DNA of 42,423 nt from positions 1-42,423 of the forward strand of contig JAFVWP010000138.1 of assembly GCA_017501565.1 (NCBI GenBank), read 5' to 3'. The notes under the pieces were generated by a model, which did not search any database, had not been told where the DNA came from, and saw only the letters and a program-made list of their open reading frames with translations. This stretch comes from Elusimicrobiaceae bacterium. GTDB lineage: Bacteria; Elusimicrobiota; Elusimicrobia; Elusimicrobiales; Elusimicrobiaceae. The translations under genes were made by a program, and so were the position numbers. Below, in pieces: positions 1 through 42,423 of this stretch (the first letter of the stretch is position 1; every line of letters starts with the position of its first letter).

Positions 1-767
1 GGAGAAAAGCCGATATAGTCTTTGTCTTTGGAATGTTCAATTAAATCCAAGGTTAACGTATTGATAATTTCCCCGTTGGAAGTGCCTATTTCGTCTTGCA
101 CGATTTGGGGTATATCTTCGCGCGTAATCAGCGCGGCTTTAACCGCGTCTTCTATGTCTCTGCCCAAGTAGGCTATTTTGTCAGCCACGCGGACGATACA
201 GCCTTCATACGTGGTCGGGAAACAACGGCGGTGGTTGATTTTTTCCAATTCATTGGGCGTGGAAGACGGACGAAGCTGATTGGTGGCAAAATCTTCCCCG
301 CAGTGGCATAAAATGCCGTCTTTCACCGCATAAGTAAGGTTTAGCCCTTCACCATAATTGGCTAAAAGCTCCACCACGCGGAAGCTGTTTACTTCGTGTA
401 AAAAAGGCGTCGGCGCAATACAGGCCGCCAGGGCTTTTTCCCCTTCGTGGCCGAAAGGAGCGTGACCAATGTCGTGCCCCAGGCCGATGGCATAGGCTAA
501 ATCTTGGTCTAAATTCCAATTTCCGCTTTGATTCAGCCCCCGACAAATGGCCGCGGCAATGGTTGCTACGTGTAAAACGTGCTCTATGCGGGTACAAATA
601 TGGTCATTATCCGGTGCAAAGAATACCTGTGTTTTATGTTTCAAACGGCGAAACGGCAAAGAATGGATAATTTTGGTTTGATCGCGAAAGTATTCCCCGC
701 GCACATCGGGTGTTTGCGGGCGCGTTCTTTTGTAATAAATATCTGGGGTTAATGGGTTTTTATTCAT
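1..767 (-). CDS. dgt: dGTP triphosphohydrolase (dGTPase), 3' end cut by window
   Basis: Reading down from an ATG at 767 gives 255 open codons that run off the window start, so the C-terminus is missing. The protein is an HD-domain dNTP triphosphohydrolase, which removes triphosphate from dGTP and so tunes the cytosolic dNTP pool. Visible family motifs are the N-terminal RGEYFRDQTKIIHSLPFRRLK stretch (residues about 24-43), the metal-binding His near residue 63 (TRIEHVLHVA), the HD pair at 98-99 (GLGHDIGHAPFGHEGE), and a later Asp in RVADKIAYLGRDIEDA. The gene is divergent from coaD across 38 bp. It has no Shine-Dalgarno; a TATCAT box lies exactly 6 nt before the ATG, suggesting a leaderless mRNA. 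The family assignment is firm; strict dGTP specificity within the family is not provable here. Confidence 0.93.
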   Translation of the reverse strand, partial: MNKNPLTPDIYYKRTRPQTPDVRGEYFRDQTKIIHSLPFRRLKHKTQVFFAPDNDHICTRIEHVLHVATIAAAICRGLNQSGNWNLDQDLAYAIGLGHDIGHAPFGHEGEKALAACIAPTPFLHEVNSFRVVELLANYGEGLNLTYAVKDGILCHCGEDFATNQLRPSSTPNELEKINHRRCFPTTYEGCIVRVADKIAYLGRDIEDAVKAALITREDIPQIVQDEIGTSNGEIINTLTLDLIEHSKDKDYIGFS

Positions 768-773
768 AAATTT

Positions 774-782
774 ATGATACCA
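774..782 (-). promoter_or_regulatory. Extended -10 promoter of dgt, leaderless geometry
   Basis: On the minus strand TGG-TATCAT (extended -10, TGn plus hexamer) is followed by AAATTT and then the dgt ATG. The expected start point, 6-7 nt after the hexamer, falls on the ATG itself. No purine-rich Shine-Dalgarno lies upstream and the -35 region (TTATGG) is poor. The same geometry occurs before the genes at 10199, 19815 and 21954. Confidence 0.55.
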
Positions 783-805
783 TAATATAGAGAGGACCAT
801 AAAAT

Positions 806-1372
806 ATGAATGAAAAAAAACGTATTGTTTTTCAAGGAACTTTTGACCCCTTTACCAACGGCCACTTAGCTGTCGTAAAGGCGGCGCGCGCCGTATTTGA
901 CGAAGTTATAATTTTGCTTTTGGTAAACCCGGATAAAAAACCGCTTTTTTCTTTAGAAAAACGCCAGGCCATGATAGAAGCCAGCGTAAAAGATATGCCC
1001 GGTGTGTCTGTGGAGCATTTTGACGGACTTTTGGTGGATTATCTGAAAGCGCATGAGCTGTCTGCCTGTGTGCGCGGGGTGCGCAACAGCACCGATTTTG
1101 ACTATGAAAAACAAAACCATTTTTTAAGCCAAAAGCTTTATCCTGCCTTGCAGACTTTATTTTTGCCGAGCGACCCCCAATGGGAATGTGTCAGCTCTTC
1201 TGCCGTTAAGACGGCTTGTGAACAAGGCACTTTACCGCAAGAATGGTCCGTAGCGCCGCTGCGTTTGTTAAAAACCATTATCCATACGGGCGGAAAACTT
1301 CCCAAAGAGTGGGTGCCCGAGCCTGTATTGCGTGAATTAAAAAAGACTTTTCCCAAACTATTGGTTTTTTAA
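806..1372 (+). CDS. coaD: Pantetheine-phosphate adenylyltransferase
   Basis: CoaD transfers AMP from ATP to 4'-phosphopantetheine, giving dephospho-CoA, the penultimate step of CoA synthesis in the cytosol. The nucleotidyltransferase signature FQGTFDPFTNGH is at residues 9-20, with the TNGH form of the HxGH motif at 17-20. The family stretch VRGVRNSTDFDYE (around residue 90) and the SSSAVK motif (around 132) are also present. At 188 residues it is about 25 longer than usual because of a C-terminal tail after the SSS motif region. The start is preceded by AGAGGA at 791-796. It is a single-gene unit ended by a strong hairpin at 1394-1420 and is divergent from dgt. Confidence 0.93.
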   Translation: MNEKKRIVFQGTFDPFTNGHLAVVKAARAVFDEVIILLLVNPDKKPLFSLEKRQAMIEASVKDMPGVSVEHFDGLLVDYLKAHELSACVRGVRNSTDFDYEKQNHFLSQKLYPALQTLFLPSDPQWECVSSSAVKTACEQGTLPQEWSVAPLRLLKTIIHTGGKLPKEWVPEPVLRELKKTFPKLLVF

Positions 1373-1393
1373 CCAAAAAGATATTAGGACTTT

Positions 1394-1420
1394 GGACCTA
1401 CCTATGGGTAGGTCCTTTTT
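1394..1420 (+). terminator. Intrinsic terminator of coaD
   Basis: A perfect 9-bp stem, GGACCTACC and GGTAGGTCC, with a TATG loop, is followed by TTTTT. It sits 21 bp after the coaD stop codon. Confidence 0.9.
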
Positions 1421-1423
1421 GTT

Positions 1424-1452
1424 TTGCGGGCCTTTTCCATATTTCATATAAT
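1424..1452 (+). promoter_or_regulatory. Predicted promoter of the giant gene
   Basis: TTGCGG (1424-1429) and a perfect TATAAT (1447-1452) are separated by 17 nt. The start point would be near 1459, just ahead of the AAGGAG at 1471-1476 and the upstream ATG at 1483. This placement matters because it puts the upstream start codon inside the transcript. Confidence 0.6.
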
Positions 1453-1482
1453 ATATGTGGAGACGGATAAAAGGAGAAGCTT

Positions 1483-4400
1483 ATGGCTCGCATGACTAAA
1501 TCAGCCTTGCGTTCCAGCTTGACGACGATGCCTTTACAGGCTCAGCCGGTCAAGCCGTCTGCCGCTTTCCCTGAAAAAGCAGTTTTTAACTATCATCTTT
1601 CCTATCAAAAAAATAGTTTTTCCACCCGTTGTAGCCGTTTTATTCAACAAAATTTAAAAATCCGTTGTTTTATTCAGTTTCCCGCATGGGCCAAAAGTAC
1701 CTTTCTGTATAGGACCTTTGGCCCTTTCTTTTGCCGTCCTAAAACGCCAAAATATATAGTAAGGAACCCTATTATGAAACTAATATCATTATTTTTATCT
1801 TTCGCCATTCTTTTTACGTCTGTGGCGCCTTCGTATGCTCAAGCCTTAGAGGCTATGGAGCAAGAGCGGATTGGTGCGGGTTTTGCCCATTGGCAAAGCG
1901 AGTTTTTAACAACATCTTTCAATGAAGTATTTGAAGCGGAAGTGGCGAAGCATACGCCTGGGGTGCAATTGGAAGATTTAAAGAAATTGGTAGATGACTT
2001 AGAGTTATTTACAGATCCTGGTTTTAATCCGTCTTCTTTAGGGATAGAGCCCGGAGAAGAGATGACGTACGAACGTTTTGCGCAAGAATACAAAACGCAG
2101 ATGAAGGCGGATGCGAATAGCGCGGCGTTGTTAGAGATGATAGGGGACGATGCGGAGTATCAGAAGTTATTAAACCAAGAGATAAAGAAGGCGTATGCGG
2201 AGTATGAAGCGGACGTAGAGAAATTTGAAGCGCAAGAGATGGAACAGATGAAGTCTTTGATCAAGCAGGTATGGGAGAATCGGAAGAAATACAGCCAAGA
2301 AGATCAAGATTGGTTAGCGTTTGAAGGGATGCCGTTTTTGTATGGGATAGGGTTATTGGATAAAGCAACGGCGGAAAGTGTAGCTGGGGTAGTACGTTCG
2401 GTAGTCAAGAATGCGGAAAGAGATTGTTCAAAAGTAGGAGTATGGACGAACATAAAGGCGAAGGTAGGGGCGAAAGATGATTTGAATGCCCAGAATGCGC
2501 GATGTGAGAGAGGGTTAAAGGCGATCATTCCGTTGGGGATATTAGGGAAAGCGGCGAAAGGGAAGGATCGCGGTGATGCGACGTTGATTGGTCGCTTTAT
2601 GATAGGTGGTTATCGTGGGTTAGCGGGAGCTGGGGTAGCGATGGTAGGGACGCAAGCGTTGTTAGGGTTGAATGGCGGACAAGAGTTAGCGACGTTTTTG
2701 TTAAGGGCGCCGGTGGATCCGGAAGCGGAGATGAGCTATGCGTTACAGATACTCAATTTAGGGTTAGAGGGGTTAAGTCCGATAGCGTTGTATGGAGATT
2801 TGGAGTATGAGGACGCGTTTTATAGTTATTGGACGACGAAGCCGTTGGAGTATACTTTTTATGAAGATGACGATGGGAATGTAAGGAACATTTTTTATGA
2901 TATAGGGCAGGTGGTAGCGGAATTAAGCAAAGAAGGGGATAGTACGGCGAAGTATGTAGTAGAAAAAGTAAACCGGGCGCAGACGGCGTATCATTGGGAC
3001 AAGATGGCTGGAACTTGGCAGTTGGACGATCCGATGGAAGTGATGGGGTTAAATTCCAAATTTTTTGTAGCGGGGACATTAAAAGGGGGCTATGAATTTG
3101 ATGAAGAGTTAAAGAGAAGATGTCCTCCGCAGGAGCGTGCGGCGAAGAAGTGTGGGTATAAAGACGGCTATTATGAGTATCCGAACACGCATGGGGTATT
3201 GATGGATTATGAATGGGAGGATCGTTTAGCGTGGACGTGTGGCGCGGTAAATACGGCTCGTTTACCGAGTTGGGGCAATGGGGGAGCGGTGCCGCTTCCT
3301 TTAGCTCGTGGTGGTTATCTGGCGTACAGGATGCGTCAGCAATTAATTGCTGATGACACGATAGCTCCGAGCTTAAAGGCGGAAATAGCGAATACATTAG
3401 CGCGGTACTACAACAAATATGCGCGTGCGTGTAACAATATAATGGAAGCGGTAGCAACGGGCACGCAGAAACATGCGTATCACACGGTGACAGACAAGCA
3501 ATGGGACGCGTACAACACGCAGATAGTCAATAAAATAACTGGGGAAGTATTGAGACGCAAGTCTGACAATGAGATATTGTCAACTAATTATACTGCAGCG
3601 ACGTTTGAAGCCTCTTGGAAGAAAGGGGAAGCGAACCGGGCGCAAGCTAAGAAGACGCAAGAAGCGACGAAATGGGCGCAATTAGCGGTAGATATTATTT
3701 TGATTCTTGTGACGGGCGGATATTCGTTGATAAAAGGGGTGATAAAAGCTCCTGTAAAGATGATGAAATGGGGTGTAAGGACGATTCGTGCGGCGCGCGC
3801 GGCGACGGCGAGCAAGAACATTTTGAAAGGGTTAAAGATTTTAGCGCGGAACCATCGCTTCTTAAAATATGGAACGACGAGTTTAAGAAAGGCGATGGCG
3901 AATCGGATAAAGTATAGTTGGAGTCGATTTAAATTAGGGGTAAAGCCTGAAGTATTGATGACGTTTGGAGAAAAACAGACGTTGAATGCGTTGCGTGTGA
4001 AAGGAGCGGCGGCGTATTCGCGCGAGTTGATGCATGCAGCGCGAGTAGGGCAGCAAGCGATGGCTACGCGCGCTCCGTTATTATCCAGAAGTGCGGCAGA
4101 AGAAGTGAAATGGTTAAATGAGACGATGCAAGCGCAGAAGGTATTAGGGATAGATGGTGCGAAAGGCTTTAGAATAGCGGCCAATCAAGTGGGCAAACTC
4201 AGCCCGACTCCTGCGAACACGATTCGGTTAACGCAAGCGGTACCGCAGGGGTATTCTGTGCGGGTGTTGGAAGGGGCGGAAGTATTGGGTAAATCTCCGA
4301 GTGCGCGGTTGAGTGCGGTGGAGTTGTATGAAGCGCGCAATGGGGTTGGTTTTAAAAAGAGTGCGCAACGCTTTTTGCAAGGAGCGAAAGCGAAGGTCCA

Positions 4401-7400
4401 CAAGGTTGGGCAACGCATGGGGCTAATTTCTGAAAAATCCGGCAGCTACGTAAAAGTAGGCCAAAACTACTATAAAGTAGGGTATGGGCAGACGGTGGTA
4501 GATCTCAATGGAGAGTTAAGAGTAGCGGAAATAGGGCAAGAGTTGGTATTAGATGGGCAAGGGATATTTGTACCCTACGGCAAGCAAGCGGTGCGGGTGG
4601 TAGGTCGTCCGATGTTTGCAGATGCGGATTTAAGTTTAGAGCAGATCGCCAAGAATTTGAAATTGAACAAAACGGCGGTCCGCCCGGCGGTCAATGGAAG
4701 CAACATTGCATTTGAGCAACGTCCGTTCTGGAAGAATGGGGTGACGAAGAAAGCGGTAGAAGGGATAAAGGTAGCGCAAGGTCCGTTGATGGAAGTAGAT
4801 GATTTTGCGGCGGGATACAATCGTGTTCGCAATGCGTACACGACGCGGCGTGTGGAAGTACCGCAGATGCAAGCCAGATGGGACGCGCAATTAAACGGCT
4901 ATGTGGTGGAACAAGGGGCCGGGACGAGAATGGTAGAAGAGTTAGTTCCGGTGCAAGGCAGAAGTCGTGTAGCTGTTGCGGGCGAACAGACGTTAAGTCC
5001 GGCTGAGTTGCAAGCGCGAGAGCATTCGCAAGCCAGAGCGGCGTACCAACGTCAGCAGAGAGTGTTAAGAGAAGAAGGCAATTTAAGAGCGAGCCAAGAG
5101 TTGCAAGCGAGCTACATGGCGCAATTGGAAGAAAATAGTGCCAAAGATGCGGCGCGCGCGGCGTATGAAGCGACGGAGAAAGGCAAAGCCGCGGTAGCGG
5201 CGCGCCAAAGAAAGGCGTTCCAATGGGAAAGATTTTACAATAAAGTAGACAAATACACCTTTGGTGTAGGCGGAAAAGCGTTAAGAATGCTTAACCAAAA
5301 AGCCACGTATATGGCCGCGGCGATGATAATGAACACGTCCAGCCCAGCGGTAGCGAATACGGCGGCGGCAGTAAGCTCGTTAGCGGCAGATGTTCGCCCT
5401 GTGGTGACGATGGTAGACCCGCTGATGTTTGAACGTGGGGGCTCCATGTTGGTGGGCGGTGGCCGTGTTGTTGGCGGTCCTAGCTTAATCACGAAGGGAG
5501 CGCCGCGCTTTGCAACGGCGGCCGAACAAGCGGCCAGCGTAGCGAAGCAAGGCAGCCAATTAAGCCGCCAGGGTGCAGCGTTTAGAGTATTGCAACAACA
5601 ACGCGCGGAGAGTATATTAACGGCGAGCATGGCACGTCTGCAAGCCGTAAGCCAAGGCGGTTTTGGCCTGGTGGACGGCGTAGGCTATGCGCTCAATAAT
5701 GCCATGAACGCATTTAAATACTTCTCCCCGGTTACGGCGATTAAATACATACGCAATCCGTATTACATTGCGCATGAAAGGGTAGCGGCCAATTTGTCGC
5801 AACAAATTGCAGTGCAAAACTTGTTGAAAAAACAACAGACATTTCAAATTCAGCAAAGTCTGGCTGAATTACAAATTGAACAGGCGGCTGTTCCCGTTGT
5901 AGCGTATGTCCAACATAATTTGAAGAGCGCGGCACAAAATCTTTATTTTAACCTTATTGCTCCGATTGAGTTTGCCAAAAACCCGCATTATCAAGCGCAT
6001 ATTGCCCGCTTGAGCCAAGCAGCGGCTACCGCCAAGGCTACAAAGATGGCTCAAGGCTCCCTGCAAACGGAAGCGGTCCGTGCGGCCGTAAAATCTGTCG
6101 GTCAGGTGGCTTTACCCGCTGAACGCAAGAGCGGCCTTAAAGCCTTTTTCACCCGCAAACAAAATCATACGGACCCGTATCAATCTTTCTGGGAAAGTGT
6201 ATCCCAAAGTATTCCTTCTATCTCTGTAAAAGAAACGGCGGAAATCTTGCGCCGGAACTTTGAGGGAGAATTGCAAGGTGTCTTGGCGGTGTCTATTATT
6301 CCGCATAATCATCAATTGGAAAAAATATTTGCCGGACGAGATGCCAGCCGCTATGCCAAAGAAGCCGATGCCATTATTCAGGAAGCCCGCCGCCAAGCAG
6401 TGGTGGAATTTATGGAAACCTATGGCGAACGCTTGGAAAGCCTGAACAATGATGAACGCTTTGTAGAAATTTACACTTTACGCGCCAAGGCCGCGATTGA
6501 AAATTCCAAGTTGCCCGCAAAAGTACAAGCGGTCATTTTGGAAGGGTTTAACACGACTATTGAACGCTGGAGAAATTCTTCTTCTCTGTCCGTGAAAGGC
6601 AGTATTTCCAACGGGGTAGTATCCGTGCCGGTGTATAACTTGCAGGGTAAATATAAAGGTTCTTTGGAAGTTCCCGCCCCGAAAGGATTAATCCTGAAAA
6701 GCACGCAAACCTATTTTATTGTGGCCCAAGGTGACGGCACCGGGGAAATGTATGTGCGCGAATATGAAGACGCGGCCCAAGATGACGGCAAATCCGTACA
6801 AACCTTGATCCGCAACGATATTCCCTTAAAATCTTCAGCCCGCCAAGCCAATACCAATGAGTTGGGTGTTAAAAAGATTATGGAAGGGTTGTTGATGATT
6901 AACAACCGCTTGTGGCCGATGATGGGGTTGTATTTGTTGGCCGGTATGGGGAACGTATCTACCGTTATTTCCACTTTTGCCAAAGAATCTTTCGTAATGA
7001 CCAATGTGGATATGTACTTAATGGGCGGTGTTTCTACGGTGGCGCTGGGCTTTATGTCCTTGTTGGCGGGTATTTTGCAAAACCGCTTAAGCCATACCAA
7101 AAAAGGCTTTAACGACCAACGCGGTCGTTTGATTATCACCAATATCGGCTTGTTCTCTTCCATTGCGGCGTTTGCCTTGCCTTGGTTGGCGGGTATGGGC
7201 GGTGCCTTGGGCGAAGCTGTCATTTGGAAAAAATATTTATTGATGACTTCGTTATTCTTGTTGGGTATCGGTGGTGCCTTTTTGGACGTGTCTATGAAAC
7301 CCAGCTTGATGGCTGTCAGCAAAAAGGGTGACTATCAAAGCCGCTTGGGCAGATTGAGCACCTTTAAGCAGATTTTCGGTAATACCTTAAACTACATTGT

Positions 7401-8436
7401 GCCGCCTGTTTTCCTGGCTTTTGGATTGGGCTTTTTTGATAAGATGTGGGATTGGACCATCTTCTTCCCGGTATATACGATCGGCAGTGTGGCTATTGCT
7501 TCTATATATAACTTCTTCAAAATCCATGAACAGACTTTGGCTGATGAAAAAGAAATCTCTTCTACCAAAGGATTGTCTTTAACGAAAATGTTAAAGGAAT
7601 TGACGGGCAAACAAGGCTATAACCGCATTATCCGCCGCGGGGTGGTGGCCAATGCTTTCCACGGCGCGAATATGAGCATCTTTGGTTTGTTTGTAAATAA
7701 CTTAACCAAAAACCATTACGATGCTTTTGCCATGCAAGATATGTATACGGCGGCTAATGCGGCAGAAACCGGCGGCAACATGTTTGCCAATGTTTTTGAA
7801 ACTATTTTTTCTTCTTGGTTGGGTGTTTCCTTAATGGCTTTTACACTGCCGATTATTGTGGGCCGTTCGGTGGGGACCCGCTTGATGAAAAAAGATACTC
7901 ATTTGGGCTTTATCCATATTAAAAAGCAAAACAGCGGCGATGTTTTACGCGTCAGTATTTTGGGTGTATTGGCGGGGGTGTTGTTGATTAATGCACCGGC
8001 GTGGATGGGCTTGTTGAACAATGCCTTAGCTTTAGATCCGCTTCATTTTGGCAATTTGGTATGGGGCATACAATTGGCCGGTATTGTGGTGTTGGCCTTG
8101 GGCTTAACCAACGTATCTCCGATTGTGAACGGGTACACCACGGATAAAACCCGCCATGTATCCGATGCGGTATCTGCCTTACTTTCCGCGTCTTCTTTAG
8201 TCAGTTTTGCTATCAGCACGTGTTTCGGCTTGCTGTTAGACGTGATTGGGAAAGTCTCTTCCGTAGATTTGGCATGGTTGCCGTTCTTTATCCCGGTGAT
8301 TACTTCGCTGTATCTGTTAAATTACAGCGCTGAAATTTCCAAAGACGGCAAAACGGCCTCCGCTAAAACGCAAGAGAGCGAGCCGGAACAAGCAGCAGGA
8401 CAAGATTTGGATATTAACGATGCTTTGCCGAACTAA
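1483..8436 (+). CDS. Giant secreted/membrane protein with C-terminal MFS-like transporter domain
   Basis: One uninterrupted frame of 2,317 codons. Two starts are credible. ATG 1483 has AAGGAG 6 nt upstream and follows the promoter directly. In-frame ATG 1774 has AAGGA upstream and begins a classic signal peptide (MKLISLFLSFAILFTSVAPS, cleavage near SYAQA). Residues about 120-1780 (numbered from 1483) are a long, mostly helical, Ala/Gln/Arg-rich region with a hydrophobic stretch near 734-754 (LAVDIILILVTGGYSLIKGV) and a coiled-coil-like part near 1130-1250. Residues about 1800-2285 hold twelve hydrophobic segments with an MFS-type basic loop after the second (RLSHTKKGFNDQRGR). I recognise no catalytic motif and no family for the N-terminal 1,700 residues. 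Wobble bases are strongly purine-biased from roughly 2000 to 5250, then return to the window norm. Function unknown; the MFS-like call for the C-terminus is from helix count and loop pattern. Confidence 0.85.
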   Translation: MARMTKSALRSSLTTMPLQAQPVKPSAAFPEKAVFNYHLSYQKNSFSTRCSRFIQQNLKIRCFIQFPAWAKSTFLYRTFGPFFCRPKTPKYIVRNPIMKLISLFLSFAILFTSVAPSYAQALEAMEQERIGAGFAHWQSEFLTTSFNEVFEAEVAKHTPGVQLEDLKKLVDDLELFTDPGFNPSSLGIEPGEEMTYERFAQEYKTQMKADANSAALLEMIGDDAEYQKLLNQEIKKAYAEYEADVEKFEAQEMEQMKSLIKQVWENRKKYSQEDQDWLAFEGMPFLYGIGLLDKATAESVAGVVRSVVKNAERDCSKVGVWTNIKAKVGAKDDLNAQNARCERGLKAIIPLGILGKAAKGKDRGDATLIGRFMIGGYRGLAGAGVAMVGTQALLGLNGGQELATFLLRAPVDPEAEMSYALQILNLGLEGLSPIALYGDLEYEDAFYSYWTTKPLEYTFYEDDDGNVRNIFYDIGQVVAELSKEGDSTAKYVVEKVNRAQTAYHWDKMAGTWQLDDPMEVMGLNSKFFVAGTLKGGYEFDEELKRRCPPQERAAKKCGYKDGYYEYPNTHGVLMDYEWEDRLAWTCGAVNTARLPSWGNGGAVPLPLARGGYLAYRMRQQLIADDTIAPSLKAEIANTLARYYNKYARACNNIMEAVATGTQKHAYHTVTDKQWDAYNTQIVNKITGEVLRRKSDNEILSTNYTAATFEASWKKGEANRAQAKKTQEATKWAQLAVDIILILVTGGYSLIKGVIKAPVKMMKWGVRTIRAARAATASKNILKGLKILARNHRFLKYGTTSLRKAMANRIKYSWSRFKLGVKPEVLMTFGEKQTLNALRVKGAAAYSRELMHAARVGQQAMATRAPLLSRSAAEEVKWLNETMQAQKVLGIDGAKGFRIAANQVGKLSPTPANTIRLTQAVPQGYSVRVLEGAEVLGKSPSARLSAVELYEARNGVGFKKSAQRFLQGAKAKVHKVGQRMGLISEKSGSYVKVGQNYYKVGYGQTVVDLNGELRVAEIGQELVLDGQGIFVPYGKQAVRVVGRPMFADADLSLEQIAKNLKLNKTAVRPAVNGSNIAFEQRPFWKNGVTKKAVEGIKVAQGPLMEVDDFAAGYNRVRNAYTTRRVEVPQMQARWDAQLNGYVVEQGAGTRMVEELVPVQGRSRVAVAGEQTLSPAELQAREHSQARAAYQRQQRVLREEGNLRASQELQASYMAQLEENSAKDAARAAYEATEKGKAAVAARQRKAFQWERFYNKVDKYTFGVGGKALRMLNQKATYMAAAMIMNTSSPAVANTAAAVSSLAADVRPVVTMVDPLMFERGGSMLVGGGRVVGGPSLITKGAPRFATAAEQAASVAKQGSQLSRQGAAFRVLQQQRAESILTASMARLQAVSQGGFGLVDGVGYALNNAMNAFKYFSPVTAIKYIRNPYYIAHERVAANLSQQIAVQNLLKKQQTFQIQQSLAELQIEQAAVPVVAYVQHNLKSAAQNLYFNLIAPIEFAKNPHYQAHIARLSQAAATAKATKMAQGSLQTEAVRAAVKSVGQVALPAERKSGLKAFFTRKQNHTDPYQSFWESVSQSIPSISVKETAEILRRNFEGELQGVLAVSIIPHNHQLEKIFAGRDASRYAKEADAIIQEARRQAVVEFMETYGERLESLNNDERFVEIYTLRAKAAIENSKLPAKVQAVILEGFNTTIERWRNSSSLSVKGSISNGVVSVPVYNLQGKYKGSLEVPAPKGLILKSTQTYFIVAQGDGTGEMYVREYEDAAQDDGKSVQTLIRNDIPLKSSARQANTNELGVKKIMEGLLMINNRLWPMMGLYLLAGMGNVSTVISTFAKESFVMTNVDMYLMGGVSTVALGFMSLLAGILQNRLSHTKKGFNDQRGRLIITNIGLFSSIAAFALPWLAGMGGALGEAVIWKKYLLMTSLFLLGIGGAFLDVSMKPSLMAVSKKGDYQSRLGRLSTFKQIFGNTLNYIVPPVFLAFGLGFFDKMWDWTIFFPVYTIGSVAIASIYNFFKIHEQTLADEKEISSTKGLSLTKMLKELTGKQGYNRIIRRGVVANAFHGANMSIFGLFVNNLTKNHYDAFAMQDMYTAANAAETGGNMFANVFETIFSSWLGVSLMAFTLPIIVGRSVGTRLMKKDTHLGFIHIKKQNSGDVLRVSILGVLAGVLLINAPAWMGLLNNALALDPLHFGNLVWGIQLAGIVVLALGLTNVSPIVNGYTTDKTRHVSDAVSALLSASSLVSFAISTCFGLLLDVIGKVSSVDLAWLPFFIPVITSLYLLNYSAEISKDGKTASAKTQESEPEQAAGQDLDINDALPN

Positions 8437-8458
8437 TCTTGCGTAAAAAAATGCAATA

Positions 8459-8485
8459 AAAAAGCCCCTGAAAAGGGGCTTTTTT
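8459..8485. terminator. Bidirectional intrinsic terminator
   Basis: A-rich flank, AGCCCC stem, short loop, GGGGCT and a T-run, with A/T runs on both sides so it works on both strands. It serves the giant gene on the plus strand and the NifU/PHP pair on the minus strand, and it overlaps the stop codon of the latter. Confidence 0.9.
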
Positions 8486-9299
8486 ATCGGTTGAGTAATT
8501 TGCGTAATAAGCGGTCTGAATACGGAATGGGTATATTCATACCCAAAGAATTGATTCTGCCGGCATGCGGGCCGTGATAGTCCGAGCCGCCTGTGGCAAA
8601 CAAATCATATTTTCGGGCGATTTTTAAAAGCTCTTGCTTTAGTGTATAGCTATGAGAAGGGTAAAACACTTCCAGCCCCGCCAACCCCGCTTCTACCCAG
8701 GCCGGGAAATTCCATGCTTCTTGCACTAAACCCGGGTGCGCCATGACCGGAGTTCCACCGGCTTTTTTAATATAATGAATGGCTTCTATTACCGATACCC
8801 CGGCAGAAGGGACATACCCCACCTGGCCCGGTACTAAAAATTTACGGAAGCCTTCTTGGCGGGTGGGAACTATCTTTTTCTTTTTAAGTGCATCTGCCAC
8901 ATGGGCGCGGGAAAGGGTGTTCGGCGCTAAGGAAAAGACGTCTTCTTCGGTCAAATCTACTCCGCTTTGGGCGATTTGATGAATAATTTGCCGGATACGT
9001 TTTTGGCGGTTTTGGCGGTTGGTAGCCAAGAAATGTTGGAATTCTTCATTGTGCAAATCTACATTATATCCTAAAAAATGCAAATGGTCATGTTCGCGGG
9101 TGCTGATTTCCACCGCGGGCACAAAGGATATATTTCTTTTTTCACATTCTTTTTGGGCCCGCAAGACTCCATCGGTGGTGTCATGGTCGGCCAAAGCAAA
9201 AACTTTCACTCCGGCTTTATAGGCTTCGTAGGCCACCTCCTCGGGGGAGGAGGTGCCGTCCGAGTAAAAAGAATGGGTATGCAAATCTGCTTTAAGCAT
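8484..9299 (-). CDS. PHP-domain phosphoesterase (YciV/RNase AM-like)
   Basis: A 271-residue protein of the polymerase-and-histidinol-phosphatase (PHP) superfamily, a trinuclear metal phosphoesterase fold. Metal-ligand motifs run through it in the usual order: DLHTHS with H7 and H9, ADHDTTDG with D38-H39-D40, E64 in AVEIS, the HLHFLGY segment near 72-78, VMAHPG near 190, and GGSDYHG near 250. Length and motif spacing fit the YciV/TrpH subfamily, known to hydrolyse nucleoside 3',5'-bisphosphates or trim short RNA 5' ends. The exact substrate cannot be read from sequence. Its ATG overlaps the stop of the NifU-like gene by one base (TAATG), so the two are probably translationally coupled. Confidence 0.88.
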   Translation of the reverse strand: MLKADLHTHSFYSDGTSSPEEVAYEAYKAGVKVFALADHDTTDGVLRAQKECEKRNISFVPAVEISTREHDHLHFLGYNVDLHNEEFQHFLATNRQNRQKRIRQIIHQIAQSGVDLTEEDVFSLAPNTLSRAHVADALKKKKIVPTRQEGFRKFLVPGQVGYVPSAGVSVIEAIHYIKKAGGTPVMAHPGLVQEAWNFPAWVEAGLAGLEVFYPSHSYTLKQELLKIARKYDLFATGGSDYHGPHAGRINSLGMNIPIPYSDRLLRKLLNR

Positions 9300-9523
9300 T
9301 AGACGCGTTCAACAGCCGTTACACCGGGGACTACTTCTTTAATTTTGCGTTCCACTACCGCTTTGAGTGTCATTTGGGCTGCCGGGCAACCGCCGCAACG
9401 ACCGCGTAAGCCCACGGTTACGATGCCGGTTTTTTCGTCAACGCCGATTAATTGAATATCGCCGCCGTCGGATTGTAAGATCGGGCGGATTTGTTCAATG
9501 ACAGCTTCTACTTGTTCTTTCAT
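9299..9523 (-). CDS. NifU-like (NFU) Fe-S scaffold protein
   Basis: A 74-residue stand-alone NFU domain. The core RGRCGGCPAAQMTLK carries the CxxC pair C43/C46 that holds a bridging Fe-S cluster in a homodimer, and the DGGDIQL motif is at residues 19-25. Such proteins carry assembled clusters to client enzymes in the cytosol; HemW, encoded elsewhere in this window, is one kind of client. GGAGAAAA precedes the ATG. It is the first gene of a two-gene unit with the PHP protein. Confidence 0.92.
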   Translation of the reverse strand: MKEQVEAVIEQIRPILQSDGGDIQLIGVDEKTGIVTVGLRGRCGGCPAAQMTLKAVVERKIKEVVPGVTAVERV

Positions 9524-9553
9524 ATTATTTTCTCCAAAAAAGTTGTTTTTTTT

Positions 9554-9559
9554 ATTATA
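9554..9559 (-). promoter_or_regulatory. -10 box of the NifU/PHP unit
   Basis: A perfect TATAAT on the minus strand, about 30 nt before the NifU-like ATG. No convincing -35 is seen at normal spacing. A short inverted repeat, TGCGC-N5-GCGCA (9569-9583), lies just upstream where a -35 would sit and might be a regulator site. Confidence 0.4.
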
Positions 9560-9607
9560 TCTTTTTTATGCGCCGCAAGCGCAGTAAGCTAAGGCTTTAT
9601 CTGCCTA

Positions 9608-9638
9608 TTGCCAAACGTACCCCAATATTTGCTATACT
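9608..9638 (+). promoter_or_regulatory. Predicted promoter of the SH3 protein gene
   Basis: TTGCCA (9608-9613) and TATACT (9633-9638) are separated by 19 nt, a little long. The transcript would include the AAGGAG at 9668-9673 that sets the start at 9684. Confidence 0.45.
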
Positions 9639-9683
9639 TTTTGTTGCAGCTAGATGTACTCATTTTTAAGGAGAAATTTCGCT

Positions 9684-10151
9684 ATGAAAAAAATTGCAGC
9701 TCTTGCCTTGTTGCTCAGTTTTGTTTGCGCGCCGGCGTTTGCCCAAAAATATGCCAGCGTTAATACGACCAAAGCCAATATTCGCACTTGTGCCAGCACA
9801 AAATGCGATGTGAAATGGTATGCCTGGAAATATACCCCGGTCATCATGGAAAAAACCAGCGATGACAAACAATGGGTTTTGGTAAAAGATTTTGAAGGCT
9901 TTAACGGCTGGATTTCCGCTTCTTTGCTCAGCCCCAACGGCGCAATGGTGGCCAAAGTGGACTTGAACGTACGCAAAGGCCCGGGCGTCAGCAACGAAAT
10001 CGTCTGCACGGTGGACAAAGGCTATACCTTTAAATATTTGTCCAAAAAAGGTTCTTGGATTGAAGTAGAAGACAACCCGGAAAAAGCCAGCGAAGGCAAA
10101 TGCCGCGGTTGGATTTACAACCAAAACCTGTGGGGTTTCTTTAAGCAATAA
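9684..10151 (+). CDS. Exported protein with two bacterial SH3 domains
   Basis: The start is taken at 9684 because AAGGAG lies 10 nt upstream and MKKIAALALLLSFVCAPAFA is a clean signal peptide; an upstream in-frame ATG at 9654 has no ribosome site. The 155-residue product has two SH3b-like repeats, about residues 25-80 and 88-150. The second shows the classic VDLNVRKGPGVSNEIV start and both contain the W/GWI core (GWISASLL, RGWIYNQNLW). Such domains bind cell-wall peptides or act in envelope scaffolding, so a periplasmic or cell-surface place is expected. Four or more Cys residues could form disulfides. No enzymatic domain is attached, so the role is open. Confidence 0.85.
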   Translation: MKKIAALALLLSFVCAPAFAQKYASVNTTKANIRTCASTKCDVKWYAWKYTPVIMEKTSDDKQWVLVKDFEGFNGWISASLLSPNGAMVAKVDLNVRKGPGVSNEIVCTVDKGYTFKYLSKKGSWIEVEDNPEKASEGKCRGWIYNQNLWGFFKQ

Positions 10152-10186
10152 GCTGTATTGATTTGCGCAGTTGCTGCGTAAAAAGA

Positions 10187-10192
10187 TACAAT
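10187..10192 (+). promoter_or_regulatory. -10 box with leaderless geometry
   Basis: TACAAT is followed by GTAAGT and then the ATG at 10199, exactly 6 nt. There is no Shine-Dalgarno. A weak -35, TTGCGC at 10163-10168, lies 18 nt upstream. Read-through from the SH3 gene (stop at 10151) is also possible, since no terminator lies between. Confidence 0.4.
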
Positions 10193-10198
10193 GTAAGT

Positions 10199-10669
10199 AT
10201 GAAAAAGATTTTAATTCTCATCACCTTAGTAAGTGTTGTTGCCTGTGTGTTTTGTGCCACGCGTAAAGTGCGTGAAGGGCGCTTTCACATTACCGGTACG
10301 ATTGAAGTACCGCAACGCTTAGCCAAGGTAGCTCAAGCCGATAATAACTCTTGTGCTATTATCGTTAAAAACGCGGCCGATGTGCCGGTGGCTATCAAAC
10401 GGGTGGTAAACCCGAAATTCCCCTTGCAGTTTCAATTGGGTGAAGACGATTTGCTGGCCGCTACTTTGGAAGGGGATTTGAAATTGGAAGTACAAATTAA
10501 TAATCACGGCAAGTTGGGTGTGATTAAAGAGGGTGATATTTTCGGTGCTGCGGCCCAAAGCATTAAGCCGAATGCTAAAAATGTTTTGGTTCAGGCAGAT
10601 AAAATGACCGGAGTCCCCCGCTTGGCGCGCCATTCCCGCGGAAATTTCTTCCGCACTGCGGCCCGCTAA
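10199..10669 (+). CDS. Exported protein resembling the C-terminal domain of CcmI/CycH
   Basis: The start at 10199 is chosen because the protein then begins with MKKILILITLVSVVACVFCA, a signal sequence with a possible lipobox (VVAC); the in-frame start at 10163 gives an unlikely leader. The 156-residue product has the pattern I know from the periplasmic domain of the cytochrome c biogenesis factor CcmI (CycH): GTIEVPQRLAKV, then CAIIVKNAADVPVAIKRV, then a Pro-rich FPLQFQLGEDDLL, then LEVQINNHGKLGVIKEGDIFG. In CcmI this domain is attached to TPR repeats and membrane helices and binds apocytochrome. Here it stands alone and no other ccm gene is near. The resemblance is by pattern only. It sits between two other exported proteins. 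Confidence 0.7.
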   Translation: MKKILILITLVSVVACVFCATRKVREGRFHITGTIEVPQRLAKVAQADNNSCAIIVKNAADVPVAIKRVVNPKFPLQFQLGEDDLLAATLEGDLKLEVQINNHGKLGVIKEGDIFGAAAQSIKPNAKNVLVQADKMTGVPRLARHSRGNFFRTAAR

Positions 10670-10684
10670 AAAATAGTGAAATTT

Positions 10685-10711
10685 AAAACCCGCCTTTTAG
10701 GCGGGTTTTTT
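10685..10711 (+). terminator. Intrinsic terminator
   Basis: CCCGCCT-TTT-AGGCGGG stem with flanking AAAA and TTTTTT, 15 bp after the stop at 10669. Confidence 0.92.
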
Positions 10712-10735
10712 ATTGGGTCATTTTATTTTTTCGTC

Positions 10736-10764
10736 TTGACTATGCGTAAAATAAATAGCAAAAT
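10736..10764 (+). promoter_or_regulatory. Predicted promoter
   Basis: TTGACT (10736-10741) lies 17 nt before CAAAAT (10759-10764), ahead of the GGAGGA (10781-10786) that starts the gene at 10792. Confidence 0.45.
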
Positions 10765-10791
10765 AAAATATATCAGTTTGGGAGGATTTAT

Positions 10792-11502
10792 ATGAAAAAA
10801 GGGTGGGCCCTATTTGCGGTCCTGTTTGCTTCTTCCGCCATCGGTGCGGCGGCACAAACCCAAATGTTGGGTAAGCAAGACGTTTTGGACGCTTTTAAAC
10901 GTTATAATCCCGCCGCCTTGGAAAAAGCGGCTTTGAATGAGCAGTATGCGGATTTGTTAAATAAATTAGCCGCTTCCTACTCAGCCGCCCGTACGGAAAA
11001 AAATCAGTTGGAAATGATAGCCCTGGTGAAGAATTTTGACAATTCCATTCTCTTGCAAGGGGTTAAAAACCGCTATGCACAAGGGCGCACCTTGCAGTTG
11101 GTAAGCGGTACGGATTTGGCTTCTTTAGAGCGGGACACCCGCGCCGAAATTTTGGCTTTGGTGGAGGATATTTACAAAAACACCATTGAAGTAAAAGAAA
11201 TTCAGTTGGAAAATTATAAAACCCAACGCAAAGCTATTAAAAAAAGCAAAGTTCTGTCCAGAGATGAGAAAAAGCGGATTGTGGCGGTTTTTGACCAGCA
11301 AATAAAAGACGTAAAGGAAGAAATGAAGTCTTTTAAACAAGATCACCGCCAAAAAATTCAAGATACGGCCGATGTGTATTTTGCCGAAATCCGCTCTAAT
11401 TACGAAGCATCTGTCGCGGCGGCTTCGGCCCAAAGTTTGAAAGCCGAACAAGCGGAAAATTTATCGGTAACGGATAAAAATAAAAAACCGGTTGCCAAAT
11501 AA
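10792..11502 (+). CDS. Periplasmic helical protein of unknown function
   Basis: A 236-residue protein with a signal peptide (MKKGWALFAVLFASSAIGAAA, cleavage after about residue 21). The mature part is almost all helix-forming, rich in Lys, Glu, Gln and Ala, with a strongly charged coiled-coil-like stretch at about residues 130-190 (KTQRKAIKKSKVLSRDEKK and following). GGAGGA at 10781-10786 supports the start. It has its own promoter and terminator, so it is a single-gene unit. The shape recalls OmpH/Skp-like periplasmic chaperones, but I see no sequence signature and make no functional call. Confidence 0.8.
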   Translation: MKKGWALFAVLFASSAIGAAAQTQMLGKQDVLDAFKRYNPAALEKAALNEQYADLLNKLAASYSAARTEKNQLEMIALVKNFDNSILLQGVKNRYAQGRTLQLVSGTDLASLERDTRAEILALVEDIYKNTIEVKEIQLENYKTQRKAIKKSKVLSRDEKKRIVAVFDQQIKDVKEEMKSFKQDHRQKIQDTADVYFAEIRSNYEASVAAASAQSLKAEQAENLSVTDKNKKPVAK

Positions 11503-11514
11503 TAGCTTAATTTT

Positions 11515-11558
11515 TGCGCTTCTCTTGCTTTTATAAAGGGCAAGGGAGCGCATTTTTT
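11515..11558 (+). terminator. Intrinsic terminator
   Basis: TGCGCT-TCTCTTGC pairs with GCAAGGGA-GCGCA around an 11-nt loop (one bulge), followed by TTTTTT. It separates the helical protein gene from secA. Confidence 0.85.
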
Positions 11559-11567
11559 GTGTAAAAG

Positions 11568-11597
11568 TTGCAGTTGTATTGCGGAAATTGGTTTAAT
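11568..11597 (+). promoter_or_regulatory. Predicted promoter of the secA operon
   Basis: TTGCAG (11568-11573) and TTTAAT (11592-11597) with an 18-nt spacer. The leader to the ATG at 11655 is about 50 nt and T-rich. Confidence 0.45.
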
Positions 11598-11654
11598 ATA
11601 GAAGAAGGAATTTTCCCATTTCTTAGATTTATTTTTTTTAAGGATTTTTCAATT

Positions 11655-14252
11655 ATGATTAGAGTAATGATAGACAAAATTTTTGGTACCAAAAGCGAGC
11701 GCGATTTAAAAAAATTACAACATTATATAGACAAAGCCAATTCTTTGGCTGATGCCATGGCCGCTTTGGCTGATGAACAATTAAAAGAGAAAACACAAGA
11801 ATTTAAAAACCGCTTAGCCCAAGGGGAAACGCTAGATGAACTTTTGCCGGAAGCCTTTGCCGTCGTGCGTGAAGCGGCCAAAAGAGTCATCGGTTTGCGC
11901 CCGTATGATGTGCAATTTTTGGGCGGTATTGTTTTGCACCAAGGTAAAATTGCGGAAATGGGCACCGGGGAAGGGAAAACTTTGGTGGCGGTGTTGCCTT
12001 CTTACTTAAATGCTTTGAGCGGAAAAGGGGTACACGTCGTAACGGTCAACGATTATTTGGCCCGCCGCGACCGCCAATGGATGGGCCCGATTCATGAATT
12101 TTTGGGTTTGAGTGTCGGTTATATTAACCACGATATGCCCAACCACGAACGTCGCGAAATGTATGCCAAAGATATTACTTATGTAACCAATAACGAATTG
12201 GGCTTTGACTATTTGCGCGACAATATGGTCATCTCTGCCGAAGATCGTGTTTTGCGTCCGTTAAACTATTGTATCGTGGACGAAGTGGACTCTATTTTAA
12301 TTGACGAAGCCCGCACCCCGCTGATTATTTCCGGTCCGTCTGACCAAAGCACCGATAAATATTATATTGTTAACCGCTTGATCCCTGCGTTAAAAGTCCG
12401 TTTGATTACGGAAAATGACGAAGTAAAAGCCAAATATGAAAACATTGATTTGGCTGAAGGCTATGACGGCATTGTAGATGAAAAAAATCATACGGCTACC
12501 TTAACGGAAAGCGGTATTGCCAAAGCAGAAAAGTTTTTAAATGTTTCCAATTTGTACGATGATGTGCAATCGGAGTGGGTACATCATATCCACCAGGCAT
12601 TGCGTGCCCATCACTTATATGAAAAAGATGTAGATTACGTCATCAAAGACGGCGAAGTGATTATCGTGGACGAATTTACCGGACGCTTGATGCCGGGCCG
12701 CCGTTGGAGTGATGGCTTGCACCAAGCCGTAGAAGCGAAAGAAGGGTTGCAAATCAAAGAAGAAAACCAAACATTGGCAACCATTACTTTCCAAAATTTC
12801 TTTAAACTTTACAAAAAGCTTTCCGGTATGACCGGTACGGCTATGACGGAAGCCAATGAATTTTGGCAGATTTACAAATTAGATGTAGTGGAAATCCGCC
12901 CCAACCGCCCGTCTAAACGTTTGGATTATCCGGATTTGGTTTTCTTGACGGAAAAAGACAAATTTCAAGCCATTGTGGCTGAAATTGAAGAACTTTGGAA
13001 ACATGGGGCCCCGGTGTTGGTGGGTACCCGTTCTATTGAAAAATCCGAAAAATTGGGCAATATGTTGCGTGCTAAAGGCATTCCGCATAAGGTATTAAAT
13101 GCCAAGTATCACGAAATGGAAGCTCAAATCATCAGCCAGGCCGGACGCAAAGGAGCGGTAACCATCGCTACCAACATGGCCGGTCGCGGTACGGATATTG
13201 TATTGGGCGGCAGTCCCGCCGAAAAGAGCGAACAGGAATATGTGGTCGCGCAAGGCGGTCTGCACGTATTAGGTACCGAACGCCACGAAAGCCGCCGTAT
13301 TGACAATCAATTGCGCGGCCGTTGCGCCCGCCAAGGGGACCCGGGTTGTTCCCGCTTTTACATCTCCTTAGAAGATGAATTGATGCGTTTATTTGCCAAT
13401 ACAGCCAAAATCAGCTCTATTTTAAGCACATTGGGTATGAAATCCGGCGAAGCGATAGAATCGCGCCTGATGAGCCGCCAGATTGAAGGGGCCCAACGCA
13501 TGGTGGAAGGCCATAACTTTGACATTCGTAAACACTTGTTGGATTATGATAAAGTCATGAACCAACAACGTACCGCTATCTATGGGCTTCGCAATGCTAT
13601 TTTAGACGGCGAAGATATGACCAATACCACTTTGCGCATGATAGAAGAAGTGGTGGAAGAAATAGTGGAAAACCATTTTGTGCCGCGCAACCCCGCCAAG
13701 AGTAATTTTGAAACGCTCAATATTACTTTGCGTTCTTTATTCCCCTATGCTTTTGAATATAAACATGAAAACACGACGGATAAAACGTGCGAGTCTTTGG
13801 CAGCGGAAATTTTTGCGATTGTGGAAAAACTTTATCATGAACGTTCGGATTTCTTTGCCAGCCAAGGGGTTATTTTCCCGGAATTGGAACGTATGCTTTT
13901 GTTGCAAATCATTGATAATGCCTGGAAACAGAATTTGTATGAGTTGGACCAATTAAAGAGCAGTGTCAGTTTGCGCGGATACGCCCAAAAAGACCCGCTG
14001 ATTGAGTATCAAAAAGAAGCCTATAAACTTTATGCCGCCATGATGAACAAAGTGCGCGACTTAATGGTAGGCTATATTTTCCGCTTGCAATTGCCGCCTG
14101 TTCGCCAGGCTGTTTCCCCTAAGAAACAAGCCACCGAACAAAAGCAAGACAATGCCGGTGAAGAATCTTCTGTACGCAAAATAGGCCGCAATGATCCTTG
14201 TCCTTGCGGCAGTGGAAAAAAATATAAAAAATGTTGTGGAGCTGAAAAATGA
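11655..14252 (+). CDS. secA: Protein translocase ATPase SecA
   Basis: SecA drives preproteins through the SecYEG channel by ATP hydrolysis. The start at 11655 has AAGGA 10 nt upstream; the frame stays open back to 11568 but that extension is T-rich, non-conserved looking and lacks a ribosome site. ATG 11667 is a less likely alternative. The 865-residue product shows Walker A MGTGEGKT (102-109), the DEAD-like VDEVDSILIDEART (from 208), the KLSGMTGTAMTEA segment, the second helicase motif NMAGRGTDIVLGG, and a C-terminal SEC-C zinc motif with C849, C851, C860 and C861 (CPCGSGKKYKKCC), which binds SecB or ribosomes in known homologues. It is the first gene of a seven-gene overlapping operon and overlaps the next gene by 4 bp (ATGA). 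Confidence 0.97.
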   Translation: MIRVMIDKIFGTKSERDLKKLQHYIDKANSLADAMAALADEQLKEKTQEFKNRLAQGETLDELLPEAFAVVREAAKRVIGLRPYDVQFLGGIVLHQGKIAEMGTGEGKTLVAVLPSYLNALSGKGVHVVTVNDYLARRDRQWMGPIHEFLGLSVGYINHDMPNHERREMYAKDITYVTNNELGFDYLRDNMVISAEDRVLRPLNYCIVDEVDSILIDEARTPLIISGPSDQSTDKYYIVNRLIPALKVRLITENDEVKAKYENIDLAEGYDGIVDEKNHTATLTESGIAKAEKFLNVSNLYDDVQSEWVHHIHQALRAHHLYEKDVDYVIKDGEVIIVDEFTGRLMPGRRWSDGLHQAVEAKEGLQIKEENQTLATITFQNFFKLYKKLSGMTGTAMTEANEFWQIYKLDVVEIRPNRPSKRLDYPDLVFLTEKDKFQAIVAEIEELWKHGAPVLVGTRSIEKSEKLGNMLRAKGIPHKVLNAKYHEMEAQIISQAGRKGAVTIATNMAGRGTDIVLGGSPAEKSEQEYVVAQGGLHVLGTERHESRRIDNQLRGRCARQGDPGCSRFYISLEDELMRLFANTAKISSILSTLGMKSGEAIESRLMSRQIEGAQRMVEGHNFDIRKHLLDYDKVMNQQRTAIYGLRNAILDGEDMTNTTLRMIEEVVEEIVENHFVPRNPAKSNFETLNITLRSLFPYAFEYKHENTTDKTCESLAAEIFAIVEKLYHERSDFFASQGVIFPELERMLLLQIIDNAWKQNLYELDQLKSSVSLRGYAQKDPLIEYQKEAYKLYAAMMNKVRDLMVGYIFRLQLPPVRQAVSPKKQATEQKQDNAGEESSVRKIGRNDPCPCGSGKKYKKCCGAEK

Positions 14253-14707
14253 ACTATGTCAAAAACATATTATTGTTAATCTGCGCTTCTTGTGCTATTT
14301 TGTTGGCCTTGTCGTTCTTTTCCCGCAGAAAGCCCATTGAAGCCCAAATGCCTTTGGTTACCAAACAAATGGTAGCCGAAAACCAAGAAAAAGAACAGAA
14401 AGAACAAACGCAACGTTCCAATGCGGCTGCTGCGCGCCGTCATGCGGAATTGATCTCCAAAATGACCGCTTGTAATACCAATGAAGAGTGCATTATTGTA
14501 GACAAAGACCCCTGCGGTTGTTTGAAGGGGCCCGAAGGCGTAACGGCAATTAATGCGTCTTATTCGTTGGAATTTTCTAAATTGATGGAAAAACGTTTTG
14601 CGTTGGCGACGGCTTGTCCGTCCGTTGGCTCTACGGAAAAAGAATGTTCTGCCAGCGCACGGCCTGTTTGCTTGCAAAACCGCTGTAAGATAGGTTATCA
14701 GGAATAA
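14249..14707 (+). CDS. Small membrane-anchored Cys-rich protein, unknown function
   Basis: A 152-residue protein with an N-terminal signal or anchor (NILLLICASCAILLALSFFS), then a charged Gln/Glu linker, then an outer domain with eight or so Cys in the pattern C-x5-C, DPCGC, AC-x8-C, C-x4-C near the end (ACNTNEECIIVDKDPCGC to CLQNRCKIG). The spacing suggests two to four disulfides and an exported location. The start overlaps the secA stop as ATGA, and lnt follows 4 bp after its stop, so it is surely part of the operon. I do not recognise a named family. Confidence 0.85.
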   Translation: MNYVKNILLLICASCAILLALSFFSRRKPIEAQMPLVTKQMVAENQEKEQKEQTQRSNAAAARRHAELISKMTACNTNEECIIVDKDPCGCLKGPEGVTAINASYSLEFSKLMEKRFALATACPSVGSTEKECSASARPVCLQNRCKIGYQE

Positions 14708-14711
14708 ACGC

Positions 14712-16334
14712 ATGAGCCCTATTCGCCGTCCGTTTTTAAACGAAGAAAAAGCCGAAAAGAAGCCGTCCCGCTTTTTGGCTTTTTCGGCGTTTGTGGGCAA
14801 AGCCTTGTTAAAATTTTTCTTTTTACTGCTCTGTTCGGCGGGGACGGCCCTTTTGTTTAAGCTGAGTTATCCGAAAGATTCTCATAGTTTGTTGGCGTGG
14901 TTGGCCTTGGCCCCTTTTATGGTGGGGATCTTGCGTTTGCGCGGTTTTTGGGGAACGATTCTGTTTTCTTGGTTTACCGGTACATTGGTATATGCCGGAT
15001 TGTATTTTTGGATTTACATTACCTGTTTAGACGGCGGCGGTATGAGCCCCGTTTTAGCGGCCGGTGCTTGGCTGGGGCTGAGCGGATTGATGGGCCTTTT
15101 CTTTGTCATTTTTGGCGGTAGCTGTTTCTTCCTTAAACGTCTAAAAAGTTTCTTTCCGCTGTTGGCGGCTTTGGGGTGGGCTTCTTTGGAATGGGCGCAT
15201 GAAATGTTGGCTACTTATGTGTTGGGCTTTCCGTGGTTCTCGTTGGGGTACAGCCAATGGAATTTGCCGCAAATCATACAAATTGTTTCTTATACGGGCA
15301 GTACCGGCTTGAGTGCATTGATTGCCTGGTGCGCTTGTTGCGTTGGGTATGCATTTGGTACTTCTTCTTTGAAAAAAGGTATTTTGCATTTATTGTTTGC
15401 CGCGGGGCTGTTTTTGAGTGTGTATGGGTATGGCTATTGGGCTCTTTCCCGCCCGGAGCCGCGTGCGCTTTTGCGCTTGCGTGCCGCGGTGATGCAACCT
15501 AATATTGACCAATACAAAAAATGGTCTGCCGAGTTTGAACAAGAAATTTTAGACACTATTGCCGCCATGGGGGCTGAACAAACCGACAAAAATGTGATGT
15601 TGATGATTTGGCCGGAAAGCGTGACGCCGGGCCCGGTGCAAGAAGAGCCTTATTACTCGGTTATCAAGGGGGTTGCCGATATTACGGGGGCTTGGCAGTT
15701 GGTCGGCTCTAACCGGACAACCGACGGAAAAAATCTGGTCAGTGCGTTTTTGTTTTCGCCGGATGACGGCTCTCTTACGTTTTACGACAAGACCCACTTG
15801 GTGCCTTTTGGTGAGTTTATTCCTTTTGAAGAAAGCGTGCGGAAATTATTACCCCAAGTACAAGTGTTGGGAGAATTGGGGGCGTTCTCTGCCGGTAAAT
15901 GGGATCAACCTTTATTGCAGGCTTCACAGGTGCCTTTCGGCACAACGATTTGTTATGAATCGGTCTTTTCCACCAGATGGCACAACCAAGCCAAAGGCGG
16001 GGCTAAATTTTTTGTAAACATTACCAATGATGCTTGGTTTTTTGATACAGATGCGCCGTATCAACATTTGGCAGTATCGGTTTTGCGCGCGGCAGAGTTG
16101 GGGCGCCCTGTTTTGCGTGCCGCCAATACGGGCATTTCTGCCGTTATCTCTGCCCGGGGGGAAATATTATCACGCGCGGAATTAAACACGCGCGGTGTTT
16201 TGCAAGCCGATGTGCCGCTGCCTTTGGGGGACAACCACACTTTTTACGATGAATGGGGGGCATGGTTCGCCTGGATTTGTGCCGCCATCTATTTTACGAT
16301 TTTACTTTCAACCATGGTTTTTTCTTATGAATAA
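14712..16334 (+). CDS. lnt: Apolipoprotein N-acyltransferase
   Basis: Lnt adds the third acyl chain to the N-terminal Cys of lipoproteins in the inner membrane, so a Gram-negative envelope is implied. The 540-residue protein has six or seven N-terminal membrane helices (about residues 30-250), then a nitrilase-fold periplasmic domain. The catalytic triad can be placed at E302 ([10 protein letters not shown]), K360 ([12 protein letters not shown]) and C414 (TTICYES), with spacing like the E. coli triad. AGGA at 14700-14703 precedes the ATG. At least two lipoproteins in this window (20642-21076, 24887-25513) are expected substrates. Its 3' end overlaps prfB by 8 bp. Confidence 0.95.
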
Positions 16335-17445
16335 TATTGAATTTAAAGATGTAGAAAATGCGCTTGCTTTGCTGACCGAGCGCGTGCAAAAAATAGGGCA
16401 AATAGAAAATATCCCGGCCAAAAAAACCGAGCTTGCCGAACAGGAAGCTTTAGCCGCGGCGCCGGATTTTTGGAACGATAACCAAAAAGCCAAGACGATT
16501 ACCCAAAAAATAGATGCTTTAAAAAGTTCCATAGAAATATACCAAAGCTTAAAAAAGCAATTGGAAGATTGCCAAACTTTATACGATTTGGCGCGTGAAA
16601 TGCAGGACGAAAACGAATTGCCCGCCTTAAACGAATCCCTAAAAGAGTTAGAAAAACAAATAGAGAAAAAAGAATTTGAGATTACCCTTTCCCACCCGCA
16701 TGACAAATTGCGTGCTATTTTAACCATTCATGCCGGAGCGGGCGGCACCGAATCGTGTGATTGGGCCCAAATGCTTTTGCGTATGTATACGCGCTGGGCT
16801 GAACAGCACGGGTTGAAAGTGTCGGTAACGGACGTTTTACCCGGTGAAGAAGCCGGCATCAAAAATGCTTCTATCATTGTAGAAGGGCCGTATGCGTATG
16901 GTTATTTGAAAGGAGAAAACGGCGTGCACCGCTTGGTGCGGGTTTCTCCGTTTGATGCCAATGCGCGGCGGCATACCTCTTTTGCATCGGTAGATGTTTT
17001 ACCCGATATTGAAGAAGAAATTAATATTGATATTCCGGAGCGCGATATTGAGCTGGAAACCAGCCGCGCCGGCGGCCATGGCGGTCAAAACGTAAACAAG
17101 GTGGAAAGTGCGGTGCGTTTGTTGCACAAACCTACCGGGATTGTGGTTTCTTGCCGTATAGAAAGAAGCCAACTGCAAAACCGCCAAACCGCTATGAAAA
17201 TGTTAAAAGCGCGTTTGTATCAAATGGAATTGGACAAAAAACGTGCCGAAGCCGAGAGAAGATACGGACAAAAAGGGGAAATAGCGTGGGGGCATCAAAT
17301 CCGCTCTTACGTATTTATGCCTTATCAATTGGTAAAAGATTTGCGCAGTAATCATGAAACGGCCAACATCACTGCTGTAATGGACGGCGATTTGGACCCG
17401 TTTATTTTTGCCTACCTGCGCTACGAAGCGGAGCGTAACGCATGA
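16327..17445 (+). CDS. prfB: Peptide chain release factor 2
   Basis: RF2 ends translation at UGA and UAA. The 372-residue protein has the RF2-specific tripeptide SPF at 207-209 (anticodon-like, RF1 would have PxT) and the GGQ catalytic motif at 252-254 ([18 protein letters not shown]). The start is the ATG at 16327, within the end of lnt; the longer open frame back to 16195 is the out-of-frame shadow of lnt. Unlike many bacterial prfB genes there is no in-frame UGA near codon 25, so no programmed +1 frameshift is needed. The gene itself ends in UGA, as do hemW and several others here. Its stop overlaps the hemW start (ATGA). Confidence 0.97.
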
Positions 17446-18539
17446 GCGGACTTTATATCCATATCCCTTTTTGCCGCCAGAAATGCCGCTATTGCGACTT
17501 TCCTTCCTTCGCCGCGCAAGAAGAAATGATAGATGCTTATTTGGCCGCTTTACAACAGGAGGCTGCCCTTTATCCCAATGCACAATTTAATACTTTATAC
17601 ATCGGTGGCGGTACCCCAAGTTTATTAACGGAAAAACAGCTGTCTTATTTGCTAGATATAATTACATGGCGTTTTGGCGGGCTATCTTCTTTTGAAGAAT
17701 GCACGATGGAAGCAAATCCGGAAAGCCTGACCGCCGAAAAATTAAATTTATTAAAAGATGCCGGATTAAGCCGTTTGAGCCTGGGGCTGCAAAGTTTTAA
17801 TGATGCCGTTTTAAAAAAAATCGGACGTATTCACCAAGTAAGCACTTTTCTAAAGGCCTATGAACAAGCCCGCAAGGCCGGTTTTGAGAATATCAATGTG
17901 GATTTGATTGGCGGGCTGCCCGGTGAAACGGAAGAAGATTTTATCAAAGGGGTAGAAAAATTGGTCGCTTTGGACCCGATGCATATTTCTGTTTACGGCT
18001 TGCAAGTAGAAGAAGGGACCCCTTTTGCCAAAGACGGCATATCTGCCGACGAAGACGTGCTTCGCCGGGAATTGGAAAAAGTGCATGAAGTATTAGGTCA
18101 TGCCGGTTATCAGCACTACGAGATTTCCAACTATGCCCGCCCGGGGCATGAAAGCAAGCACAATATGAATTATTGGCAAAATGGCTCTTATTTGGGGCTG
18201 GGTTCGGCGGCGGCCTCTTACTTAAACGGCGAACGCCGCTATAATGTTTTAGATGTTAAAGAATATTTGCGCCGCATGGAGTTTGGTCTTTCCCCGGTGG
18301 AAAGTGCCGAATCTTTGACCGGAAAGGCCAAAGAAGGCGAGCGTATTATGCTGGGGCTTCGTATGTTGGGCGGTATAAAATTAAGCGAAGAACAAAGCCA
18401 GATGTTCGCTTCGGAAATAGAAGAGTTATGTGCCCGCGGTCTTGTGAGCCGTCAAGGGGATTTACTAAAATTAACTTTTGAAGGAATGTTCTTGGCCAAT
18501 CAGGCCTTTATGGCTTTTGTGGGTCCGTTTGACGCATGA
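17442..18539 (+). CDS. hemW: HemW-family radical SAM protein
   Basis: A 365-residue radical SAM enzyme. The cluster motif CxxxCxxC is C11, C15 and C18 in [14 protein letters not shown], followed by the GGGTPSLL glycine motif and the late [21 protein letters not shown] stretch typical of HemW (split here across residues about 223-245). HemW is a haem chaperone that was long misannotated as oxygen-independent coproporphyrinogen oxidase (HemN); HemN has a further Cys in the motif. It overlaps prfB and the CofE-like gene by 4 bp each. Whether the organism makes or uses haem cannot be seen here. Confidence 0.92.
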
Positions 18540-19258
18540 GAATTAACGCAATCCATACCCGGGTTTTTAAAGAAAGAGAAGATTTGTTGGCTTTTATTTT
18601 TAGCCACGTTGCCGGACTGAAAGAAAAAGACATTTTAGTCATTTCTTCCAAATTATTATGCTTGTGGAAAGGCTGTGTCGTGCAAGCCAAAACACAAGAG
18701 CAGAAGCAAAATTTAATCAAAGAACAGAGCGATGCCTATTTACAAACCCGGTGGGCTTGGCTGACGCTTAAATGCGGTATGGTGATGACCAACGGCGGTG
18801 TGGACGAATCTAACGCCGACGGGAAGTATTTGTGTTTGCCGCCTGATTTATATGCCTGTGCCGAAGAAATCCGCTTGGCCTTGTGCCGTCATTACGGGCT
18901 TAAAGACGTGGGCGTGATTATTACCGATAGTATGATTTTGCCTTTGCGCTCAGGTGTGATCGGTGCGGCAGTAGCTTATAGCGGATTTGAAGGGGTGCGC
19001 GATGAACGCGGCCAAAAAGATATTTTTGGTAAACCCCTGGAAGTTACTTTTGTAAATTTAGCCGATGCTTTGGCCGCTTCGGCGGCTGTAACCATGGGGG
19101 AGCGTAATGAGCAAAAGCCTTTGTGTGTTATAGCAGGGGCCCCTGTCCGTTTTGTGGCAAAGACGGACCCGGCAGAAATTAAATATCCGCCGGAAGAAGA
19201 TTTGTACGCGCCGTTGTTTCAAGCGGCCGGACTTATAAAAAGGAGAACAAAAGAATGA
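18536..19258 (+). CDS. CofE-like (F420-0:glutamate ligase family) protein
   Basis: A 240-residue protein that looks like the coenzyme F420-0:gamma-glutamyl ligase fold. The best stretch is GGVDESNADGKYLCLPPDLY followed by ACAEEIRLALCRHYG and VGVIITDS, then LPLRSGVIGAAVAYSGFEGV, which tracks the CofE core (metal- and GTP-binding DESN, the LP-x-DP segment, the AxxIR helix, the IxxDS strand and the R-x-G-x2-GxA loop). In known pathways CofE adds glutamates to F420. No other F420 gene is in view, and it sits between hemW and mscL in a house-keeping operon, so a different amide-forming role is possible. The ATG overlaps hemW and its stop overlaps mscL, each as ATGA. Confidence 0.8.
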   Translation: MRINAIHTRVFKEREDLLAFIFSHVAGLKEKDILVISSKLLCLWKGCVVQAKTQEQKQNLIKEQSDAYLQTRWAWLTLKCGMVMTNGGVDESNADGKYLCLPPDLYACAEEIRLALCRHYGLKDVGVIITDSMILPLRSGVIGAAVAYSGFEGVRDERGQKDIFGKPLEVTFVNLADALAASAAVTMGERNEQKPLCVIAGAPVRFVAKTDPAEIKYPPEEDLYAPLFQAAGLIKRRTKE

Positions 19259-19716
19259 AGAATGTGTTGTTAGAATTCAAAAAATTTGTCATGTGCGGTA
19301 ATGTGATAGACATGGCTGTCGGTATCATTATCGGCGGTGCGTTTACGAAAATCGTAAACTCAATGGTGGCTGATGTGTTGATGCCGCCCTTGGGCCTGTT
19401 GTTGGGAAAGGTGGATTTTTCCAATTGGTTTGTGGTTTTGAAACAAGGCGCTACGGCCGGGCCGTATGCTTCTTTGTCTGCGGCGCAAGCGGCCGGTGCT
19501 ACTACGCTCAACATTGGCAATTGTTTAAATGCCATTATCAGCTTTTTAATTGTAGCGGCTTGTATTTTCTTTTTAATCAAAATGATTAACAAGTTAAATG
19601 CTCCCAAAGAAACTGCCCCCGCTCCGGTAACGACGAAAAAATGTCAGTACTGCTGCAGCGAAATTGCTTTGGAAGCCACCCGCTGCCCCCATTGCACCTC
19701 TGAATTAGGCAAATAG
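19255..19716 (+). CDS. mscL: Large-conductance mechanosensitive channel MscL with C-terminal zinc ribbon
   Basis: MscL opens under membrane tension to release solutes in osmotic shock. The first helix motif GNVIDMAVGIIIGGAFTKIV (residues 15-34) and the PPLG turn are typical, and the second helix is at about 92-112. The usual C-terminal helix is replaced by a short Ala/Pro linker and a Cys4 zinc-ribbon: C130 and C133 (KKCQYCCSE) with C144 and C147 (TRCPHCTSE). The tail should lie in the cytosol. AAAAGGAG ahead of the ATG and a 4-bp overlap with the upstream gene make it the last gene of the secA operon. Confidence 0.95.
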   Translation: MKNVLLEFKKFVMCGNVIDMAVGIIIGGAFTKIVNSMVADVLMPPLGLLLGKVDFSNWFVVLKQGATAGPYASLSAAQAAGATTLNIGNCLNAIISFLIVAACIFFLIKMINKLNAPKETAPAPVTTKKCQYCCSEIALEATRCPHCTSELGK

Positions 19717-19731
19717 TTTTTGCTATCTGTT

Positions 19732-19770
19732 AAACACAGCGTAAAGAGTTTTCTTTGCGCTGTGTTTTTT
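19732..19770 (+). terminator. Terminator of the secA operon
   Basis: ACACAGCGTAAAG pairs with CTTTGCGCTGTGT (one T-G pair) around an AGTTTT loop, followed by TTTTT; a 13-bp stem right after mscL. Confidence 0.93.
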
Positions 19771-19799
19771 AATAAAAGGTTTTCTGCTTTTGTTGTTTT

Positions 19800-19808
19800 T
19801 GTTACAAT
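19800..19808 (+). promoter_or_regulatory. Extended -10 promoter, leaderless geometry
   Basis: TGT-TACAAT is followed by AAATTT and then the ATG at 19815. The predicted start point is the A of the ATG, and no Shine-Dalgarno exists. The AAATTT spacer is identical to that at dgt. Confidence 0.6.
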
Positions 19809-19814
19809 AAATTT

Positions 19815-20597
19815 ATGAAATATTTTGCCCATCGCGGAGCCTGGGCCGAATTACCGGCCAATTCTTTGCCTGCTTTTGCCAAAGCGCGGGAAGTGGGGTG
19901 TACGTGCTATGAATTAGACGTACACATGACCTTGGACGGCTCTTTGGTGGTGCATCACGATTATAGTTTAGCCACAGATACCACTTCGCAACGCAATATC
20001 CATGAAATTACGTTTAGCGAAATCAAACAATGCCGCCTGTTGCATTCCTTTGACCCTTATTTAAATATCCGTCCGCCTTTATTGCGGGAAATTTTTCCGA
20101 TTATTGTGGATCAATTGGAACTCTTAAACATTGAAATCAAAAACGACAACAATGTTTATCCGGGTATAGAAAAAGCCTTGTGGAAGGAGTTGGATATTTT
20201 GGGGCCGGAAGCTGTTAAAAAGGTGCTTATTTCCAGCTTTGATTATGCCACCTTACAGCGCGTGCGCCAAATTGCCCCACAGGCCAAAATCGGCGTGTTG
20301 ACGCGCTTGTTTGATCCGCAAAAAATACGCAGTTTATCTGCTAACAGCGTGCATATCAGCAAAACTTTAATTACCAAAGAAATTGTGGATATTTGCCACA
20401 GCGAAGGGCGGGAAGTGTATGTTTATACCATCAATGATAAATATACGTTGCGCTCTTTGCAACGCATAGGAGTAGACGGCATTTTTACGGACCGCCCGGA
20501 GCTTTTCTTGCCGCAAAAAGAATTTCTGCCGGAAGAGTTGGTAGAGAAATATACGCCTTTAAAATTATCCAAAAAAACCCGCGTCCCCCGCTTATGA
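19815..20597 (+). CDS. Glycerophosphodiester phosphodiesterase
   Basis: A 260-residue GDPD-family enzyme that splits glycerophosphodiesters into an alcohol and glycerol 3-phosphate, recycling phospholipid head groups. Catalytic features are H6-R7 (FAHRGAW), the metal ligands E33 and D35 (CYELDVHMT), H47/H48 (VVHHDY), LNIEIKND further on, and the C-terminal VYTIND and GVDGIFTDRPE segments. There is no signal peptide, so it is cytosolic, like UgpQ rather than GlpQ. It is transcribed alone with a leaderless-type promoter and ends at a shared terminator. Confidence 0.93.
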   Translation: MKYFAHRGAWAELPANSLPAFAKAREVGCTCYELDVHMTLDGSLVVHHDYSLATDTTSQRNIHEITFSEIKQCRLLHSFDPYLNIRPPLLREIFPIIVDQLELLNIEIKNDNNVYPGIEKALWKELDILGPEAVKKVLISSFDYATLQRVRQIAPQAKIGVLTRLFDPQKIRSLSANSVHISKTLITKEIVDICHSEGREVYVYTINDKYTLRSLQRIGVDGIFTDRPELFLPQKEFLPEELVEKYTPLKLSKKTRVPRL

Positions 20598-20607
20598 TTT
20601 ATCGTAT

Positions 20608-20637
20608 AAAAAACCCGCTCTGTTGAGCGGGTTTTTT
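20608..20637. terminator. Bidirectional intrinsic terminator
   Basis: AAAACCCGCTC-TGTT-GAGCGGGTTTTTT, an 11-bp stem between the convergent glycerophosphodiesterase and lipoprotein genes; A and T runs on both sides. Confidence 0.93.
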
Positions 20638-20641
20638 AATA

Positions 20642-21076
20642 TTAATAATCTGAATAGTCAGAGCTGTATGATTCGGTGGAATAGTCCGCAGCAGACGTAT
20701 CACCGCCGGCGGGCTGCCCGCCATAGTATTGTTCCGGCGAATAGCGGCGGGGTCTTTCCCACAGACGTTTGGTATTTTTGTACTCACGTTCCCCCGGCTC
20801 ACCCGGCACCATGGGGCGGGTGCGGTCATCAAAGAAATAGACGTTCTTTTGGGTTTCGGGTTGCACTTCAAAGATGTAGTTGGATTCCGTATTGGGTTTA
20901 GCTTCACGGCGTTCCTTATAAGCATCTTTTTCCAAATCGTCTAAATAGTCTTGTTCGGTTAAATATATTTTTTTGCGATAATACGTCGTATCGTCTTTTT
21001 GCGCATTTTTAGAAGCGCAAGCGGTAAAACCAAGGCAAATAAAGGCACAAAGCGCCAAGCGAATAAAGGTTTTCAT
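20642..21076 (-). CDS. Lipoprotein of unknown function
   Basis: A 144-residue protein with a signal peptide and lipobox (FTAC, lipidated Cys at residue 20). The mature part is charged, rich in Tyr, Glu, Arg and Pro, likely disordered, and ends in a Tyr/Ser-rich tail (DYSTESYSSDYSDY). AAGGAG lies 8 nt before the ATG. It starts 11 bp after the folD stop on the same strand with no terminator between, so the two are probably cotranscribed. I recognise no family. Confidence 0.85.
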   Translation of the reverse strand: MKTFIRLALCAFICLGFTACASKNAQKDDTTYYRKKIYLTEQDYLDDLEKDAYKERREAKPNTESNYIFEVQPETQKNVYFFDDRTRPMVPGEPGEREYKNTKRLWERPRRYSPEQYYGGQPAGGDTSAADYSTESYSSDYSDY

Positions 21077-21087
21077 TTTTTTTCTCC

Positions 21088-21954
21088 TTAAATCTTCCTT
21101 TCACCTGATAATATAATGTTTTCTAGCAAGCATGCAAGGGTTACCGGTCCTACCCCGCCCGGTACAGGGGAAATTTTACAGCCTTTTTCCAACAAATCTT
21201 GTGTTTGTGCATCTCCGCACAAATTGCCGTCCGGCCCCAGGTTTGTGGCAATATCTATAATAATCGCTCCGGCGGGGACATTGACGCGGGTTAATAAACC
21301 CGCTTGTCCGGCGGCACTGCAAATGAGATGGGTGTTTTGTAGCGAAAAAGCCAAATCTTGGGTATAGGTATGACAAATTTTGGTAGTGGCATTTTTACAG
21401 GTCAATAAATGGGCCAACGGACGGCCTACATTAGGGGATCGTCCGATGACAGCCGCTTCCAACCCTTGCGGGTTTATCCGGTGATGCTCCAACAAGCGCA
21501 TGACCGCTAAAGCGGTGCAAGGGATAAAGGTTTTTAAGCTTTCTACATCTTCCCACGTTTTACATAAAAACAATTTACCCATAGAAACATCGGACATTCC
21601 GTCAATGTCTTTTTCCGCGGCGATGAAATGTTCAAATCCGCTGTTGGCCAAATGCTCCGGCAAAGGACGGGCAATTAAAATAGCATCTGTTTGCGGGTCG
21701 GCAGATGCTTTGCGCAGTAATGTTAAAAATTCTTCAGTAGAAGTGTGATTGCTAATGGGTTGTATTTGGCAACGAACCCCTAGTTTTTCCGCGGCGGCTA
21801 CTTCTTTTTTAAGATAAACATAAGCACCATAATCGTCGCTGGACCCTACTGCAAACAAAGACAAAGCCCTGCCCAAGCGTTCTTGTACCCGCTGGGCTCT
21901 TTGCAGTAAAGGTTCGCGCAATTGAGCGGCTAATGTTTTTCCTTCCAAAATCAT
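21088..21954 (-). CDS. folD: Methylenetetrahydrofolate dehydrogenase/cyclohydrolase, active-site variant
   Basis: FolD interconverts 5,10-methylene-, methenyl- and 10-formyl-tetrahydrofolate in the cytosol. The 288-residue protein has the family Tyr and Lys (Y45, K49 in AYVYLKKE), the folate-binding Asp (D118 in KDIDGM), the nucleotide loop VIGRSPNVGRPLAHLL and the signature PGGVGPVTLACLLEN. The Gln of the conserved VQLPLP motif (Q98 in E. coli) is absent: the stretch reads ILIARPLPEH, with Ala at 95. In known enzymes this Gln supports the Lys in the cyclohydrolase step. There is no Shine-Dalgarno; an extended -10 lies 6 nt before the ATG. The lipoprotein gene follows. Confidence 0.92.
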   Translation of the reverse strand: MILEGKTLAAQLREPLLQRAQRVQERLGRALSLFAVGSSDDYGAYVYLKKEVAAAEKLGVRCQIQPISNHTSTEEFLTLLRKASADPQTDAILIARPLPEHLANSGFEHFIAAEKDIDGMSDVSMGKLFLCKTWEDVESLKTFIPCTALAVMRLLEHHRINPQGLEAAVIGRSPNVGRPLAHLLTCKNATTKICHTYTQDLAFSLQNTHLICSAAGQAGLLTRVNVPAGAIIIDIATNLGPDGNLCGDAQTQDLLEKGCKISPVPGGVGPVTLACLLENIILSGERKI

Positions 21955-21960
21955 ATATAT

Positions 21961-21969
21961 ATCATATCA
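21961..21969 (-). promoter_or_regulatory. Extended -10 promoter of folD, leaderless geometry
   Basis: On the minus strand TGA-TATGAT is followed by ATATAT and the folD ATG. No -35 match is present, consistent with an extended -10 promoter, and no Shine-Dalgarno exists. Confidence 0.55.
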
Positions 21970-22064
21970 AATTAGCCCTATCCCCGCCCATGGGTTTAAA
22001 TTTTATGTTTGAAAAGTTTTATTTTTTGCTATGATGTTTTTATATATTTTATTTGGCGGTAGAA

Positions 22065-22616
22065 ATGATGAAAAAACTTTTTTGTTTATTTTTTCTTTTG
22101 ATGCCTTGTTTGTCTTTATCGGCTCAAAATAATATCAAAATGGTAACTTATTTTCCGGTGCCTTATGTTTCTTATTTGGACTTGAACGTAACCGGTACGT
22201 GTGATTTGGGCCTTTTGGATACTTGCCGCTTAAGCATTGCTAAAGATTGGACTTTTTCTTCCGAAGCTACTCAAGGCGGCCTGGAAAGCAATGCGATCAT
22301 CGTTAAAAAAGGAAGTTTATCATTAAACTCTTCCAATCCGTCTTCTGCTATTCAAGGCCGTGTGTTGCAAGTGGGCCGTCCGGCTGCGCAAGGAAACTCT
22401 TTGTTGCAGATTACGGATTCTCTGCTGGTAAAAAAATCGCTTCTTGAAAACGGGATATTTTCCCATATTCAAGCCGAACAGGTGTATTTAAAAAAATTAT
22501 TCTTGGGCGGGTATGAATTCCCGGTTTGCTCTTCCGCCACCGGAAACGAAATCCGCTGGAAAAAGTTAACCATAGACGGAACAACAGGGGTTTTCTTAAC
22601 CTGTGATGAAGATTAA
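22065..22616 (+). CDS. Secreted protein of unknown function
   Basis: About 183 residues, with a signal peptide (KKLFCLFFLLMPCLSLSAQ). Start is ATG 22065 or 22068; GGCGG at 22055-22059 is a weak ribosome site and a TTG at 22053 is possible but less likely. The mature N-terminus reads NNIKMVTYFPVPYVSYLDLN, followed by a beta-rich region with repeats of short strands (SLSLNSS, SLLQITDSLLVKKSLL) and paired Cys (GTCDLGLLDTC, CSSATG, LTCDED). The style suggests a surface or beta-helix-like structural protein, but this is a guess. A TATGAT box lies at 22030-22035. It ends at a strong terminator and stands alone. Confidence 0.78.
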   Translation: MMKKLFCLFFLLMPCLSLSAQNNIKMVTYFPVPYVSYLDLNVTGTCDLGLLDTCRLSIAKDWTFSSEATQGGLESNAIIVKKGSLSLNSSNPSSAIQGRVLQVGRPAAQGNSLLQITDSLLVKKSLLENGIFSHIQAEQVYLKKLFLGGYEFPVCSSATGNEIRWKKLTIDGTTGVFLTCDED

Positions 22617-22627
22617 AATTTTATCTG

Positions 22628-22657
22628 AAATACCCGGCTAGAGCCGGGTATTTTTTT
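22628..22657 (+). terminator. Intrinsic terminator
   Basis: AAATACCCGGCT pairs with AGCCGGGTATTT around a 2-nt turn, followed by more T; 11 bp after the stop at 22616. Confidence 0.92.
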
Positions 22658-22705
22658 GCTTGCCAATATACTTTAACCGCACTCTTGGGATAAGCCTAAC
22701 AAAAA

Positions 22706-22734
22706 TTGCCTGATAATGATAAAATATATATATA
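22706..22734 (+). promoter_or_regulatory. Predicted promoter of the YacL-ispDF-cysS-add unit
   Basis: TTGCCT (22706-22711) lies 17 nt before TATATA (22729-22734). The leader to 22784 is about 45 nt and ends in GGAGGGG. Confidence 0.45.
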
Positions 22735-22783
22735 CTTTATTTTATGCCGTTCGGTGGGAGCCGTGCGGAGTTTGGAGGGGCAT

Positions 22784-23728
22784 ATGCCTATTTGGATTTT
22801 TAGGATTTCTACACTGATTGCATTTCCGTTTTTAACCTATGATTTTATTGACAAAGACCCGGTTTCCTTAGCCGGCGGTTTGCTTTGTGCGTTGATTGTC
22901 ATCATCGCCGAAGCTATTTTTAAACGCTTGCGCTTGATTAAGATGATGATTGCTTGTTTTGGTTTCCTGTTGGGTTATTTGTTGTTTATTTTCGGCGATT
23001 ATGCCGTAATGAATTTTGCCTTGGGCGGGCAAGATTGGTGGGCGGCGCATGAACGCTATGTAGAAATCGGGCTGATTATTTTCGGTGTTTTTGCCAGCTT
23101 GTTGAAATCGCGCGACTTGGAAGGCCTTTCCTACAATGGCCGCCACTTAAAAGTTGCCGATGTCAGCGCGTTGATGGACGGACGCATTGTGGATTTGTGC
23201 GAAATCAATTTCCTTTCCGGTGTGATTGTATTGCCGGTGTTTGTGTTGGAACAATTAAATAAAATGGCCGCTTCCAAGGACCCCTTGGAACGTGCCAAAG
23301 GCCGCCGCGGTTTAGATGTGGCTACCCGCTTGCAAGAATTAAAAGAAATTGCCGTACGTATCACCGCCAAAACCCCCAAGGCTGAAGACGACACCGAACG
23401 GGTGGTAAAATTAGCCAAAAGCTTAGATGCCGAATTGGTAACCTTGGATTTTAATGCCAATAAAATCGGTGCTTTATACGATGTGGTGGTGTTGAATATT
23501 GCTGATTTAACTACCGCCCTTAAACCGGTTGTTTTGCCGGGGGAAACGATGTCTTTATTTATCATGAAAGACGGCAAAGAGAAAGAACAAGGCATCGGCT
23601 ATTTAGACGATGGCACAATGGTAGTGGTGGAAGAAGGGCGTAAGCATATCGGCAAAAGAACGGAAGTGTCTGTTTATTCCATTTTGCAAACCTCTTCCGG
23701 CCGTATGATTTTTGCCAAAGTAAAATAA
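22784..23728 (+). CDS. YacL-like membrane PIN/TRAM-domain protein
   Basis: The start is ATG 22784, placed by GGAGG at 22774-22778; the open frame further upstream crosses the promoter. The 314-residue protein has four N-terminal membrane helices (about residues 5-110), then a PIN ribonuclease-like domain (KVADVSALMDGRIVDL, with acidic residues, and VTLDFNANKIG later) and a C-terminal TRAM-like RNA-binding segment (YLDDGTMVVVEEGRKHIGK). This is the YacL/PIN-TRAM architecture, often found near cysS, ispD and ispF as here. The natural RNA target of the family is not known to me. One base separates its stop from ispDF. Confidence 0.9.
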   Translation: MPIWIFRISTLIAFPFLTYDFIDKDPVSLAGGLLCALIVIIAEAIFKRLRLIKMMIACFGFLLGYLLFIFGDYAVMNFALGGQDWWAAHERYVEIGLIIFGVFASLLKSRDLEGLSYNGRHLKVADVSALMDGRIVDLCEINFLSGVIVLPVFVLEQLNKMAASKDPLERAKGRRGLDVATRLQELKEIAVRITAKTPKAEDDTERVVKLAKSLDAELVTLDFNANKIGALYDVVVLNIADLTTALKPVVLPGETMSLFIMKDGKEKEQGIGYLDDGTMVVVEEGRKHIGKRTEVSVYSILQTSSGRMIFAKVK

Positions 23729-23729
23729 A

Positions 23730-24890
23730 ATGCACAGCACAGACCAACTGACTTTTGCAGGCGCGATTATTGTGGCGGGAGGGTTAGGCAAACGCATGGG
23801 CCGCCCGAAGCAAATGTTGCCTTTGGCCGGGGTACCGGTATTAGTGCGCTCTGTGCAGGCTTTTCAAAAAATAGCTTGCGTCAAGCAAATTGTAGTGGTT
23901 ACTTCCTTAGAAAACCAAGAAATCCTAAAAAAATATTTTTCTGATTTGACATTTGCCCAGCCGGGGGAAACCCGTTTGGGCTCCGTAATAAGCGGAGTAC
24001 AAGCCTTGGACCCGCACGTGCAGGCTATTGCTGTGCATGACGGCGCCCGCCCGTTAGTAAACCCTTCGGCAGCAGAGCGGTGCTTACAACGCGGCTTTAC
24101 CGAAGAAGCGGCTGTTTTGGCAGTACAGGTAAAAGACACCATCAAACAAGTGGGGCATGGCCAAGTGCAAAAAACGTTGGACCGCTCTTGTCTGTGGGCT
24201 GCACAAACCCCGCAATGCTACCGCGCCGATATTTTGCGCAAGGCTTTGGAACGCTTTGGCTATCAACAGGACGCGACGGACGAATCCCAACTTGTAGAGC
24301 GGTTGGGGGTGAGTGTGAAAATAGAGCCGTCCGATTATCAAAATTTGAAAATTACCACGCCGGAGGATTTAGTCATGGCGGAAGCTTTTTTGCAGACGGG
24401 TGCGCAACTTCGCACCGGGTTTGGTTTTGATTTGCACCGCATGAGCGCGGGGCGAAAATTTATCATAGGCGGGAGCGAAATCCCGCACAGCAAAGGTTTT
24501 GTGGGACATAGCGACGGCGATGTGGTGTTGCACGCCATTTGCGATGCTATTTTGGGGGCTTTATGTTTGGGAGAAATCGGTTTACTCTTTCCACCTACGG
24601 ACCCCACCATTGAAGGCATTGACAGCAAAGAAATTGCCAAAAAAGTGCTTGAATTGGTGCGTGCGCAAGGGGCGCGCTTGCTTCATATAGATGCTACCTT
24701 GGTAACACAAGAGCCTAAAATCAGCCCGCACTATGCACAGGTAAAGAAATCCTTGGCAGCAGTATTTGAAATGGACGAGAAAAATGTCAGTTTTAAATCT
24801 AAAAGCCACGAGCACGTAGGTGAAATCGGCCGCGGGGAAGCGGCGATGTGCCATGCCGTGGCCACGTTACTTGTAGGAGAAGAAAAATGA
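23730..24890 (+). CDS. ispDF: Bifunctional IspD/IspF of the MEP isoprenoid pathway
   Basis: A 386-residue fusion. Residues 1-225 are IspD (CTP:2-C-methylerythritol 4-phosphate cytidylyltransferase) with the nucleotide loop VAGGLGKRMG (16-25), PKQ at 26-28 and VHDGARPLV (102-110). Residues 228-386 are IspF (MEcPP synthase) with zinc ligands D234, H236 and H268, in the same spacing as the separate enzyme, and a GRGEA segment near the end. The two reactions are not consecutive (IspE lies between), so the fusion may aid complex formation. It is cotranscribed with the PIN/TRAM gene and overlaps the lipoprotein gene as ATGA. Confidence 0.95.
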   Translation: MHSTDQLTFAGAIIVAGGLGKRMGRPKQMLPLAGVPVLVRSVQAFQKIACVKQIVVVTSLENQEILKKYFSDLTFAQPGETRLGSVISGVQALDPHVQAIAVHDGARPLVNPSAAERCLQRGFTEEAAVLAVQVKDTIKQVGHGQVQKTLDRSCLWAAQTPQCYRADILRKALERFGYQQDATDESQLVERLGVSVKIEPSDYQNLKITTPEDLVMAEAFLQTGAQLRTGFGFDLHRMSAGRKFIIGGSEIPHSKGFVGHSDGDVVLHAICDAILGALCLGEIGLLFPPTDPTIEGIDSKEIAKKVLELVRAQGARLLHIDATLVTQEPKISPHYAQVKKSLAAVFEMDEKNVSFKSKSHEHVGEIGRGEAAMCHAVATLLVGEEK

Positions 24891-25513
24891 AGAAAAGTGT
24901 GTTGTTTATAATCTTGGGCAGTTTTATATTGGGGGCGTGTTCCAGCACGAATTTTACATCTCGTAAAAAACTTTCCGGTATTGATTATTCCGCCTATGAG
25001 CGCCCGGTTTCTTTTATTCCGCAAGAAGATAAACCGGCTGATGAAGATTTTATTGCGCATTTGCCCGGCCCGAGTGTATTAGACGAAATGCCGCAAGATA
25101 CTTCTTTAGCAGATGGCCAAAACCAACCGCAAGAGCCTTTGGGCGAAGATGAAGATTTTACATCGGAAGAAATTGAAGCTTCCTATGGCCGCTATGCCGA
25201 TGTGACGGTGGTAGCGGCGGCTAAAAGAGTCCGCTTGGGTAATGCTGCCAATTCCAAAAATATGGCCATTTTTCAAAAGGCGTTAGATGAAGCATATAAA
25301 AAAGCTTTGCGCACGTACCGCCCGGCGGGATTTACCTATTCTATTGCCAGCGTAGGGGCGGTTAATCCGCTGTCGGATATAGAAGTAAGCTGTATTTTGG
25401 GCGAACAAGCGGCCAATGAAATCGGCAAGCCGACGTGTGATTTGTTTTTCCAAACCATCGTTTTACAATACAATACTTTGTTGAAAGAGGCACAATCCAA
25501 TGCAGCTTTATAA
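24887..25513 (+). CDS. Lipoprotein of unknown function
   Basis: The start is ATG 24887, overlapping the ispDF stop (ATGA); the frame upstream of it is a shadow. The 208-residue protein has a signal peptide and lipobox (LGACSS, lipidated Cys near residue 18). An acidic, Pro/Gln-rich linker (about residues 45-95) is followed by a small Ala-rich domain that holds two Cys (EVSCILGE, KPTCDLFF) and could form a disulfide. No family is recognised. Its last 14 bp overlap cysS. Confidence 0.83.
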   Translation: MKKSVLFIILGSFILGACSSTNFTSRKKLSGIDYSAYERPVSFIPQEDKPADEDFIAHLPGPSVLDEMPQDTSLADGQNQPQEPLGEDEDFTSEEIEASYGRYADVTVVAAAKRVRLGNAANSKNMAIFQKALDEAYKKALRTYRPAGFTYSIASVGAVNPLSDIEVSCILGEQAANEIGKPTCDLFFQTIVLQYNTLLKEAQSNAAL

Positions 25514-26900
25514 TAGCGAAACCAGAAGAAAAGAAGAATTTAATCCGTTAAATCCCGCTCAGGTTACCATGTATTGCTGTGGGCCTACGGTGTATAATTA
25601 TGCGCACATCGGCAATATGCGCACCTATATTTTTGAAGATTTATTGGGCCGTACTTTGCGTTTGCGCTATCCGGTTAAGCACGTTATGAACGTAACCGAC
25701 GTGGGACACTTGGTCTCCGATGCTGACGACGGCGAAGACAAAATGGAAGTAGGTGCCGCGCGTGAAGGAAAAAGCGCTTGGGATATTGCCAAGTTTTACG
25801 AAACTAAATTTTTTGAAGATTACGATGCTTTGCATTGTACGCGTCCGTCCGTTACCAGCCGCGCGACTGAGCATATCCAAGAAATGATTGCTCTGGTGAA
25901 AACCTTGGAAGAAAAAGGCTATACCTACCGCACCAGCGATGGTATTTATTATGATACTTCCAAGTTTGCCCGTTATGATGCTTTGGTGGGCCGTAGCCGT
26001 TTGGAAGGCTTAAAAGGCGGCGCGCGCGTGGAAATGAGCGAAGAAAAGAAAAACCCGACGGATTTTGCTTTGTGGAAATTTTCTCCGACGGATAAAAAAC
26101 GCCAGATGGAGTGGGATAGCCCTTGGGGAGTCGGCTTTCCGGGGTGGCACGTGGAATGTTCTGCCATGGCTATGAAATATTTAGGCCCCACCATTGATAT
26201 TCACTGCGGCGGGATAGACCACGTTTCGGTACACCACACCAACGAAATAGCCCAAAGCGAAGCGGCCACCGGTCAAAAATATGTGGACTATTGGGTCCAT
26301 GGCGAATTTTTGGTATTGCGCGCGGGAAAAATGTCTAAGTCCGGCGGTACGTTTGTTACTTTGCAAACCTTGCGCGATAAAGGATATGACCCGTTGGATT
26401 ACCGCTATTTGTGCTTAACGGCACATTACCGCACGCAGTTGGAATTTACCTATGAGTCTTTGGATTCTGCCCGCAAAAGTTTGCAAACCTTACGCCGCGA
26501 AGTAGCCAAAGCACAAGAAACGGCCCTACGCCAAACAGCCGTTTCCACTGCCCGCTTGGGGGAAATGAAAGCCCAATTCCAAGCCGCTATGGAAGATGAT
26601 TTAAACGCTCCCAAAGCATTAGCCGTTGTGTGGGAAGTGTTGCGCGGGGGAGATTTGAACGCCGCTGAAACAGTGGAATTTGTAAAATTTGCAGATGGAG
26701 TCTTGTCTTTGGACTTGTTCCGCGCTCCGGAAGAGAAAAAAGTAGCGTTGCCGGAAGAAATCCAACAACTTTTGCAAGCGCGTGCCGAAGCCCGCGCGGC
26801 AAAAGATTATAAAAAATCCGACGAATTGCGCGATGCTTTGCGCTCGGCCGGATACGCCGTAAAAGATACCCCGCAAGGGCAACAAGTGGAGAAACTTTGA
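25500..26900 (+). CDS. cysS: Cysteinyl-tRNA synthetase
   Basis: Charges tRNA-Cys. The 466-residue class I enzyme has the HIGH-type motif HIGN (in YNYAHIGNMRTYI), the KMSKS motif at 277-281 (GKMSKSGG), and the zinc site made of the Cys in MYCCGPTVYN, the Cys in GWHVECSAMAM, and H/E in HHTNEIAQSEA. The C-terminal DALR-like helical domain and the AARAAKDYKKSDELRD motif are present. It begins inside the lipoprotein gene and its TGA overlaps the next ATG by one base, so it is in the middle of a coupled operon. Confidence 0.97.
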   Translation: MQLYNSETRRKEEFNPLNPAQVTMYCCGPTVYNYAHIGNMRTYIFEDLLGRTLRLRYPVKHVMNVTDVGHLVSDADDGEDKMEVGAAREGKSAWDIAKFYETKFFEDYDALHCTRPSVTSRATEHIQEMIALVKTLEEKGYTYRTSDGIYYDTSKFARYDALVGRSRLEGLKGGARVEMSEEKKNPTDFALWKFSPTDKKRQMEWDSPWGVGFPGWHVECSAMAMKYLGPTIDIHCGGIDHVSVHHTNEIAQSEAATGQKYVDYWVHGEFLVLRAGKMSKSGGTFVTLQTLRDKGYDPLDYRYLCLTAHYRTQLEFTYESLDSARKSLQTLRREVAKAQETALRQTAVSTARLGEMKAQFQAAMEDDLNAPKALAVVWEVLRGGDLNAAETVEFVKFADGVLSLDLFRAPEEKKVALPEEIQQLLQARAEARAAKDYKKSDELRDALRSAGYAVKDTPQGQQVEKL

Positions 26901-28114
26901 TGAAAAAAACGAATACCGAATTTATCCGCTACATTCCTAAATCTGATTTGCACGTTCATTTGGACGGATCTCTGCGTTTATCTACGTTGATTGAGTTAGC
27001 CAAAAAAGACGGCATTGAACTGCCGTCCTATACAGAAAAAGGTTTGCGGGATAAGGTATTCAAAAAGCAATATGCCTCTTTGGGGGAATATTTGCAAGGT
27101 TTTTCTTATACAACGGCAGTGATGCGCAGTTGGGAAAATATTGAACGCATTGCCTACGAATTAGGCCAAGATGCCATTGCCGAAGGGGTACGCTATATGG
27201 AAGTGCGCTTTGCTCCGCAGTTGCACGCGGGAGAACAGCTTAGCGTGGCCGACTCTGTGCGTGCGGTAGCGGCCGGATTAACGCGCGCGCGGGACGAATA
27301 TAATGAGTCTTCCGTCGTGAAAGAAGGCCAAGACATTGAGTTTTATTTTGGGATTATCGTTTGCGCGATGCGTAGCTTTAATGCCTTTATGTCTCCGTAT
27401 TATAAGGGCTTAATTGGCGGCCTTTCCCAATTTTCCAAGCCGGAAATTTTCGGTTTGGCTTCTCAAGAGCTGGCCCGCCGTGTGGTGAAATTGGTACAGG
27501 AAGAAAAACTGCCGGTGGTGGGTTTTGACTTAGCCGGGGAAGAAGCCGGATACCCCGCTTCGGACCATAAAGACGCCTACGAATATGTGCATAAATATTT
27601 TATTCGCAAGACCGTTCACTCGGGCGAAGCCTACGGCCCCGAATCTATCTTTCAGGCCATTACGCGCTGTTTTGCCAACCGCATCGGTCATGGTACGCAT
27701 TTGTTTGCCGAAGATATGATCAAAGACCGCAAAGTGAAAGATAAAAAAGCCTATGTGGAAAACTTAGCCAATTATTTAGCCAGCGAACGTATCGGGGTGG
27801 AAGTTTGCCTGACGAGTAATTTGCAAACCTTGCCGGAAATTAAATCCGTCGCCAAACACCCGGTGCGGGAAATGATTAAGCGGGGGCTGTCGGTGTCTAT
27901 TTGCACGGATAACCGCTTGGTTTCCAATACCAATGTTTCTAAAGAGTTGGAGCTTCTGGTAAAAAATATTCCGCTGACCCATAAAGAATTTAAAAACATT
28001 ATTATTGCAGGATTTAAGGGAGCCTTCTTCCCGGGGACGTATATGGACAAGCGCAATTTTGTCCGAAAGGTGATTAACCGCTACGACGAAATGGTACAAA
28101 AATATTTGGACTAA
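26900..28114 (+). CDS. add: Adenosine deaminase
   Basis: Deaminates adenosine (and deoxyadenosine) to inosine for purine salvage. The start is ATG 26900 in the TGATG overlap with cysS; a TTG one codon earlier is unlikely. The 404-residue protein has the zinc HxH (H18, H20 in SDLHVHLDGS), VRYMEVRFAPQ, the HSGE motif, RIGHGTHLF, and the catalytic CTDNRLVS segment, the TDNR variant of the usual TDDP. A long insert of about 60 residues in the first half makes it larger than the usual 330-350 residues. It is the last gene of the unit that begins with the PIN/TRAM gene. A related 6-aminopurine deaminase activity cannot be excluded. Confidence 0.88.
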   Translation: MKKTNTEFIRYIPKSDLHVHLDGSLRLSTLIELAKKDGIELPSYTEKGLRDKVFKKQYASLGEYLQGFSYTTAVMRSWENIERIAYELGQDAIAEGVRYMEVRFAPQLHAGEQLSVADSVRAVAAGLTRARDEYNESSVVKEGQDIEFYFGIIVCAMRSFNAFMSPYYKGLIGGLSQFSKPEIFGLASQELARRVVKLVQEEKLPVVGFDLAGEEAGYPASDHKDAYEYVHKYFIRKTVHSGEAYGPESIFQAITRCFANRIGHGTHLFAEDMIKDRKVKDKKAYVENLANYLASERIGVEVCLTSNLQTLPEIKSVAKHPVREMIKRGLSVSICTDNRLVSNTNVSKELELLVKNIPLTHKEFKNIIIAGFKGAFFPGTYMDKRNFVRKVINRYDEMVQKYLD

Positions 28115-28130
28115 AAAAGAAAAAAATTTT

Positions 28131-28162
28131 AAAACGCGCCGAAGAAAACGGCGCGTTTTTTT
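28131..28162 (+). terminator. Intrinsic terminator
   Basis: ACGCGCCG-AAGAAAA-CGGCGCGT with A-run before and T7 after; 16 bp after the adenosine deaminase stop. Confidence 0.93.
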
Positions 28163-28169
28163 GACGGAT

Positions 28170-28208
28170 AAAAAGAAAATACTTGACTCGTTTTTTTTTT
28201 TTGATTTA
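28170..28208 (+). repeat. 39-bp promoter repeat, copy 1
   Basis: Identical, base for base, to 42385-42423 at the end of the window. It runs from AAAAAG through TTGACTCG and twelve T to GATTTA. The repeat includes the -35 and most of the -10 of the pilin gene, so it appears to be a shared promoter module rather than a gene fragment. Confidence 0.9.
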
Positions 28209-28210
28209 AT
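28183..28210 (+). promoter_or_regulatory. Pilin promoter with poly-T spacer
   Basis: TTGACT (28183-28188) and TTTAAT (28205-28210) are 16 nt apart. Twelve of the spacer and -10 boundary bases are an unbroken T-run (28191-28202), so slippage in the run would change the spacing. Confidence 0.7.
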
Positions 28211-28237
28211 GGGGATATACCCCATTAAATCAAAAAA
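28197..28237 (+). repeat. 41-bp palindrome over the pilin start point
   Basis: Left arm 28197-28214 (T6, GATTTAAT, GGGG) and right arm 28220-28237 (CCCC, ATTAAATC, A6) are perfect 18-bp reverse complements around ATATA. The left arm holds the -10 box and the predicted start point (about 28217) is in the centre, so the mRNA would carry only the right arm. It therefore looks like a DNA operator rather than an RNA hairpin. GGAGAG follows directly. Confidence 0.85.
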
Positions 28238-28248
28238 GGAGAGAACGT

Positions 28249-28842
28249 ATGAAAAAGCTGTCTAAAGTGATATTAAAGCTGTTAAAAGAAAAAAGGGAAG
28301 ATGCTGAGCAGAAAGTACTCAGCATGGCACTTTGTTTTGGCAAAGGCTTTACATTGATAGAATTATTGGTGGTGGTCTTAATCATTGGCATTTTGTCGGC
28401 GGTGGCTTTGCCGCAGTATCAAAAGGCGGTGGATAAAGCCCGCGTGAGTGAGCTTTTTGCTATTGTTAAAAATTTAAAAGTACAGCAAGAAGCTTATTAT
28501 ATGGCTAATGGGTATTATGCACAAAGTTGTGAAGAGATGGGTGCCGATATTCCTTCCGGTTACATAAAGAATGCAAGTGGTGGCTATGATTTAAATAAAG
28601 GAAGCTATCATTACAATATTTCTTGCCAAAATGGCTCAAATGCAAAAACGGAAGGCCGCTCTTATGGGCTTATTCAGGCATCGGGGTTTAGTGTAAATAT
28701 AGAAACTTACTTTGATAATATCACTGATACGGCTTCAGCGGGGCGTTCTTTTTGTTATGCAGTCAATGGCAATAGCCGCGGAATGAATGTTTGCAAAAAT
28801 TTAGGAACAGAAAAGAAAAGTGAAAATGTGTATTGGCTTTAA
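28249..28842 (+). CDS. Type IV pilin-like (PilE/PulG-type) protein
   Basis: A 197-residue prepilin. The prepilin peptidase site is G-F in GKGFTLIELLVVVLIIGI: Gly -1 at residue 33 and Glu +5 of the mature chain, then a hydrophobic helix (LLVVVLIIGILSAVALPQYQ). The cytosolic leader of 33 residues is long and basic. The mature part has the alpha-spine, a YYMANGYYA segment and four Cys (QSCEE, ISCQN, SFCYAV, NVCKN), one pair probably forming the D-region loop. GGAGAG at 28238-28243 precedes ATG. The gene has its own palindromic promoter and a terminator, typical of a scattered single-gene pilin cassette. Whether it is a major pilin, minor pilin or pseudopilin is not known. Confidence 0.93.
   Translation: MKKLSKVILKLLKEKREDAEQKVLSMALCFGKGFTLIELLVVVLIIGILSAVALPQYQKAVDKARVSELFAIVKNLKVQQEAYYMANGYYAQSCEEMGADIPSGYIKNASGGYDLNKGSYHYNISCQNGSNAKTEGRSYGLIQASGFSVNIETYFDNITDTASAGRSFCYAVNGNSRGMNVCKNLGTEKKSENVYWL
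28301..28325 (+). repeat. Inverted repeat in the pilin leader coding region
   Basis: ATGCTGAG (28301-28308) and CTCAGCAT (28318-28325) are perfect 8-bp complements around a 9-nt loop. An mRNA hairpin here, about 50 nt into the coding sequence, could affect translation, but this may be chance. Confidence 0.4.
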
Positions 28843-28843
28843 T

Positions 28844-28870
28844 AAAACCCCCGCTTTTAGCGGGGGTTTT
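28844..28870. terminator. Bidirectional terminator of pilin and PTS/lepA operon
   Basis: AAAACCCCCGCT pairs with AGCGGGGGTTTT around TTT. It lies 1 bp after the pilin stop and 3 bp after the lepA stop on the other strand. Confidence 0.93.
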
Positions 28871-28873
28871 CAT

Positions 28874-30703
28874 TTACTCTTCATCAATCTTTAGCATCGC
28901 CACAAAGGCTTCTTGCGGAATGTTTAAACTGCCGATGCTTTTCATGCGCTTTTTACCCTCTTTTTGTTTTTCCAACAGCTTGCGTTTGCGGGTAATATCG
29001 CCGCCGTAACATTTGGCAATGACGTCTTTGCGGAAAGCGGGAATCGTCTCGCGCGCGATGACCTTTCCGTTAATAGCGGCTTGTACGGCCACTTCAAATT
29101 GTTGCCGTCCGATTAACTCTTTTAACTTAGCGCACAAAGCGCGGCCTTGGGTTTGGGCTTTGTCTTTGTGTACTACAACAGACAACGCATCTACCGGTGT
29201 GCCGTGCAATAAAATTTCCATGAGTACCACGTTAGAGCTGCGGAAACCCGCCACTTCATAATCAAAAGAAGCATATCCTTTGGATACGGATTTGAGCTTA
29301 TTGTAGAAATCAATGACCATTTCGCCCATCGGCATTTCGTATTTGATAATCACGCGTTGGTTGGACAAATGGTCCATACTCATATAGGTGCCGCGTTTTT
29401 CTTTCAGTAGCGTCATCACGCCGTCCATAAATTCCACCGGAGTAACGATGGTAATGTGAATAACGGGCTCTTTGATGTCTATAATATCGCCGTGCGGCGG
29501 GAAATTGGCCGGGTTATCAATAATTTTATAACCGGGGTCGTCCGGTGCGTCCGGCAACGCGGCCAACTCTTGCGGGTGATTTTTACGGGACGTAAATTTT
29601 ACGTGATATACTACGTTGGGGGACGTGGCAATCAAAGATAAATTAAACTCGCGTTCCAAACGTTCTTTCACGATTTCAATGTGCAAAATACCCATAAACC
29701 CTAAGCGGAACCCAAAGCCCAAAGCTTTGGACGTTTCACTTTGGTAATGGAAGGAAGAATCGGATAAATTTAATTTTTCCAAGGCGGTACGCAAGAGCGG
29801 AAAGTCGGTGGTTTCCACCGGGAAAATGCTGGCAAATACTACCGGTTTGGCATCTTCGTAGCCCGGCAAGGGGTTTTGGGCGGGGTTGTCAGCCAAGGTA
29901 ATGGTGTCGCCTACTTTTACTTGGTGAATGTCTTTGATACCTGCCACCAGGTAGCCTACTTCTCCGGCGCTTAAAGAAGAACCTTTGTGCAATTGTTTGG
30001 GCGTCATAAAACCCACTTCTTCAGCTTTGTACCCGGCCCCCGTAGCCATAAAGCGGATATTTTGCCCGGCTTTAATACTGCCGTCCACAATGCGGATATA
30101 CATAATAACGCCGCGGAAAGGGTCATAGAAAGAATCAAAAATCAATGCACGCAAGGGTGCCTTAGGGTCGCCCTGCGGGGCGGGGACATCTTCTATAATG
30201 CGGTCTAATAAATGCTCAATACCGGCACCTGTTTTGGCGCTGACACGTTCGGCTTCAATAGGGTCGTGCAGAATGTCCCAAAGTTGTTCTTCGGAAGCGT
30301 CGGCATCGGATTGGGATAAATCCACTTTGTTCATGACGGGAATAACTTTTAATCCCAAACTTTGGGCCAAGTGCGCATGGGCGACGGTTTGCGCTTCCAC
30401 CCCTTGAGATGCGTCTACGAGCAACAGCACCCCTTCACACGCGCGCAAGGAGCGCGCTACTTCGTAGGAAAAGTCCACGTGTCCCGGAGTGTCAATTAAA
30501 TTTAAGATATAGTCTTTGTATTGGATACGGACCGCTTTGGCCTTGATGGTAATGCCGCGTTCGCGCTCTAAGTCCATGCCGTCTAGCAGTTGGGCTTGCA
30601 TTTTGCGCTTGGGAACGGTGCCCGTATCTTCCAAAATTCTGTCGGAAAGGGTGGTTTTGCCGTGGTCAATGTGGGCCACGATGGAAAAATTACGAATCTT
30701 CAT
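28874..30703 (-). CDS. lepA: Elongation factor 4 (LepA)
   Basis: A ribosome-bound GTPase (609 residues) thought to help back-translocation or initiation under stress. G1 AHIDHGKTT (10-18), the switch region ERERGITIKA, DTPGHVDFSYEV, NKVDL and the SAKTG motif are all present, followed by the LepA-specific C-terminal domain (GGDITRKRKLLEKQKEGKKR). It is the last gene of the PTS operon and overlaps ptsI by 14 bp. Downstream is the shared bidirectional terminator. Confidence 0.97.
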   Translation of the reverse strand: MKIRNFSIVAHIDHGKTTLSDRILEDTGTVPKRKMQAQLLDGMDLERERGITIKAKAVRIQYKDYILNLIDTPGHVDFSYEVARSLRACEGVLLLVDASQGVEAQTVAHAHLAQSLGLKVIPVMNKVDLSQSDADASEEQLWDILHDPIEAERVSAKTGAGIEHLLDRIIEDVPAPQGDPKAPLRALIFDSFYDPFRGVIMYIRIVDGSIKAGQNIRFMATGAGYKAEEVGFMTPKQLHKGSSLSAGEVGYLVAGIKDIHQVKVGDTITLADNPAQNPLPGYEDAKPVVFASIFPVETTDFPLLRTALEKLNLSDSSFHYQSETSKALGFGFRLGFMGILHIEIVKERLEREFNLSLIATSPNVVYHVKFTSRKNHPQELAALPDAPDDPGYKIIDNPANFPPHGDIIDIKEPVIHITIVTPVEFMDGVMTLLKEKRGTYMSMDHLSNQRVIIKYEMPMGEMVIDFYNKLKSVSKGYASFDYEVAGFRSSNVVLMEILLHGTPVDALSVVVHKDKAQTQGRALCAKLKELIGRQQFEVAVQAAINGKVIARETIPAFRKDVIAKCYGGDITRKRKLLEKQKEGKKRMKSIGSLNIPQEAFVAMLKIDEE

Positions 30704-32432
30704 CTTGGTTTAACTCTTCTACCAAATGCCGTATCTCTTCGGAGCTGGAAGCCAATAACGTGGCTTGGGCGGCATCTGAACAGGTTTCAAATTTTAAATT
30801 TCTAATGCGGTTTTTAATGCGCAAATACATGCGCGGCGGCACCGATAAAATATCCGTCCCTAACCCAAGCAACAAAGGTACCATTTTAGCATCGGAAGCT
30901 ATTTCTCCGCAAATGCTTACTTCTTTGCCCCGTTGGTGGGCGGTTTGGATAATTTGATGAATGGTGCGCATAACGGCCGGGTGGCAAGGGTCGTACATGT
31001 GCGCCACTTCCGGATTTACGCGATCTACCGCAATTAAATATTGTATCAAGTCATTGGTCCCTATGGAAAGGAAATCTAGTTCATTAATCATTCCGTCCAG
31101 GGCAATGGCGGCGGAAGGCACTTCAATCATACCGCCTAAAGCTATCGGATTGACAGGCTTTTTGCCTTCTTGAGCCAACTCCTGTAAGGCTTGGTTTAAG
31201 GCCTCGCGTACGTGGCGTACTTCTTCTACGCAAGAAATCATGGGAATCATGATTTTTACTTGGGCGGGCACTTCGCTGGCCATACGCACGATAGCGCGTA
31301 ACTGCGTGTGCATGAGTTCCGGATTTTTCAAAAATAAACGGATTCCGCGGCAACCCATAAAGGGGTTATTGTCTTTGTCAAATTCATCTAACGGAAAGTC
31401 CGGCTTTTTATCTGCCCCCAAATCCGCCAGGCGAATGGTCACGGGGCGGCGGTCAAACATTTTGGCGGTGGTCAAATAAGCGCGGTATTGCTCCATTTCG
31501 GTCGGAGGTTGCGGAATGTCCATATATAAAAATTCCGTACGCAACAGGCCCAATCCGTCGGTGATTAATTTTTTATTATCCTTGGTGTAGGTGCGCGGGT
31601 CAAAATTGACCATGAGCTTAAAATTCTTTCCGTCTGCGGTAATCGTGGGCAGCGGATTGATGGTTTGCAATAAGGATTCCGCTTTTTTAAGCTCGCGCTG
31701 GGTTTTTTTGTATAAAGAAAGTGTGTGCTTGTCCGGATTGATGATTAAGAGTCCGTTTTCGCCGTCCACAATCACCCAATCTCCGTCCTTGGTTTGGCGC
31801 AATGCGTGGGAAAGACCCACCACGGCGGGCAATTTTAAACTTTGTGCCAATATGGCCGTGTGGCTGGTTTTACCGCCCAAATCCGTACAGAAAGCAATGA
31901 TTTGGTTTTCTTGCAGATTAATAGTGTCGGACGGAAACAAATCGTGCGCGATTAATACAGAAGGCCGTTTAACCGAAGAGAGAAAAGCGTTTTTGGTGCC
32001 TACCAAATTGCCGGCTAAACGCTTGCCCACGTCAAAAATATCATTTCGGCGTTCTTTAAAAAAATTGTCTTCCAATTGGCTAAAAGAGTTGGCTAATTCC
32101 TGTAAAGTGTGGAAAATAGCCGCCTGGGCCGACATGTGTTCATTTTTGATTTTTCTGACAGCGGCATCTTTGAGCATCGGGTCCTGCAAAATCATTTTAT
32201 GCATGGACATTAAATTGGCGTACTCGGCCCCCAAAGAATCGCGTAAGCGTTGTTCGCACAAGTCTAAATCTTGCAGGGTTTTTTCTACCGCTTGGTTAAA
32301 TTTTACAATCTCCGCCTTTACTTCCGTAACATCTATGTATTGGTTGGATACGGCAAAATCCGCCGTCGGCAATAAAACGGCTGGGCCGATGGCTATTCCG
32401 GGGCTGGCGGCAATACCGGTGATGACAAACAT
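30690..32432 (-). CDS. ptsI: PTS enzyme I
   Basis: Takes phosphate from PEP and passes it to HPr, the entry point of the phosphotransferase system. The 580-residue protein has the phosphorylated His at 191 (GGKTSHTAILAQS), the PEP-binding RTEFLYMD, GCRGIRLFL, and the C-terminal signature EVPSAAIALDGM plus SIGTNDLIQYLIAVDR and SICGEIASD. Its ATG overlaps the HPr stop (TAATG), with GAGGA upstream, so enzyme I and HPr are made together. Confidence 0.97.
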   Translation of the reverse strand: MFVITGIAASPGIAIGPAVLLPTADFAVSNQYIDVTEVKAEIVKFNQAVEKTLQDLDLCEQRLRDSLGAEYANLMSMHKMILQDPMLKDAAVRKIKNEHMSAQAAIFHTLQELANSFSQLEDNFFKERRNDIFDVGKRLAGNLVGTKNAFLSSVKRPSVLIAHDLFPSDTINLQENQIIAFCTDLGGKTSHTAILAQSLKLPAVVGLSHALRQTKDGDWVIVDGENGLLIINPDKHTLSLYKKTQRELKKAESLLQTINPLPTITADGKNFKLMVNFDPRTYTKDNKKLITDGLGLLRTEFLYMDIPQPPTEMEQYRAYLTTAKMFDRRPVTIRLADLGADKKPDFPLDEFDKDNNPFMGCRGIRLFLKNPELMHTQLRAIVRMASEVPAQVKIMIPMISCVEEVRHVREALNQALQELAQEGKKPVNPIALGGMIEVPSAAIALDGMINELDFLSIGTNDLIQYLIAVDRVNPEVAHMYDPCHPAVMRTIHQIIQTAHQRGKEVSICGEIASDAKMVPLLLGLGTDILSVPPRMYLRIKNRIRNLKFETCSDAAQATLLASSSEEIRHLVEELNQDEDS

Positions 32433-32701
32433 TAAAATTCCTCGTTAAAATTATTGGCAAATAAATCCGTAATTGCTTTGCAAGCGGCTTGCTCGTCTTC
32501 TCCGTCAAATGTCAGCGTAAGCGTGGAGCCGTATTCAGCCGCCAACATCAATACCCCCATAATGCTTTTGGCATTGATTTCCACCTTGTCTTTGGTTATT
32601 TTAATGTCGCAATTAAATCCGGCCGCCGTTTGTGCCACTTGGGCGGCGGGGCGCGCATGCAAGCCTAATCGGTTAGTTATTTGAATATCTGTTGTAATCA
32701 C
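32432..32701 (-). CDS. ptsH: PTS phosphocarrier HPr
   Basis: An 89-residue HPr starting at GTG (32701) with AAGGAAA upstream. H15 in GLHARPAA accepts phosphate from enzyme I. S46 in NAKSIMGVL is at the classic position for ATP-dependent phosphorylation by HprK, encoded upstream in the same operon. HPr with a Ser46 motif in a Gram-negative points to a regulatory loop like that of Firmicutes. Its stop overlaps ptsI. Confidence 0.96.
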   Translation of the reverse strand: MITTDIQITNRLGLHARPAAQVAQTAAGFNCDIKITKDKVEINAKSIMGVLMLAAEYGSTLTLTFDGEDEQAACKAITDLFANNFNEEF

Positions 32702-32713
32702 AAAATTTCCTTT

Positions 32714-33532
32714 TTAAAACAAGCAAACCCCGGTGAAAATAAGCACCGAAGTAATGTATAAATACACATTGGGAATGCGTAAACGGCGCGTAATAAACGA
32801 AATACACACAAAGAATATCACCAGCACCGCCCGCGCCAAAAAATCAATATCTACTTCAATAAAGCGGAAATAGCGGTACAGCGCAAATAAGATAAGCCCC
32901 GCGGCAAAGAAGATGCCCATTCTTTTGGCATTATAAATGGTGCGGTTCCAATCAAAACGGGTCAGCCCGAAGCAGGAAGATTCATTGGATTCATATCCTA
33001 TTTTGATGCCTTTCCAGCGCACATACAGCGCAATGGCATTATAAACAACAAATGCCGCTGCCGGAGCGGTAAAAATAGATAAAAGCGGCGTGTACTCGGG
33101 CCCCATATCTTCAAAGAAATTCACACCCAGGGCTATCCATAGAAAAATAGCCATCACCAAGGTAAAAGGTTTCAATGTGCCCCAAAATAAGCGGTCTCCG
33201 ATAGATGCCGCTGTAATGGACAAACCGCGGCGGGCGCCGTTCCATTCTGCTACTTGTTCTTTATAGTCGGTTACGGATTTGGCTTTGGCGACGCTTTCTT
33301 CTTGCTTGGCCATGGCCCCATAGCAGAAGGAAGCCATTACCGGGTGGGTGTTGAAAGTTTCTAAATAACGTAACATTACCGTAGGTAACATTTCCGGGTC
33401 ATATTGATAGACTTTGCGTAAAAACGGCACCATCACAAAGGCAAAACCCAAATTTTGGTATTTAACAAAATTCCACCCGGCTTGCAGGAAGAAAGAGCGA
33501 AAAAACATATTTATTCTTAACCAAAAACTCAT
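32714..33532 (-). CDS. PTS mannose-family IID component
   Basis: A 272-residue membrane subunit of a mannose/fructose/sorbose-type sugar transporter. The N-terminal QAGWNFVKYQNLGFAFVMVP motif, the FNTHPVM segment, the GARRGLSITAASIGDRLFWG stretch and C-terminal helices match the IID family. GAGGT precedes the ATG. IID works with IIC as the membrane channel and is the hallmark of this PTS family. Sugar specificity cannot be read from sequence. It is placed between IIC and HPr. Confidence 0.9.
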   Translation of the reverse strand: MSFWLRINMFFRSFFLQAGWNFVKYQNLGFAFVMVPFLRKVYQYDPEMLPTVMLRYLETFNTHPVMASFCYGAMAKQEESVAKAKSVTDYKEQVAEWNGARRGLSITAASIGDRLFWGTLKPFTLVMAIFLWIALGVNFFEDMGPEYTPLLSIFTAPAAAFVVYNAIALYVRWKGIKIGYESNESSCFGLTRFDWNRTIYNAKRMGIFFAAGLILFALYRYFRFIEVDIDFLARAVLVIFFVCISFITRRLRIPNVYLYITSVLIFTGVCLF

Positions 33533-33535
33533 ATC

Positions 33536-34141
33536 TTACCTCGTTTTTAACCGAAATGTGGGAATTAATGTCGCTAATCCGATCCAGGGCACCGCCAAGT
33601 AAGCTAAGTGAAAGGCAAAGTTGACCTTTGCGGAAATCAGCGGCGTAACCATCAGCATTACTTGTGTGCACAACCAAGTGGCGGTGGATATAAATACAAA
33701 AGTCATTAAAAAAGACAAAGCTAAAGACATAATCAAAATCCGCCACAAATCAGCCGGTTTTCGGCCGATTCTCTGTTCAGAGTAAATCAACCACTTAAAG
33801 CGGGTTTTGCGCAAAAAGGTATCAAAGAAAGAGTAACAAATAGCCGCTAAAATACCCAAGAAAAAGCCAAAGTGCAGTTCAATGCCTTGGCTGTATAAAA
33901 TGAGAGGAATTGCCGTAGCCACCACCCCGCTGGGAGGGATAATCCCCCCTAAGGGAGAAATGTCTAAGAGTAATAACTCGGCAAAGACTCCTACTTGCAC
34001 TCCTGCCAAAACATCACCCATAAACAACCCCAACAAAGGCCCCGCAATAATCGGACGGGAAACCAAAGTTTGGAAGGCATAAGTGGTGTCTAATTCCAAC
34101 AAAGCCGCCAAAGTGCATAAGATAATGATAGTGGTTGTCAT
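33536..34141 (-). CDS. PTS mannose-family IIC component, short form
   Basis: A 201-residue membrane protein with the IIC motifs LLELDTTYAFQTLVSRPIIA and GPLLGLFMGDVLAGVQVG, then GVFAELLLLDISPLGGIIPP. Six or so hydrophobic segments are visible. Typical mannose-family IIC proteins are about 240-270 residues, so this one is short, losing C-terminal sequence. It lies between EIIB and IID with 2-3 bp gaps. The reading frame is intact, so it is probably functional rather than decayed. Confidence 0.88.
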   Translation of the reverse strand: MTTTIIILCTLAALLELDTTYAFQTLVSRPIIAGPLLGLFMGDVLAGVQVGVFAELLLLDISPLGGIIPPSGVVATAIPLILYSQGIELHFGFFLGILAAICYSFFDTFLRKTRFKWLIYSEQRIGRKPADLWRILIMSLALSFLMTFVFISTATWLCTQVMLMVTPLISAKVNFAFHLAYLAVPWIGLATLIPTFRLKTR

Positions 34142-34143
34142 AA

Positions 34144-34608
34144 TTATAAAATCTCTTTGATTGAAACGGATTTAGAACTAGGCACCGCTCTGGTTTCAAT
34201 GTCTATCCCTAAATCGTTCAAAATGCGCAAAGTTTGTTTATCCTGTTCGTTTAAAAATACATTTTCAGCTAATTTTAAGGCTTGCTCTTTAAAATGCATT
34301 CCGCCGATGTTTAATGTGGGAATTTGCAAGCCGTCTTTAAGTAAAGGGTCCATATCTTGCAAAGATTCCATCAAAAGCAAAATGCGCTTGTCGGAGTCTT
34401 CCATATACTCCACACAATGGCACGGCTCCAAGATGGTCAATTCATATTCAAAAGGCAAGCACAGGCGCAACAGATTTTTATTCAAGCGGTGTTCCTTGTC
34501 TTTGGGACAAGGAATCACCACTTCATCAATATTAAGTTCGGGCAACCAAGCTTGTACTACTTGTCCGTGAATCAGCCTGTCATCTACCCGTGCAAAAATA
34601 ATCGGCAT
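34144..34608 (-). CDS. PTS mannose-family IIB component
   Basis: A 154-residue cytosolic IIB subunit. The phosphorylated His is H14 in DDRLIHGQVVQAW, the hallmark of the sorbose/mannose IIB family. It would take phosphate from EIIA and pass it to the sugar held by IIC/IID. Stop and start codons are within 3 bp of the neighbours, and AAGGGG lies upstream of the ATG. Confidence 0.93.
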   Translation of the reverse strand: MPIIFARVDDRLIHGQVVQAWLPELNIDEVVIPCPKDKEHRLNKNLLRLCLPFEYELTILEPCHCVEYMEDSDKRILLLMESLQDMDPLLKDGLQIPTLNIGGMHFKEQALKLAENVFLNEQDKQTLRILNDLGIDIETRAVPSSKSVSIKEIL

Positions 34609-34610
34609 GT

Positions 34611-35015
34611 TTACAGCCCCTTAATTAAAAGCTCCGTCGCGTTAATAACGGCGCGTTTGCCGTCTGCTTCAATTTTTTCGGCCAATTCTTTGGCGTTTAA
34701 TTTTTTGCGGTTGTTCAGCGCGGTCAAAAGCATACTCAAATTAAGCCCGGTAATGACGTGGCATTTGGGCATATCTTTGGTGGCGGTTAAGGCAATGTTG
34801 GTGGCACTCCCGCCGAAAATATCGGTTAATACAATGGCCCCTTCCTGTTCTTGGGCCAACAAGGCTTTTAATGTTTCGGCGCCTTGTTCAATAGAGCTGG
34901 AGGTGGTAACGGACAAAGTGTCTATTCCTTCTGCGGCTTTGCCTAAAATTTGCGAAGCGGTTTCCAACATATATTGGGCTAAATTGCCGTGCGTAACCAA
35001 AATGAGTTTTACCAT
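34611..35015 (-). CDS. PTS mannose-family IIA component
   Basis: A 134-residue EIIA-Man domain. The start is ATG 35015 with AGGAT upstream; longer frames run into rapZ. The active His is H9 (LILVTHGNLAQYML), and LTDIFGGSATNIAL is the second family motif. It follows rapZ by 2 bp. A separate small EIIA in a hprK-rapZ operon also occurs in several Deltaproteobacteria, where it is thought to be regulatory; here IIB, IIC and IID are also present, so it can serve transport. Confidence 0.93.
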   Translation of the reverse strand: MVKLILVTHGNLAQYMLETASQILGKAAEGIDTLSVTTSSSIEQGAETLKALLAQEQEGAIVLTDIFGGSATNIALTATKDMPKCHVITGLNLSMLLTALNNRKKLNAKELAEKIEADGKRAVINATELLIKGL

Positions 35016-35017
35016 AA

Positions 35018-35872
35018 TTATAATCCTATATCCCTGTGAAATTCCGAAGCGTTGATGCCTTGTTTGCGCAACGTCTCGGCTAATTGGTGCGCCATGAATA
35101 CACTGCGGTGTTTGCCGCCGGTGCAACCCATGGCAATGGTTAAATAACTTTTCCCTTCTTTAATGTATTTGGGGATAAGATATTTAATCAAATCTGCGAA
35201 CTTGTCGGCAAATTCTTGCGATTCTTTGAAAGACAAAATATAGTCTTGCACGGCTTTGTCCAGGCCGGTTTTTTCTTTCAAATCCGCAATGTAATACGGG
35301 TTGGGCAAGAAGCGTACGTCCATGACCAAATCCGTATCTTTCAATATGCCGTTTTTGAACCCGAAAGACACAACCGAAATTTGCATTTCCCCTTCTTTTT
35401 TGATTTCCAACAATGCCGAAATTTTTTCTTTTAATTCTCCCAATTTTAAATCGGTGGTATCTATTACTTTATCGGCGGCGGCTTTGATGGGGGATAAAAA
35501 ATCGTGCTCATGCGCAATGGCGGCGGCCAATTTTTTATGAATGGGGTGTTTGTGTTTGGTTTCGGAAAAACGCCGAATCAAACATTCATCGGAAGCATCT
35601 AAAAAGATGACTTTCGGGCGGAAATCTTCCCGGGTTATTTTTTTAAGCATGGACGGCAATTGTTTTAAACGTTCGCCTTCGCGCACGTCCATACCCAGGG
35701 CGATGTTTTCCAGCTCGGGTCTTTCTTTTAAATAATCGGCAAATTGTTTAAACAAGGCCAAGGGCAAATTATCCACGCAATAAAAACCAAAGTCGCCAAA
35801 TATTTTCAGCGCCTGGGATTTGCCGGCACCGCTCATGCCGGTAATAATAAAAAGTTTACGCTTTTGTGCCAT
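35018..35872 (-). CDS. rapZ: RapZ/YvcJ-family nucleotide-binding protein
   Basis: A 284-residue P-loop protein. Walker A GMSGAGKS is at 12-19, [10 protein letters not shown] follows, and the C-terminal [18 protein letters not shown] with the nearby segments is the family signature. In E. coli RapZ senses cell-wall precursors and guides RNase E to GlmZ RNA; in other phyla the family's ligand is not settled. It overlaps hprK by 17 bp, so the two are tightly coupled. Confidence 0.95.
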
Positions 35873-36812
35873 TGTTTTTTTTCGTTTTAATCCGGTTAAA
35901 TACTTGTTGGCTAAATTCCTGTGCGGAAAAAATGCCTTGCCGTTTTAATTGTTGGTTCAAAACGGCTACTTCAATCAATACCGCCAGGTTGCGCCCCGGA
36001 GTAACCGGAATGCTTAAAGACGGAATTTCCACCCCTAATATCTCGGTGGTTTTTTGGTCTATACCCAAGCGGTCAATGGTTTTGACGGGGGGCGTAAGCT
36101 CCACTTCCATATCAATAGCCATTTCATCTTGGGTGGCCCGCACGCCAAACAAAAGCTCTACGTCCAAAATGCCCAAACCGCGCACTTCCATAAAGTGGCG
36201 CAACATTTCCGGACAAGAGCCTATCAAATAGCGTCCCCAACGTTTTTGGATCTCCACCACGTCATCAGCCACTAAAATATGACCGCGTTTAACCAGCTCT
36301 AATGCACATTCGCTTTTGCCGATGCCGGCTTGTCCGCGGATTAACACGCCGCTGCCGCTTACACTTAAAAGCACGCCGTGTACGTGTGTCATAGGTGAAA
36401 GTTTTTCATCTAAAAAACGGGAAAATTCCGCCACAAAGGCCGAAGATTCCATCGTGGTTTTGAGTACCGGCACATCAGCAGCCAAACAGGCTTTTTTGAT
36501 GGCGGGCATGGGGTCTAAATCGGCCGCCATGATGATACAAGGCACATTTCCTTTACCCAACATTTTGGTAATGTGAGCTCTGAGGGCCGATTGTTTTTGT
36601 TTGGTACAGAAGGCATACTCGCCCCGTCCGAACACTTGGATAGAGTTGGCTCTGAAAAGGTCCATGTGTCCGCACAGCGCAAGCCCCGGGCGGTTTACAC
36701 TCGGGGTCGTGATTTCGCGGTGAATATATCTTTTGCCGCAAACCAGCTCCAAGTGAAGGCTTTTCACTTGGAGCAGTTCGCTGACAATTACGGATTTGGT
36801 GAAATGTTGCAC
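35856..36812 (-). CDS. hprK: HPr kinase/phosphorylase
   Basis: Phosphorylates and dephosphorylates HPr at Ser46, linking sugar supply to gene control. The 318-residue protein starts at GTG (36812) with AGGT upstream. Walker A GQAGIGKS is at 160-167, the catalytic Asp pair is in VADDVVE (183-184), and the HprK signature [10 protein letters not shown] is at 209-218. The N-terminal domain carries the RPGLALCG motif. HPr in the same operon carries Ser46. It is the second gene of the operon, after hpf. Confidence 0.95.
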
Positions 36813-36824
36813 CGCTAGACCTGC

Positions 36825-37376
36825 TTATTTCTTTTTAACGGGTTTAATTAACCCATAGGTGCCGTCCAAGCGTTTGAAAATTAAGTTAATTTGCTTGGAA
36901 TCTTCGTCTAAGAACATCCAGAAAGAGTAGCCCAAGCGTTCCATTTCATAGGCGGCATCTTCGGGGTTCATCGGCGTAACTTCCACTTGCTTGATGACCG
37001 AGAATTTGACATCGGTGGTAGGCAAAGGAATATTGTCGGTAAACGTGGCAATTTCTTCTACTACGGCCGCTTTTTTGGTGGTGCGTTTGGCTTTGGTTTT
37101 TTCTTTCGCTTTTTTCATTTGAGCTTCTGCTTTGGTGGCAGCGGCATCAATGGCTTTGTATAAATCTGTTTCAACGGCAGAGGCGGAAATATTGTTTTTG
37201 CCTCCGGTGTGAATAACGATTTCGGCGCGTTGGTTGATTTTCTTTTCTACCGAGAGCAACACTTGCGCCCAAACGATATGATCAAAATTTTTCTCCATTT
37301 TGCTGACGCGGGTTTGCACAAATTGTTTGATAGCGGGCGTCAGTTTGATATTTTTAGCGGTAACTTTAATTTCCAT
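36825..37376 (-). CDS. hpf: Ribosome hibernation-promoting factor, long form
   Basis: A 183-residue protein, with an N-terminal S30AE ribosome-binding domain (MEIKVTAKNIKLTPAIKQFV onward, to about 105), a Lys-rich linker (KKAKEKTKAKRTTKK), and the C-terminal dimerisation domain of long HPF (VIKQVEVTPMNPEDAAYEME, then FWMFLDEDSKQINLIF). The start at 37376 is set by GGAGGA (37381-37386 on the other strand). It is the first gene of the PTS operon; in E. coli hpf also lies beside PTS genes and rapZ. Confidence 0.95.
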   Translation of the reverse strand: MEIKVTAKNIKLTPAIKQFVQTRVSKMEKNFDHIVWAQVLLSVEKKINQRAEIVIHTGGKNNISASAVETDLYKAIDAAATKAEAQMKKAKEKTKAKRTTKKAAVVEEIATFTDNIPLPTTDVKFSVIKQVEVTPMNPEDAAYEMERLGYSFWMFLDEDSKQINLIFKRLDGTYGLIKPVKKK

Positions 37377-37394
37377 ATATTCCTCCGTATATTC

Positions 37395-37413
37395 TTTACG
37401 GGTAACCCGTAAA
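37395..37413. promoter_or_regulatory. 19-bp palindrome at the PTS operon start point
   Basis: TTTACGGGT-A-ACCCGTAAA, perfect 9-bp arms around one base. It lies between the -10 box and the ribosome site of hpf and covers the predicted start point (about 37411), so it is a likely operator for the whole ten-gene operon. Confidence 0.65.
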
Positions 37414-37417
37414 AACA

Positions 37418-37446
37418 TTTAAACATTAATTCTCTATCGGTGTCAA
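37418..37446 (-). promoter_or_regulatory. Strong promoter of the hpf-PTS-lepA operon
   Basis: On the minus strand a consensus TTGACA (37446-37441), a 17-nt spacer and TTTAAA (37423-37418). This is the best -35/-10 pair in the window. Confidence 0.75.
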
Positions 37447-37486
37447 CGGCGAACGCGCGGTTTTTTGTATGAATGCTGATAAATAC

Positions 37487-37519
37487 AAAAAAGCCCGGCA
37501 AACCATTGGCAGGGCTTTT
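37487..37519 (-). terminator. Terminator of smc/metallophosphoesterase unit
   Basis: On the minus strand AAAAGCCC pairs with GGGCTTTT around a 15-nt loop, followed by TT. It lies about 80 bp after the metallophosphoesterase stop. The remaining bases between 37447 and 37596 show no gene. Confidence 0.7.
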
Positions 37520-37596
37520 CCTCCTTTTATGTATAAAATGTGTGACTTCGGTATCTAAGTATAAGAAGAGAAAAACAAAAAAACAAGGGGGTATTT

Positions 37597-38340
37597 TTAC
37601 ATACCTAAAGCCAGGCTGTCTATTAAGAAAGGAGCAAACCCGGCCGCGCGCATTTTTTCTTGCGTTTTAGTGAAATCGTAGCTTTGGCGCATGAAGTGGA
37701 AAGTATTGGTGTCGCTGTCCCACAGCCCAAAAGAAGCACGCGTATCATTATCGCGCGGTTTGCCAACGGAGCCCGGATTGACTACATAGCGCAAAGCAGA
37801 GTGAAAATTGACGTAGGATTCCTGGTGTTGCACCGAAACATGGCAGACGTTTTCGTCTCCTTCCATATAAAAAGGCAAATGTGTGTGTCCCACAAACATC
37901 ACTTGCCCTGCCCACTTTTGGTAAAGGGAGTGATACTGCTCACAGCTGACAAAGTACTCTTTAATAGGGTCGGCGGGGGAGCCGTGAGTTAAAGTGAAAT
38001 TTTCTCCTTTTATTGTATCTGGTAAGAAAGAAATGCAACGCAAAGATTTGGCAGATAAATGTTTTTCGGTCCAATCCAAAGCTTTCAGGGCGTCAAAGTT
38101 AAAGAATTGGCGCAATTCCGGGTGGGTAAAAATGGCATCGTGGTTCCCCAACACCCCTACAATCAGGCCTTCTTCGGCCATTTTTTGGTATTTTTGTACG
38201 CATTTTTCGGGGTCCGGCCCGTAGCCGATCAAATCCCCGCAGAACAGATATTGCTGGGCGCCTTCGGCCTTCAAGCGTTTCAGCGCGGCGTTGAAAGCTT
38301 CTAAATTGCCGTGAATGTCGGAAAGGACCCCATATTTCAT
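37597..38340 (-). CDS. Calcineurin-like metallophosphoesterase (YfcE/MJ0936-like)
   Basis: A 247-residue two-metal phosphodiesterase. Motifs in order: LSDIHGN (residues 6-12, D and H ligands), CGDLIGYGPDP, LGNHDAIF, THGSP and VGHTHLPF, with a NPGSVGKPRD loop near 190-200. This set fits the small cytosolic group related to YfcE, which cleaves phosphodiesters; the true substrate is not known. Its ATG overlaps the smc stop by one base (TGATG), so it is translated with smc. Confidence 0.92.
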   Translation of the reverse strand: MKYGVLSDIHGNLEAFNAALKRLKAEGAQQYLFCGDLIGYGPDPEKCVQKYQKMAEEGLIVGVLGNHDAIFTHPELRQFFNFDALKALDWTEKHLSAKSLRCISFLPDTIKGENFTLTHGSPADPIKEYFVSCEQYHSLYQKWAGQVMFVGHTHLPFYMEGDENVCHVSVQHQESYVNFHSALRYVVNPGSVGKPRDNDTRASFGLWDSDTNTFHFMRQSYDFTKTQEKMRAAGFAPFLIDSLALGM

Positions 38341-41300
38341 CAGCGTACCGCCATGGCTTGCAATTCTTCTTTTTTGGCGGCTTCGCTTCTGTCGGCCAAG
38401 TTAACGGACATGGTTTTGGATACGCCGCTTTCTTCCATAGTGATGCCGTAGAGCCGTCGCGCCGCTTCCATAGTGCGTTTATTGTGGGTTACCACGATAA
38501 ACTGCGTAGAAGCGGAAAACTCTTTAATTAAGTTTACAAAACGTTCCACATTGGCTTCGTCCAGGGCGGCATCGGCTTCGTCCATGATACAGAAAGGGGA
38601 CGGATTGTGCGTAAAGAACGCAAACAATAAAGATAAAGCCGTTAATGTTTTTTCTCCGCCGGACATGGAAGAAATATTTAAAAGTTTTTTACCGGGGGGT
38701 TGGGCATAAATCTCAATGCCGGTTTCCAACAGATTTTCCGGGTCGGTTAATACCAAATCGCACTCGCCGCCGCGGAACAGCGATTGATAGGTATTTTTGA
38801 AGTGCATTTTTACCTGGTCAAACGTATAACGGAAATTATCGCGCGTGGTGATATTGATTTTGTGAATAGCGGAGCGCAAATCTTTTTTGGCTTCTTCCAA
38901 ATCGTGAATTTGGGATTTTAAGAAAGTGTGCCGCTCGTTTAAGGCATCGTATTCTTCCGGGGCGGTCATGTTGACGGCGCCCATGTTTTCAATGCGCTTG
39001 CGCATCATTTTGACGCGTTCATAATCTACTTGTTTATCCCCAAAATTAAGTTGGGCCTCTTCGGGGGTGATGTTCCAATTTTCAAACAAGCTGTTTACAA
39101 CGGCCGTCCGCTGGCGGCGGGCATTGGCCAGGGCATTTTCCAAATCGTGCTGTTTGATTTGCAATTCGGATAAGGCCTTTTTGTTGGCATTGAGTGAGCT
39201 GGTTTTTTCGTCAAATTCTTTTTTCAGGCTTTCTAAAGATTGGCGCAATTTATATTCGTTGGTTTCTAATTGGGCCAGGTTGTCGCGCTCGGTGGACAAT
39301 TTGGCTTGGGTAGATAATTTTTCTTCGGCCAAAGCCTGTAAACGTGCATGGGCGGTTTTGGCCGCTTCGGCGCGTTTGCCTTCGTTTTGCAGTAAAGTGT
39401 TGTACTCAAATTCGGTGGATTTTAAATCTACTTCCACATTGTTTTTGCGGATTTTTAATTCATATAAATTGCCGTTTAAGGAAGACAATTTGTTTTTTGT
39501 TTCTTCCGTTTGCTTTTGCAAATCCGCTTTTTGTGTTTTTAAAAGTTCGGTTTTGTTTTTGATTTCTTCTTGTTGTTGCAGTAAAGATTGCAAATCATTT
39601 TGCAATTTCTGCACATTCTGTTTGCGGTTTTCCACGCGCAACATAAGCTGGCGTTTTTGCTCTGCCATACGGGCCAAAGCTTCTTCGGCTTGTTTGAGCT
39701 CTCTTTCCTTGGCGTTTACTTCCCCTTGCGCTGCCGCCGCGGCTACGGCCGCTTCTTGGGCGGAAGTGCGCAAAGTGCGTAAGGTTTCGTCCGCTTTGGT
39801 GATTTCATCATAATTGGCGATGATTTCTTTAGAAAGAGATTCTTCTTGGGTATTTTTTTCGGTTAATTCTTGTTGTACCTGTTCTTCTTCGCCCCAATAA
39901 GCCTCGGGCGCGGTTACTCCGCTGGCCCCCGCACTTAAAAAGAAAGAACCTTGCACATAATCTTGCTCTTGGGTGGAATAGTCTCCGATTAACAAAGAGA
40001 TTAAATTTTCAAGTTCGGGTGCATACTTTAATTGCGCTTTCAATGTCCCGTCTGTTTGGGTGGCGGCGGGAACTTTGTCTAAAATAATGAATTTACAGCG
40101 CGCTTTGCCATGTTCGTTTAATTTGGCAATGGCCTGTTGGGCGGCGGTTTCGTTTTGGCACAAAACGGCGTCTAAATATTTGCCGAACGCTTCTTCAACG
40201 GCGGTGTTTAACGTAGCTTTGTATTTTAAGGCTTTGCGCAAAGTGCCTTTTACGCCGTCAATGCCGGCTTTGCTGAGTAAGTTGACCCCTACCCAATACG
40301 GATTGTTTTTTCCTTGCGTGCGGATAATTTCTAACTTGGCATTTAAGGCGGCTTTGGCCGATTTTAAGGCCGATAATTGTTCGTTGAGATGAGCGCGTTT
40401 TTGTTGCAGTTCTTTTAAAGAAGTTTCTTGTTTGGCAATTTGTTCGCGCACTTGTTGGGCCGCGGTTTGTTTGTCTGTTAAGCGCTGGCGGCATTCCTGC
40501 AATACTTGGCGAATGCTGTCTGCACTGCTGCCGGCCTGGCTGCTTTTTTCTAATGTGATTAAATCTTCGTTTTCGCGTTGGACATTGGCTTGCTCTAAAG
40601 AAATTTTATTTTGGCATTCCATTTGCCCTTGTACCAAGCGCATTAAATCATTGCTGGCGCGTTGGATTTGAATATCACTTTCGCGCAATTGCTGTTCGGT
40701 TTTTTGATTGTGGGCAAAAGTTTCGTTGTATTCTTTTTGCAAAGGTGCCAATTGGCTTTCCAACTCTGCTAACTGCGTTTTTAATTTAGCAATAGCGGGC
40801 GCAATTTCTTTAATGCGGTTTTGCCCGCGTTCGGCTTCACTGCCGGCGGCGGTAAGTTGGGCTGTAAATTCGGTGGTCAGATTGTCGCAGTTTTTAATGG
40901 CCCCTTCCAACAGCCCTACTTGATATTTGCTGGCGGCAATCTTTTCGTTAAAATCAGCCACTTCTTTTTGTTTGTGGGTTAAGTTTAAATCCATGGCCGC
41001 GGTTTGGCCTTCCTGCGCGGAAATTTGCGTTTCCAAATCTTTACTGCGGCTTAAAAGCGGTTCTAACTCCGCGCCGTGTTTGGCAATTAACCCGTCCGCT
41101 TCTTTAATAGAACATAATGAAATAGCAATTTCGCTTTCTTTGAGTTCTTCGCGATATTTCTGGTACAGGCGCGCTTTGCGGGCTTCTCCGTCCAATTTTT
41201 TAATTTGTTCGGCAATCAAAACTACCGTGTCGTTTAAGCGGGCCAAGTCTAAATCCACGCGCTCCAACCGGCGGATACATTCTTCGCGTTTGGCTTTGTA

Positions 41301-41807
41301 TTTGGATACGCCGGCTACTTCTTCAAACATTTCGCGGCGTTGTTCGGGCGTGGCGGAAAGGACACTTTCCACACCGCCTTGGTCAATAATGGCATACCCT
41401 TCGCCCCCGATGCCGGTATCTAAAAACAAATCGCGAATGTCGCGCAAGCGGCATTGGACTTTGTTTAAATAATATTCACTTTCACCGGAGCGGAAAATTT
41501 TGCGCGTAACGGTAATTTCATTAAAATCAAGCGGCAGGTTGCGGGTGGAGTTATCAAAAATCATGCTGACCTGTGCCATATTCAAAGGGGCCCTTTTGGC
41601 GGTGCCGTTAAAAATAATATCCACCATAGATGCAGAGCGTAGCGCCTTCCAACTCATTTCCCCAATCGTCCAACGTACAGAATCAATGACATTGGATTTA
41701 CCGCATCCGTTCGGCCCTACCACACAGGTAATGCCGGGCTCAAAGTCTAAACGTACCTTATCGGCAAAAGATTTGAAACCAACAATTTCAATAGCTTTTA
41801 AATACAT
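38340..41807 (-). CDS. smc: Chromosome partition protein SMC
   Basis: A 1,155-residue SMC ATPase that compacts and separates chromosomes together with ScpA/ScpB. Walker A GPNGCGKS is at 31-38, two long coiled-coil arms (about 170-500 and 680-1000) flank a hinge near 510-670, and the C-terminal head holds the ABC signature SGGEKTLTALSLL (from 1049) and Walker B FCIMDEADAALD (about 1072-1083). AAGGAAG precedes the ATG. No kleisin gene is in view. Confidence 0.97.
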   Translation of the reverse strand: MYLKAIEIVGFKSFADKVRLDFEPGITCVVGPNGCGKSNVIDSVRWTIGEMSWKALRSASMVDIIFNGTAKRAPLNMAQVSMIFDNSTRNLPLDFNEITVTRKIFRSGESEYYLNKVQCRLRDIRDLFLDTGIGGEGYAIIDQGGVESVLSATPEQRREMFEEVAGVSKYKAKREECIRRLERVDLDLARLNDTVVLIAEQIKKLDGEARKARLYQKYREELKESEIAISLCSIKEADGLIAKHGAELEPLLSRSKDLETQISAQEGQTAAMDLNLTHKQKEVADFNEKIAASKYQVGLLEGAIKNCDNLTTEFTAQLTAAGSEAERGQNRIKEIAPAIAKLKTQLAELESQLAPLQKEYNETFAHNQKTEQQLRESDIQIQRASNDLMRLVQGQMECQNKISLEQANVQRENEDLITLEKSSQAGSSADSIRQVLQECRQRLTDKQTAAQQVREQIAKQETSLKELQQKRAHLNEQLSALKSAKAALNAKLEIIRTQGKNNPYWVGVNLLSKAGIDGVKGTLRKALKYKATLNTAVEEAFGKYLDAVLCQNETAAQQAIAKLNEHGKARCKFIILDKVPAATQTDGTLKAQLKYAPELENLISLLIGDYSTQEQDYVQGSFFLSAGASGVTAPEAYWGEEEQVQQELTEKNTQEESLSKEIIANYDEITKADETLRTLRTSAQEAAVAAAAAQGEVNAKERELKQAEEALARMAEQKRQLMLRVENRKQNVQKLQNDLQSLLQQQEEIKNKTELLKTQKADLQKQTEETKNKLSSLNGNLYELKIRKNNVEVDLKSTEFEYNTLLQNEGKRAEAAKTAHARLQALAEEKLSTQAKLSTERDNLAQLETNEYKLRQSLESLKKEFDEKTSSLNANKKALSELQIKQHDLENALANARRQRTAVVNSLFENWNITPEEAQLNFGDKQVDYERVKMMRKRIENMGAVNMTAPEEYDALNERHTFLKSQIHDLEEAKKDLRSAIHKINITTRDNFRYTFDQVKMHFKNTYQSLFRGGECDLVLTDPENLLETGIEIYAQPPGKKLLNISSMSGGEKTLTALSLLFAFFTHNPSPFCIMDEADAALDEANVERFVNLIKEFSASTQFIVVTHNKRTMEAARRLYGITMEESGVSKTMSVNLADRSEAAKKEELQAMAVR

Positions 41808-41838
41808 GGCGCTTCCTTTATTGGGGATATATATATGT

Positions 41839-41844
41839 ATTATA
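41839..41844 (-). promoter_or_regulatory. -10 box of smc
   Basis: A perfect TATAAT on the minus strand, 31 nt before the smc ATG, with a poor -35 (CTTTCC). Confidence 0.4.
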
Positions 41845-42102
41845 ACATTTCACACGCGTACGGAAAGCCCCGGCTTTGGCAAGCGGATCATTTTAGCATT
41901 ATACGCGTAGGAAGAAAAGACCTATCTGGACCTACGAGAGATCTAGGAAGAAAAAACACTTGCCAAAAGCGCGTAATATTTATTAGACTTTTTCGGTAGG
42001 GCACTCGGACCTTTCTCCCGCCGAAGAGACGCTTGAATGGCGGAAGATAAAAATTTTTTATATTAATCCGGACCCTGATATTCCTGAAGGAGGGACATCC
42101 AA
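41845..42102 (+). promoter_or_regulatory. Intergenic region and structured leader of the small repeat protein
   Basis: No gene is seen here. A possible plus-strand promoter is TTGCCA (41960-41965), 18 nt, TAGACT (41984-41989). The resulting leader of about 105 nt can fold at TTCGG(ta)GGG and CCC(g)CCGAA around 41991-42025. Just upstream, AGGAAGAAAA occurs twice (about 41909 and 41945) and GGACCTAC occurs once (from 41929). GGAGGG at 42090-42095 is the ribosome site. An RNA regulator here is only a possibility. Confidence 0.35.
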
Positions 42103-42327
42103 ATGGCTGAAAAAGTATTGAAAATCGGTGTAGAACGTGAAGATGGTTTCTTGTACTATATTGACAAAGACGGCGACGTGGCTCGTGTGCAAATGGCCCG
42201 CGGCGGCAAAAAAGGCGGTAAACCCAAAAAAGTAGAAAAAACCGGCATTAAAAAAGAAAAAGGATATTTGTATTTCTTGGATAAGAAAGGCGATATCTCC
42301 AGAGCCAAAATGGTCAACGCCAAATAA
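42103..42327 (+). CDS. Small protein of two tandem 25-residue motifs
   Basis: A 74-residue, basic protein. Residues 7-31 and 46-70 align without gaps with 12 of 25 identities; the shared pattern is K-x-G-x4-G-(F/Y)-L-Y-x2-D-K-x-G-D-(V/I)-x-R-x2-M. The halves are joined by a Gly/Lys linker (ARGGKKGGKPKKVEK). Each unit looks like a two- or three-strand beta hairpin. GGAGGG lies 7 nt before the ATG, and the gene has a long leader and strong terminator, so high expression is likely. I know no function; nucleic-acid binding is a guess from the charge. Confidence 0.85.
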   Translation: MAEKVLKIGVEREDGFLYYIDKDGDVARVQMARGGKKGGKPKKVEKTGIKKEKGYLYFLDKKGDISRAKMVNAK

Positions 42328-42342
42328 GTTGGCTGATAATTT

Positions 42343-42370
42343 AAAAGCCCCGCTTCGGCGGGGCTTTTTT
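42343..42370 (+). terminator. Intrinsic terminator
   Basis: AAAAGCCCCGC-TTCG-GCGGGGCTTTTTT, an 11-bp stem with a stable UUCG tetraloop. Confidence 0.95.
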
Positions 42371-42384
42371 GTTGCGGTTTTTAG

Positions 42385-42423
42385 AAAAAGAAAATACTTG
42401 ACTCGTTTTTTTTTTTTGATTTA
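42385..42423 (+). repeat. 39-bp promoter repeat, copy 2 (cut by window end)
   Basis: The last 39 bases equal 28170-28208, including TTGACTCG and exactly twelve T. The sequence stops at GATTTA, where copy 1 enters the palindrome ahead of the pilin. Another pilin-type gene is expected just past the window. Confidence 0.85.

What the first reader, a model, noticed from the sequence alone, without database searches (positions are those of the whole stretch)
1483..8436. Giant signal-peptide protein fused to a 12-helix MFS-like transporter
About 1,700 residues of unknown, helical, Ala/Gln-rich sequence precede a complete-looking transporter. A large exported domain joined to an MFS carrier is an unusual architecture. 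It could be a surface binding or tethering protein that feeds a transporter, or a polytopic adhesin-like protein.
Basis: partly seen in the sequence, partly recalled or inferred. Interest (0 to 1): 0.6.

Follow-up and report, generated by a model that had tools for sequence, protein, structure and literature searches.

The report
Giant mosaic gut-bacterium membrane transporter fusion
A bacterium of the animal-gut family Elusimicrobiaceae carries a single 2,200-residue protein in which a large exported domain is genuinely joined to a 12-helix transporter, and it belongs to a family of giant proteins whose front halves are nearly identical between two gene loci of one genome while their rear halves differ.

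Summary
The ORF at 1483-8436 is real, intact and not an assembly join. The likely start is ATG 1774 (2,220 aa, signal peptide at the start). Its last ~480 residues are a genuine MFS transporter: homologues pass Pfam's MFS_1 cut-off, an AlphaFold model has 12 helices and matches solved MFS structures, and loop charges give the normal N-in/C-in topology. Ahead of it lie an exported, cysteine-paired domain, one transmembrane helix, about 1,000 cysteine-free residues with an internal signal-peptide-like stretch, and a small beta barrel.

The gene sits at a conserved locus (dGTPase-coaD-[giant]-PHP-SecA). Relatives have 1,160-2,340-aa versions, sometimes with another MFS type or two in tandem; the probable Elusimicrobium minutum protein has 3,968 aa, two MFS-like regions and trypsin-like domains.

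Unexpectedly, two loci per genome share a near-identical block ending at a fixed junction. Seven genomes show 96.5-100% DNA identity there; the window and its paralogue differ at 7 bases and no residues over 364 bp. The block is barely alignable between species, and no similarity remains after the junction. This suggests gene conversion of a front half carrying different rear modules.

Transport and co-assembly are inferred; the substrate is unknown.

The parts
1688..1725 (+). terminator-like inverted repeat GGGCCAAAAGTACC...GGACCTTTGGCCC followed by T-rich DNA, then promoter-like sequence just upstream of the start; conserved upstream of most locus-A relatives
1774..1845 (+). Sec-type signal peptide MKLISLFLSFAILFTSVAPSYAQA, a family hallmark (64 of 66 genomes of the genus have a match)
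1846..3687 (+). exported N-domain (residues 25-638), acidic (net -20), six Cys including a pair conserved in the family (residues 218/244)
3688..3744 (+). transmembrane helix (residues 639-657), conserved in position in full-length relatives, followed by strongly basic sequence
3745..5298 (+). basic, Ala/Gln-rich, Cys-free region (residues 658-1175, net +42)
5299..5388 (+). internal signal-peptide-like stretch (NQKATYMAAAMIMNTSSPAVANTAA); comparable stretches in relatives
5366..5729 (+). visible part of the block shared with paralogue contig G000:C121: 357/364 identical bases, no residue differences in 120 codons; similarity ends abruptly at 5729
5730..6909 (+). locus-specific linker after the junction
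6616..6825 (+). small five-strand beta (SH3-like) domain before the MFS, in the model
6910..8358 (+). 12-helix MFS domain, N-in/C-in by loop charges
3..800 (-). dGTPase-like neighbour (5' flank of locus A), runs off the contig
806..1372 (+). coaD-like cytidylyltransferase (5' flank of locus A in relatives too)
8484..9299 (-). PHP-domain phosphoesterase (3' flank of locus A in relatives)
11568..14252 (+). secA (3' flank of locus A in relatives)

Best explanation
The gene makes one giant inner-membrane protein. Its signal peptide exports a disulfide-bonded N-domain into the periplasm. A single helix (residues 639-657) brings the chain back into the cytoplasm, and the protein ends in a functional, cytoplasm-in MFS carrier. 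It is one member of a family of modular giants limited, in the sample, to three genera of one Elusimicrobiota family. In the window genome and in at least six relatives, the front half is kept almost identical to that of a second giant gene by gene conversion, while the rear modules differ (another MFS type, or MFS plus a phosphoesterase). The most likely working is that the common front half is an export, anchoring or co-assembly module that places different transporters and enzymes in the same envelope complex. Shown: architecture, MFS fold, synteny, shared block and junction. Inferred from sequence: topology. Inferred only: transport activity, periplasmic folding, gene conversion as the cause, co-assembly, substrate.
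For: MFS: homologues pass the Pfam cut-off; fold and PDB matches. Loops before TM1, 3, 5, 7, 9 and 11 carry the K/R while those before TM2, 4, 8, 10 and 12 carry none. Membrane-embedded polar or charged residues are invariant in seven sequences (Asp/Lys in TM4, His/Asn in TM7, Gln/Asn in TM5), and the MFS is far more conserved than the stretch before it. Fusion is ancestral and syntenic. Exported N-domain: signal peptide family, conserved Cys pair, TM at the same place. Shared block: 7 genomes at the 3' side 96.5-100% identical, with almost no amino-acid changes in the longest pairs (0 in 120 and 0 in 126 codons), versus about 39-61% between species (73% for one close pair) and no blastn match after the junction in the five genomes tested. 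Seven genomes also have paired contig ends at the signal-peptide side.
Against: In G050 and G010 the two front halves are only ~61% identical and orthologues are closer (76-78%), so homogenisation is not general. For most genomes only the ends of the shared block are seen, because assemblies break there. The internal signal-peptide-like stretch, and the lack of Cys over ~1,000 residues, do not fit a simply cytoplasmic middle region. The substrate is unknown and the MFS motif A is altered. The N-domain model failed.
Confidence: 0.5

Rival explanations
1. The MFS part no longer transports anything and serves as a membrane anchor or scaffold for the large exported domain (receptor-like or adhesin-like use).
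For: MFS types differ at the same locus (type 1, type 2, or both in tandem) while the overall architecture stays; some family MFS-like regions are below Pfam detection; motif A is altered.
Against: Strong conservation of polar residues inside the membrane within type 1 is more than an anchor needs.
Confidence: 0.25
2. The polypeptide is cut (for example by signal peptidase at the internal signal-like stretch), so the gene encodes a polyprotein giving a separate exported protein and a separate transporter.
For: Signal-peptide-like stretches at comparable positions in relatives (FRRKTATAALALSLNMTPLPSAG, KMAVSTFLTSAMLVTASPAAQA, and the window's own).
Against: Export after that stretch would put the MFS N-terminus outside, against the loop charges; no further crossing helix was found.
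Confidence: 0.15
3. Assembly artefact: the contig joins the front of one gene to the back of another across the repeat.
For: A repeat of at least 364 bp with 98% identity lies inside the gene, and most relative assemblies break there.
Against: Both flanks of the window gene are those of locus A in other genomes where the gene is continuous (G050 in 2 contigs, G010, G047, G045, G024), so the architecture stands even if a few block bases come from the other copy.
Confidence: 0.04
4. The N-domain is a surface decoy or recognition domain diversified by phage or host pressure, and identity between loci is a by-product of recombination rather than of co-assembly.
For: Front halves diverge to about 20% identity between species while two copies in a genome are nearly identical.
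Against: Substitutions within the longest shared stretches are all synonymous, which looks like constraint rather than diversification; no population data.
Confidence: 0.2

Closest known systems
Major facilitator superfamily (Pfam PF07690 MFS_1)
   Same: 12 helices, MFS fold, N-in/C-in, membrane-embedded conserved polar residues
   Different: about 1,700 extra residues with a signal peptide before TM1; motif A altered; window copy below Pfam detection
   Same: signal peptide, related N-domain (96.6% profile match to group B), TM near residue 550, MFS-like regions
   Different: two MFS-like regions in tandem (read by eye, below Pfam detection), then trypsin-like domains (Trypsin_2, 57.9 bits)
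Polymorphic or modular families with a constant front half and exchangeable rear modules (known from general knowledge, for example contact-dependent toxins)
   Same: constant front, variable back, sharp junction
   Different: the backs are transporters and hydrolases, no immunity genes or toxin domains were found, and the front is constant only within a genome
MFS fusions such as LplT-Aas (general knowledge)
   Same: MFS carrier joined to another function in one chain
   Different: there the partner is a cytoplasmic enzyme of a few hundred residues and there is no exported domain

Membership tests
Major facilitator superfamily | 12 TM helices in the MFS fold | tested here: met
Major facilitator superfamily | sequence match to MFS_1 | tested here: met
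   homologues L028, L030 and L032 above the gathering score; the window protein itself below it
Major facilitator superfamily | cytoplasmic N- and C-termini (positive-inside) | tested here: met
Major facilitator superfamily | motif A (GxxxDRxGRR/K) in loop 2-3 | tested here: inconclusive
   AGILQNRLSHTKKGFNDQRGR: R and RGR kept, Asp replaced, insertion
Major facilitator superfamily | transport of a solute | not testable with these tools
   no assay
Adhesin / autotransporter | recognisable adhesive repeats or C-terminal beta barrel | tested here: not met
   no such Pfam or NCBIfam hit; C-terminus is helical MFS
Polymorphic toxin system | C-terminal toxin domain with adjacent immunity gene | tested here: not met
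   rear modules are MFS; locus neighbours are PHP and SecA
Elusimicrobiaceae giant signal-peptide/MFS family (defined here) | family signal peptide, Cys-paired N-domain, TM, MFS, locus dGTPase-coaD / PHP-SecA | tested here: met

The most novel reading that the evidence does not exclude
A two-locus system in which gene conversion keeps the exported and anchoring halves of two giant membrane proteins identical inside each genome, while between species they diverge almost beyond recognition. That identical half joins different transporters and phosphoesterases into one envelope complex or serves as a self-identity tag.
Probability: 0.3. Interest if true: 0.75.

Novelty: new variant of a known kind. 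Interest (0 to 1): 0.56.

Why it matters
MFS carriers are normally 400-550-residue stand-alone proteins. A conserved family of 1,200-4,000+-residue fusions in small-genome gut bacteria, two or more loci per ~1.5-Mb genome, is a large investment and suggests a central envelope function in this lineage. The within-genome identical, between-species divergent front half is a clear and testable case of concerted evolution, and it explains why many of these metagenome assemblies break inside these genes.

Tried and rejected
Pfam and NCBIfam on the window protein: no hits. Profile search of PDB sequences: none. First genome-contig scan with the whole protein: none; with the MFS alignment: six loci. 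Viral contigs: no relative. Rfam: only sub-threshold chance matches at the terminator. Single-sequence AlphaFold of the exported domain: unusable. Sequencing-error or mis-join idea: rejected on synteny. Profile-profile comparison of type 1 with types 2, 3 and 4 gave no confident match, so common origin of all rear modules is not claimed; types 3 and 4 match each other (100%). Literature on a giant Elusimicrobium protein: none found in the held library.

Full report
OBSERVATION. The frame 1483-8436 (+) is open for 2,317 codons. The signal peptide MKLISLFLSFAILFTSVAPSYAQA starts at codon 98 (ATG 1774). Relatives align to the stretch before it only as DNA with stop codons, and a hairpin/promoter-like region is conserved just upstream of the start in most locus-A relatives. 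I take 1774 as the start (2,220 aa), although 1483 has a good Shine-Dalgarno sequence.

THE C-TERMINUS IS AN MFS CARRIER. The window protein has no Pfam or NCBIfam match. Homologues 39-51% identical to it reach MFS_1 with 36.8-38 bits against a cut-off of 33.4. A model from seven sequences (pLDDT 70.6, pTM 0.62) shows a small beta domain and 12 long helices. It matches MdfA, SPNS2, FucP and GLUT structures at probability 1.00. Loop charges follow the positive-inside rule for N-in/C-in. Polar and charged residues inside helices 4, 5 and 7 are invariant, so I favour a working transporter over a relic.

THE FRONT. Residues 25-638 are acidic, with six Cys; one pair is conserved across the family. 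A strong transmembrane helix at 639-657 recurs in full-length relatives and is followed by basic sequence. The next ~1,000 residues lack Cys entirely, although ten neighbouring proteins of the window average about 1% Cys. They contain a signal-peptide-like stretch at ~1176-1205, and comparable stretches occur in relatives. A cytoplasmic middle fits the MFS orientation; the Cys absence and the signal-like stretch do not sit easily with it. I leave this open.

LOCUS AND RELATIVES. Locus A reads dGTPase - coaD - giant gene - PHP - SecA in the window and in relatives. Continuous genes stand there in G050 (2 contigs), G010, G047, G045, G024, G021 and G056, so the fusion is not an artefact. The type-1 MFS of the window occurs in 13 of 66 genomes of the genus. 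The other locus-A genes examined carry a different type (type 2), and four genomes have type 2 and type 1 in tandem. The signal-peptide profile matches 64 of 66 genomes. In a sample of the order, matches to the locus-A profile occur in 3 of 19 genera, all in one family. Named records are MAGs labelled Elusimicrobiaceae, Elusimicrobiales or Elusimicrobium, three of the six with ruminant hosts in their titles (roe deer, water buffalo, yak).

THE FAMILY IS MODULAR. G050 has three giants of 2,133, 1,822 and 2,311 aa. Partial paralogues in G023 (4,592 aa) and G058 (3,092 aa) carry MFS_1 (66 and 56 bits) plus 5'-nucleotidase C-terminal or metallophosphoesterase domains. A 4,512-codon frame in G087 ends in an MFS and carries TPR, ankyrin and receiver domains.

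SHARED FRONT HALF. Contig G000:C121, a paralogue with another membrane module, matches window 5366-5729 at 357/364 bases with no amino-acid change, and then the similarity stops. Its downstream gene differs from that of the window, so it is another locus. The same pattern recurs in G058, G023, G067, G057, G080 and G072: two contigs end in 77-381 bp that are 96.5-100% identical and diverge at a comparable junction. Seven genomes show paired contig ends at the signal-peptide side, 90-100% identical. Between species the same stretch is 39-61% identical, close to unalignable, except one closer pair at 73%; after the junction no blastn match remains within a genome in the five tested. In G050 and G010 the two front halves are ~61% identical and have drifted with their loci. 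Near-identity is therefore frequent but not universal; gene conversion is my inference. In broken assemblies only the ends of the block are visible.

MECHANISM. Most likely the protein is an inner-membrane MFS transporter with a large periplasmic domain, and the front half it shares with a paralogue serves as a common export, anchoring or assembly module for different rear modules. Architecture, MFS fold and shared block are shown. Topology is inferred from charges and cysteines. Transport, substrate and co-assembly are hypotheses.

NOVELTY. The fold is known. The giant fused architecture, its family-wide modularity and the shared front half were not found described in the held library. I rate it a new variant of a known kind.

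Noticed in passing
L034 5084-8371 (G016:C1): Family signal peptide and N-domain joined to a peptidase C13-like (His-Gly ... Cys) region instead of an MFS; Pfam match below cut-off.
   Followed up: partly
L124 1757-13660 (G086): 3,968-aa family protein with several trypsin-like domains whose expected active-site Ser motif reads G-[FY]-C-G-[SA], as in chymotrypsin-fold cysteine proteases.
   Followed up: partly
L125 90-13625 (G087:C9): 4,512-codon frame with TPR, ankyrin, response-regulator receiver, trypsin-like and MFS regions in one chain; its 5' end may be cut by the contig.
   Followed up: partly
L104 and L105 (G023:C9, G058:C8): Paralogue rear halves of 4,592 and 3,092 aa with MFS plus 5'-nucleotidase C-terminal or metallophosphoesterase domains; could couple nucleotide hydrolysis to uptake.
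   Followed up: partly
window 1483-1773: Good Shine-Dalgarno and ATG open a 97-codon in-frame extension before the signal peptide; probably non-coding or a fortuitous frame.
   Followed up: partly
window 1688-1725; L027 355-372: Terminator-like inverted repeat GGGCCAAAAG...CTTTTGGCCC about 50 bases upstream of exported-protein genes; an 18-base core occurs only twice in the genome, both upstream of signal-peptide genes.
   Followed up: partly
L077, L096-L100: The second locus lies beside EmrB-type MFS genes and, in several genomes, a GlpT-like MFS gene, a cluster of transporters.
   Followed up: no
L121 5627-9889 (G000:C92): Further partial giant family member (1,421 codons) in the window's own genome.
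   Followed up: no
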